A model generated the notes under the pieces. The model made no database searches, was not told the origin of the DNA, and saw only the letters and a list, made by a program, of their open reading frames with translations. Both the position numbers and the translations under genes were made by a program. Below are positions 1-64,000 of a stretch of DNA of 64,000 nt, piece by piece (position 1 is the stretch's first letter; every line of letters begins with the position of its first letter). This DNA is from Branchiostoma floridae. Taxonomy: Eukaryota; Chordata; Leptocardii; Amphioxiformes; Branchiostomatidae. The DNA lies in NCBI RefSeq assembly GCF_000003815.2, contig NC_049983.1, forward strand, positions 17,764,746 to 17,828,745. Reading direction: 5' to 3'.

Positions 1-1819
1 ACGTGAAAACTTTATGTCGTTTTATCTTTATCCAAGGACTTTTTAATCTCCTTGAATTATTTTTAACTTCACTTGAAGATTTGAATTAGATCTTGATTGA
101 AATAGGAAAATAAAAAATATGTTTCAAGAATCAAGACAAAACAATTGGAATGTATCCATGTATATATTGAGGGGAATTTAGGCCGACAAAAAAGTATGAT
201 TTTGAAAGAATAATTAATAATAATAAACGTCAAATGTCTTTCTGATCTGGTATACTAGTACTCTAAAATGCCAAGCAATCCACAAAACAAGACAACAAAG
301 GAATTGATGGGGAAAACGGTAGAAAAAAAAACTCACTGACAGATTATCTTCGTGGGTGGGTAGCTAATAACGGGAGGGATCCATTCACTGACAGAATCCG
401 ATGTGACTTTTAAAACTTATGGACCCTTATGATGCCAGGTAACGATACGGCGATGTTATCATGCCAAGCTAAACAACAGCTAGCTAAGGAAGAAGCCTTT
501 CTGTAAAAGAAAATGATTAAAAAAAAAAAAAACAGCTGAAAAGTCAAAGTGTGTCAAAGTTGATACCTGAAAGCTTTCGATTGAAATATTTGAACAATGT
601 ACAAATGTATGAATATCGAATTTGACGCTATCGTAAGACTACTAAGAGTGCAAACTTCACGGCCTGGTGAAGCAGCGACATCTAGCGGTTCAAAAGGCCT
701 GCATTTAGCCCAACCGGTTGTACAAGTTAATTACCAGTATGTGTTTCTTTGTGGCGATGAAATAGATCGTGCATAACATAGAGAAAAGACCAAACAGTCA
801 TAACACAGCTGTATGAATGGTACTTGGGGAAGAAGTTGAATACCACACAAATGGCAGTTTGTAATTTCACCTTGTCGCTTTGGTATTGCCTGGAAAAGGG
901 AATCCCTGTCCCAGCCGAGGCTGTTCAGTTTCCTATCTGGGCATTCCTGGCTACTCTGTCTCAAATAAATATTTTGTAATAAAAATCACAATAATTTTAC
1001 ATAATTTTTAATCAACTTATAAGATGTTTACTATTTGATTGCTGGGCTTTATTTTCTTAATGCTCAGAATGCGTTTATTTGAAGTCAATTCGTTTGAAAG
1101 TTTGTTGTTGTAGGGGGGAGTGATGAGAAACGTAACAGCCTGTTCAGTTCTTTGGAAGGTGTTTCCGGTCGGGTCTGAGTGAGGGGCCTGGATTTCTGGT
1201 CAATGTTTGGAGCGGGTCTCTCCCAGTCTTTCCCTCAGTAGCCCACTGGATTTAGCTGTCAGCCAGGTCCCTTGTCATGCACTTGGTTGGTTTATAGCCT
1301 AACCTTGGAAATACGGACTGGAAAGATCGATTTTTCACGTCGGGTGCTCAGGGGAGGTAAGTGAATTCCCAAATTCCCACGTGTGCTATGCAAGAAACTC
1401 AGCTAGTCGCTTTCATCAATATAACGTTATAGGAGTGGGAGGGCGACGTCCTTATGAAACTAAAAAGTTTCCCAGAAGTTACTCAAAAGGGCGGACGGGA
1501 TGTGCGATGTTGTCAGTCTGTTTAGCGGGACGGAAAAAACACAAGGACGACGTAAAGGAGAGGTATGTGGATTTGGGTGTTATAAAAATCCAGCCCTGTT
1601 TTTAGTGCTCGAGGCGGGCAGCCCAACCTAGCCGACCGCCTACACAGCCGTGTTGTGACGAGCACGGCGGCAATTATCGCCTAGGAAAATACCCTCACAA
1701 CGGATATGCGTAGACATAACCGGAATCAGTCTTTTGTTTTCTTGTTGCAGGGCTCAGACTGAGTAGGAAGTGGTGTTTCGTGGGTTGGAAATCAGGCCAG
1801 GCCCTTTTCCTGTGAATGT
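1..1819. other. 5' flank of the laminin beta gene, no gene seen
   Basis: No coding exon is recognised here. The first 1.1 kb is AT-rich with a short poly-A run near 520. From about 1100 the sequence becomes more GC- and CpG-rich, as expected near a promoter. A TATA-like string lies at 1581-1588. The short open frames present resemble no family I know. Confidence 0.6.
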
Positions 1820-1826
1820 TATAAAA
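1820..1826 (+). promoter_or_regulatory. TATA-like box of the laminin beta promoter (candidate)
   Basis: TATAAAA lies 151 bases upstream of the laminin start codon. A TSS about 30 bases downstream would give a 5' UTR of roughly 125 nt without needing a non-coding first exon. A second TATAAAAA at 1581-1588 is an alternative. Position and motif are seen; promoter function is inferred. Confidence 0.35.
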
Positions 1827-1976
1827 CCGGGCTTCGAACCAGCGATCCTCAAACCCACTACGTGCACCCATGTCGATGTTGTGAGCTGTTTTACGCCGAA
1901 CTAACCTCAGGGATTCCTACTACCACAGCTTTCAAGAACGTGCAAGAGTTGTGTTAGAGTCTACAGTGCAAGAAAA

Positions 1977-2013
1977 ATGTGGGCTGCACTAGCCTACTGC
2001 GTGCTATTTCTAG
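1977..2013 (+). CDS. LAMB1: Laminin beta exon 1: signal peptide start
   Basis: Twelve codons plus one base encode the hydrophobic run [12 protein letters not shown], a signal-peptide core. The ATG has A at -3. The exon ends at G|GTGAGT in phase 1 and joins exon 2 in frame. Cleavage probably follows Ala18, in the S-T-S-A context encoded by exon 2. The 19.5 kb intron that follows is typical of a secreted-protein gene with a separate signal exon. An alternative 5' exon cannot be excluded. Confidence 0.85.
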
Positions 2014-5000
2014 GTGAGTGTTCTCTTGTTCAGTAGTTTTAAGTCGTAGTTTTAGAACACAGCTGGGCATAAATGGCTGCGAATTCTGCAGAGCCCATGG
2101 CTTCAACATGTGGATAAAAAGGGTTGTGGGGTGATTCCGAGTTCAGTACAGCCGGGGAAGGGTGCCCCAAACCCCGGGGTACATGCTTCCCAATCCGCCC
2201 GACATAACTCGACTGTCGGCTCTGTGCAAACACTTTTTAGGTACGCTGGAAATGGTGGAAAATTAGTTTATTTTACAGCGGGAATGACGGAATTCCTGGG
2301 ATTCTTACCTCCCGGGCATTGTCCCTGGGATTATTGATAGCTTTTTCTTTTGGTCAGTTGCTCAAGCCCTTCCTTTGTAGTTGTTTGATGTGAGAGACTT
2401 GCGCAAATTGGCTTGTATACGAACTTGGAAACTTGAGCCCAAATCAGGGGACCGCTCACTTTGACACTGGTATTTATTCGTGAAATCCAAGATGGCGGCT
2501 TGGGAAGACACCAAGGAAAAATTCCCTAGCAAAACATTTTGTCAAGTGGCCTGGCTTACAAGGCCTCTTGTGGATTCATGCATTTCAATTGGTTTCACAA
2601 GCCTTTGTTCTAAGTGATGAGGCAAATTCCTGAGTAATTTTGCAAAGTGGAAAAACAATTCCCCATTTTGTGAACAAAGTGTGAATCTCTGATTGTGATA
2701 ATTTTTTGAGGATATGTTCCAATTCACACCCCCTACTAACAGTTTGAAAACATTGTTACAATCTTACCGTTGTTTTTGTTCTCATAACCAAATAAGGGAG
2801 AATTGGACGACTTAATCAAATCATCGGGGAGATGAGGTGATCTTTTTGGTGTGGGCTAGATTATGTATGCATTGCCTCGTTACATCAGAGACCAGCCTTC
2901 TGGAAAAGTAGTGTTTTTATCGCCACATTAAAAGCGGCCGCAAAACCATTGACCTCGAACTTCAGAAACGTACAAAACCAGACATCTGGTTTGGGAAGGA
3001 AAAACTGCTTGGTTCTGTACTATAGCAATTTTCATTCCTTCATGTAGAGTGTCATCAAAATGGTACAAAGTGTTCACAACATGTTACTTTGATTTGACTC
3101 AAAATTTCTGTTGGACAGAAAATAAGGAATCTTATCTGTCATTTCCCACTGAGACATGTAACTGCAAACATCAGCTGAAAGACGCTGAGTCTAAGTGTAC
3201 AGTTCTTCACCCCACCCCTAGCAGCAAGTATAAAGTGCTATATACCACCACAGACACTGTTTGTAAATGTACCTAAAGCGGAAGGGGAGTGTATTTATAG
3301 AAATGTTTCAGTGTCCGTATGTTTGTATTGGGCTCTCCTACAGTTAATCATGACATGTGTCTTCTGCTTTTGCTGTCAATTTTTGTCTCCAGAAGACTAG
3401 AAATGAAACACTGTCTACTCAAAAGTTTCCGAAACACATTTCTTTGTCCTGCGTATGTATGTTATATTTGCCAGCTAGACAAGTGTATTGGCAGGATTAG
3501 CTTGATCGTCTAGTTTGTGCCAGCAATTCTTTATGCAGCAAAAGCAGCAGTCAGGAGTGCCAGTGAGTGTGTGTGAGGTCATAAGCAGAGTGATTGGCTA
3601 TCTCATTTACACCCAAATGTCCCATTCAAACAGACAGTTTACCTGGTAAAACACTGGGTATCCCCAAGGATCACACATCCACCCACAGCTTTGAGTATGT
3701 GTAATCTGTTATGAGATGTGTATCAGTGCTAGTGTATCGGGGCGCTAAATACATCGGCATTTGCGTTCTCGCCACTCTCAGGACTTTGCAAATCTTTTAT
3801 GATTGTGTGATCGGGTTTGTTTACTGACATGGGAATCAAAGAAAAGACAGGTTCATTTTGTAGAGAAAAGAGATCAAAGGAGGAGAGAAAGCTAGATCAA
3901 TTGACCCAGATATCTTATGTGGAGAGAGTCCTCTTATGGTGATGGCACAGAACATCTGTTCTTATCTAAACCATACATGTTACTAGCCATTACCAAATAG
4001 CACTAGCATGTTTTGTAGGCCAGAGGAAGGCTTGCATTTGCATGTCTGTAAAATGTTATCAGCACACAAGATCCAGCACAGTAGTAATTGTGAATGTGAT
4101 GCTAAAGTTGCACAAACATGTATTTGCTCTCTTCAATTTCTCTTCTCTTTATTGGGATTATTCTACTACGGAGCATTCATCAAGTTGATGGAATCTCCTT
4201 GATTCTACGTTCATTCTTTTTTTGTATTTCTCCAATAATTTTCTTGCAAAGTATGCCAAAATAGTCTATGACAAATTTCTTTGCAAATAAGTTGATTGCA
4301 GGTGAAATTGATGAATTGATCATTATTTATAAGACAATTCTGTTCACCCATTTTATGTCCAATTTTTTTGTCTTGGAAGAAATTGTGTATTCAAGCTATG
4401 CAGGGGCCAGACTTGTCCAACTTGTGTCAAAAGCCTGGTAACCCCAGGTGTTGATTTATCGCTCTGGCGTTGGGGACGAAAAGTCTTTAGAAGAAGGTGG
4501 ATTTAGCTGCTAGAGTGGCCTTGAGAGTGCTCCAGTGTTGTAGAGGGTCGGTGGAACATAAAGGATTTCTGCGAATACAAAAGGAGAATCAAACTTAGTA
4601 AGATTATGCAGCAAAGACTATTTGTGGCTGCGCAATGCGCCACTTACTAATGCTTCACTACAGAAAACTGGTCTTACAAGTAGCTGGAGGGATGCAACCC
4701 CTTCGGGCATCGTTGTGTTGATTCATTGCGCCAACCTCAGAAACGTGCGGGCAGGAATTCGCCAAACCGCAGAAAGTAGGTGGCGACACTGAGTAATAAG
4801 TACCGCACCTGTATGACTTCAACAATGGTCGGATATGTCCTTTTATGGAATATGGTGTGTTGACACTTCTTAATGTCTGGATCTCATTAAAAAAAGCACC
4901 CAGGTGTCAACAACTGCTAACAAGCTGAGAAAAAAGGACCTCTTTCACACACAATCACAGTGGGGCACCAACAAGCTTTTAGGGACTGGAGAAACCTGGT

Positions 5001-8000
5001 AAGACCTGGAAGACATTTTCTCACAGTCTTACAGGTCACAACCATGTGGTAACATTCAAATCAAAACTGGGAAACCTTGTCTTCTTGAGTTCCCACTTCG
5101 TATTGTGCGATAGGAAGTGGCTGGTTGTATCTGTGCTGAGTATTATTGGTTTTCATTGCTTTTAGTTTTACTTTATAATATAGCATTTAAATGTTGAACG
5201 TTATTCTCTGACTTTCTTCCTGTATCTTCCAAAGTTGATATGAAGTCCTGTTGTTTAAGTAAGCACTTTGGTTGACTTTGCATAGAAAATAAATATTTGC
5301 AGATCAGGAAAGGCCCTTTACTATCAACACTGTGACAATACAGTAGAGTTATTTGAGAAGTATGAGAACTTTTTTTTCTATATTGTTAACCATACTCACC
5401 TTTCAAGCTGTTCTAGCAAGTACTCCGGAAGGCTTGAAAAATCGATTTATTGCCTTTTTTTCTATGAATGGGACTTGTCATTCAATAAAGAAAAGAAAAA
5501 GTCATATACATTTGTATTACTAAATTTGGATTCCATGTATTAACATCAAAGCCAGCAAAATGCTGGAAATGTTCTCTTTTTTAACCTCTAAATCGTGCTT
5601 TTAAACCCTTTTTACCTGGCCATTGTATGACCTTTGACACTCGGATACCTTAATTTGCTTAAATCTAGGTATGTGGAAATTACACCCCTTCTTCACAAAA
5701 GCCTTGGAGCAGGACTTCCGTACTTTAGACCTATCAAACACAAGACATTCTTATATTATATATCACCCAAGATACATTATCACCCGTCCCCCACTAATGA
5801 GGGAGGGATATGGAAGATACGGCGATGTACGTAATGATAGTTTTTGCGTTACCAAAGTAAAGGGAAGGAGCAAAGAGTCGTAAATCGTAAATCTCAGGAA
5901 GGGCTGTTTGAGGTCAATCAGCAAATATTTGGGAGCTGAGATCAAAGCGCGAGAGCCGGTAGGATGTACAGAAGTGAATGGAGCGATGCTCTGTCTCACC
6001 TGGACTTGTGTTGTCTCCATAGCAACTGTGGGATGTGATGATGTTTAGCATAGGAAACCTTGCTGTTTTCATAACAGAAGGAAGAACGGTATGAAAACAA
6101 AATTCACAACATGCCATTGTGTAGAAGATTGCAATGATGACATGGGAAGAAAGCATTGTCTTGTGATCACTCTTTCCACTGGAGGCTGTTGCAGATGGAT
6201 GAGCAAATTGCTCAACAAATTTTGTAGACAGAGAAAGACTTTTTAAAATGATTTGTATGCACTGCTGTTTTTAAAATTGTAGTCATACTTCTGCTTTGTA
6301 CATCATTATATTCCAAAATATAAGTTTATGGAATTCTGGATGCTTAGCCTGGATGCCAGACTGTTTCCAGGACTTCCACAGGCTAACTCATAATCCCCTC
6401 TCCAAAGTTAGAACCTGATAAAGGGTAGATATGGTTGATTTGAAAGCTGTGGTTTGAATCCAGGCTACATTACAGGGTATGTATAAAGTGATATGTAAAA
6501 GAAAACTTGGTCCCTGTGCTTTGAAACAAGCTATAAAACAAAAACAAAATGTATAGCTCTCAAATATGGTGAGCACCTGGTGACCATTGTCAGAATGTAG
6601 TACTCAGCTCCCAAACATGATATAGCTCTAACATTTAACCTTTGACCTTCTGACTAACTTGGAGGGGGAGGGGGTATTTGCCTAATTAGTTATGACCTTG
6701 ATCATGGTTACTCATGGCCTCCCTTGATCTCTTTATCCCCACCTTAGTTTGTCTCACCGCTTTAGCATGAAGATCAAGGGAGCGGTCCGAAGTAATTACA
6801 GGAATTGTGCAATGGGCAAACAATGAAACCAGTCGGTTGAGACTAATTTGCGGTTTGACGAAGGGAATACGTAATGAAACGGAGTGGCAAAACCACAATA
6901 GCATGGGATGGTCACGGAAACTTGAGTCATGCCAAACATTGATATCGATATGACCATTTTTGGAGACTTATACACCAATGTAGTTATCTGCTGTATTAGT
7001 AGTAATGAGAGAAATATTTGCGGATGAAATAATTATAGGAATATAGAATTTGTTATATGTTAACTGTTACTTGTACTTGAATGTCACTTACAGAAAATGT
7101 TAAAAGTCTTCTCAATGAAATTGTGAATCATGTGAAATCATACAGTTGCATTGTATAAATGCATAAATGCATTGTCCCCTCACACTGCCTGAAGGGTGGA
7201 GACAAACTTTCAAATGTGGGAAAAGAAAAAGTGGGAAGAAAATGTGATTGATGGATAGCAATTACTGGAAGTACGTCTTAAAAATTTAACATGCTATTAC
7301 ATCCATTAGAAGCTGTAAGAAAAGAGGACAAATTTTTAAAGTAAATGTTTGCCCTGAAAAGTTGAGGTTTGCTGTTAAAATGAAGACCTAAACTAATCTT
7401 TCTACATTTGTATCATACCTACCTACCATTAGTAGAGAAAGTGTGATTGTATCTCTTTTAGTTTTACCTTTTAACCTAAGAACTGAATGATTACAACATC
7501 TTTTAGTGTTTTGTTGCCTGTAGGGTTTTCTGGCGGTGTGATAATACCAGTGTATTCTATAGATGTCTTGGCGCCAGTGATTTCAGTAATGTCTCGAGTT
7601 TGCAAGATGTCCACTCCTCCCTACTTGTTGGTTTCTTCCAGGACCTCGAACTGTCCAGTGGACATTTGCGGTGTTTTTTCTCGTTAATGTTATCAATGAT
7701 CTTTCTCCCTTTCAAAGTTCAAGCTGATATGATATGATTCTCCTTGTTGCATGTGTTAGGTAGTGAGATAGTATAAGGGTTGTGGTAAGAGGATTGACTG
7801 TGGGTGAGATACTGAAGGGTGCACCAGAAGTGAGGTTTGAAGACTTCCAGATTTTGGCCTTGAGGATACAGACACTGGAGCCTTGTGTTTCCTTGAAATG
7901 TTTGGAACTACGACCAATGCATGACCTAAACTATGTTACAATGTATGTTTGTTCTGTGCAGATTCGGATACAGTAGATTTGAAAGTAACAAGTCCCAGTT

Positions 8001-11000
8001 ACAGTAGATCTACCAAGAGCAGTCATTCTGAAAAGAGAGAAGTAAAGAGGAAGAGGAAAGAATTAACATGTTTAACAGTTGAGGTTCTTAAAGATTTTTG
8101 CTAAGAAAGCACGAAGGGAAGTTTTGGCCAGGTGTTCTCAATAGTTTTATATTCCTGATTTTGAGAATTGTCACCTGTTGAAAGATGGGAATTGAGAGAC
8201 CAGATGCATTATTTCAGGAGATGCCATTGGTCAAAAAGATACTTGTAATTTTTTCAATGACCAGCACTAGCAGAATGATTGGTAATGATATCTCAATGAC
8301 CAACACTATGACTTCTTACGAAATGACTTTTAGAGCCTCTGTTTCTCTTGCAAAAGGATATTTAAGAAATTACAAGTTAAAAAGTAGTTTATAAACAAAG
8401 ATACCTGTGTGTAAATATTTAAATGAAGGAGTGATGATGACGCCTTCCATACATCCAGTCTAGTAGTCTGGATCTAACGTTATCAGTTAGTTCAACCAGA
8501 CTACACTACAGTCTTACCTTATCCAGAACACAGTCTCACCATTCAGTGGTTTTCCTGTTATTGAATCAGATTCTGAACCAAGACCTCCCATACAGACCCT
8601 GTTAGTTATATACGATAAGTTTATGACAACGAATTGAAAGAATTGTTTGTGCAGTTGTTGATGCTATGTACAAAATTCTTGTCTTGTGACGGAAAAGGCT
8701 CTTGTAGACCCATGTTGACAATTATTTACCTTTCTGAACATTATGCGACATGCATGTATATGTATGTCCAAAAAACATGGTGTCATTGTCAAACTCAGCT
8801 ATCATGGACTGGTGTAGGTCCAGTTAGAGAGAAATGTGTGTACTTGTTTTGGTACAAACCACTGTCCTAATGGACTTTGGTTTGGATCACTGTTGCGATA
8901 CACTTGAAGTTAAGCCCTGTGTTTCCCAAATTGTGCTTAACAATGTTCGCGTCCTCAACAATTATACTGCGTCCAGAGAAAAAGAAATACTCATCATCAA
9001 GAGACCTTGTTGCAAAATGCAGAATTTCTAATTGATTTCGCACAAACATGTTCAACAGTTAATTTTGGTGACCCTTTTCTTACATTTTCTCTGTGCCATC
9101 CAGAAGCTATTAAAAAAGGAAGTGTACATGTTGTAACCCTGCCCTTTCTGGGCAACAAGTCTGACTATAGAGGACCAACAGGGTCAGAGTTTCATCTGCG
9201 CTGACCCCAGACGAGTACCCACTGTAATTGGTTATCCAATCTGACTGTTGGAATTCAAACTACCCAGGGAGAGACGCTGTCATTGATCAGTGCTCTCTCC
9301 AAAATTGAATTGCATGTTTCTTATATGGCGTTTGGTCAGGAGCCATTGTTTAGTAGTTTTGTATAAACTGCTGGAATGTTAAGGCACTGTAAAGTAAGAT
9401 GGTACTGTTAAAATGTAGACAGAAATACTGCAGACAAGCAAGGGGAATGAGTATGCTGTAATTGTCTGATATGAGCCTGGTTAAAAAGCGAAATGCAAAC
9501 TTGTTAATTTTAGCCCTCCGCAAGATTAGCTTTCCAGATGTAAGAAATGAAAACTCCATCAGTCATCGGGAATGGAAAAAAGGCCTCCAAAATTATTGAT
9601 GGGATATTTTCACTTTTGATCCAGTTTTGAGGACAGAGACAGCTGGTTTTACACTCCCGTGACAGTGTACATCTCTTTTTGAAAACATATCAGTAGCATT
9701 CATTGCCTGACAGCATAAGAACATTGCATTGAAGATTGCAACGTCAACTGTGATGCAAAATATTTGCAAAAGTTATGATATGTATATGATATCATTGAAT
9801 TTCATGATCTTTGTTCACATATGTGATGATGTTAATTGTTCTGTATCAGATAGTGGCACAGGATGTAAGGATGTAACAGAATACTCTATCCAATGGAATG
9901 TTTCAATGATTGATTATATTGAGGTTTTTTGAAGTTTTAAAAGTAACCGGATCTGACACCATGATAAAGTAAGACTTCTGTAAGGTGTTGTATAAGTTTG
10001 ACCCAAGGGTATCTGCGGAAAGCCCTATTGTCGTGAGGAATGAGAGCATATACCACTCTCCTGACCCTAAGTGCCAGTTAGTGAATCATTTGCTCAATCA
10101 ATTTCTCCTTTTCGGCTTCTCCAAAGCCCTGTAGGAAAGCTGACAAGCTAAAAAGTGGCGAAGCCATATTCTCCATACATGCAATCAGACAAAAGAGCTA
10201 GGAGAGAGAGATAAGGGAATCCTTTTGGCGGTTCTGTATGGTCACTTTTACATGGTAAATGCAGGCCATAAATACCTGAGACATATTTGTTCTTCCCGCA
10301 ACCTGTCTGTCTTCTTGTCAAATCTTCGAGCTTAGACGGAAAATCAACTAGAATTTTTACGCAGAAACAACTAGGGGAAAAGAAACAACTCAGAAACATC
10401 ACTTTGGTGATGTGGTCTAAATGCGGTTTTGTAATGATGTTGCGTTTGTTTAATCTCGAACTATCGGACCTTAAAAGATAAGGCGTTGGGTCAGAACTCT
10501 GCCGCAGGCTGCTAAGGAAGACCACCACAAAGGAACGGATTGTTTTCTTATCTCTACGAATCTGGAAGCAATTGGAAGCTTCAACCACTCTAAGAAAGGA
10601 TACTTTCATGTTTTGAGAACTGCTAAGGATAATGTTGTGTGGTTATGACAAGACAGGAAGCTTGGTTGCGCCTTAGAACAGACAACATAAAACGGATCTC
10701 GGTAATCGCTTGACCGGTCATCTGAGACAATGCCATGGTATGTCGCGCTGGCACACTGACCACCGCAAATCCTCCACAAACACCCTCGCATTGGCACAGT
10801 ATTTGCCTTCGATTAACTCTGGGTCTGCACGTTAACTGCAGGAATGCTACCCTATTAAAGGAAAGGCTGTACAGGTAATGGTGCGTTGTCTCTCCTACAG
10901 GAGACCCTCTTGCCTTTCACACTGCAGCCAGGTGCGTGTGGTCACAGCCGTCTCAGGTGTAACCCTACCACCTGGCCAAGATGATGTGAAAAGCCCCCTT

Positions 11001-14000
11001 GTTGACAGTGTGCAGCATGTGGTTTCTGTCAAGCACAACTCTGCATTCTTCCACAAGAGCAGGTCCCCCCTGGCATTCACAAGGTAGAAGTCTTGAGGTG
11101 GAGTCGATGTGGAGGAAGTTTGGATAGCCATTGTGGGAAAGAAGGGCGTATTCTTTTGGCTGATTCGGCTAGTGTGCCCCTCTCTGTGTGGATTACAACT
11201 TAGACATGCAGCCGGATATTGAGAACAGACAGACCAAGGATGTGAGGTCATCGGTTGGCAAATAACATGTGTATCGTGTTGTGCAGGCCTCAAACTTAAC
11301 TTTTTTCCCTACTGTCCCGCATTGTCCCAAAAATAAATTTCAACTGTCCCGAAGTGAGGATGGACTGTCCCAACCCTATTTTCAGAAATTATGTATTACA
11401 ACAACTGTAAGTCAGAGTATGCACGCCTGACAACCGCGGGCAGGCTTTTAGCTAGGAATTATTTTAGGGTGTACATCTGTAATGTGTTGTACTCTCCGCA
11501 CTGCGTGGCTGAGCCAAATTTTTGTCTTTGCTGCAACACTACTTTTGTCCTGAGAATGGGAGGTATGTGTTCTTGATTTGAGGTGGGTATGGCTTAAAGA
11601 ATACATGAGGTAATTTTCAAGTAATGTAACACTGATTCCTTACAATATAATGTTTCATGAGTTAATACATACAATCAGGGAGAGTAAATTAACCTTACTG
11701 CTAAAGGTGAAACTTGACTGTTACATATATAACAACAGCAAGCTAAAGAAGTCTACAAGAAAATCTGCAAACCAACAGAGGAGAAAGTGTAGCCAGGACT
11801 GCCAGGTACATCTTATATTTCTTTTGTGTATCTACTCTGTTAAGAACATAGCTGAAAATAAATGCACTGAAAAGTTACTTGTAGCCTGTAACATCAGCGT
11901 TTTAACTTTACACAGTTACAGAAAAATGTGTACAAACATTTAATTCATTGAAAATATATAGCAGAAAAGATGTGTTCCAAGGGCAAATTAAGCGAAATTT
12001 TCTCAACAAACAACATCCATTTATCAATATTTTAAAAATAAAGACTGCAACAAAAGTAATATCTCAAGTTACCGTGAAAAAATCGCGACCTCAGTTCAAC
12101 ATTTTCTACGAATTCAGTGCCGACACCGCCCCCCTCCCCAGTATGTCATCGTCACATTAGCTGTTGTTTTTCCCACATTCTACCGACAAACAAGCAAAAA
12201 AAACCTCCAAAACAATCCTATACATGTACTTATCACCATGACTTCAGGCATTCGACGAGTTTTCGTAAACAAATCAAAGTTTTTCCTGCGTGATTTTTCC
12301 CGCGAAAACAGCGGGATATCAGATATTCCACCAATAATGGCGCCTGGGCGCGCTACGTCACGCCGAAATGGCCAATGGGGTGCGACTCTCGCGATTCGCG
12401 AGATGTGAGTGAGTGCGAGATTGCGCGAGACTTGAGGTAGAATCACCCAAAATGGCGGCTCGGTGCGGGAATCGGCAAATTTTGAACTTTGAGCGAAGTT
12501 TCCGGGGGAAAATAAGGGCGTACCAAAGGCGTATATCCAAAAAACAGGGCGTACATTTTGCGATTTTTTTAGCGAAGGCCGTACGTTGTACGCATTGCTA
12601 GCTAAAAGCCTGCCGCGGGGAGATCGGACATTCTGATGTTGATTCGTTGATTATTTTCCTATTGTCCCAAAAGTGTCCCAAAAAGATTTTTCAGTTGTCC
12701 CGGCCTAAATTTTAGTGGTCTCGGGACATCGGGACATAGTTAACTTCGAGCCCTGTTGTGTAACCTGTAAACCACAAAATGGCACAGAACATCGCTTCAG
12801 AACATGGAGTTACCATTCTATGTTAGTGTAGGGCATATCCTCAATCTTTTTTTTCTAATAGATCTCTTTTTTTTCTAGTGTGGTGGGTTCTTTTTTCATT
12901 GCATAGGATTAGGATAAGTAGCTCATTTCAAACATGGTTCAAATGTCCCTTCCAAAACATAGATATACCTATCAATAAAGACGATTGACATGGACCTCCA
13001 GACAGTGGACATGGAAGGATGCTTATGAGACTGGATGTAGACTTACATGTAACATGCTAGACTTCTCTAACTGCAAAGTCTAGAAGTATAAAAACGTGAA
13101 TTCTGGTCCAGAACTTCAGTATGCATTTGGGATTTGAACCCTGAACCCTGTGATCCTGATGCAGAACCTCTAACTACCAGACAACTACTTGGTGCTACAC
13201 ATCACGATTTGCTGCTCAACTGCTTCATTAGGTACAAAGGCATGTCTGTAGCAGCAAATGGCAAGCCTTGATACACTTCACGCTAGACAGATGAATCAGA
13301 ATATTACAAAACTCATTCCAAAGCAATATATTTTACTCTGTAACTGCACTCTGGTCAGTGTGCCACAAGGCAAAATGTAAAAAACATGCACTGAACTCTC
13401 ACTTTCTGATCAAACTTGACATTGAAGAGAAAATCCAGAACTGAATTGTCCTCTCTTTACCCATTAAGTTAAAGTGACACTGTAACAGTTGATGAGCAAA
13501 CAACGTTTCACGGTTCACAGAAATGTCAAGATGATTCAGTAGTACGATTTTAACAAAATCAGTCACCCTGGAAAATGGCACAGAAATTGCATTTCAGACC
13601 TAAGTAGTTTTCGATCAACCAAGTTAGGGTGTCTTACTTCCCAAACCTTGTTAGCTTGCGGAGAGAAGAATCTTTGGAGCGAAAATCTTGACATTTTTGC
13701 CGTTTGCCCCAGTAAATGGTTATTACCAGTTTAAACGTGATGTGTGTTGTAACTTGTACTCAAAAAGATTGTAGGAGGCTTTGAACTTAGTGTTATGGAT
13801 CCCATGATAGTTCGTAGCACCCTCGAAGTTTTATTTTATTACTTTATCGAGATAACCCCAGACAAATAAAGATAAATTTGTCTAAGCTTTGTTTGAACTA
13901 AACATTCATGGTCCAGCAGTAAGATACAGTAAAATCTGTCTGGGAAGTTTATTGGCCCTTTTAGTATAGTTTATCATCACCGACTGGCGTCTTTTGTTTG

Positions 14001-17000
14001 ACCTTAATAATCTCATAAAATCATTATTGTTAACAACTAGAAAATGAAAGCATTCATAAACATGACAATAACAAACTTTGTGGTGAGGTACTTAAGTATA
14101 TTGATTTTTTTTTTTTTCTAAAAGTAATCAAATAAAAAAGATATATTTTATTGTAGCTGACTTTGAAGAAGTTAGACGGAATGAAAAGTTAGATTTAAGC
14201 TGGTCTTCTGCATATGAAGATCTAATATCAAAAACACACACTGACGATGACGTCATACCAACAGTTTCTGTACATCCCATGTAAATGGTGACATTCCCAA
14301 GGTAACAGTACCCTGTGGAAATAGATCTGATTGAATCACAATACGGAAGAGGCTGGCGCAACACAGGGCAATAAATGGATTTATGTCTGGCAATAAAATA
14401 AATGTCAGACCAGATACAAACGTCCCTCGGGTTTTACTGCAAACGATGAGTCAGGTTTTGCCGTCAAAAATCGTTGAGACAGGAAAGACTGGTATTCGAA
14501 AAACACACTGAAGTTGTGTATTCATATTGATTGACAATTTCAAATGAGTGGTCTTAAGTTAAACACGATGTTACTTGAATATTTTCGTTAGTGTCTTCAA
14601 CACATTTTTAGGGCTCGCTAAGATTAATACAAACACCTTTTTTTAGCGCTTGCTTGATTTTGCCAGGTTATTAAAGCTGGCAATCCCTTTAACTGCTTCT
14701 CCAAATGGTTTTTGAAGAGCTGGAGAGACCCTTGAGTCCCTCCCACCCCTCTCAGAAGGGAACATTCAGACATTACCTCACTTCCTAGGGAAATCCAAAC
14801 AAAGATTACCTGAGTTTCTCCCTAAGGAGGCAGCCTCTACTGTTACACAGGTCACACCTGTACTGTAGTCAACACAATATTTCTCAATACTCAAGCTTTG
14901 AGACCTTTTTTTTCAAACAGAGATGTTAATCAAAATGAATAAAATGTTTCAAAAGCTAAAGTACATTTGTCTGTTTTCTTAGCAGGTTCTCAACAAGCTT
15001 GTGCTAGAATAGCATTTGATTAGCAGTAGTGAAAAGAGATCCTCTGTTCGAGAGCTTCGGAGAGGTTTTTAGGTGCCGCTATGAAAACAGGATTCATGGT
15101 CGACCAAGTGGGTTATGAAAATTTCATGTTCTCTTTCTTGTGATAAGAAAGTAACCACTCTGACTGAACAGTTATTGTTAATCATAACATTTTTGTAGTG
15201 GTTTTCTTTTTGCAGTGACCTCAAAACACAACCATAATGTATTTCCAAGGTATTACTATAGTATTACAGTTTCAACCAGTAATTTAAAACACTGCAAAAC
15301 GTTACCCATTTTCCTTCACATCCCAAAATAAAACTGCAGCAAAAATACATGGATTAACAGTATCTTATTTTGTGTACATAACACTGCTTTCAGATTCATA
15401 GAGGGGAATGCATTTCTGATTTTGCTTGTCAAACAACATTGTCATGAGAGACTGGATTAGATACATGCAGAAACTTTGTTAATTTGCATATTTGTAACAG
15501 CAAGGAAAGACTGCTTTTGCATTTGATTTATTTGAAAACCAAACATACATTACAAGTTGTCTGGAGTAGCCTAGGGACGAACATGGAATGAAAATTGCTT
15601 TTTTATATCTTTTATTTCGTTCTCAGGGTAGATCATTTTAAAAATCCTTCAACAGAAAAAACAAACAAATGTGGGTCTTTGAAGGAGTAATTAATGAGTT
15701 TGGCCTAATTTTGTCTTGAGTTATCAGACCCAGATGTTATAGCAATGGATAAATTACAGCCATTGATTACTACAGGGTTCATCAGGTGGGTACCCAGAGT
15801 GACCAATGGTCAATTTGGAGCCAGGGATGTCAAGGGGTCACCTGCTAGCTTAGCAATTATCTTTTAATGAAAATTATGTGAAGAAATGTGAAGAAGTCTA
15901 TGATTAGTATGTTGCCAGTGTAGTTACATGTTACCTTCCTACTCTTGTTTGACCTATTTTGAAGAATATCGCATTGTATTTTCTCTGAAGACATGGTAGT
16001 TTTTAGAGCTTCATAGCTCTTGTTGTCTCATGGATATGCATCAAACTCTCAAAAGTCTTGAGTCAGAAAGAACAGAATTAAGACAGATTCTAAAGGTAGT
16101 AAAGGGATGCCTACATGTACTTGATGACATTTGGAATTGACTCTTTGGTAACTGAGTACTTACAAGAGATTATTGTAGGGTACAAGACATTGTAATTCAC
16201 ATGTCAATCACGTCCCTCTGGGGCTAACCCCAAGTGATACAAGTCTTGAGAAATGTTTCTTAAGTGTTTCTACAGGACTCCTCTGATTTCATGCATCTTA
16301 GCTGGGCCATACTTAAAATCAATCAGGACCAGGGTACCCTGTGAGTGGCTGTATGTATGTGGGGGCAACGCTGTGGTACCTAGGAAGGAAATCCTAGTTC
16401 TCTTGGAACAGCTGCTTCCTCCCCCCTTCCCCCCCTCTAGATGACCTCCCTGGGCGACCGCACGGTCACCTCATATTGTTCTAAGGTCTCTTCTAGTGGA
16501 TTCCCGCCAAAATTTCCAGTTGTTGTAACACGTTTTGAACTTGAAACATCCACAGAGAACAATACTAACCCAGGCCTTTCATAGATAAAGTCTGGGACGT
16601 TTTGAAAAGTTACAGCTTGGCTGTTTTAATTCAATTAGGATGTTGTGTAAAGCAGGAACTCTCATTACGATTGTTAGATTTATGAAGGCCAAGTTCAGAG
16701 AGGTTGAACTTTAAGTTTGAGGCAGGCAACCAGACCTCAGTAAGCAGAAATGTCTTTCATCTCCCTCAGCCCTCAGGGTAGTGTCGGTGCCTCCCTCCCT
16801 ATTTTTGGCAGAGCAAATGTTGAGACCAGCTTGCAGGTATGCTTGTAACGCCGCTCCGTCGCCCCCATTTTCTACTTATGGCACAGCGCTGCCCATACAC
16901 GATCCGCACCACCCACCAGACACGAGGAATGGTATTTTACTGTGTTCCCAACATCAAGAGTAGATTTAATTGAGTCCGAGATAGGTCAAGGGAAACGGGC

Positions 17001-20000
17001 CCTGCGTTCGCTGACATGCAGGACACGTCTTGGCGGTCTCCAGAACCACTCTCATGAAGGGGACCGATTCTGTTTATGTCCTGGAAATCAATATGGCTTA
17101 TTAGATATAAATATATTATGGGGAATAGCTTTCTGGGTCAGGGATAAGGTATCACTCATCCCCTGCCCCCCTCCCCACATTCCATCCCTGGCAAGGTCAA
17201 TGTTATGGGAGGAGGTTATCAGCAAATCACTCTCCCACAAACAGTCGTGGGAATTGTAACTTCATCTAGTTCTACCTTGTCTGCATTCTTATCTGATTCT
17301 AGATAACATATCCCCTAAAACTTTTATGGAAGCACGTTAAAAAGTAATACAATCTAAAAATAATAGAGGTGCTTGGCTAAAATAAGGAGACATAAATGAT
17401 GAAGACGGTGATTACAACTGATGGTAAATTCAGAATGGAAAATTACACTAACACTTTCAGGGCATGTAGAAATTACTGGAGTCAAATGTTACTGGTGACA
17501 GATCAAACTCAACTGTTAGCGAAACTTATAAATTATGCACAGCTTTGAAACAAAATTTTACATCATGCAACAGTTATAAATTATGTTTCAAGTCAAAGAC
17601 TATATCCATTCTTTTATTACACCTACTAAGAAGTCACATTCTTGTCAGTGTTTCTGCAAAAGGAGTGCATTTTTCACAGGAAGATACATCGAGTGTTTCT
17701 TTGGTTAGCAAAGTTAAGGGGCAAGTTTCTATGCTTATACTGCTGGGAAAGTTTACCTAAAGTAGAGCAGGTTGCAGAGGAAAAGAACACCTTCAGGTAA
17801 TCAGATACATCATTGGGGGAGGGGGGCGCCTTATCATCATCTATCAAGCAGAGGGTGTAGATGTGTAACCTGATTAGTGGTAGGGTTGATGAAAATGGTC
17901 TTTGTGGCACAGGGACCACCCCCATGCAGATGGGACATGTCTCATTGGCTCATCCAAATGGATTGANNNNNNNNNNNNNNNNNNNNNNNNNNNNNNNNNN
18001 NNNNNNNNNNNNNNNNNNNNNNNNNNNNNNNNNNNNNNNNNNNNNNNNNNNNNNNNNNNNNNNNNNCAATATTAGAAATGTTGCAAAGCAAAAATTTATT
18101 TTTTGCAAAATTTGGTGGTATTACTTAAAATTCTGATAACACGGTGTAATTGAGATATTTATTCTTGTAATGATCCGACCATACTGATGAAATCATGTTG
18201 ATCAAGGTACATGTAACATTCATCAGTATGATAGCGATCAGTCTTTATAAACTGTTAATGAAGAGGTCTGTTAAGTCATAACTTTTTCTCCTTTGATAAA
18301 AATGCTTGTTTTTATTCTGAATGAGAGGAGAACTGTTTATATGTATGATGTAAAAGCAGTTGATTTACTGTTGATTCCTTTACTTTTCTGGTTTTTTACT
18401 TTGCCGGTAAGAGGGAAAAGGAGGTTTCCATTGTGCATTGAACTCACGGATTGAAACAATTTTTGTAATAGTAGTCATGCAAGGGAGACATATTCACAGC
18501 ACAGTGAATTTGCAGGAGAGAGACCACTGCGAAAGCTGCACAATTAAAACCATCACAAAAGTTTCCCTATCTACAGTAGTGAGTGAAAAGAAACTGTGAG
18601 AGTGTTGAGTGGCCCACTATAAGATTTCATGGTAGATTATCCATTAAAGAGAAGATTAACCAGTATTTCTCCCCCCACAGTATCATATATCCTTACTCCT
18701 TTCCTTCTATAATGAGCTTGAAATCAAGCTTAGCAATTTTATATAATGCTCCTGGTAAGGGGATCTTTCAGATTATCAGCAGGAAAAAAGATAAGGATTA
18801 AGTATGACAGTAATGGATTATCCAGGTAGGAGTTATCAGTTATTGAGATAACCTCAGGCAGAGGATTAATTAATTCTTCAGGGAGCTATCAAGCTGGGTG
18901 TGGATTAGGGGCGGTTGATCAATATCTGAATAGCAATATGGTACCATATTGTCATCTCACACTTAAATACAGTAACGGCACTGAACTTTAATCCAACGCA
19001 ACTTTAATCCAACACTTTTCAGAACCCATCTGTCAGTCAAAAACTAGCTCCGGTTTGCAAATTCTTTTGAGTGCTTTACAAGACAAGTAACGTATACGAC
19101 TTAAAACCTTGTAAGTTTCAGCTCACAAAGATCGCATGTTGTAGCGACAAGTTAATCAATCTTCTGGTATGTTTTCATGCTGTTAATCAAGCCGTGGGAG
19201 GAGGGCAGCGATTGTAATTTCAAGCAACCCTACTCTTTGTCCTCACATTACACATTAATCATCACAGTAAATATAGCGAAATATTAATAAACTGTCCATC
19301 CAACACAACCAACATGCCTTGAAGTGTCCCTCTTTAAAGTACAGGGCCAGGCTTTGTTACACAAATTCAGTGGAAATCCGAACACGCGCCATTTTGAATC
19401 ATATTTCAGCACGCCCCTTCACCCCTATTTTTGAAAGTGATCACATCCAAAGGCCAGTAGGACGGATCTCACTGGCGATACCATTACAGCCCCACATGGG
19501 GGACGTGCTGTAGGGAGTTTGTACTGTGTTTTGCGGGTATATTTTTTGGGAACCATTCACAAACAACGTATATTGCCACCATTTGCTAACCAAACAACGG
19601 ATGAAAAGTTTCATAGAACGTCATAACTGTGTAGTAGAACAGCAGAACGGATTTGCCGCTGGTTGATGCATTTTGGGGCCGTGTTTTGATCGCGTCTATC
19701 AGCAGTTTACCGACATGCCGATTTGCCAATTTAACCTTGAGTAAGTGCCTGCCGATTGATACAAATTTGTCGTTGTAAAGATGAAATCCATAGATAAACA
19801 GCCTTGTTATATTATTGTGTTGGATTAAAGTTCCACTGGGAATAGAATCCCAAAGGACTTGCTATCAGCTACACTGTCTTTGAAATGTTATTTTCTCGCG
19901 ACACAACAGAAAGTGGCAGACCAATGCATGTGTAGCAATGGCCGGGGAAACATAGTAAACAATGCACTAAACAGTTTCCAGAATACGCTAAAGCCCGCTT

Positions 20001-23000
20001 GTTTATTCATGGTTCAGTTTGGAATTTGCTGGAATGTGTTGGATTAAAGTTCAGTGCCGTTACATCACAACATGTTCTATGAAATAATATTTAAATATTT
20101 ACTGGGAGATAATATAAAAGATTGTTATGTGAAGGCTGATGGCATTGGAATTTGGATGTGGACATACATCCATTCATTTGTTTTAATTTTGGGTGATGAG
20201 AAAAGGAGGTTTTCAGTTTCACTGTCATCATGGTTGAAACAGTTCTGTATGTAGTGTAGCAGCAATGCATTTGGAAACATGTTTATGAAAGGTAATAAGA
20301 TCTGGGACATGGGGGTCACTGGGAAAATAAAACTGCAGCAAACGTTTCAAGATGTACAGTACTGTGTGGTAGTCCATGAATTGCTTCTGAAGCTATTTAC
20401 TTTTTCCTCAGCAAAACACCAAGGATATCATCCAATAATTAGACTTAGAGAAATAAATGTCAAACTTTTGGAGTCATCCTATACTAGTATTGTTACAAAG
20501 CCATACAAACAACTATCATCAATGCAAAGCATCCTCGCCAAGTTGTCTTGGCCATGTTAACAAGCTAGCTAAGGAAAAAAAAACATGGCCAACATGAATG
20601 TGAGAGTGACCACCCTTCAAACATCCGCCATGAAATTGCAATTTGGCCATGTTTGTGTCCAGCCTGGCCATTTATTCTGCCCTAACCAGGCAGGGAGCAC
20701 TGCTATCCACTGGAGAGGTGGCCTGTTGAAAGAAAAGGTCAAAAGGACAGCCATTGGTCCAGCCCTAGTAAAAGGACCGCTGCTGTCATGCTGATGACGT
20801 TGCCATGGCAACAGGAAAAAGGCCAACTGCAATGGCGTTGTGTCCTTGTTTGGGATAGCCAGGGGGTTCTGGTGTCTTCAGAGAGGAGGGGAAAATAGAC
20901 AGATTCTGAGGATACTTGATGTTTTGCCAATGAAAACCGCCTCCCTTGTCTACTGCAGGAAAAATCCTTGCTATGTGTGTGGTGCGGTCCTGTTCCAACT
21001 CTGAAATAGACCGTTTGTTTTGTCCGCACGAAACAGGTTCTCCTGTTCTCGGTCAATTTGACTTGGCAGTGCTTGGCGATGATAAATGAGGCCAGTGACC
21101 TTGGCCCCTGACCTTCAAGGTTGTGGACAAGAAAGTTGGAACACATACAAACACACAGATACAAATAAACATATTCGTACATGTTTACTGACTAGATGCG
21201 TACTATACAATGTTGACATATCAGGTTCTTGTTGAATGGCAATACTGTTGTTGACGTTTTGATTTAATGAATAGCCTGCATCATCTGATTTTACAGCGTT
21301 AAAAGAAAAGTCTTGAGGTTTAAGATAAGAATCTTGACAATTTGAAGTGGGTTTATATTAGGTTTAGGAGGTTTTGACCTGCACACATATTTAGGAATTG
21401 CTTAGTTGACATGTTGCCTCATCATTGCTATAAAGGTGTGTTTGTTTCTGTTGAATATGACATGCTAGTACTAGTAGGCATTCCTGTTTCTCCTATTCTG
21501 CAATATGTTGACACTATTTTTTCCTGTCTTTCCAGCAGTGAGCACGTCTGCTCAGAACTGCGACAATGGGAGCTGCTATCCTGCCACGGGCGACCTCCTG
21601 GTGGGGAGAGAAAAGAACCTGACTGCCTCGTCCACCTGTGGTACCCAGAACCCCACGCAGTACTGCATAGTTAGCCACTTACAGGACATCACCAAATGCT
21701 TTATCTGCGACTCCCGCCAGCCTTACAGAGAGTACTACAACGAGAACAGCCACCGCCCCGAGAACATGGTCACCACGTTCACGGAGAACCGCAGGAAGAC
21801 GTGGTGGCAGTCCATGAACGGCGTGGAGAGCGTCCACCTGCAGCTGGACCTGGAGGCCGAGTTCCACTTGACTCACTTGATCATGACCTTCAAGACCTTC
21901 CGCCCCGCCGCCATGCTGATCGAGAGGTCGTCGGATTTCGGGCGCACGTGGCAGGTGTACAGGTACTTCGCGTACAACTGTCCCGAGAGCTTCCCCGGAG
22001 TGCCGCAGCGACTGCCGCAGAGGATAGGAGAAGTGGTGTGCATCTCCAGATACTCCCAGGTCGAGCCCTCTACTGAAGGAGAGGTAAGATCATTCTGAAT
22101 GATATTAGGATCCCAAAATTGTTGGAAAAATTTTAGAAATAGGTTTTTGAAGAAAATTGACAATAAAAAACGTCTTGCCAATCTCTCCTTACACTATCTT
22201 CAACCTCACATCCTGTCACTGTACAGTATTCACAGTACCACACACATACTGAAACAAACAGACCAAAACTGCAGGTGTAATGGAGGTAAAAATGCAGATT
22301 TGACTTTTCAGCAGTGTTGAGCTGAATGAAGAAATGCTGCTTACAGTTCAAAAACATTTTCCCCTTCCCCATTCCCTTGGTAAATTCTTTATGATTTGAC
22401 AACCGACAGTGGCTGTGTCAAGCTTTTTTCCCTGAGGAACACACCACTGGTTCTTTTTTGCCTGTAGCGAACCTTGTGTTGTAGGAACTTCACGTTTCGC
22501 TGACGTTCCCACACCAAGAGCCTTTCCCCTGACATTCCTGACACCCACACGCATTGCATAGGTGATTTGGCTAAAACAGTACGCACACAACACACTGTAA
22601 ATGGAGGGCGACCATCCGCACTCGTGTGCACTGAACTTGGCTGTAGGTATCAGCTCAGGAATTTCCCAGGAGTTGAGAGATGGGGAAGGAGCAGTGACAA
22701 GAATTTTACAGATTGTCCTGTGGAGTTGCTATTTTCAGGTGTTAATTATCGCTTGTCCAGCTTCACATACCCCTGATTATTATAGTATTATTGAGACACA
22801 AGAAAGACACACAACACACTGTTCTTTGTGGCAGAAGTATGGGGGCAAGGTACAAGGTCTTCAATGCTACCAATTTCCATCTCTCTTTGACTTGCTTATC
22901 TTGTGAGATGGGGGGTTTGTGCTCACTCCTAGCACAAATTGCACCTGTTTGGTTGCTTAAGTGCTAATTGGATGTTTTTTGTATGCAGCTGTCGCCAACA

Positions 23001-26000
23001 CTCTCATCTACATCTAACATGAATCTGTCTTACAAAACATATACAGTTTGCCTTGAACGAAAAAACAATTGTCAATGTCTCTCATTGAAAACTAAGCATT
23101 ATTCCATTTACTCTTTAATGAACGGTGCAGCTAGCATGATGTAGACCCATGTTTCTTTACCGTACGTTTTGGAACTGTTGCTACGACAGCATGTTTGAAT
23201 TTTGGCAACAGAGAGGTTTCTGTTCCCTACATTTTTGTTTCTTTTTAGTAAGCCAGGCGAAGGCTATGACCACTATCATAACCTGTCACCTGAGTGTTGG
23301 TTCTGGTGCTGAATGGTACTAGACCGTGCTGTTTGTGTTACAAGTCCGAGAGGGTTATAAGTACTCTTAGTCTGCAAGGCAAAGAGATGCAAGATAGATA
23401 ACATTGTAAGGGCCCAGATGCATCCATAGTCAAACCATAGCTGTTTCATTATGCCCAACTCTCTTTAGGTCTGTCAATCACAAAAGTGAAGGAAGACTGT
23501 CCTAATTTTTGAAACTTGCAGTGGTTTTATTTTGCTGTGTTTTAAGTTCGAGTATGAAACAACACTGTAACAATACATCAAAATTCATATTCAAGGTGTC
23601 AGAAATATAGTTGCAGTGTTGAGGTCACCACAAAATCTGGAAAAATATATCTACTGCAAAACGAAATTTACAGTGTATTCAACATTCTCGTTTTATGTCG
23701 ACATCAGGACATCGTGAACAACTCTGTTGACTAGTTATCGGGTACATGTTAAAGTAGCAAGAAAAAGTAATGATCATGATCTTCAAACCTAACATCTGCT
23801 TGGAGATCATCAAAGGTGTACCAATGTAAGCTCACATTTGAATTTCAATGTCACTAAAATGACTAAATCAATTGTCTATTTACTGACAGTGAAAAGTACA
23901 GCATGCTCCCAAATGGTTGTCACCATCCCCTACCTTTCAGTTGAAGGCAGTGGAAGGGGTCAGAAGTCAAGCAAACCCAGTTTCTTTTGGAAACAACATG
24001 CGGACTAATGATCCCAGTGTCAAGAGAAAGCTGTCTATACATAAAGTATCTAGTTCACATGCACCAGGGGTTGAAGTTGTAAGTCGGGTAATATATCATA
24101 TATAGCCCAGGTTATTTGCCTGTTGTATGTCGCTGTGGCAGATGTAATCGGGAAGGAAGTGGATAGTCTGTCTTCGACTGATAAAAGCTGAGACTGTGGA
24201 AGTGTTTGTGGGTCCGTTGATCCGGCATCTGGTTCCTTTCTCGTGGAGTTTTTGGCTCCATGTTCAAGTACTGAAGAAGGCATTAAGCTGTGTATATACA
24301 CTACACTACACACACACATACACAGTGTGTAGTGTGTTAGTTATCGGGTAGCAATCTCTGATCACCACACTTGGTGATCTGTGGTGTTACAGAGTCAAGG
24401 AGGACAGTCTTGATACATGGTATGGGTTGAAGAGTGTTCATTCAGGGGGCCATGGACGGGTGTTCTACATCTTATGACAAGGCAGGGAGGGATACAGTCA
24501 AACCTGCCCAAGAAGACCACTCCGGAGACCAATGAATTTTGGTGTATGTAGACAGGTGGTCACTTTAACAGAATTCCTAATGCATGTCAAAGGGCAAAAT
24601 TTACATACGGACAACTAAAAACTGGTTGCATCCGTGTGGTGGTTCTTGTAGTAGAGGAGGTCATTTGTCGTACAGATTTGACGATTATTCTGCTTGAATA
24701 TGGTAGATTCAAAGCTTTCTCCTGCTCATATGATTGTACAAGTTATTGCCATTAGTTAAATAAAGAACTTTCTCCAAGCTTAGGAATTTCTGCAAACCAA
24801 TAAGTGTAGTTTCCCCCTCCCCACACACACATACACAAAGTATATGACAGTAAATATATCAACTCTAAAAGAACTGTCCTGATACCCATCTCATGTACCA
24901 GACATTAAGACATATGAGAGATGGCATTGATAACATTTGACAAGGTGAACGGATTGATGACACATCTACCTTTCTGTTAATTACAGTAATCAGATGCTTA
25001 ACTCCCTCAAACAAAGAAAAATGTTAGTGTCCAACTTTCTAGACTTTGGATGTTTGAATGTAATTTTATAAAAGCATGCTTTCTAATTTCAATTCGTTAC
25101 CTTTATTCCTAGATTTTGCTACATGCAAGTGGCATTCATTATTGAGATATAAACGCTTCTGTTGACATATGTTTAAGAAAGAAATACAGTGTGTATCAGA
25201 TTACTTTTGTTGGTTAATTGGTTGGCCCATCAGTGTCTTGCTGAGTAGATAATGAGGCGGCTTAACCTGTTAAACCACAGCATTAATCAGCCAGCTGTCC
25301 CATCATGCCTCTGGCGTGGATCCAGATTAGCCAGGTGGACGGCCTTCCCTTATACAAGTTATAGAAAACTAGGACAGGCGCATTTGTGCTTTCTGCCGTA
25401 AATAACATGCATTCTTTTGATTTTATGCATGGACAGTGATGCAAAAAGATACGATGTTTGGTGGTACGTAGCTAACAGTTTGATAATTTTTGAGTTTTGT
25501 GTCCTGATCAGTGTTACAAAACTTTTTAACCTTCTCCTGTTCTCTGTTTACATAAGATACTAAGCTATCCAGTTGTTGGGAGAAGACCCATACTGTGTTT
25601 TGACGGTTTATCTAACAAATTCGCGCCCACCAACACCCCCACCCAACCCTCCACTGCACAAGCATGCATTACATCTAGAATAGCCTCTTGAATAATGGAA
25701 AATAGGATGGAATTTAAGAGGTAGCCTCAGGAAATATAGGAAGGATTCCTAATGCGGGAATTCCTGTGAAATGGAATTCTTCAGCAACTGGAAAATCCAG
25801 AGAATTGTTTTCATTGTAGGTCTTCCTTGCTTTGCATGGAGCTTTCTTATGGAACTCTCGGAATGTTGCAGCCAAGATTCATAAGATTGTGATGGAAGGT
25901 TGATAGATAGAAACCGTTGAAATGTGTATTGAAAGAGAATGTTGATAAAAGCAAAAAAGAAGAATTGTCCGTTTTATAATTTTTGTTTTCCCTTATCAAA

Positions 26001-29000
26001 AAGCTGTATCTAAAACAGTGAACAACACAAATTTCTACTATAGATGTTAGTGGGGTGGGAGAATTTTTCAACTGCTGTTTGAATGGAGTTGAGGTTAGAT
26101 ATTGACAGTGACAGGTGCATATTTGAGGTTTCACCCCTATGCCACTACAACAGCACAAGGTCAGAAGTGCTGATTGAATAGCCTCAAACTTCAGTGGGTA
26201 CCTGTACTGTGAATCCAGTTACTTTGGTTGCTTGATTTTGTGGTCGAAAGGAAAAGGAGATTTTTGCTTAGTTTGTTTTAAGTTTGAAACAATTCTATTG
26301 TGACACATCTGAAACACATGTTCGCACTGCTATGAATATACAGTGGAGCGGTCACCTCGAAAATAAAACCACCACAAACATTACAGTGCAACATGTCGAC
26401 AAATTTCTATTAAACAGGAAGTATCAGACATTAAGTAGTAAACAAACGTACAGATTTTGGATTTTTTAATTGTATTGACCCATGAGACTTGTGGTGGTGT
26501 AAAAATATATCTTTATAACAGCATAAATTTCAGTCCTTTAAAGAGGCATTGAGAGCTGTGTGTGTTTCACAGTGATTTTCTCTTCACTTGACAAAGTTCA
26601 CCCGTCTGAAGGGCCCAATAACTGATCTGTGTGACATTGGGAGTAAGTTCCACCCATTCCTGAAGTGTTTGTTGGTAGACTGTACATGCACTCACATAGG
26701 CCACATATTGGATGTCATATTTCTATAATAAACAAATGCCAACAACATCATACCTCCCACTGAGGGAGACGACTGGTATTCAAGGACATGTGTGGTATAA
26801 TGATAGTCATGACGTGCAGTGTATGTTATGTGAGATACATATACTTATGCTTTCATACGTTTTGAAAGATGACCTGTGAATGACATAGAATGTTGCATTA
26901 CAAAAAAAATGTCAGGAAAACATCATGATGAAAATTTTTTGTTGGATCATGATGGAAACATTTGATGTGCAGATTGAAAAAGTCGAGCTGTAACTCATTT
27001 TCTGTCATAGAAAAAGTCGAGCTGTAACTCATTTTCTGTCGTAGATGTTAGGAGTCAGACAGAATATTATGGTTAAAAAAATTTCTGGTGCAATATTTTG
27101 CAAGATTCCTGTGCAAGTTGTATTCAGGTGTTATGCACTGTCCCAGGTTTCGACAGCATCTGACTTTCTGAGCAAGCTCCAAAGCTGTCAGGTATTCTAC
27201 ACCTTGTCTACATGAAACACTTATCGTCCTCATCTTCCATGGAATTTTGTCATTTCCTGCCTTTGTTTTGCGTCTCTTCCGAAGCCATCACATGAGAACT
27301 TTGTTGTGACTAGGCAGGTAGTATCTCGTACCTCCTGTGATTCTGACTCTAGAACAACACCTTAATATGTCATACCATGTACATATCAAATCTAACACAG
27401 GTTAAACTGATGTTTAGTAGTTGTTTTACCTGGTCCACCAGCTGTCTAACTAAAACAGCATAAAGAAAAAACATGATTTAGACCTTGCATAATGCTAGTC
27501 TAAACAATGTTATTTGGCTTTTCTCAAGCATTAAACATAAGGTTTAAAACATCAGATTCATTGATAGATACAATTCTGCATGACTGTGTTAGAAGAACTT
27601 AGAACCTATCAATATTATTAACTGGTAGTAATTTTTGAAAGATAAGCGTTGGCTGTGCCCGTCTTGTCTTTCTGTATAGTAACTCTTTATTAACAGTATT
27701 AATAGTCCGGTCATGCACAGGTCTAGTGTAGCTCTTGTCTGATACTGCACTTAGTCGTAAATTGGATGTCTGGAATATGACTCTGAATGCATCAACAGGA
27801 ATAGAGTTTGAAATGTGATATGGTGACATTCAGTGCTGTATAATATTCCATTTCATAACTGTGGTGCAGATTTAATTAAAGTAGAAGAGCCTTGTTTTTT
27901 TCAGTCTGGAAGTGCCTTGTCACGTTCTGGATGAATATTCATTTAGAAATAGGTAAGAAATTAGTAGATTTGTCATTATTATATTACAAAATCTTGCGGG
28001 AATACACAACACCCACTTCTACATGTATGCTAATACAAATACAAGTTTGGGGCCATGATAAGGACAAAGTTACGCCTTTTTGCCAGAAGGGACTCAAGTT
28101 TGATGGTGTATAAAATTTGTAGAAATTCATTGTTAAGACTATACCCTTTGACATATGACATCTTGAGGTAACTTCGAAAGAATCTGAAACACAAAGCATG
28201 TTCAGGCATGTCCTTTGCCAGTAGCTGTGTCTTAATCAGATGTAGAGTCATGCATAGAAAGCCGCCCAGGGCCACACAAGTTTGCCTATGGATGTTTGCT
28301 CGCTGATGTAGTCCTAATTATGAAAAAGGGCAAGGGTGGCACCCATTTAAATATAGCACCAGATAGCTATCACTTCTTGTAAGTGCTGTGACTCATATTA
28401 TAAGCAAGGTGCTTGTATGGTACTGCCTCTTCTGTTGTATAGCCAAAACTGTCCAAGAAGACCACTTGGCTGACTGATAAAATCTGGTCTGTCCGCACAG
28501 GTGGTCAATAGTCTATAGGCAGGATACCTTAAAAATAAGTTAATGCTTGTTTCAATGGGAAATATTATCCAAGGGTCCGCCAAGAACTAAGTGATGACAT
28601 AGGCCAGGTGGTCCCTAAGTAAAGGTGGTCACTCCTTGACTTTGACTGTAGTTCTTTATTTACGTAGTTCTCTTTATTTATGTAGTTCTTTATTTACGTT
28701 ACATGTTTATGTGCAAGTATGTGTGTGTGTAATAGATCACTGTTTCCAGGATACAGTTAGCAAGGTTGGGGGATGGGTTACCTAGGACATAGGAAAGGCA
28801 TCTCATTGTTTGAGTCTTGAGAACTTGTGGCCTGACAATAAATCTGGATGGACTTGAGTGACTCAGACACTCCCATGGACTTTAATAGAAAAGGTACCAA
28901 TGATCCGTCCCTTTTTAAATTTCAGACTCCATTTTTCCAATCCTGTGGCATGGTGTGACTGAACACCACGCCTGCAATGGATCTTAAGAAGACATCAATT

Positions 29001-32000
29001 TATTATTTTAACGGACACTGACAATTAATCTTCAACAAACATTTCATGAAACAAGCCTTTGGAGTAGGCCAAGAAGGCAAGATAAAGGCAATGGAAGAGG
29101 GTTGGGTGGGAATGAATGAACAAAAATGTACCGGAAAATTGAATATGAAAAGAAATAGGTTTGCAAATTGGTGACTACAGTAAAATGTTTTAGAATTTTC
29201 TACCCTCCCCTTGTACAAATTGTTTTGGGCTGCCACTACAGCAAATACAAACTTGCTGACAGAGAAACACAAGACACTGTTAGTACAGGTGGTCCTGTGC
29301 TGTTCAGGCCATGTTATGTACTGTTTTATTTTCTGATCACAGATAATCTGTTGTAAGAGCCTCTTCTTTCAATAAGGCCAAAGGAATCTAGTAACTTGTA
29401 TCACGGATTTGTTGCCATTGAATAAGAATGTCTTGCTTTACATACATAGAACGGTAAATGTCTTACATATAGTATTCTGCCACAAACTGTCAAATAACAT
29501 GCACCCCCCCCCCCAGATACACACACACATGCACACACATACTCTGACACTGTCTATCTTCCCCCCTCTCTCTCTCTCCCTCTCTCTTTCTCTCAGAACA
29601 TAGGAGTAAGATTCAACATCACAGAGAAATACAACATGAAGAGGAAGTATTGATCATTAGATTTTCGTCTCCAGCATTTTATCGTAAGACATTTTTGGGT
29701 GTTCCTGTATCTCACTCACTCTCACCTTCTTGTGCAGGTCATCTATAGGGTGCTGCCCCCAGCCCTGGAGGTCGTCGACCCCTACAGCCAGGAAGTGCGT
29801 GACCTTCTGCGCATCACCAACCTCCGCATCAACTTCACCAAGCTGCACACCCTGGGAGACGAGCTGCTGGACAACCGGCCCAAGATCCGCGAGAAGTACT
29901 ACTACGCCGTGTACGACATGATCGTCAGGGGCAACTGCTTCTGCTACGGCCACGCCGAGACCTGCGAACCTGTGGACGGAGTGACTCCCGTGGAGGGAAT
30001 GGTAAGCTGTTCCATTCACCGTAAAGTAGGTTTCGGTACCAGAGAAAAGTTTGTTGCAAACAATGCACTACAAAAGGGAAGGGAATAGAAGAGGGAGTTA
30101 AAAACTATCCCTCATATATCATGTACTAGCAATGAAGCTTTACATAAACAATGTCTGAAATGCAGAAATGAAACAACTGTAAGCCTAGACCTACTACCTA
30201 CTGCCTAACCCAGTCATCAAGTTGGTATAAAAAACGTACAACCCAGGTTTTAGATAGAGAAGGAAAAGGGCTAATTCGCTTACACACAGGTGACAGGTGT
30301 TTGATTTGTGCACAACTTTTTCCCTGCCCTATCCCCAATAACCAATGCAAAGTTGGTGTCAAATGGCCACCTTAGCAGAGAGAATTGAATTGATGATTTT
30401 GGTTGTGTGATTTCCAGGTTCATGGCAAGTGTGCCTGTAAGCACAACACCAAAGGTCTGAACTGTGAGGCCTGTCAGGACTTCTTCAACGACCAACCCTG
30501 GAGACCCGCGCGTGGACGGGAAACCAACGCCTGCAAACGTACGTCCCTAACTGTCATTATATCCACCAATATGGTGATGTTCATGTAGAATGAAAATCAT
30601 TTATGGAAGAAAAGAAAATGTTCCTCTAAATTTGTAGACCTATGTAATCAGTTTGTGCTGCCTGTAGGTCTGTGTAATGTACTGTTGCATTTTGAATAAA
30701 TAAAATAAGATAAATAAAGTTGTAATAAACTTTGGCAAGACATTCCTAGGAGTCTCTGGGAGGCCTGGCTTGTGATTTCAAGACTGCTTCCTTTTAAGAA
30801 CGATCTGATGGTAAATGCATGTACCTTATAGCCATGTACAGGTTTGGGAGGTAAAAGATGGTGGAAAGAAAGGTAAAGGCCCACCTTCCTATACCGTGCC
30901 CTGGACACACTTGGTGGTTAACATCTGCTGCCCCTATAGCGTCAAAGGCTATGGGAGTTTTACTTTTTTGTTTTCATAAACATGATTAAAAGTACATGTT
31001 TTCTTTTCCAGGCTGTAACTGTAACAGTCACTCCAACAAGTGTCACTTTGACCCTGCGGTGTACGAGCAGACCGGGCGCGTGAGTGGCGGCGTGTGCGAC
31101 GACTGTCAGCACAACACCATGGGCAGAAACTGCGAGGAGTGCAAACCCTTCTACTACCAGGACCCCAACAAGGACATCCGCGACCCCAACATCTGTCTAC
31201 GTTAGTATCCTAGTGCTTTTTTTTAAGGAATTTGAGGTGGTACTGTACAATGCTAGTAATATAAAACAGTTGAAAATTTTTTTTGGTACGTTCAGAGTTA
31301 CTTCCTCCTGACTGCCCCAAGAAAAGATATATTTCTTACACTTCAGACTTGGGTTGGAGCCAACTGGTGCCCACTTTTGTTTAAGTGATAACTGTAAATG
31401 CTTGTTTAACTTAAGTGCTAAACCGCTGACAACTTTTAGCAGACAGATTGAGAAAAGTAAAAAGAAACCTCATTCCATGTTTAAGGCCACCTAAAAGATA
31501 TAGAATTTTACAAGGTCGTAAAACATTGTACTGTTTTCGATTGTAATCCAACACTTAAGTTGCTGTGAATTCTATGTTTCTGTGCATAATAACCATTGCC
31601 TATCATGATTTGTGAAAGGCAAAGGCCTGGATGTATTTGTATATTCCCAATTTTGCTGGAAATTTCTACATCACTTTCCATAATATCCAATTTCTTTCAC
31701 AATTGGCAAAGCCAAAGGTCTGGATTTATTTGTGTTTGCCTAATTTTGTTAAAACAGTGCGCCTCATTTATCACTTGGCTTCTCTGGCCCTGCAGTCCAG
31801 GGACACCTTAATACATGTTCCGTCTTAATTTGATTCCGCCCAGTCAAGATGTCAATCCTCGGTATCTTCATCTTGATAAGTGTAGTGAAGGTGTAGCCTA
31901 AATTAGCTTTCCCTCCACCTCCCGTCAGACGGCAATCAAATTTCCCCCGACTTGATTAGATTGCATGGTGGGCAGAGGAGACAGCAGACATGGCAACGCC

Positions 32001-35000
32001 CCCCTCCCGCATCAGACCGTGACCCCTGAAGGTCGCCGGCTGGTGATGGACAGTGGCCAGATTCTCCCAGCTCTGTCTTGCCAGATCCTTTCTGTTCCTT
32101 TGAAGAAATCTGCTTGGAAGAGACTTTCGACATTGATGGATTCCCCTATAAACCCAACGCACGCTGAGCTCAGGATCTTTCCACCAATCGATAAAGTGAT
32201 ACGTGTCTACTTTATCAGATTAACATCGGCAGTGACTATCGTTGACCCCAGTTGACCCAGAAGTGGTGCGCTGCATTCTTGCAGCTGATTGGATGATTGA
32301 GAGAAAGCCCTTTGTTTGGACGCAGAATGAAAAAGTAGGGCAAAGTGAAGCTCGGCAAGCTAATTTGAAAAGATGTATGTTTACAACATACGGACTTTGG
32401 TAACAGTGCAGGCTGAAGAACCTAAGTCTAAGGCATGCCAATGTTTGAATCATACAATGCTGACATTTCAGTTCTCTCCATCCAGTACATTAAGAAACGG
32501 AAACCTGAAAACCTTCTGTTGTTGTTGAAAGATTTTAAATGACAGAATCTGCACAGGGACCCAATACTTCCTTTATTCATAACGGCATTTTGCCAAAGAC
32601 CCAATAACTCAGAGCGCAGAAAGCATTACTAGCCATTAGAGGGGGCTGGCAGTATTGCATACTTTGCACAGCAGATGGGTCAATGTCAGAGCCATGGAAA
32701 CAATTAGCCTCTAATTTGTTATGGTCCTCTTTTGACCACTTGGGCTGGCAGAGGCCTTTGATGTTGAAATATCCCCTGCACAGTAGGTTACTGGGGGAGG
32801 ACTACAAGTAATAGGTTGCACATCCATCCAGCTTGGAGTGGATATGCTATATGCAAACACAGGAAGCACTATGATGATAGATTTTGAGATGTTTCTTCTT
32901 TTTATTTTATGTGGAAAAGTTTAAAGCAAACACATTAATTTTGGTCTTTTTTTTTCCTGGTGTGTGTAGATACTTGAATATTGTAGAGTGATAGAATGTG
33001 AGGTAGAAGATGTGCATATGAATACTAGCAGGATCGGAAGGATCGCATTGCCTCGGTCCAAAGTTTGACAGTATTAGCAAGAAATTCGCAGTCATAAATA
33101 ATGCGGTAAATTCACAAAAAATTTAATAGATATTCCATGAAGGTATGAGTTAAACTTCTTGTTTCCCCATCTACAACTACTTTCCCATCGTAACAGTTCA
33201 GATTCTAAGCTTTAAATCTGAAGTTCCTATCAAATCAAATATCAACCCATCAACTATGGCTAAATTGTCTTTTTCACACATACCTCCACAGCATGTGACT
33301 GTGACCCTGATGGTGCGGTGAACGGAGGAGAGTGCGAGAGCCGCACGGACCCCGCCAACAACCTGGTTGCCGGGCGCTGTATCTGCAAGCGTAACGTGGA
33401 CGGGGAACGCTGTGATCGCTGCAGGGGTGGATACTGGAACATGCGAGCAGACAACCCCGAAGGATGTGAAGGTAGGGAGAGATGCTATCATGTACAGAAG
33501 CTTTCTGTTATGTGTGTCTTGTTTGTCGTCTTCGGTTTTGATATATAAGTTTCTTTTTACATTTGCATACCATCTTTAAATGTTTTGATATTTTGCAAAA
33601 TTTTTCGGTATGTTCTTAAATTCCTGTATTGTCTGTTTAAAATCATGTAGCTGCTTTTTGAAACATTGTCAAGATTTTCATGTTTCGACTTAATTCACTC
33701 TGCTCTTGTAATTGAGACTTATGCTTCAGAAGATTGATTACAAGAAAAATTTGCTAGCACCTTGAATGGTTTTAGATTTTTAACATGTATTGCAACCTGC
33801 AATGTGAAATCGCTAGAACATTAGATAAGTAAAGATACCTGTTAACTTCTTTCTGTGTTTGTTTGCTGTTATGCAACCTGTCTAGTCTTGTTTACGTGTT
33901 GTGTCCTGTTCGAACTGTATGTAAAAGCTTTGCATCTGTTGTTTTGTGATGTTGCTTGTTTTGTGATGTTATATTGTGTATGTTGCGTTGACGTGTGGCA
34001 TGTTTCTGTCTTGTCCCCTCCGACATTTGACACGCAGCGACCCCATTGGTCCCTCATAAGTTGCATGCCGACGAACCGGAGAGCAGCAGCTGGCTCCGAC
34101 AGGGCCAGCCCATGTGGCCCTACGTGCCCGGTCTACGCCAAAACGGTCGTAAGTCGTAACGGATGGAAAACATTGGTGGCCAGGGCTGCAGAGCAATTCA
34201 CACACGCACAACTTAAACTACTGGAGCTGCTGCAAAAAAAATGAATAACGCCTCATTTTTGCATATTTTCTGGTTTGGTTGCACATCATTCTCACAGGGT
34301 GACAAGGTGTTTTGTTTGACATGTGCTCTTCTGTGCTTAATTGTTCTTCTTAACTGTGGTGTTCTACCTTCTTCAAGGCATATGGAAGTGGATGCAAACG
34401 GCAATGTTATGCAGAACAATTCGTTCAAATTTGGTGGAAAGATATTCCCGTTTCTCCAGTCACTGAACATCACCAATTACAATGGCCAGTGAAGGCCTCA
34501 AGTTCTTTTTGACTACGGCACTGTGTTGGATAAGAATGTATGTTACGGACGCATCTGTCTGTATACTTTTTAATGCCATTTAAAATATTTATTTTTAACT
34601 TTTTTCAGGGCTTAAAATTGAGACCCCTTAGAAAAATAAGCAACATGCTCTCAAACTAAGCTCCAACTGTCCGTGAATCAACAAAGAAAAACCTTTTCAA
34701 CACCTTAAAATTTTGTCTGCCCAACTGAGCACCCAGCAAATCAGGGTTGTTGTCATGGTAACCACATTCCACATGCCCTGCCTGGAGCACATGGCTAACC
34801 CAATTGCCAGTTCACAGGTGTCGCAGATTGGTGGGGAAAGGGACTGGCCTGGACACTTCAAAGGGAGGGGATTGCAAGGTGTCGCAGGGAGCCTTTTAAT
34901 AAACGCCACTTACTCCGACCTCCGCGCGCTGACCTCTGACCTGACGTACGGGTTGAACAGGCCGCCATTGTCGCGGGGTAATCATAATCATAGCCTGTTC

Positions 35001-38000
35001 GCGCACGGGCGTGTGCAGTCGGTCAGACCTGATTGGAGGGCCCGGGGTGGAATGACAAAATTGCAAGGTCTGGACCCTGGGAGAGGATGTGACTTGTCAA
35101 CTGTTTTTAGGAGCCCAGGCCTGCTGAAGGCTGGGAAGGCCGAAACCTTGCAAGGAATGCAGACACCTATCATTTATGGTGCAGGCTAAACCCACTGAAA
35201 GGTGTTCGGAAAATTTATACAGAAAAAACTACAATCTTTTCACACATAGTAAAACTCAGGACAGACTATGGTTTTAACAGATGGAGTTTTAAGTACCCCT
35301 GCATACCACAATAGGAAAGGTTTATGGACACAATGTCCTGTTTAAAAGTAAAACGTTTCACTGGCCTTTCTTCTCCATCGAAGTGGATGTGTTTTTGCAG
35401 AGCTGAGCTGAACCCACAACACCATAGGTCAATGTTAACAATAGGCTGAACACAGGATGTATGTTGCCCAAGCTCTGGTGTACCTCTTCTAATGGAGTGG
35501 AGCCTCACAGAAGTACAAAACAGAATACTGTAGTTGTCAGCATTGAGAGAAAGTAAACCTGACTATTTCCGCTTCTGAATCCGACTTGTTTGTAGGTATT
35601 CAGGGAGGGAAACGTTCCCTTCCGACATGAGCTTCTGCAGATACCGTAATTCTTGAATTTTTTGCGGTATAGTATATGGCCACTGCACTACCACTGGCAA
35701 AACCACTGATAAGACTCCTTATTGTCCTTACTCAAAAATCAAATTACCACAATCTTAAAGGCATCTACAGTATTCAAAGCTTTTACTAGCCTTCTTCGTT
35801 GTATTGCCTTGCTGGAATGACAGTTCAGTTTGAAAAGGTAGATAGCGTTTGCAGACATGGTCTTATCTAATAAATGACTGAAGAACATATGTTGAAAAAA
35901 CTATTTCGTCCTTTTGCCCGAAGACATGAAGGAAGTGACCTTCAAGGCTGCCTCTCCCAACCTCTGTCCCTAGATCAAGGGCCCTGTTCAAGGTCAAGTC
36001 AGCACACATTGGTCTGTACTTACAAGTTCAGCTGTTATCCAAAAGACTCCCTGTGGTACCAGTCATCCCAAATTCCTGTGGTGTGGTTGAAGGAATGAAG
36101 GTGTTGCGGTCAAAAGAATGGACCTGGAAGTATGGTATTGTGCAAACATGAAGGGAAAGTTCCCCCAGACAAACAATCAAAAGATGTAATGTAATATACA
36201 ATACAGAAGAAAAGAACAATAAAATGAAAACGGCAAAGTTCAAGTCCCAAAAAGAAATATTTTTACATGACTCCTGCTGTACTTCCAGGTCCATAGCTTC
36301 TGTTTAAGTTTTTCTGATGGGTCAGCACATATGTAGCTGGTGGTGCATGGGAGTCGTGTTGTACATTAGTAACTGTGTATATATGTATTTCTCACAAAGC
36401 CTGTCAGTGCAACCCCATTGGAACGTCTCGTGACCAGACCTGCGACCCGCGGACTGGAGACTGCATCTGCAAGCGCCACGTCACCGGCAAGAACTGCGAT
36501 AGCTGTGTGGTATGTGGTTTGTTTTGAAGTAGAGAAATATGTACAAGTCATAACAAGAGATGGCATCATATGTATATGAGTATAAACGGGGAGCATTTGA
36601 ACCTTACACTGCAAGCTATACATGTGTAGATGTAATAAGAGGGAGAAAAATTCCTTCCCTTTGATTTCAGTGCAGAAATGATGGGAAGGGCCTTGGAATT
36701 CTTTTACTTAGTCTGGCATGTTTCGTGTGAACGTCAGGGTCACTTGATAAGTTTATCTTCAAGTTCAACTAGTCCAGCATTCTAGCACCTGAATTACGAG
36801 CAAGAACAACAAACTGATGAAGAAGACACTCGAGGGACTGATAAAGGATAGTCTGTCTTGACAGGTGGTCACTATAGACAGGATTATTAATGCTTGTGTC
36901 AATGGGAACAGTTATGTAAGACATTGCCTATGCAGGTGGTCCTCATTTAGAGGTTGTACAGGTTTGACTGAACTGCATTAGACACCCTCCTAACTCTGTA
37001 TAACCCCATCCACCACAGCCTGGGTTCTTCGGCCTGAGCGACATCGAGGAAGGTTGCCGACCATGTGACTGCGACCCGGGCGGTGCAATCGACAGCCAGT
37101 GCAACCAGCTGGATGGGCAGTGCAAGTGCCGTCCTCACATGACCGGACGCCGCTGCGACGAAGTCCAGCCTGGTTTCTACGCCATCAACCTGGACAACTA
37201 CAAGTACGAGGCTGAAGACGCCCTGCCCAATGGAGTGAGTTGGTCGTGTTATTTGTAGGCACAGATACTCAAATGTGTACCCTAAATATGCTACTGACTC
37301 GGCTGAACATCCATATTTTTTATTTTTTCATACAACCTACAATGTTAACTTATTACACAAGTGTTAAAAGCTCCCAACATATTTTGCTATCCGAGTTTGC
37401 TATATTTAGAATAGAAGTTTAGCTACTTAAACAGTTAATGGTTACCTTGTCCACTCTGCTTTATACTGAATTTGTGATGTGTTGATAAGGGTAAAGCCTA
37501 TTACAGTTTAGTATTATAAGAATGGAAAAGAAACATTTATGATGAAAAATCAGACTCATGTCTTGCATCCCAATGTCCTATTCAGGAGGCCCAGATCGAC
37601 ATGCGTCAGTGCGTTCCCGGCGCCACCAGGACGTGGACCGGCCCCGGGTTCCGGTCCATGCGGGAGGGCAGCAGCCTGGAGTTCACCATCAACAACATCC
37701 CCATGTCCATGGAGTACGACATCGTGATTCGCTACGAGCCGCAGCTGCCCGACTCCTGGGACGAGGTGGGCGTGACGCTGACCCGCCCGGGCATCATCGA
37801 GACCAGCAGCATCTGTGGAAACACCATCCCCTCCGACGACGTCCTCAGCACCTCTCTCCCACCTGGAAGCAGGTACCTAAATGTTTGGGTGTCCAGTCCA
37901 GGGTGTCTTCATGACCTGTCCCTCCATCTTGTCCCAGAAATTTGCTTATTGGGATGGAAAATAATTTTACCCAGTCTGCAGGAAACATGTGAACTTCACT

Positions 38001-41000
38001 TCAAGAAAATGCGTTTTGTCAGCTTAAAATGATAGATTTGCATGAAAATCATTAACGTGGGCACCTAGTCCTAAATGAAAAAAATTATAGCCGCAGACAG
38101 TCCTGGTTCAGTCCCATATTTCAATTTAAGTCTACCTAGGTCTAAAGAGAAACGATGCTTTGAAGTGTAGGGCTAACACATGCACTTGTCGCTCCAGGTA
38201 CCGCGTGATGGCCACACCCTTCTGTCTGGAGGAGATGAAGGAGTACACCATCAAGGTGGAGTTCCGCTCCTACCAGAGCGGCCGCACCAACCCCCAGGCT
38301 GCCATCCTGTTCGATTCAGTAAGCCACCTCACTTCATATACAGACTTTGTATTTGCATGTAAATGTAGTAAGAACACATTCTCACTACACTGCTACTATT
38401 ACTTATACTTAGATTATTCAGAACTACCTAGGACTTTATCACCCTGACCTGTACTTAGCTTGTAAGCGCTAAGTAAAGTAAAGATCTTCTTCATTCATTC
38501 ATGACTGGAGTCAACTTGTGAATTCATAACGTGATACAAAGGGTACATCACTGTTTGCTTGACATCCCTGGCTACATACTGAATCAGTTTGTTGCTGACA
38601 GTCAGCTATCTGGGATGTGTATTGTTAAATGTGTATTGCAAGGAATGCTCCTCTGAATGTTACTCTTAGAAGGCGTTTGCATAGAAAAGTAGACATAACA
38701 TCGGGCTAATATTTTACAACTGACCCCCTGTGCCACTTGCAGCTTGTGCTCGTACCGAGGTACACCAGCGTGCCCATCTTCCAAGGACAAGAGGGACAGT
38801 CGCGTCGGGACGAGTTCGAGCGCTATCGCTGCCAGGAGAACTACCTCCCCGTGCTGAAGCCGCAGATCCCACCCATCTGTAAAAGCATGGTGCGGAGCAT
38901 CTCCGCTATCATGCACAACGGAGGCATGCGTAAGTTGGGCACCATGTATATTACTTAACATTTCTGTTGTAATTCTTCGTCCGAGTCTACAATGTCTTTA
39001 ACCAAGGAAAAGTATCATTGTTACATCAGTTGGATTTTTGAAGGTATAGTAGGTAGGGGTTTTGCTTTAATGTGAATTGCATGCTAAAAGCAACACCCGG
39101 TAGTCAAAAGATTGAGAAAAGATTGCAGCATGAGATACATAAAATGTAGGTACAGATATTTTGTCTTGATCATTGTATGAGAAAGAAGCGTAGTAAACTA
39201 TGCTTTGTGAGATTAGGATTTCTGTTAATAGAATATAAAAGTGTTTAATGTAAGACTTGTTAGAAACATCTTTTACCATTGAATGCTCGAACTGTGTGCA
39301 TGAGGATTTTGGCATTTTGCAGTTGGACGTCTTGTTAATTGAATGATCTCTTTTTTTCTGTGTGTGTGATTTGTGTTTTCCCAACCTTCATGCTCATTGA
39401 AGGAACCCGTAAGTATCCCTCATTTTCTCAGGCCTCATCAATCAGAACACAGTGAAAATTTGCTCTGATTTCCTGAGCAACATATTGAAATATAATGAAA
39501 ACAAGGAAGTGTTGTTTAGGTGACAAACATTGCAAAAACTACAAATTATTGTTTACTACACCAAGAACAGACATTCAAGTGGATGTAGTTTATGCTGAAC
39601 TTGAAATACAAGTTCACCAATCCATGAATATCCTTATTCTCAGATACACATGTGAATGTAGATGTTGGAAAATGCATTCTTTGTGGAGGAAAGTGAGATT
39701 TGAGTCTCTCAAATGGTCTTATGAATCCAATGCATACACATTAAAAATGTTGACATTTGAGGGCAAAAAAAGTCCAGTGTTTCTGATTAATGTGGCCTCT
39801 CCTATGTTACACTGTTCCTTTTTTGCATTTTTTCCCCTTTTTTTTATTTGTAGTGTAATCTGCCACTTCATCTTCCCTGGGATTTCACATTCCTGTATGG
39901 CTGTATTTCTGATTTGCCGATTCCTGAGACATGGTCAACTTTCCAGTTGAAAAGTCTGTCTCAAAAGGTTTATACAGCTAGATGTGGCTGGAAAAACCCT
40001 TATAGAATCAGAACTTTTCTAGCTAATTGGTGTCAAGCACTCCTGTATCCAAGATATTGGTGATGGATGCCTTTCATTATAATCGTGACACACAATTTTC
40101 TACTTTTCTGTCCTATCTATGCTTATTCAAGTGCTTGTACTCTTTGCCATGCAAACTTTTGATGACAGACTCTAAAAGAATAACTGGAGTTTGACTTATG
40201 TCAGAAAGACGTGTCGTGGTATTGATTACGTTGTTCTTTACGCAACCAGCATGTAATTGTGACGTCAACGGCGCCGAGAGCACGGTCTGTGATCCCGAGG
40301 GAGGGCAGTGCCCGTGCAGGAACAATGTGATTGGCCAACGCTGCGACATGTGCTGCCCTGCCACCTTTGGCCTCGGCCCACAGGGATGTAGAGGTAAAGA
40401 TGTTTTACATCTTGTACGCTGAATAATTTTCATATGGCTTTTACACTCCGTGTGTAAAATCAAAGTATGTTTTTGTTTGTGTTGCTAGTGATTTGAGTGC
40501 ACTATCAGTAGATTTTGTAGAGAAAGTATAATACCAGGATACAGGCAACCCTTCAGTTATATGACCCACAGACTTCTTGTCTCAGAATTTTTTTGCAAGT
40601 GTAAAAGCATAAAAGAAACCTGGAATCACTGCTTTGTTTCTGCGTTAAAGACTTGTAGTAACACATTCTCTCAACTCCTTCAGCTTGTGACTGCGATGCC
40701 AGCGGTTCCCGCGACCTGTTCTGTAACCCCAGCAATGGTCAGTGTCTGTGCAACCCCGGGGCTTATGGCCGCCGCTGCAACCGTTGCCAGGACAACTTCT
40801 GGAACTTCCCCAACTGCCAGCGCTGCAACTGTAACGGCCACGCCGACCGCTGTGACTCCGTCACGGGCTCATGTATCGACTGTAGGGACAACACGGCCGG
40901 GCAGTTCTGTCAGACGTAAGTCTAGAACTCATCTTCACTCTTCTTTCCTGTAGTTTTTGCCTTTGTTTGTGTATTTGTATGTGTATTTACTGGCTACATC

Positions 41001-44000
41001 CTCTTTTGTGCCAGCTTATCCCTAATGCTTGATACAAAGACTACGCAAAATGTAAGTTGTCCATTCAAACCTTGGCCAAATTTAGTCTATCCTTTAATGG
41101 AGTATATTTCTTGAAAGCCCTCGACTATAATGATCATCATATAAAACTATTGTCCTAATTTCCTTGTACAAAATCAAAACATGTAATTGAAAATAAAGCC
41201 TTTAAGAACCTGCTCCAATTGCAACCATTTAAAACACCATGTTCATTTCCTTTCCAGGTGTAAGGATGGTTACTATGGCGACCCCCGCCTGCAGCCTGGT
41301 GGCTCACAGCCGTGTAGGGAGTGCATGTGTCCCGGTGGGATCAGCAGCGGCCGCCAGTTTGCGGACAGGTGCTACCAGGACCCACGCAGCCAGGCCGTCA
41401 TCTGTAACTGCAACGAGGGATACACTGGTCAGGCTTCATGCTCTGCCGTTTCCTTAGGGTTGGGAGGGGGGGGGGAGGAGCATTCAAAATGGGGACGTTG
41501 AAAAGGAAAGAGAAGTATGTGTAGGGAGGATCTTTATAAACATCAGAAAGGTTATCTAAAGAAAAGTAGGAGATGAGGAAGAGTATATCTATGTGGAGAG
41601 AGAGCAGAAGAATTGTGAAACAGATTAAGATAGGAGGCCTCCAACTAATGGACTTAAGAGTTATTGGACATGACTGAAGGAGAAGGACCAAGGTGGCTTC
41701 CTGAGTCATGACTTCTTTTAACACATCAAAAAGAAGAAAAGTAGAACCATAAATAGAAAGAAATAGGCAACCTACTACACTTACCATATTTTGAATAACT
41801 TGCCTACAATTAGTCTTTGTCCATTCCTCAAATAACTGGATTGAATATGCTAAGATTTTGTGGAAGGCATCTGAAAGTGTTGTGCCTTTTACCTCAGGTC
41901 CCAGATGCGACAGCTGTGCACCTGGTTTCTATGGGAACCCAGAGGTGCCCGGCGGGAGCTGCCGCAGGTGCGAGTGCAACAACAACATCGACATGACCGA
42001 CTCGTCCGCGTGCGACAGCCGCACGGGAGAATGCCTCAAGTGCCTGTACAATACGGAGGGACCCCGCTGCGACCGCTGCCAAGCAGGCTATTATGGCACG
42101 GCCAAGGACCAAGACTGCAAGCGTAAGTCTTGCGAGGATTCCGGTCTTGCGTTACGGTGGCACATATTGGCTTTTGTTTGTCTAAACCATGCTAAATGGC
42201 TGTGTGTAACAATGACGAGTTTATGCAATTGTCTGCCTAAGCATAACAGCTGATTTTTTTCCAGAGTTTGGTCCAGTGTTTAAATGATATGGTGTGAAGG
42301 GAGGGAAAGCTTATCCCCCCCCTGGAGTCCCCCCCCCCTCCCCTGCCAATCTGCCCCAGTTCCCCAACACCCCCCCCTCCACTTTTGTGCTTGGAAAAGA
42401 AATACCAAAGTGTATTTTACACCCTCCTGCTATTAACTCAAATCATCCTTTATAACTGACACAACCCTCACGTTGATTCTCTTGTATTTTTTCTTTTTCT
42501 TATCATCACTGGTGACGAAAAGTTTATCCTATTAAACTGTTCCTGAGGTGTTTGGGGCCAATTTCATGCGGTGCTCCCTGGTCAGTCACACTTGTGAATC
42601 TTCCTTCTGGAAAACTTTGCTGTATGCTTCTCTTCTGGGCTGCCCTAGGTGTCCAACCATCCCGTAGTTTGGTCTAACCCCACAGCCTGCATGCCTTTTT
42701 CTTCACACCAAGTAGTAAGCGCACATGACGAAGATGTGCTTTTGTAATATAATCATTTTTACTCATGCCGCAGTTGTACCGAAAACGAGTAGCAACTAGT
42801 GTTAACTAGCAACTCTGACTGTGGCTGTAGTACTACTAGTAGTACTCTGCTTCCCTTGCACTTCTTCCATGTGTTCTCCACTCTACAGCTGTCAGTTTCC
42901 AGGTCTTGTCAAATTCCCTCAACTATGAGGAGACAGGCCTTAACAAACTGCTCCGAAAGCGAAGGGAAACCACAGATTTGTACGGTCATTACAACCAGCT
43001 GTCCAGAGGGGCTCTAGGTTATCCGTTCGCCAGGCCTCGAGTCCCCCTCTCCTCCAAGCCACGAGCCCCCCTCGCCAGGCCAGGGCCAGTCCCCCCCAGG
43101 CCAGCAGGCCCCACCACCAGACAGCAACCTAGTAAGTGCTGTACAGGTCAGAGCGGAGAAGGTGGTTGTGAACGGGAGGAAATGCTTCTCTCGGGGCTCC
43201 CCTGCCTAACCCAACAGCATGGAGCATTTTCGGAGCAAGTGCTGCTCGGAGAAAAGTCTTTTTTACGTAACAGGGTTTGCTCATAACATAACATGTGGAT
43301 GAAACATGCTATTCCTCATACACAACCAGAGGGTTGCTTGTGGGTGACTGCTTCTTGAACTTGAAGGTACACTGCATGAGAATGCGCCATGAGCCGCTTC
43401 TAAAGACCATTTCCTACATGTTACGCCTGATTCGTCTTTGCTACAGACGCATCTTTCTGCTTTGCTCGGCGTCGGACAATGTTTTGCTCTTGGGGACGGT
43501 ACTGCACATAGTTGCCAGCTTGGTAACTCTCAAACGCTTCCAGGGATCGAAATTGGCAATAAGCACATACGCATAGAAATGCTTTAAATTATAAAATTAA
43601 ATTTTCATTTACCAAGTGATGATAGTGATTTTCTGTTTGATCACTCTTTTTACATATGACACCATGACACTTTTTTGCCCCCCAATCTCCCATGCGGAAA
43701 TGTAATCCACCCATGCAAACCCTTTGCTTCCCTGTTAATTTCTCTCCCTGGAAATGTATTCTATGTACCAGGTGTTTTGGGGGCTAAGCTTTGTAGGTGG
43801 CAGGTTTCTCTGATGCAAGGCAGGACATGATGAGGAGTTTCACATGGATAAAGCCACGTAAATCAGTTTTCATGGATAACATCTGCTCGCCTTCAGTTTT
43901 GACATGGACCCGGAAAAATCATGGCACCCTATTTTGGGCCCCCTTTCCACTGGACGGCGATGCTGAGTGCTCAAAATTGGACCCGTGTGACCCTTGATTT

Positions 44001-47000
44001 TATATTTGAAATATGATGCACGGTATAAAAGTGTGATTAAAAAGATTAAGACAACAAAACATAGAAAGAGTAACAAGGTTTTCTCTTTATCTATGATTGT
44101 ATGAAATTCATGCAGCGCTCTGTTGAATTTTGGGTGACTCAGCAGTCGCAGCACGATTGACCAAATGTTGTCCATGAAGCTTCTGTGGCGAAAACACATT
44201 GTGACTTGTCAATGTGTCCACTTAAAAAGGGTATCAAAACCTGGACTGCAGCTTTTGGTACAAGAATTGGCTGTTGGTGGCAGTGTCACAGCACGTAATC
44301 ATGGGCAAACGGCTTGAAGTCTGGCAAAAGGCAAATAAAAAGTAAACCTTAGTCAGCTTGCATAATTCCCAAATCAGTATATAATAATGCTTTGCATTCC
44401 CAACCCCTAAAACCCCATAGAAACTACCCGTTAATTGAGTAAAAGACAAAAATCCTGAGAGATTTTTGTCAGCTTTGATAAATTGCTTTGCTTTGCATTT
44501 CTGACCCAGAATGTTTTTTTCTATTTCATTTATTCATTCATTCATTCATTCATTCATACTTGCATTGATTAATTAATTCATACACTCAATCATCCACTAT
44601 CTCATTTTCATTCAATCATTCATTCATGATTTGTTGTAAGCAACATTTTAAATAGACAATTTGATGTCTTTGCACACACTAAGACAAGCTTTCTCTGCTG
44701 TGGTGGACATGTTGTCCTGCCATGGGACTGCTTGTTAATGTACATTTGAGAGCTGCATTTGCACATATGCGACACCACGACCAAGTATCAATGCTTGCCA
44801 GGAAGTATACAGTTGGTGGCTGTGATCATGTTGCCCAGGTATCAAGGTGGACATTGACGCGGGTGGCATCTTGTCCTACTAGAAATCTAACACTTCAATC
44901 GTGTGATGTTGTGTTGGTATATTGGTGCGCGGCATTGACACTGCATGTTGGGAACTCAGGTCAATGCAGGTTGTGTGGTGTGACGGTGTTTCCACTGTGA
45001 ATGTTGTTGAATGTGAATGTTTTTTTTCTGTTTTGCTGTTTATTTTGTGTTATTGGAAACCAACCATGGTGGAGCCTTGATGAAAAAAGTGCATGCTCGT
45101 TGCTTTCCCAGGCAAGGTCTTTTTTCTCAATGAAAGAAAATGTGCTGATTGCTTTTTGATGACATGAAAACAAGCTCGGTAAGTAAGCCTTGCCATAGCT
45201 TAAATGTATTTCGAGCACGTTCAACTGCATAAGTTTGATTTTGCCTCTTATTTTGCTCATGGATAAAGGATATTTGCTTACATCACTTGCCCATTAGCAC
45301 ATCACTTTTCAGTCAAAAGTTGCAAAAGTCCCTTCTTGAATCTGGCAAAATAAAACCATCCCAGCAGTTGAACTGTGACGTTAAAAAAGGCTCCATCGGT
45401 TGGTTGCTGGCATGTGCTTTGTGCCCTGTGTGTGCCCTCTAGCACGGCGAGTGCCGCAAAGGCTTGTGGAGGTCGTACAACGACCCCAGGCGCAGCAGGC
45501 ACCGCGGGCGCGCCGCCCGTGTCAGGCCGGCTGTCGTTGCCAGCAGGGGTGTGGTTGTGGTGGTTGTTATATCCCAGCGCCCCCTGCCCCAAGAGGTACT
45601 GGTACCGGTACTGCAGCTTGGTGTGATGCCTCTCTGCATGGGAAGTCTAGGTGTAGCTGGTGCATGCTGTACATGTCTGGCATTATTGTCGAGAGTTCAT
45701 TTGGGCTCCTTTCCTTGTGAAAGGCACAGTTTTTTTGTAAAAAAAAAAAGTTTTTTGTAAAAAAAAACTCTGCAGTTCACATGGGAGAGAGCCAAATGTT
45801 TACATTACAGTGTGTTAGGTTAGCTGACAAGTTTTATGTAGGAGTGTTTGTTGGAAGCCCTATCCAATTCACTTGCATGAAGGGCAACCTCAGAGAAGGC
45901 TAAGAGAAAGTACAGTTTGCTGACTTTGTTTTCTCCTCTGTAGGTTGCGTGTGTAATATGCTGGGAACGGACCGCACACGCGCCCGTTGTCAGGACGGAG
46001 GCCTGTGTGAGTGTGACCGTGCCACCGGGCAGTGTCCGTGTCTGCCCAACGTGGTTGGTCAGCAGTGCGATCGCTGTGCCCCCGACTACTGGAAGATCGC
46101 CAGCGGAAGAGGCTGCGAGGCCTGCAGCTGTGATCCGGTCAACTCCCTCTCCACTCAGTGCAATGAGGTTTGTTTTTAAGTATATGTTTCTGTGCAGGAA
46201 ATGATAGACAACAGAAGGGAAGTTTACTGGCATTCTGCATGGAGGCCATTGGTGTATTCATACTAGAAGCAGAGCATGATAGCAAAACAGTTTGTAAATT
46301 AAACCTGATAGATACAATCCCAAGCATAAGTCATTAAGTGCACCTTCCCAGCAATGACAACATCAACAATTGAACTCCAAGGAGGGACGACACAGATGAG
46401 GTTAAATGGAAATTCTGTTTAATGGCATAAGCCTAGACTTAGAACAAGATGGCGAACACTTTTGAGACCTAATGATATCATCATAACTCATGAACATAAC
46501 AGTAGCACAACGATGATTTGACTTGTGTAGTGCATATTTTGACCAGTCGTCTTTCTTCTCACAGTTTGATGGACAGTGTCGCTGCAAGCCCGGATTCGGA
46601 GGACGTACCTGCACAGACTGCGAGACCAACTACTGGGGAGACCCACGATCCCAGTGCTCGGGTGAGTTCTTCTGACTTGCAGTATTTACTATATTCGTTT
46701 TCAGTCTGTTTGTGTTTGTGTGTGTCCATATAGTTATTTAACTCCTTTGAGTGACTAGAGGTTAGTAAGATCAAACTTGCCAGGGTGACAGGAAGTAGAG
46801 TTCAGAGATGGTAGGACTAGTCATTAATCAGACATGACATCCAGGTCCAGGTCATGGGGTCACTGGAAGAGGCTACTAAATTACAGGGAGGTAGTGTTTT
46901 TGGTCTGTTTATATTTTCCCAGTTACATGTTTTCCCAGTTACATCTTTTTTCAAAACAGTGATATTTTGCCTGTCAGCTTCCTATATTGAGATTATGTTT

Positions 47001-50000
47001 ATATTTATTGTTCCATGTATGAAATGTTGTTAAAGGACTTGTATTGTTGTTTTCAGAATGTAACTGCGATCCTCTGGGTTCGGAGACGCTGCAGTGCGAC
47101 AGGAACACCGGCCAGTGTCGCTGCCGCCCTGGTGTTACCGGCATGAAGTGCGACCAGTGTGCCCGCGGCACCAGGGGGAACCTCCCACAGTGTGTGCCCT
47201 GTGGAGAATGCTTCGACAACTGGGACAACATCATCAAGGGCTTGGAAAGTAAGACCACGATTCTTACATTTTGTGGGTACTGACGAAAGATGACGGATAT
47301 TCATGACAGGAGGAATTTGGTAGGACGTAAAGGGTCATGATACAAACATTTGTTGTCATGTTAAAATGAAATTACGTCCGACCATTTCCATAATCACATC
47401 CAGTTCCTTGAATTATTGCTCTTTGGCGTATCTTACTACCTGGATGTCTAACCTTCATCAACGTTAACCTGGATGACCTGGTGACAAACCATTCTTAAGA
47501 TAGTTGTACATGTGTCCTGCCAATTTCAGTTGTATTGTTATGGAAAAGACTGTCCTAGCAGTTGATGCTGTCTCAGTCTGCTTGAAAATTCTACACCATC
47601 AATATCATATGACGACGTCCAATGAGTGTGAACAAACGTAAGTTCTTTCCTTGGAGGAGGATATTTTGGACAGGTTGTATGCATGTACATTGTATATTGT
47701 ATATTGCTGATTATGTTTCACGACATCTTCTACTTTACTCAAATTGTTTATTCACTCGTTTTGTAGATGAGACCAGACACGAACTTGATCGTGCAAAGAA
47801 CATCGAGTCATCCGGTGTGCCGGGTGCGTACGACGACAGGTTCAAGGGCATCGAGGATGACCTGAACGCAGCGAGAAACCTGCTGGGCGGCGGTCTTCCG
47901 GACGGAACCGGTGTCCAGGAACTGGAGGCTGAACTGGACGGGCTGAAGTAGGTCTTGATTTCTCATTGGTCATTTCTTTAGAGATTCTAAATTCGGGTGG
48001 ATTCTTGTAGCCCTAGTTATAAAACTTGGATTGTAGGTTCAACAAAACAGTTCTGGAACCTAAACTGCAACACTTGATAGTCACTTTAAAGGACATGCTA
48101 GTATGCTGTTATCTTTATGCCCTCTGATATTACCTTGTTATAAGGCTCATCGGCCCTGAGATTGATAATATATGTAACTATCAGCAATGCTACAATGTTG
48201 AAGGCCGCAATAATTGGTGATAGTCATTTACACATTACAATTGTTTCATACCACAATTTTAGGGACCAACTTGAAACCCAGGACCAGTCTCTTGATGGCA
48301 TTGAGAACGACCTTGGGAAAGCCTCTCAGGACATCAGGGGGGCTAACGATGACCTTGACGACTTGGAGGGTCGGTTGAACAACTTGAACAAAGATGTTGA
48401 CGACTTTAAGAAGGATGTGGACAGGGTGAAGAACACAAACACTGTCGGTAAGTGTCATGAGTTCTACATACAAAGGTTGAACACTAGATATGCGAGTCAC
48501 AAAACAAGAGGGTCAAGATACCTTTCCCAACACAGTGTCAGCTTTGTCAGGGAAAATTGGCCTGTTTCATAACAAATGAGGTATCATTTTGTAGGAAAGT
48601 ATACAAGCTTTCCAATGATATGACGCAAAATGCTAATCATTCAGAAATAGTGGACATTAAAAGAATGGAATTGCAAATTTGACATTCTTTTGGAATCTGC
48701 TCACCAAACAGAATATAAAAGTACAAGATTTCCACTGATAGTCTGATACATAAATCATAATGCAATACAGTGGATAGAATGTTTACATAGGTATGATAGC
48801 CCGCAAAATAAAGCTTCCAAACTATTGTATTGAGTTTAGTAACAAATGTGGAAGGTTATGCCAAAGGTTGGTCTATCTCTTCCATCATTAGTCAAGGACA
48901 GTTCACTCAGAATGACTTGTACATTTTAGAGGCTCTCAAGAGCATCAAGGAAGCCCAGCAGAAGTCCCAGGATGCCCAGGCGAAGGCTGACGGCACGCAG
49001 CCCACCCTCGGAGAGTCCGAGCAGACTCGCGAGGAGGCGGAGAGGCTCATGGCAGCTAACACCGGAAACTTTGGCAACACCGACAATGAGCTGAAGAACA
49101 AGATCGCTGAGCTGGAAAACCAGGCCGACATGCTCAGTTTGAGGGAGGTTAATGAGAAGGTACGGAAACAGCTGCTGCGTTTTGCGAATCTTGCATTAGT
49201 TTTCATTGGTTTCACTCACACAGTTATCTCTTGCCTGCCCAAGGAAACTGTACAGGAACATGTATTTTAGTGCATCAATGAAGGTTTGACATCCAAGTAA
49301 TAAGATACACAAGACAACATTTACTTATAATAAGAAACTGGATAGATTTTGAAAGCTCTGTACAGCAGATTTTCTATAGAGTTGCTTGAGTAACTGTTCT
49401 CTATGTATTTTGCAAATAACTGGGCACTTGTTTGGTCAGCAAACTGATTTTATTTTTTTTGTATTTTTGCCCCAGGTGTGTGGAGATCCCATTGACGAGA
49501 CCACGCCCTGCGAGCAAGCCAAGTGCGGCCGTGCTGGCTGCTACTCCGGCACTCCACAGACCCTGAAGTGTGGAGGCCTGGGCTGCTCGGGTGCCCTGGA
49601 GGTGGCCAACACGGCCAAGGAGCGTGCCGAGAAGGCAGATGCTGAACTGCAGAAGGTGGAGGATGAAGCCAGGCGCGTGCTGGACGAGGTATGTTAGACA
49701 CTTGACCTTGACACTCAAAGGCCACCCATTGTCTTTCACCCATAGCCTGGAGATCTGTTTTTGTGATAGATGTTTCAAACTTGTTTTGGTGCCTAATTTA
49801 CACCTTGCCACAAAGTTTTGCACTCAAATAAAAGTTGTTAGAAATGTTCAGGACAGTGCTCTACTACTTGTCATTGGTTTTTTTTCTGATTTGCCTATCT
49901 TCTCTATCCTTAAGGTGCGCCGTGCCAAGACTGACGCAGATGACGCCAAAACATCCGCCCAGAATGCACTTGACCGTGCTAAGGAAGTCCGTGACAAGTT

Positions 50001-53000
50001 CAAAGGTACGGTGTCTGATCATCTTGAAATGTGAGGCAGTCTGAGTGGCATATAAGTGTACTCACTTCTGACCCAATCCATTGGCAACCAAGGTTGTGTG
50101 TTTGTCGTCTTGTCTTGAAAGAGCAGGGCTCGAAATAGTGGGTGCAGGTGCACCCAGGTGCACCCAATTATTTTCTGTGGGTGCACCCAAATATTTTCTT
50201 GGGTTTATGTATGTTAAGATATCAAAGTATACTATCATACATCATATTCTTGATATCTAAGTATTAGAAAGATAATAAAAAATTCTGTCATGGTACTTGT
50301 TTAAGAATTTGATAGCATGTAGCTAAGTCTTGTTATTAGGTTTTTCTGACAGTCTATTTAGATTTAAGTGGTGCACCCAACAATTTTTTGGTGCACCCAA
50401 TTTTTTAAGCTGGGTGCACCAGTGCACCTAATCCCAAAAATGAATTTCGAGCCCTGAAGAGTAAAGTGTTGACACTCCTCAATGTTGTGGTATTAAAGAA
50501 CTTTACATGTTTCTGTGCAGGTCTTGATGACAAGGTGAACGCCCTCCTGGAACAGATCAGCGCCTTCCTCCAGGGCGAGCACGCCGACCCAGACAGTGTC
50601 CTCGCTGTGGCCCAGGAGGTTCTAGCCAAGGTCAGTTAGGTGCAATACTGTAACATAATGTAAGGCCTTATGGATGACATCAACACATTCATTGATTTTT
50701 GACATATTCTGAGAGAAAAAGAAATTCTGTTCCCCTCCAGAGATGGTCATCATGACAAGGAATAACAAAAAAGGGGAAAATGTTGGTACAGTGAAACTTG
50801 TATAAGCGACCACGTCCGTAAGACGACCATCGGCCTATTACGACCGCTTTTGGCCGGTCCCGAAATTCCTCCCCATAGAAACAAGCATTAAGCAACGTGG
50901 CCAAAGCGACCACTTGTCTTCTGTGACCGCGACCACCCCGAATCCGGTCCGCCCGCGACCGAAATGTTGCCGAAGACGACCGCGTCATTTTCGAGTGTGT
51001 AGTGGCCTCGATTTTTGATGATATCTGGCGGGAAATCCGCTAAAATCGGCTTGTGTTTTGGCGAAGAAAACTTGCCGAAACGACTGCGTCACTTTCAAGA
51101 CTGTAGCAACTGTCGATATTTGATGATAACTCGCGAGAAATATCGCTAAAATTGGCTTGTGTTTTGGCAACTAAAATGTTACCGAAACCACTGCGTTATT
51201 TTCAAGGGTATAACAACATCGATTTTTTGTCATAACTGCCGGGAAATTACGACAAAATCTGTGTGTTTGGGTTCTGTTTTCGCGCCGAGCCAAAATCAAA
51301 CATGGCGCCCAAGAGGTCAAACGGTGTCATTGGGAAAGTCCACTGGAGTGTAGGTAGAAATGTTGCGTGCGTTGTTATTGTACTCTACATTTAAACCCTA
51401 CAACATGCAAATTTATTTTCATAAAACTTGTTTGAAGAAAAGGTAACAGATATAGGATATCTTTATGACTTTATAACACATTTTATTAGAGAATAAAAGG
51501 TGTCTGTGTGTCTTTTTGAGAAACTGCTCACCCTTGCTTCTAGTGAAGCGTCGATTTGTCAACATCTCCATGATTAGAAGCGTCGGTGGGGTTAAACTTG
51601 TTTTTCTCGGCAAATTTTCGCCTTCTAGGCAGCGTTGAGACTTTAAGACCCACGCCAGAAGAGAAACAAACTCACCCACATTATTTTCATGGGTAACAGC
51701 GTTGAAATGAACCATTTATTTTTCTGCCGTGTTGCCGATTTGAAAGAAGGTTTCCGTCTTGTCGGGCGTGTATGCGCGTGCTTTTTTGTTATGGCGGTAA
51801 GCTCCCCAACTTATTTCTAACCCGTTGGCTGTGATTCACAAAGTAAAAAGATAGGCAATTAGCGTTGTTAACACGAAAATCGCATTTTAAAACGCTCGTG
51901 GGGCGTCGGGTTCTCCACTGAAAACAGCGATGTTTTTGTAGCAATATGGACCATTGTCTTGACGGCGTCGCCCATTCACAAGTTTTGACAGACAATGCCG
52001 GCGAGAAAAATGACGCTGCTCCGGCTACAAAAAGCTACGAATACATGTATTTGAAAGCCCTAAATTTTGGAAATGTTTCAATTTTACATCAGTTGGTATA
52101 ACAATACTATATAAATCATACAGGAAGACAGTTCAACAGTGATAATGTTTCTCATGTGCAAATGTACAGGTTCGTGGAATTAAACAATTTTAAAGACCAT
52201 TAACTTTGAAATCATTGTGTCTGTCCTATCTTGTCACTTTTTCTTTCTTTGCACAAGAAGACCACGTGTCTAAAACGACCACTTTGCACTTTGTGGTCTT
52301 CTTAGACAAGTTTCACTGTAACTTGATTGTACTTTCAGAAGTGACACCAGTTTGTGACTTTTATGTATAAGAGACAACATTGTGGTACTTGAGTGTAGTC
52401 GTGGACAAGCAAATACTGCAAACTTTGGAACACAAAAGATTTCAAAATTGACTGTATTGAGCGTCTACACAAAATGACATCTTACGTAGTATTACACAGA
52501 CCTTTTTCATTCTAAAGTAGCATGTTACGCCGTGGCTTATTTGTTGCCTTTCTCTCACCACACAGAACATCCAGTACACCCCGCAGCAGATCCTTGATCT
52601 GGCGAAGAACATTGACGAGAAGGTGAAGACCCTGTCAGGTGTGGATGCCATTCTGGAGGCCACAGAGAACGACCTGAAGACTGCACAGGACCTGCTGTCT
52701 GCAGCAATGAAGGCCAAGTAAGTGCACGCTGATCTTGTTGTAAGCGTTTTTTTTTTTTGCATTGCAAAAGTCTGTTCTGTTTATTCTTTATTCCTTTTGC
52801 TGTAATTAGAGCCTAGGTTGCCCATCTAGTTGTTGGTTATTATTAAGGGCTAATGTTGGGGTACATTGTAGTAAGCGTTTTCTTGGATCTTAAAAGTCTG
52901 TTTTGTTTGTTGTTTGTTCATTTGGCTATGCATACAGCTAAGGCTTCCCATCTAGTTTTTAGCCATTAACCTGGGGACAATACAAGGTAGTTGCATGACT

Positions 53001-55513
53001 AACACTTTCATTACCATAATACATTAAAACTCTCACAATACATAACATTACATGTACACATTGCATTGATTATTTAATTGATAAATTTGTGGCATGGTGA
53101 GTACACTATTAGCGTTATACAGTAAATGGGTCCTCAGGTTAACCTATGTTTATTGCCATAATTTGTTGACTTCATGGCGCATGTGACTTTTTAAGATAGC
53201 ATTGCAAAACACTTGCAAAACACGTCATATAATCTTGTCTTCACCACCCAACTCTCAGGGAGGATGCCGACAAGGTGAAGACCACAGCTGAAGAGGTACG
53301 ACAAGCGTTGGACGCGGCTGAAGTTGCCCAGCGCGATGCAGAACAGGCCATCCGGGATGCTCAGGGTGACATCGACGACGCAGAAGGCAAACTCACAGGG
53401 GTGGGTTCATACAGTCATCCATACAGCCAGCCAGTAGTTTCCTCAGCATCAATACATCTGTTGGCTTGTTTCTGTGTTGCTTGTTATCCTTGTCTTATCC
53501 TTAGTTCTGTCACTGTCTGCTTAGACATCAAATTTGTATGATGTGACCTAACCTTGAATCGTATCTTATGGAAAAGGACACATTTTCTAAAATGTATTAT
53601 TGATATAGGATTAGGGGCAGAACAATGATGAAAGTGTCAATAGCTTCTCTAACAGAATATTTGTAAAGGTGTCTCTTATCTGGAGGTATATCGGTGCACT
53701 GTTATATATTGTTCACTTGAATTGTTCTGCACAGGAGTGTATAAGGAGTGAGCAGCTTAGGTGTTAAAGAAAAGTCATTGTTGAAACCCGCTGGGTATGG
53801 ACAACAGAATTAAAAAAACTTTTGCACCTTTTGACAGATTGAGTCAGAAATCAGCTTGGCAGTGAACAAGATCAACGATGCTTCAGCAAAGATCGCCCAG
53901 ATGAACAATGAATTGACCAACGAGATCGGCCCTAAGTACACCAAGAACCAGGAGAACACCAAGTCTGCCAACGACATCGCCAATGCTGCCATGAAGAAGG
54001 CAAACGATGCCCGTAGTGTAAGTCAGCCTAATGTTTTTACACAACCCTCTACTGATAATACACTGCACTCTGGTATTGAGAATATGGTTAATCATGGCCC
54101 TCACTATTTATTAAGTTCCTTTCAAAGAGAGCTTGTATGCCCTATATAATGTGTTCTCTGTATAATTCCATCATAACTATGAAAAGTTTTAGATTGTGTA
54201 GATTAAAGGTACATCCAAGCTAAAGACAGTTTTTCTTACATGTGCCTACAGCAATTGGATGACCTGAGAGCCAAATACGAGGAGGCCTAATGTTTTTACA
54301 CAACCCTACACTGTACTCTGGTATTCTGGTGCAACATTGACTAGAGAGACTCGATGAAAGAGACTCAGAAACTTCCATACTTCTGGACACCAGGCTAAAT
54401 ACTGTTTGTGCATTATATTTGGATATTGGATGCATTTTGGCAATAGACAATCAATCTGTGCCTGTCGTCAAATGAGAGTGAATATAATGAGTGTTCATGT
54501 ATTGTTACCCTTACCAGATTCTTGTCCATGTGAAGGGAAAATGCCTTCAACAGCTATGTTACAATGTAGCCATGGCTACACTTGCAGAAAAGTGTTAGAT
54601 TGTATGAATTAAGGTACATTCAAGCTAAAGACACCTTTTCTTACACCCACAGCAACTGGATGACCTGAGAGCCAAATACGAGGAGGCTCAGAGGAAGGTG
54701 AATGACCAGTCCACGCCGGGAGACACGTCCGCACAGGCCACCAAGCTGAGACAGGACGCTGCTGCGCTCGCTAGCGAGGTCCAGAAACAACTCACAGACC
54801 TGCAAAGTATGACACAATTTAATCACTACTGACATTTGGGGAATTTTTTTTTATGTAGCGTATGATATGTGGCTACAAGGGATTTGGATAGTGATTTTAA
54901 ACACCACTATTTCCAAGCACAAAGCTAACACTTTTTCCCCAAGCTTTTGATCAGTCCTCTGATCTTTCTCAAGTAAGAATGGCCAAAAGCCAGTGTCACA
55001 TGACCTTAATGGAAGTATGATGTCAGCAACTGGTCAAAGGTGCCAGGCAATCCGTATGACTCCCAGAAAGCTTGCTAGTAAGCAATTAACTTGTGTATGG
55101 AATACATGTAGCATTTATAATCTTCCAAATGTTAGTTATGGTCATACATGAACTTTCATTCCAATTGATATAATCTGTTCGGTCCTTCTGCCTTGTCACC
55201 TCAACTTTCATGTTATTTGAAATTCCGGTGGTTGGACCCTACTGCATTTCTCTAATATTGTTCCATAAGCCACGCTCTATCTTTGCCATAAGGTCCAACT
55301 AGTTGACCTGTAATTTTTATCAAACTGGTGCATTGCGTCGCTGATTGTTTTCTCTCTTCTCCGATTGGTTTAGACCTGAAGCTGTCCTTCACCAGTCAAA
55401 CAGAAACACTGACCACGAAGACAACGGACCTGACAGAACTGCAGCGACGAATGGAGACCATTCTACAAGAAATCACCACCAAGGCCACCGAATACAGCAC
55501 CTGCACGACATGA
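1977..55513 (+). CDS. LAMB1: Laminin subunit beta (LAMB1/LAMB2 class), complete gene of 29 coding exons
   Basis: Secreted beta chain of laminin heterotrimers, which build basement membranes: the LN domain drives network polymerisation and the C-terminal coil pairs with alpha and gamma chains. Exons join at 1977-2013, 21536-22083, 29738-30001, 30418-30538, 31012-31200, 33292-33471, 36400-36509, 37019-37234, 37586-37872, 38198-38318, 38743-38929, 40250-40393, 40684-40915, 41258-41427, 41898-42122, 45944-46167, 46565-46661, 47057-47248, 47767-47947, 48263-48447, 48930-49159, 49476-49688, 49915-50005, 50521-50630, 52566-52717, 53259-53400, 53838-54017, 54653-54806 and 55374-55513. All introns are GT-AG and the sum is 1,773 codons plus stop, close to human LAMB1. 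Domains by residue: signal 1-18, LN about 22-260, LE1-5 262 to about 540, domain IV type B about 545-753, LE6-13 about 754-1175, coil about 1180-1380, six-Cys knot about 1381-1425, coil to the C-terminal Cys. The symbol marks the family; it may be the single ancestor-like co-orthologue of LAMB1, LAMB2 and LAMB4. Introns not listed separately (3, 4, 7-10, 12-14, 16-23, 26, 28) are 226-567 bases; apart from the element noted in intron 23 I saw nothing in them. Confidence 0.96.
11284..12755. mobile_element. Inverted-repeat DNA transposon, CAGGGCTCGAA family, non-autonomous
   Basis: The left end CAGGCCTCAAACTTAAC matches the reverse complement of the right end, CAGGGCTCGAAGTTAAC. A 5-bp direct repeat TTGTG flanks both sides (11279-11283 and 12756-12760). 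TGTCCC motifs repeat just inside each end. No transposase is recognisable. The ends and the 5-bp duplication match the smaller element at 50124-50456, so both belong to one family. A hAT-like origin is plausible from the CAG ends, but this is inference. Confidence 0.75.
11434..12619. mobile_element. Second, nested inverted-repeat element
   Basis: CCGCGGGCAGGCTTTTAGCT near 11434 pairs with a near-perfect inverted copy at about 12597-12619. The pair is distinct from the outer termini at 11284 and 12755. Either one element inserted into another, or these are the inner arms of a compound element. GTAC-containing motifs recur inside both arms. No coding capacity is recognised. Confidence 0.55.
17967..18066. 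other. Assembly gap (100 N)
   Basis: Exactly 100 N inside intron 1. A round length usually marks a gap of unknown size. The flanks do not repeat each other. No coding exon is missing here, because exon 1 joins exon 2 in frame. Confidence 0.98.
18975..20060. mobile_element. Tc1/mariner-like inverted-repeat element, non-autonomous
   Basis: The ends start ACGGCACTGAACTTTAATCC and are perfect inverted repeats of at least 23 bases, flanked by TA on both sides (18973-18974 and 20061-20062). The core ACTTTAATCCAAC is repeated once more inside each end (near 19000 and near 19820). No transposase is recognisable in 1,086 bases. TA duplication and terminal symmetry suggest a Tc1/mariner-type MITE; the family is inferred. 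Confidence 0.75.
21536..22083 (+). CDS. LAMB1: Laminin beta exon 2: signal cleavage and most of the LN domain
   Basis: Residues 13-195. It carries LN hallmarks: [14 protein letters not shown], a WWQS motif, [19 protein letters not shown], and the conserved cysteines of the N-terminal domain. An NLT sequon lies near the start. The acceptor is a NAGNAG (CAG CAG), so starts at 21536 and 21539 both keep the frame; the first adds one alanine. The donor GAG|GTAAGA is strong and phase 0. Confidence 0.95.
24495..24683. mobile_element. Short TA-flanked MITE, CAGTCAAACCTG family
   Basis: It starts TA-CAGTCAAACCTGCCCAAGA and ends with a decayed inverted copy, GTACAGATTTGACG. AGGTGGTC motifs occur inside. 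The same end sequence recurs at 28443-28648 and near 36970, so this is a dispersed repeat. No coding capacity. Confidence 0.6.
26976..27043. repeat. 34-bp tandem duplication, two copies
   Basis: Two head-to-tail copies beginning GAAAAAGTCGAGCTGTAACT differ by a single base near the end (CATA versus CGTA). A young local duplication inside intron 2. Confidence 0.9.
28443..28648. mobile_element. Short MITE, CAGTCAAACCTG family, second copy
   Basis: It begins CCAAAACTGTCCAAGAAGAC and ends CCTTGACTTTGACTG followed by TA. Internal GGTGGTC and an ATGCTTGTTTCAATGGG segment are shared with the copy ending at 36970. The left end is slightly decayed. Confidence 0.6.
29519..29595. repeat. CA and CT microsatellites
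   Basis: A poly-C run is followed by an interrupted CA repeat, then a long CT repeat ending in a CTCAG acceptor look-alike at 29591-29597. It lies about 140 bases upstream of exon 3. The true exon 3 acceptor at 29736-29737 is the one that keeps the frame. Confidence 0.85.
29738..30001 (+). CDS. LAMB1: Laminin beta exon 3: end of LN domain and start of LE1
   Basis: Residues 196-283, phase 0 at both ends. [34 protein letters not shown] and [20 protein letters not shown] are strongly conserved beta-chain LN motifs. NFT is a possible N-glycosylation site. LE1 starts at Cys262. Acceptor TGTGCAG|GTC, donor ATG|GTAAGC. Confidence 0.96.
30418..30538 (+). CDS. LAMB1: Laminin beta exon 4: rest of LE1
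   Basis: Residues 284-323. It encodes [19 protein letters not shown] and the [14 protein letters not shown] stretch characteristic of the first LE module in beta chains. Acceptor TTTCCAG, donor C|GTACGT, ending in phase 1 as LE-boundary exons usually do. Confidence 0.95.
31012..31200 (+). CDS. LAMB1: Laminin beta exon 5: LE2
   Basis: Residues 324-386, one complete LE module in a phase 1-1 exon. [33 protein letters not shown] and [17 protein letters not shown] match beta-1 LE2 almost residue for residue. Acceptor TTTTCCAG, donor C|GTTAGT. Confidence 0.96.
31201..33291 (+). other. Intron 5 (2.1 kb)
   Basis: No exon seen. A roughly 90-bp segment around 31614-31660 is repeated, diverged, around 31705-31755. 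An inverted pair of GATA-type sites (GATAAAGT and ACTTTATC) lies at 32190-32216 within a moderately GC-rich stretch, 31930-32260, which could be regulatory. Confidence 0.6.
33292..33471 (+). CDS. LAMB1: Laminin beta exon 6: LE3
   Basis: Residues 387-446, one LE module, phase 1-1. [31 protein letters not shown] and [14 protein letters not shown] show the eight-cysteine LE pattern. Acceptor CTCCACAG, donor G|GTAGGG. Confidence 0.95.
33472..36399 (+). other. Intron 6 (2.9 kb)
   Basis: It contains an exon-like block at 34038-34149 (acceptor CACGCAG, donor GTAAGT) that breaks the laminin frame, so I do not count it as coding. It also contains a GC-rich segment, 34730-35170, with a TGACCT-C-TGACCT direct repeat at 34930-34942. 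The rest is AT-rich without recognised features. Confidence 0.6.
34930..34942. promoter_or_regulatory. Candidate nuclear-receptor DR1 site
   Basis: TGACCT, one base, TGACCT: a perfect direct repeat with 1-bp spacing, the class bound by RXR, HNF4 and COUP-TF type receptors. It sits in a GC-rich island of intron 6. The motif is seen; function is inferred and chance occurrence is possible. Confidence 0.3.
36400..36509 (+). CDS. LAMB1: Laminin beta exon 7: first half of LE4
   Basis: Residues 447-483. [32 protein letters not shown]. The acceptor CACAAAG is less pyrimidine-rich than its neighbours, but phase and homology fix it. Ends in phase 0 at GTG|GTATGT. Confidence 0.94.
36800..36970. mobile_element. 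Partial MITE, CAGTCAAACCTG family, third copy
   Basis: The right end TACAGGTTTGACTG at 36957-36970 is the inverted form of the family terminus. The internal segment matches the copy at 28443-28648, including ATGCTTGTGTCAATGGGAA. The left end is decayed, so its start is approximate. Confidence 0.5.
37019..37234 (+). CDS. LAMB1: Laminin beta exon 8: end of LE4, LE5, start of domain IV
   Basis: Residues 484-555, phase 0-0. [40 protein letters not shown] and [16 protein letters not shown] mark the truncated LE5 running into the beta-specific LF (domain IV type B) module. Donor GGA|GTGAGT. Confidence 0.95.
37586..37872 (+). CDS. LAMB1: Laminin beta exon 9: domain IV type B, part 1
   Basis: Residues 556-650. 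[20 protein letters not shown] is the signature of beta-chain domain IV, followed by TRPG and [11 protein letters not shown]-rich throughout. Ends in phase 2 at AG|GTACCT. Confidence 0.96.
38198..38318 (+). CDS. LAMB1: Laminin beta exon 10: domain IV type B, part 2
   Basis: Residues 651-691. [20 protein letters not shown] continues domain IV in frame. Acceptor CGCTCCAG, donor TCA|GTAAGC, phase 0 end. Confidence 0.94.
38743..38929 (+). CDS. LAMB1: Laminin beta exon 11: end of domain IV
   Basis: Residues 692-753. [15 protein letters not shown] and [16 protein letters not shown] match the C-terminal end of beta-chain domain IV. Acceptor CTTGCAG, donor C|GTAAGT, phase 1 end leading into LE6. Confidence 0.95.
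38930..40249 (+). other. Intron 11 (1.3 kb) with a candidate 6-nt microexon
   Basis: Mostly AT-rich. A long pyrimidine tract at about 39347-39390 precedes AAG|GAACCC|GTAAGTA at 39401-39415, a possible microexon (39403-39408). A 151-codon open frame at 39495-39950 resembles no protein and is judged spurious. Confidence 0.55.
40250..40393 (+). CDS. LAMB1: Laminin beta exon 12: LE6
   Basis: Residues 754-801, phase 1-1. [20 protein letters not shown] and [19 protein letters not shown] form the first LE module after domain IV. A CC doublet (DMCC) replaces the usual single cysteine plus variable residue. Donor G|GTAAAG. Confidence 0.94.
40684..40915 (+). CDS. LAMB1: Laminin beta exon 13: LE7 and start of LE8
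   Basis: Residues 802-878. [20 protein letters not shown] for LE7, then [20 protein letters not shown] for LE8. Phase 2 end at AC|GTAAGT. Acceptor CTCCTTCAG. Confidence 0.95.
41258..41427 (+). CDS. LAMB1: Laminin beta exon 14: end of LE8 and LE9
   Basis: Residues 879-935. [19 protein letters not shown], then [19 protein letters not shown] of LE9 and CNCNEGYTG. The donor ACTG|GTCAGG is the weakest in the gene (C at +3), but it is the only GT that joins exon 15 (GT CCC AGA TGC) in frame and completes the LE9 loop. Confidence 0.92.
41898..42122 (+). CDS. LAMB1: Laminin beta exon 15: end of LE9 and LE10
   Basis: Residues 936-1010. [15 protein letters not shown], then [16 protein letters not shown] and [20 protein letters not shown] of LE10, ending DQDCK. 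Donor C|GTAAGT in phase 1. It joins either exon 16 directly or the exon-like blocks in intron 15. Confidence 0.95.
42889..43131 (+). CDS. Candidate cassette exon A of laminin beta: 81-codon basic, proline-rich insert
   Basis: Acceptor CTCTACAG and donor A|GTAAGT flank 243 nt that are open in the laminin frame. Both ends are phase 1, so inclusion between exons 15 and 16 adds exactly 81 residues and shifts nothing. The encoded segment begins [16 protein letters not shown], runs into a helix-prone basic stretch [14 protein letters not shown], and ends in a tail with repeated ARPRVPL/KPRAPL-type motifs and PVPPRPAG. It has no cysteine. It is GC-rich like true exons and unlike the surrounding intron. 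It would lie between LE10 and LE11, where vertebrate beta chains have no insert. Exon-like signals are seen; splicing into mRNA is inferred. An exonised intron segment or dead exon remains possible. Confidence 0.6.
44527..44556. repeat. ATTC tetranucleotide microsatellite
   Basis: About seven uninterrupted ATTC units in intron 15, followed by degenerate copies to about 44630. Confidence 0.9.
45443..45595 (+). CDS. Candidate cassette exon B of laminin beta: 51-codon Arg/Pro/Cys-rich insert
   Basis: Acceptor TGTGCCCTCTAG and donor AGAG|GTACTG bound 153 nt, open in the laminin frame and phase 1-1 like candidate A. The product has an Arg/Gln/Pro-rich half ([22 protein letters not shown]) and a cluster of six cysteines in sixteen residues ([16 protein letters not shown]), then PAPPAPRG. 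The six cysteines could pair internally. Three in-phase GTAC donors lie 6 nt apart (45596, 45602, 45608). It is a GC-rich island in AT-rich DNA. Support is weaker than for A because the donor is less consensus and the cysteine spacing matches no LE module. Confidence 0.42.
45944..46167 (+). CDS. LAMB1: Laminin beta exon 16: LE11 and start of LE12
   Basis: Residues 1011-1085. [20 protein letters not shown], then [20 protein letters not shown] and [13 protein letters not shown] of LE11, then [15 protein letters not shown] starting LE12. Acceptor CTCTGTAG, donor GAG|GTTTGT, phase 0 end. Confidence 0.95.
46565..46661 (+). CDS. LAMB1: Laminin beta exon 17: rest of LE12
   Basis: Residues 1086-1117. 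[20 protein letters not shown] and [10 protein letters not shown] complete LE12. Acceptor CTCACAG, donor G|GTGAGT. Confidence 0.95.
47057..47248 (+). CDS. LAMB1: Laminin beta exon 18: LE13 and hinge cysteines
   Basis: Residues 1118-1181. [20 protein letters not shown], then [20 protein letters not shown], then [19 protein letters not shown]. The last cysteines lie where the short arm meets the coil and in family members form interchain disulfides with the alpha and gamma chains. Donor A|GTAAGA. Confidence 0.95.
47767..47947 (+). CDS. LAMB1: Laminin beta exon 19: coiled coil begins (domain II)
   Basis: Residues 1182-1241. [20 protein letters not shown] is followed by acidic heptad-like sequence. 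NET is a possible N-glycosylation site. The frame closes only with donor AA|GTAGGT; reading one base on gives the TAG seen in the unspliced sequence. Confidence 0.9.
48263..48447 (+). CDS. LAMB1: Laminin beta exon 20: coiled coil
   Basis: Residues 1242-1303. Heptad-rich acidic sequence, for example [20 protein letters not shown] and [20 protein letters not shown]. Acceptor TTTTAG, donor G|GTAAGT. Identity rests on phase and context, because coil sequence is poorly conserved. Confidence 0.9.
48930..49159 (+). CDS. LAMB1: Laminin beta exon 21: coiled coil before the beta knot
   Basis: Residues 1304-1380. [20 protein letters not shown] and [20 protein letters not shown] are helical coil sequence. 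Donor AAG|GTACGG, phase 0. The open frame runs upstream through the acceptor, so the start at 48930 is set by ATTTTAG and by phase. Confidence 0.9.
49476..49688 (+). CDS. LAMB1: Laminin beta exon 22: beta-chain cysteine knot (domain alpha)
   Basis: Residues 1381-1451. All six cysteines of the beta-specific loop are present: [16 protein letters not shown], then [10 protein letters not shown]. This interruption of the coil is unique to laminin beta chains and confirms the subunit class. Phase 0-0; donor GAG|GTATGT. Confidence 0.96.
49915..50005 (+). CDS. LAMB1: Laminin beta exon 23: coiled coil (domain I)
   Basis: Residues 1452-1481. [20 protein letters not shown] and AKEVRDKFK, heptad sequence. 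Acceptor CCTTAAG, donor G|GTACGG, phase 1 end. Confidence 0.9.
50124..50456. mobile_element. MITE, CAGGGCTCGAA family, with repeated GGTGCACCC motifs
   Basis: The ends CAGGGCTCGAAAT and ATTTCGAGCCCTG are inverted, with a 5-bp direct repeat AAGAG outside each end (50119-50123 and 50457-50461). Several copies of the palindromic motif GGGTGCACCC or its half-sites lie just inside both ends, like subterminal transposase-binding repeats. It lies in intron 23 and is 333 bases long with no coding capacity. Confidence 0.8.
50521..50630 (+). CDS. LAMB1: Laminin beta exon 24: coiled coil
   Basis: Residues 1482-1518. [20 protein letters not shown] and [14 protein letters not shown] match the region of human beta-1 containing IRNFLTQ and VANEVLK. 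Acceptor CTGTGCAG, donor AAG|GTCAGT. Confidence 0.92.
50789..52318. mobile_element. 1.5 kb Tc1/mariner- or pogo-like inverted-repeat element in intron 24
   Basis: It begins TA-CAGTGAAACTTGTATAAG and ends with the inverted form, CAAGTTTCACTG-TA. CGACCAC-type motifs are repeated inside each end. Three diverged tandem repeats of about 107 bp occupy 50964-51283. A short frame [15 protein letters not shown] at 51302 could be a transposase remnant, but it soon stops. Almost the whole of intron 24 is this element. Confidence 0.75.
50964..51283. repeat. Three tandem repeats of about 107 bp inside the intron 24 element
   Basis: Copies start at about 50964, 51071 and 51176. Each carries TTGCCGAA/TTACCGAA, then a CTGCGTCA-type segment, a GATGATA or near match, and GGCTTGTGTTTTGGC or a close variant. 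Confidence 0.75.
52566..52717 (+). CDS. LAMB1: Laminin beta exon 25: coiled coil
   Basis: Residues 1519-1568. [20 protein letters not shown] and [20 protein letters not shown] align with the human STPQQLQNLTEDI region. Phase 2 end at AA|GTAAGT. Confidence 0.94.
52739..52998. repeat. Diverged tandem duplication of about 130 bp in intron 25
   Basis: GTAAGCGTTTT, AAAAGTCTGTT and CCCATCTAGTT occur in the same order in two adjacent copies starting at about 52739 and 52871. The first starts just after the exon 25 donor. Confidence 0.7.
53259..53400 (+). CDS. LAMB1: Laminin beta exon 26: coiled coil
   Basis: Residues 1569-1616. [20 protein letters not shown] and [20 protein letters not shown] parallel human beta-1 KVTADMVKEALEEAEKAQ. 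Donor GGG|GTGGGT, phase 0. Confidence 0.94.
53838..54017 (+). CDS. LAMB1: Laminin beta exon 27: coiled coil
   Basis: Residues 1617-1676, phase 0-0. [20 protein letters not shown] and [18 protein letters not shown]. Its donor AGT|GTAAGT faces two competing acceptors, at 54252 and 54653. Confidence 0.93.
54252..54290 (+). pseudogene. Duplicated 5' part of exon 28 with in-frame stop (decoy or poison exon)
   Basis: After CCTACAG the sequence encodes [12 protein letters not shown] and then TAA, an exact protein copy of the first 12 residues of exon 28, with a silent change TTG for CTG. The homology breaks at 54286, where intron sequence CCTAATGTTTTTACACAACC, also found at 54027, resumes. It therefore arose by tandem duplication of intron 27 plus the start of exon 28. 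If spliced from exon 27, the protein would end at residue 1688, lacking the last coil and the C-terminal cysteine. Whether it is ever used is unknown. Confidence 0.65.
54653..54806 (+). CDS. LAMB1: Laminin beta exon 28: coiled coil
   Basis: Residues 1677-1727. [20 protein letters not shown] and [20 protein letters not shown] correspond to human LKDLERKYEDNQRYLEDKAQ. The acceptor ACCCACAG follows the decoy copy at 54252. Donor A|GTATGA, phase 1. Confidence 0.94.
55374..55513 (+). CDS. LAMB1: Laminin beta exon 29: C-terminal coil, terminal cysteine and stop
   Basis: Residues 1728-1773, then [23 protein letters not shown] and ATEYSTCTT align with the human C-terminus (VYSTCL). The near-terminal cysteine is the one that bonds to the gamma chain in family members. 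Acceptor GGTTTAG; stop 55511-55513. Confidence 0.96.
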
Positions 55514-55805
55514 GGCTGCTTCCGTCACGCCAGTCTTCTTCGCACGATTACAAACATCCGGATGTATTTATTTGATGAACTTTTGAGATTAAGAAACGGT
55601 ATGAGGCATCTCTCTACAAGCGCAGAACACATTTCTATTGTCAGCTGTCTCATAAGTAGCCTTAGTCTAAAGGTAGTGAAATATTAAACATTGTTCGAGA
55701 CCATCTGTGGGCTCAATGATGAACCAAGCTGTACATTCACTTCAGAAAATGTCTTTGCTTTCTCCGTGGAGGTTTAGTCTCCAGCCATCTGTATATTGCT
55801 ATTTT

Positions 55806-56074
55806 AGAGACACAGCCAGTCTTTGTGAGCTACGGGACCACCAACTTCTATTATAGCCATGTATATCATAACATATTCATCTTTATATCNNNNNNNNNNN
55901 NNNNNNNNNNNNNNNNNNNNNNNNNNNNNNNNNNNNNNNNNNNNNNNNNNNNNNNNNNNNNNNNNNNNNNNNNNNNNNNNNNNNNNNNNAGAGACACAGC
56001 CAGTCTTTGTGAGGTACGGACCCACCAACTTTCCTTATAAGCCATGTATATCATAACATATTCATCTTTATATC
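55806..56074. repeat. About 84-bp sequence repeated on both sides of an assembly gap
   Basis: AGAGACACAGCCAGTCTTTG starts both copies (55806-55889 and 55990-56074), and they end identically in CATCTTTATATC. The copies differ at only a few positions. The first ends exactly where the N run begins and the second begins exactly where it ends. Confidence 0.9.
55890..55989. other. Assembly gap (100 N)
   Basis: Exactly 100 N within the inferred 3' UTR, bracketed by near-identical sequence, suggesting an unresolved overlap rather than missing DNA. Confidence 0.98.
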
Positions 56075-57782
56075 CTAAAGCAAGAAAGTTCTCTGGTGAA
56101 ACATGTTGCATAAACCGTTGTCTTCCGTAACATAAGATAGAAGAAGTAACTGCTGATTTTGCAATACAAGTTCCCACCCAAGACCCTTCAGATAACAAAT
56201 GCAAGCTTTTAAGTTGTATTGAACTTTGATTAATTAAGATTTTTTGGGTTGTTTTTCTCTTCTGTGTGTATGTATGAAATTGCATAATCATATTTTGGTA
56301 AAATGGCAAAAATATACACATGTAATGGGGGTGGTATATTTTTTACTCTTGTAGTTTTTTTTAGTACCTTGGCAGAGTATTGTGTTATTTACTGAATCTT
56401 TTTGACTTGATGCAAATTTGGCAATCACACTTTTAAATTTTGGGGGCTTTTTTATACGTTTTGAGGAAATGTAGAGACTGGCATGGTATGATACCCCTGT
56501 CATGCTACACATGGAAAGTAGATGTTGTGAAATTATGGTCATCATGAAATTATAATAATTTCATATTTATGGGGCACATTCTTACTGGATGGGTCATAAA
56601 ACCCAGGGTATAGCTATGTAATTTCAAGTTTTTGTTTAATTAGATAATCAAGGATGAAGTCTTGTAATTGGTGTACATTATACAGAGAGCTTTTGGTTTT
56701 TAAAGTTATACGTAGGATAGTGGGACATGATGCTCAATTTTGCTTCTAATCTTTTCTTACCATTCTTTTATGTTTGAATCTCAGCAACCTCAACACTACA
56801 CAGACCACTTCGAATTATACCCTTCCGCCTACCACTTGCCGATAAGAACTGAGCATCTTGTCCCTGTAGTCGTAGTAAAATAGATTTAAGTGTTGGATTT
56901 GTCACTCCTCTAGTCACCTTAGTCCATCTTAAGTAAGGCTGTATTTATTGTAGGTAGTCTTATGTCCATTTTACATGGTGTGGTGTCCTTATTAAGTATA
57001 CATGAGAACTACTGGTAACCAGCTGACCAAGCTCTAGACAAGAAAGAGTTGGCCCTGTACACCCTAGCATACCAGTGCAGTAATGCAGTAGTTTTGTTAC
57101 TGCTACATCAAGAAGGTAGTTCACAATGTGCTAAAAGTCAGCACACTGTTAGGAGGTAAATTCAGAAATGGCTAATGCCCAACGGGACTATATTTACATA
57201 GCTTTCTGACAAGCATAGAATCATGACTTAATTCACATGTACTTTTCAATGATTTGTGAAATTTTGCATAGAACCCTTAAGAGAAGATGCCATACAATAA
57301 TGTGAACAGAATGTGCCGAATTACATTTATTCAAATTTGTCTCTGTGACAGAGTGTGTTCTTCATCTACTCGCACACTATATAAAAACAGTGGACCCTTA
57401 CTCTACTAGTCTTCAGACATAGGGATTAAGTATAGAAACAAATTACAGAAACATTACAAACTAGAATTGCAGGCGGTTTGTTAACAAACAGAGATAATTT
57501 TTGGAAAGGATGTTGGCAGATCTTCAAAGAGAACAAAAACACAGATTTGCATCTATTGTTTTTTGTCCAGGACAAATGAATGAATGTAATTTTGCCACTA
57601 TAGCTGAAATTAACACAGGTATGAAGTAGGGTGTACAGTGTACATGTTCTGACATTAAACAGGGAGGGATCCGACATAGGGGATATTTTTATATCATTCA
57701 GTGACCATGATAAAGCTGTTCACCAGGGTGAGGTGCTATTGTGAATTTTTCAGTTCCCTGTACTTTTTACTTCTGTGAGGAT

Positions 57783-57788
57783 AATAAA
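57783..57788 (+). terminator. Candidate poly-A signal AATAAA
   Basis: AATAAA with a downstream GT-rich region. It is the best canonical signal after the laminin stop codon. Cleavage would fall near 57805. Confidence 0.5.
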
Positions 57789-59660
57789 GTTTCCATATTC
57801 CCTATTGTCTGCATCTGAACTGTCGTGCTTGTTCTGTTATTGTTGATGATGAAATATTTCTGTGACTTTGTCATTGAAATAGTAGAAATGATACTAAGTA
57901 CCTGAAAGTGCACATAATATATGTAACTTTTTTATATTCGGACAATGTATAACATTGACAGTTCTATTCGTAAGATTATGAGCCACTGAAACTGAAAGTT
58001 ATCAAGTAAACTGAGAAATTCTGTACATAGGCACTCTACTAGTTGTGGCTTTCAAACGATCGGAAATTTTATACCGGGAATATCAATAGCATGGAGATGC
58101 ACTTGATGAGAATGTAAGGAGTATGTATCAAGAAATTTCACCGGCCGTCACTTTCACAATTGGACTATAATTAAATACACCTATGTTCCTATAAAGAATC
58201 ACGTGCGCTCTGGAGCTAAATGTCTAATTATAGGTAGCAAGGTTTGAGGTTATAATTAAATCACATTACGAGTCCTCCTCACGGATAAACCCTGTGGCGT
58301 TAGTGACCGTGGTTCAGTCACTCGTCAACCACTCAGCGATCTAAAAAAATTATCCTCTACCTCTGCTGAAGAAAGCGACTCTTGACGCTCTAGACGGGCC
58401 TGTCATCCCTTCTCCTGCCAATCACCTTGGTTTCCTCTCTAATCATCTCTAGGAAACGTGAGAAGACAACTAAAACTGTGAAATCTAGTAACAACATGTT
58501 TACGGCGTTCAAAAACTTTAGAACTTGACCGAGTGCGCAGGCGCCACGCCCATTCGTGACACGTATGACAGAACATTCGAGCGACGGTTCGTTTTCGGTA
58601 AAACAAAGTCAGCCGTAGTCGATGTCTAGCGGACTAGGTTGGGAGCTACTCCTGTATTTGGGTCGGTCCGAGGGTTGCAACGTCTGAACGTTACGATCTT
58701 TTTCGACCGTGACATCAATCTCAAAGACTGTGAGTCCTATGCTTTCGTAAAAAAACGTGTATCGTATGCTCACATGGTCTGTCGTACATGTATTTGAAAC
58801 ATAAGATCGATTTGTGCATAAAAGAAAGGACTTCTTCTTAGTTTTTAGCGTAGAAGTAATGTTACCTTCATAGCTAACATAAGGAAACGTAGACGACTAC
58901 CACTTTCTCAACCCTTTGACCTGCCTTGTAAAATAAGATAACTGTGTGGACAAATCAAAGGGGAACTGGGCAGCTGAGCAGTGAGCCGCTGAAAAACTGT
59001 TCCCTGATTTCGGTACTTCATCAGTTCTCTAACGTTACCTCTCCCTTCATCTGTTATGAGACAGAGTTACTCGGCGAATTATGTCATATGGTATGAGGTC
59101 GTAATCTAGTTTGTAATGTTGTTAACTTCGGAACTGTATAAATTTTATGTTATATATTAAGTCAAGTTAAGATATCTGGTTGTAACATTCAATACGGTAA
59201 CAATCAGAAGTGGACACACCACTCTCCCTCACAGTGTGAGATTGTGGAACACGTGACTAGTCTAGGCATCTGGACACTTGTATGAACTGTCAATGTCATG
59301 TTTCTACACTGTCTTCTAGGTCACACCACCAGCTTTCATTATCAAGAAAGGCCCACCCCAAACCAGTTACCCTGTCATATGCATACTCCAGGATTGGAGT
59401 GGCTGTTCACCACTTTTGAATCCCTTGCAATGTGGCCCGGTTCGTAATTTATGTAACGTTACTTAGGCATGGCCGCACAGCCACAGGCATGGCGCGTACG
59501 TGTATTGTAAGTCTGGAGATCATAAGGATCATTCTGTCATTTAGATCTGTGGAAAAATGAAAATGCGACAGAGCAAAGACATCAAAGTTTCGTCACAATA
59601 GATGAAAACGGGTAGAATTAAAATGAAGAAGTTATGGTTTGTTCTTAGGTAAACCGTTAA

Positions 59661-59994
59661 GGCCACACCAATTTAATTTCTTGGTTCACGGATTTTTTCA
59701 TAAAAAAATATGGAGCGAGAGGGCGAAATAAAAATTGTAAAATGGTTGGGGTAAAGGTAACGGCTAATCCAAAGAAAAAAGTTTTCAGCCTGAAAAAAGT
59801 ACAAAAACACTATCATTGTACAGTAACAGCACATGTACCCACACTTTAAGGAACTTATAATATAAAGGCCAGTTTGCTAAACCAGAAAGTTGGTGAATGG
59901 TTTCATTAATAGTGAAAATTTGCTGAGTGGTAATTTTTTTCCAAAAAATAGTAGCGAGCGAATCCGTGAACCAAGAAATTTAATTGGTGTGGCC
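59661..59994. mobile_element. Harbinger-like MITE with long perfect inverted ends and TAA target duplication
   Basis: The ends begin GGCCACACCAATTTAATTTC and are inverted over at least 34 bases (right arm ends 59994). TAA lies immediately outside both ends (59658-59660 and 59995-59997), a 3-bp TWA duplication typical of PIF/Harbinger elements. 334 bases, no coding capacity. Confidence 0.85.
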
Positions 59995-60597
59995 TAAAGG
60001 ATGTTAAAAAATGTTGATGTCTTGTCAGATGTGTCCAGAAGTTTGCTTTTCATCAAAAGACTGGAATTGTTACTCTCAATCCATGACAATTAAGCTTTGT
60101 CCTGTTTATATATAATATAACGACACTCTTTGTCTCTGATGCTGACTGTATGCACATGTGCTTTGGATGCCCAAGTACTTGACATATAACACGTCAGTTC
60201 ACCTTTAGTCGCAGGGTAACCTTTCTCCGTGGTATTTAACACCAGGGTATTTCGGGCCCGGGGATGTCAAGTCGACGGACGGTAGTCTCAAATTTAGATT
60301 GAAACAAGAAAGCTTCTGAAAAAAGCTGCCCGGTGCGTATTTTGGAAAAGGCCTGAATGTTAAACAAAATCACATGAAAAAAAGAGTTTTTAAACATCGA
60401 ATTACTGTCTGTCCTCTATTAAAAAAACATTACATGACATTTGTCTTACACTGAGAAATGGACAGTCATGTTATTTGTATTTATGAAAGATCGTGCGTTC
60501 CTTCAGTGCGTAAAGCGGAAACTTTAATATCGTTCCGAAATTTTCTTAAAATGGGCAACTTTTAAACTTTTTTGGGCAATTTTTTAGTGAAAAAGGG

Positions 60598-60733
60598 ACC
60601 GTGCGGGTCGGAGCTGGGACGTGTGGGCCGGAGCTGGAACGTGTGGGCTGGAACGTGCGGGCCGGAGCTGGAATAAGTGCGGGCAAGAGCTGGACCATGC
60701 GGGTAAGAGCTGGACCGTGTGGGCCGGAGCTGG
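60598..60733. repeat. GC-rich minisatellite, seven units of about 20 bp
   Basis: The consensus unit is close to ACCGTGCGGGCCGGAGCTGG. Units start at 60598, 60618, 60638 (6-bp deletion), 60652, 60672 (2-bp insertion), 60694 and 60714. Because 20 is not a multiple of 3, the open frames on both strands are a by-product of low complexity rather than genes. Confidence 0.9.
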
Positions 60734-61929
60734 AGTTGTTCTCTGGGCACAAACCTGGTGCTACGCACCGGGAAAAAATGCAATTTGAAACCATGCACAG
60801 TCCATCAACATGATATCCATAAATATCATGTTTTAGGTACAACGGATACAGGTTACCCCATGCACGAATAAAGGTGAAATAGCGTTACACATAAATTGAA
60901 TCGATAAGGTCGAGATTCGGTCATATTATCATATAAACATACGGCAATTGCAGAACAATGGAAAGCAGGAGACGCTGTAGTTGTTAGATGTGTCCCGAAG
61001 TTTGCTTCTTAAAAAGGCAATTATAAAAAAAGTACCGAACCACACTGCTTTTATAAGTGACAGGTAGGGTTCTCTGCTAAATAAAATGATACTGAGATTT
61101 ATTTTTGTTAAGCTATGACTGTTTTTCCAGGAGCAATTCTATGGTTATGATTTTCTTGAAATGGAAATATTGGTTTACTCTCGGGTACACAGCGATCCGT
61201 TCCGTAGGAGGCCCAAACTTTATTTTACATATGATGTATACAAAGGTTCGAACTATAACTGTGCCAAAAATCAAGCAAATTGATTTGCCTGTAAATGAGC
61301 TAATGGTCAATAAAAATGGTCAAAAAATGGATTTTTGTGCATTTTGGAAATTCACAAAAATACGTCATTTTTAAACATCTGCTGCACCTCACTACAAAAA
61401 CATTTTGAGCATAACTATAAATTATTTTTCTTATTAGAATATGGGTGATAACATATGCGAGAATCAATAAGATAACTGTTTATTTTGGGCGGCTACAGGA
61501 GTCCAAATAATGTCTATCTTGGACGAGACTAAGGCCTTCCCTTGGTGAAAATCCTCCATTTTGAAAAATGGCCGTTGCCATGGCAACTGGTGAACGCAGA
61601 TCTAAAACATTGGCATTTTTGTAAGTTTGGACCAAGGCTCTACCACCACACAAAATTTGAGGAAAATCGTCTTTTTTAGTTTGGCCACCCTATGCTTAGT
61701 TTTTACAGACAGAGCCTCTTAACAGTTTCATAACTACTCATGCATTTATTTTCATACGTCGATGTAGGTTAGACATCCATGTAATAAGATACGCCAAAAA
61801 ATAGTTACTCAAGTAACTGGCATATTTATTTTCATAATTATATTTCAGCCATACCATAGGTATGGTGAAATATATTGTATTCGTAATGTTTCTTTCTTTC
61901 TCCTGTCAAATCTTCAAATCGATTCAACC

Positions 61930-62520
61930 CCGTCGTTCCTGGACCGAATTAATTGAAATTTGGCAAAAGGGTAGAGTGGCTCAATACACAGGTGCTTTTT
62001 TCTCATTTTTTTCATATCTTCCTTTAAAATGATTTTATTCTTGTTTTTTGCAATTTTTATGTACATTTTGCCCCCCTGTTCCCTGGTGTTACAGCCAAAT
62101 GACCTAAAATTTGGTACAGAGGTGCCTTGATCATATGCCCACAAAATTCCAAAACCAATTTTGGCATATGGTACAGCAAAATGCTGAATTTTGGCATTTT
62201 TTGGCATTTTTGCCCCAGAAATGACATTTTTTGGCTCCTATACCCCCATTTTACAACCAAATGACCTGAAATTTGGTATAGGAGTGCCGTCTACATATGC
62301 GCACATGAATTCATTGACACCTTTGGCATACGGTACAACAAAATGCTTAATTTTGGAATTTTTTGGCCAGTGTTTGACCAAAAACGTACGCTTTTGGCTC
62401 CTGTTCCCTGGTCTTGTAACCAAATGACCTACATTTTGGTAAATAGGTGCACTAGATATTCATTCAAATGACCCATGTATAATTTCTGGCATAAACCACT
62501 TCAAAATGATATATTTGGGT
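61930..62520. repeat. Satellite-like tandem array, period about 162 bp
   Basis: The anchor CCAAATGACCT recurs at 62095, 62257 and 62420, with a decayed earlier copy near 61945. Each unit also carries AATTTGGTA, a GGTACARCAAAATGCT segment and runs of TTTTGG. Confidence 0.8.
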
Positions 62521-62692
62521 ACTTTTTTAGTAATTCTCCACTGGCCAGAGGTCGTTGACCTCTCCCACCTGAAGACAGCATGTGCACATGTCTATATATA
62601 CTAGTAACTTGATTAAAGAGGCAACCAATCACGTAGCCTGAGTCAACATCCCGAAGGGGATTGGCAGCCAATCAGTGAGCCCGGTGTTATCT

Positions 62693-63435
62693 GGATGGGT
62701 CCATTCTGGCACGGAGGGGGTACATATTTTTTAAATTCATCTTTGGACTGTTGATTATATAATGTCTCTCAATGGGAGTATTTTTGAACTGGACTATTTT
62801 GCAATTTTACATGGGGTGTACTGGAAGAGTCCATTCTTGCATGGAGGGGGGCATTTTTTTAAAATTTGTTTATGGACTTTGGTGATTTGATATGTCAAAG
62901 TGTTTCAGTGTGGTTATTTTTTGACTGGTCAACTTTGCAATTTTACATAGGTTGTGCTGGAAGAGTCGATCCTTACATGGGGGGATTTTTAAAATCCATT
63001 TTTTGGACTTTGGTGATTACGTCCAAGTCCAATTTTAGCGGATGTATTTTTGGACTGCACCACTTTACATAGGGGCATCGTAAAAAGAGTCCATTCTTGC
63101 ATGGGGATGTTTTCAAATTTAGTTTTAGAAAGGTGATAATTCAATATTCCATTTTTAGTGGAAGTGTTTTTGGACTGGTCTATTTTACCTTTTCATGCGT
63201 TTTTTGCTTAGTTCAACCTTGACCATGTTTTCAGTGAGAGTATTTCTGGACTGGTCTATTGTGCAAATTCACATGAGGTGCACTGGAAGAGTCCATTCTT
63301 GCACTAGGAATTTTGTAAGATTCATTTTTGGGTGTCATTAAGTGTCATTAGTGGAAGTGACTTTTAAACAAAAGTGTTCGATTCTTGCACATGGGTGATT
63401 TTGGAATAGTCTGTTGTTGCATGGGGAGGGAGATG
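62693..63435. repeat. Second satellite-like array, GAGTCCATTCTTGCATGG units
   Basis: The anchor GAGTCCATTCTTGCATGG or a close variant appears near 62698, 62828, 62963, 63087, 63289 and 63379. TTTTTGGACT and TTTGCAATTTTACAT occur between anchors. Spacing varies between about 90 and 200 bases. Confidence 0.8.
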
Positions 63436-63751
63436 GCTGAAATATGCTGCATTTGCTCTCAAGCAAATGTCGGCCTTTCTAGTTTATTATCTAAGTCTAT
63501 AATGAGTGATTGAGCAACAGCATGCACTCCCTACTCCACAGGTTTTGTTCTTTCAAAAAACAGTCCCATAGATGTATTACTTAATTTCCTAGTAGATCTC
63601 AGGGTAGTAGTGGTATCGTAACGTTTTCTTATTGCTCAAGATGAATGACTACTGTCCTGGATGGGCAGCTAGAATAGGAAAAGTTCTAATGAACATCCAT
63701 GTTATTTGTTTGCTTCATCAGAAACCAACAGAACAGGGTGTTGGCACGAGT

Positions 63752-64000
63752 TTACAGTGGACAAATGAAAGAACACAGAAATTCAACTTCTTGTACGATG
63801 ATGTCACTTGTAGGGTGGATGGCGTCCTTGTGCCACTGTTGTGCGCTTGTCATCTCCCATGCATCCACCAGTACCACATCCATCCCCTCAAACAGCTCTC
63901 TCATGACCTGATCGAATCTGTACGCCAGCCAGTCTCCGCCGTTAACCTCACCACCAATGAACGTGTTGGCAGACTTGATGACCACCATGGTCCTCGGGCT
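63752..64000 (-). CDS. C-terminal exon of an NXPE/PC-esterase-like protein (partial)
   Basis: The minus-strand frame is open from the window edge to a TAA at 63752-63754. It encodes SPRTMVVIKSANTF, GGDWLAYRFDQVMRELFEGM, VVLVDAWEMTSAQ, then AIHPTSDIIVQEVEFL and a final FICPL. The order Asp-x-Trp-x-Met-Thr, then IHP, then a hydrophobic C-terminal VxxFLxxxC matches the tail of NXPE family proteins, whose PC-esterase fold carries a catalytic Asp and His. The ATG at 63986-63988 is probably internal. The gene continues beyond the window, and the family call rests on about 80 residues. Confidence 0.5.
   Translation of the reverse strand, partial: SPRTMVVIKSANTFIGGEVNGGDWLAYRFDQVMRELFEGMDVVLVDAWEMTSAQQWHKDAIHPTSDIIVQEVEFLCSFICPL

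Follow-up and report, generated by a model that had tools for sequence, protein, structure and literature searches.

The short arm of the laminin beta1 and beta2 chains is built of an LN domain, the modules LE1-5, an LF domain and LE6-13. The disulphides of each LE module are confined to that module, and loop d of one module packs on the next, giving a rod (PMC5338690). As described in the same source, the inserts known from laminins are folded domains, with L4 located inside an LE module and LF after a truncated one, and the LF of known laminins does not disturb the regularity of the LE rod. Polymerisation depends on LN domains, and laminin chains that have none lack this prerequisite (PMC11260871).

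The short arms of laminin 332 are proteolytically shortened after synthesis, but the excerpts of PMC11260871 that report this describe no alternatively spliced cleavage linker. LaNt alpha31, which is made from LAMA3 by intron retention and intronic polyadenylation (PMC9788559), and netrin-4, the product of a separate gene, are LN-LE proteins for which a disturbing effect on laminin networks has been described or proposed (PMC9788559, PMC11260871). In the receptor ApoER2, exon 6B/7B encodes an RXXR motif, and isoforms with this exon release a furin-dependent, dominant-negative soluble fragment in vitro (PMC7410921).

The window analysed here, a stretch of 64,000 nucleotides of Branchiostoma floridae DNA, contains most of a laminin beta gene on its plus strand. 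The exon table of the gene comprises 27 exons (21536-54806), which join stop-free into 1,714 modelled residues; neither signal peptide nor last exon is part of the model, and the chain is incomplete at both ends. It shares the architecture of beta1 and beta2, with an LN domain, LE arrays and a beta-type LF domain in Pfam (Laminin_N 1.1e-81, LAMININ_IV_B 1.3e-72, EGF_laminin 7.4e-49). In a PDB search, the closest solved relative of its LN-LE4 region was laminin beta-1 (4aqs, E 6.1e-227). The following features of the gene are considered below.

41898..42122, plus strand: upstream laminin beta exon, encoding the end of LE9 and LE10 (exon table, Pfam EGF_laminin, alignment to the gamma1 LE modules of 1NPE/1KLO)
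42123..45943, plus strand: host intron of 3,821 bp, phase 1, between the LE10 and LE11 exons, GC 0.445 (exon table)
42889..43131, plus strand: proposed cassette exon, hereafter the block, 243 bp, phase 1 to 1 (sequence, translation, splice scores)
42843..43286, plus strand: stop-to-stop frame of 147 codons, enclosing the block and extending past both of its splice sites (open reading frame, sequence)
45944..46167, plus strand: downstream laminin beta exon, starting in phase 1 and encoding LE11 and the start of LE12 (exon table, Pfam, gamma1 alignment)

The LE10 exon ends in phase 1 (GAC TGC AAG C/gtaagt, the slash marking the splice site here and below). The LE modules themselves are from Pfam, their numbering was counted by eye on the joined exons, and the alignment of the chain to the gamma1 LE modules continues across the LE10/LE11 junction. 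In 1NPE/1KLO, the stretch of gamma1 aligned to the loop of beta LE10 (41898-42122) is NDNIDPNAVGNCN. Gamma1 LE8, in the region aligned with this loop, is described as binding nidogen (PMC6744579). Copies of the host intron elsewhere in the window were limited to short low-complexity or palindromic matches. Within the intron, a palindromic segment of about 100 bp (45698-45798, 76% self-complementary) lies between the LE11 exon and a second GC-rich island discussed below. Another laminin intron contains a tandem repeat (51008-51247, 106 bp, 2.3 copies), which adjoins a CpG-rich island at 50841-51010 (CpG o/e 1.42).

The remainder of the window contains a minus-strand coding fragment at 63797-64000, which matches NXPE4_C (E 1.3e-19) and is truncated by the window end. 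A GC-rich minisatellite at 60596-60734 (20 bp, 7.2 copies) has several open frames on both strands; its scores on the codon measure are high, yet it is not a likely gene. Rfam at gathering scores and ARAGORN gave no matches across the whole window.

The original prediction held that the block is a cassette exon, and its description of the site was borne out in part. The segment at 42889-43131 is 243 bp long in the sequence, the intron given as 3.8 kb is indeed the phase 1 intron at 42123-45943, and the position between LE10 and LE11 agrees with the count by eye, with Pfam and with the gamma1 alignment. The acceptor (CTCCACTCTACAG/CT) and the donor (CCTA/GTAAGT) follow the consensus as claimed. 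The frame is open in the laminin register, with one and two stops in the other two plus-strand frames, and both ends are in phase 1, so that LE10, block and LE11 join stop-free. Such symmetric phase allows a cassette exon and a constitutive exon alike. The block consists of 80 whole codons and one split codon and, spliced in, reads CK-P-(80 aa)-S-CVC. The peptide is cysteine-free, basic and proline-rich, as had been stated (no Cys, 12 Pro, net charge +9).

No Pfam family matched the peptide up to E 10, and the PDB held no significant match (best E 1.5). A search of viral contigs gave 69 pattern matches, none of which was confirmed. A single-sequence fold of the peptide was of low confidence (mean pLDDT 60.5, pTM 0.22), with a helix at residues 4-37 followed by coil.

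For scoring the splice sites, matrices were derived from the exons of the gene itself together with a generic prior; the generic matrices and the amino-acid frequencies are general values supplied by hand. Of the 27 used exons, 12 do not exceed the block in acceptor score, 8 in donor score and 7 in the sum of both, and the splice sites of the block are therefore ordinary for this gene. The open frame around the block is not delimited by these sites, and two longer sense frames, of 170 and 153 codons, are found in other introns of the gene.

How often a comparable arrangement occurs by chance was assessed by counting candidates, defined as phase-fitting, open, 120-600 bp long and with a splice-score sum of at least that of the block. 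The sense introns (28,126 bp) hold one such candidate, which is the block itself, and none is found in their antisense, reversed or complemented copies. When any phase is counted, the numbers are 1 (sense), 3 (antisense), 3 (reversed) and 1 (complemented). In 150 shuffles that keep the dinucleotides within 100-bp blocks, a phase-fitting candidate equal to or better than the block appeared 8 times in the host intron and 12 times somewhere in the full set of 26 introns. In a threshold-free ranking over introns, controls and flanks, the block was 8th with the trained matrices and 13th with the generic ones, and a longer form of it (42889-43146) was 10th with the latter. With the trained matrices, seven control pairs outrank the block, and one symmetric candidate placed higher than it lies in the flanks. 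A stricter-looking count of 1/400 was set aside, its thresholds being the candidate's own values. The chance excess of the combination of splice sites, frame and phase is thus borderline, being suggestive and not decisive.

The codon content of the block was compared with shuffles keeping dinucleotides and an open frame, using leave-one-out training and 54 to 150 open shuffles each. The known coding segments in this test numbered 28, and those over 300 bp were tested on their first 300. The block gave p=0.276 as a whole, 0.061 for its first half and 0.935 for its second half. The first half shows a weak coding tendency, which is seen in the right frame only. Among the known segments, p was below 0.05 in 24/28, with a worst value of 0.152. 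Furthermore, the per-codon coding score of the block (0.11 with generic and 0.07 with laminin codons) is below that of all 26 known internal exons, the minima of which are 0.13 and 0.20. Its total exon score exceeds that of 5 of the 26 known exons with generic codons (7.5), and of none of them with laminin codons. The GC3 excess is 0.050, and lower values are found in 3 of the 28 known segments. The CpG o/e is 0.40 in the block and 0.45 in the host intron, and averages 0.76 in the known exons, only one of the 27 lying below the block (0.36).

Codon bias may be missing from linker exons of low complexity, which lowers the power of the codon test for the block. Likewise, a model whose training set is laminin modules and the coiled coil would score a real linker of low complexity unfavourably.

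The claim that the splice signals coincide in a GC-rich island did not hold. The stretch with GC of at least 0.60, defined by merged 120-bp windows, is 42961-43215 and is displaced from the splice sites; it begins 72 bp inside the block and ends 84 bp beyond the donor. The block has a GC of 0.588 against 0.445 for the host intron, with 0.497 in its first 145 bp and 0.724 in the next 98 bp, followed by 0.571 in the 84 bp past the donor. Besides this island and the second one in the same intron, five further GC-rich islands are present in the introns of the gene.

On balance, the most likely reading, to which we give somewhat better than even credence, is that the block is a chance exon-like arrangement. 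Its features are present, yet not clearly above chance, and its content is not exon-like. In this case an acceptor with a good polypyrimidine tract and a good donor, GTAAGT, would happen to flank an open frame, 243 bp apart. The frame stays open partly because the second half of the block is C-rich, CpG-poor and of low complexity, and is open in all three plus-strand frames. We infer that the block is not used as an exon. Were it spliced nonetheless, this would be as a rare cryptic exon and, because the block is in frame, with little effect.

Counted for the chance reading were the codon score, the per-codon score, the shuffle counts, CpG, the displaced GC stretch, the openness of three frames and the Pfam and PDB nulls. 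Counted against it were the splice scores, the status of the block as sole phase-fitting candidate, the phase and the placement between two LE modules, the tendency of the first half, GC3, the generic total score and the reduced power of the codon test. Of the cassette exon as originally read, the splice sites, phase and open frame thus stand, whereas codon content, per-codon score, CpG and a better-scoring rival pair of exons speak against it. The likelihoods that we attach to the readings here are judgements and not computed posteriors. Among the matches listed for literature on amphioxus laminin, a beta-chain insert or a splice isoform, none deals with the subject by its title or the opening of its abstract, and the laminin beta gene is not described in the excerpts of PMC2607016, a paper on amphioxus vessels.

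The alternative that survives best, which we consider rather unlikely, is that the block is a genuine lineage-specific exon, either cassette or constitutive. It would then separate LE10 from LE11 by a linker that is flexible, basic and rich in proline. The ordinary splice sites, the open frame and the fitting phase are consistent with this, as are the phase and the position at an LE-module boundary, both being what an insertion requires. Precedents for parts of the reading are exon 6B/7B of ApoER2 (PMC7410921), the laminin chains without LN (PMC11260871) and the disulphides closed within LE modules (PMC5338690). The codon, CpG and composition tests are all contrary to it. The candidate insert would differ from L4 and LF in being probably unstructured and in lying between two complete LE modules. 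As LE modules pack into a rod, an insert between them should act as a hinge.

A genuine exon would also bring a motif into the chain, located as follows.

42954..42965, plus strand: RKRR codons, residues 22-25 of the block peptide (sequence)

R-x-[KR]-R is a furin-type cleavage motif. It is absent from the 1,714 modelled residues of the laminin beta chain (signal peptide and last exon lying outside the model), and its presence in the block argues for a genuine exon. On the other hand, among 20,000 shuffles of so Arg-rich a peptide R-x-[KR]-R arises in 14.8%, and R[KR][KR]R in 1.85%. Moreover, the helix predicted by the low-confidence model would span RKRR.

Judging from the motif, furin-type convertases could cut the beta short arm at RKRR. 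Such a cut would detach LN-LE10, since each LE module closes its own disulphides. By analogy with laminin chains lacking LN, the trimer could then be left without the beta LN domain for polymerisation. In its fullest form, which seems to us a long shot, the reading is that the block would be an optional exon with a furin-cleavable linker, and splicing would set whether the short arm remains attached or is cut during secretion. Like exon 6B/7B of ApoER2, the block would be a small optional exon encoding a furin motif within a modular protein of the extracellular space; ApoER2 differs in being a receptor with an exon seen in mRNA, whereas the block is known here from genomic DNA alone. The shortening of the laminin 332 short arms after synthesis would be a further likeness. 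A released beta LN-LE10 might disturb laminin networks as has been described or proposed for LaNt alpha31 and netrin-4, although neither of these arises from cleavage at an optional linker.

It is improbable, in our judgement, that the host intron instead holds real coding sequence in the form of two other exons, together 68 codons.

43034..43131, plus strand: candidate first exon, phase 1 to 0, sharing the donor of the block in another reading frame (gene-finder posterior 0.97)
45443..45548, plus strand: candidate second exon, located within a GC-rich island and leading from phase 0 to 1 (posterior 0.99 with laminin codons, 0.75 with generic codons)

The pair has a gene-finder total of 27.9, against 4.5-7.5 for the block alone. 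The total of the pair is reached by 1/120 (laminin codons) and 2/120 (generic codons) of composition-keeping shuffles, and its joined frame is stop-free. The second island itself (45443-45595) is GC-rich and exon-like in its CpG (o/e 0.84, or 1.01 for 45443-45548), the GC stepping from 0.490 to 0.726 at acceptor 45443. It has a coding signal in phase 0 (codon test p=0.008), and so looks more coding than the block, but in a phase incompatible with a direct join to the LE10 exon, which is why the gene-finder prefers the two-exon pair. Both the exon-like CpG and the phase 0 signal support the pair.

Against this, the gene-finder favours GC-rich islands because its background is AT-rich, and it gives exon calls of 0.93-0.94 in a reversed copy of the host intron and of 0.72-0.98 in two other introns (31960-32052, 34038-34148). 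The parts of the pair are also individually weak. The segment 43034-43131 alone gives p=0.20 in the codon test, with a CpG o/e of 0.29, while 45443-45547 gives p=0.063. Furthermore, acceptor 45443 is weak (score 3.96), the peptide has a lone cysteine, and the pair is one among several models examined. Being post hoc and weak in its parts, the second-island signal was rated a rival and not a finding. The second island could also be part of another transcript.

Both calls in other introns were recorded as exon-like candidates. The one at 34038-34148 is 111 bp long, phase 1 to 1, and lies in a GC-rich island of the LE3/LE4 intron (posterior 0.97-0.98). The one at 31960-32052 is weaker (0.72-0.76).

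A secreted LN-LE10 product resembling LaNt alpha31 (PMC9788559), made by intronic polyadenylation after read-through of the LE10 exon or with the block as last exon up to the stop at 43286, is very improbable, for although both read-throughs are open for a short unique tail and AATAAA/ATTAAA hexamers occur in the host intron at 42531, 43596, 44036, 44334 and 45349, an AT-rich intron can be expected to contain hexamers of this kind anyway and the good donor at 43131 would compete.

Under the preferred reading, that of a chance arrangement, the block is of use as a calibration, as in an intron of uneven GC shuffling alone can bring together splice sites of consensus form, an open frame and a matching phase. 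Since this occurred in 8/150 shuffles of the host intron and 12/150 of the gene, codon and CpG tests are due before a segment is declared an exon. If the block does prove to be an exon, a non-vertebrate laminin would have a beta short arm whose interruption is controlled by splicing. Should the cleavable linker hold as well, one gene would give rise either to a polymerising laminin, or to a non-polymerising trimer together with a free, netrin-4-like LN-LE10 inhibitor. A real exon would also make possible a direct test of how the polymerisation of basement membranes is tuned.
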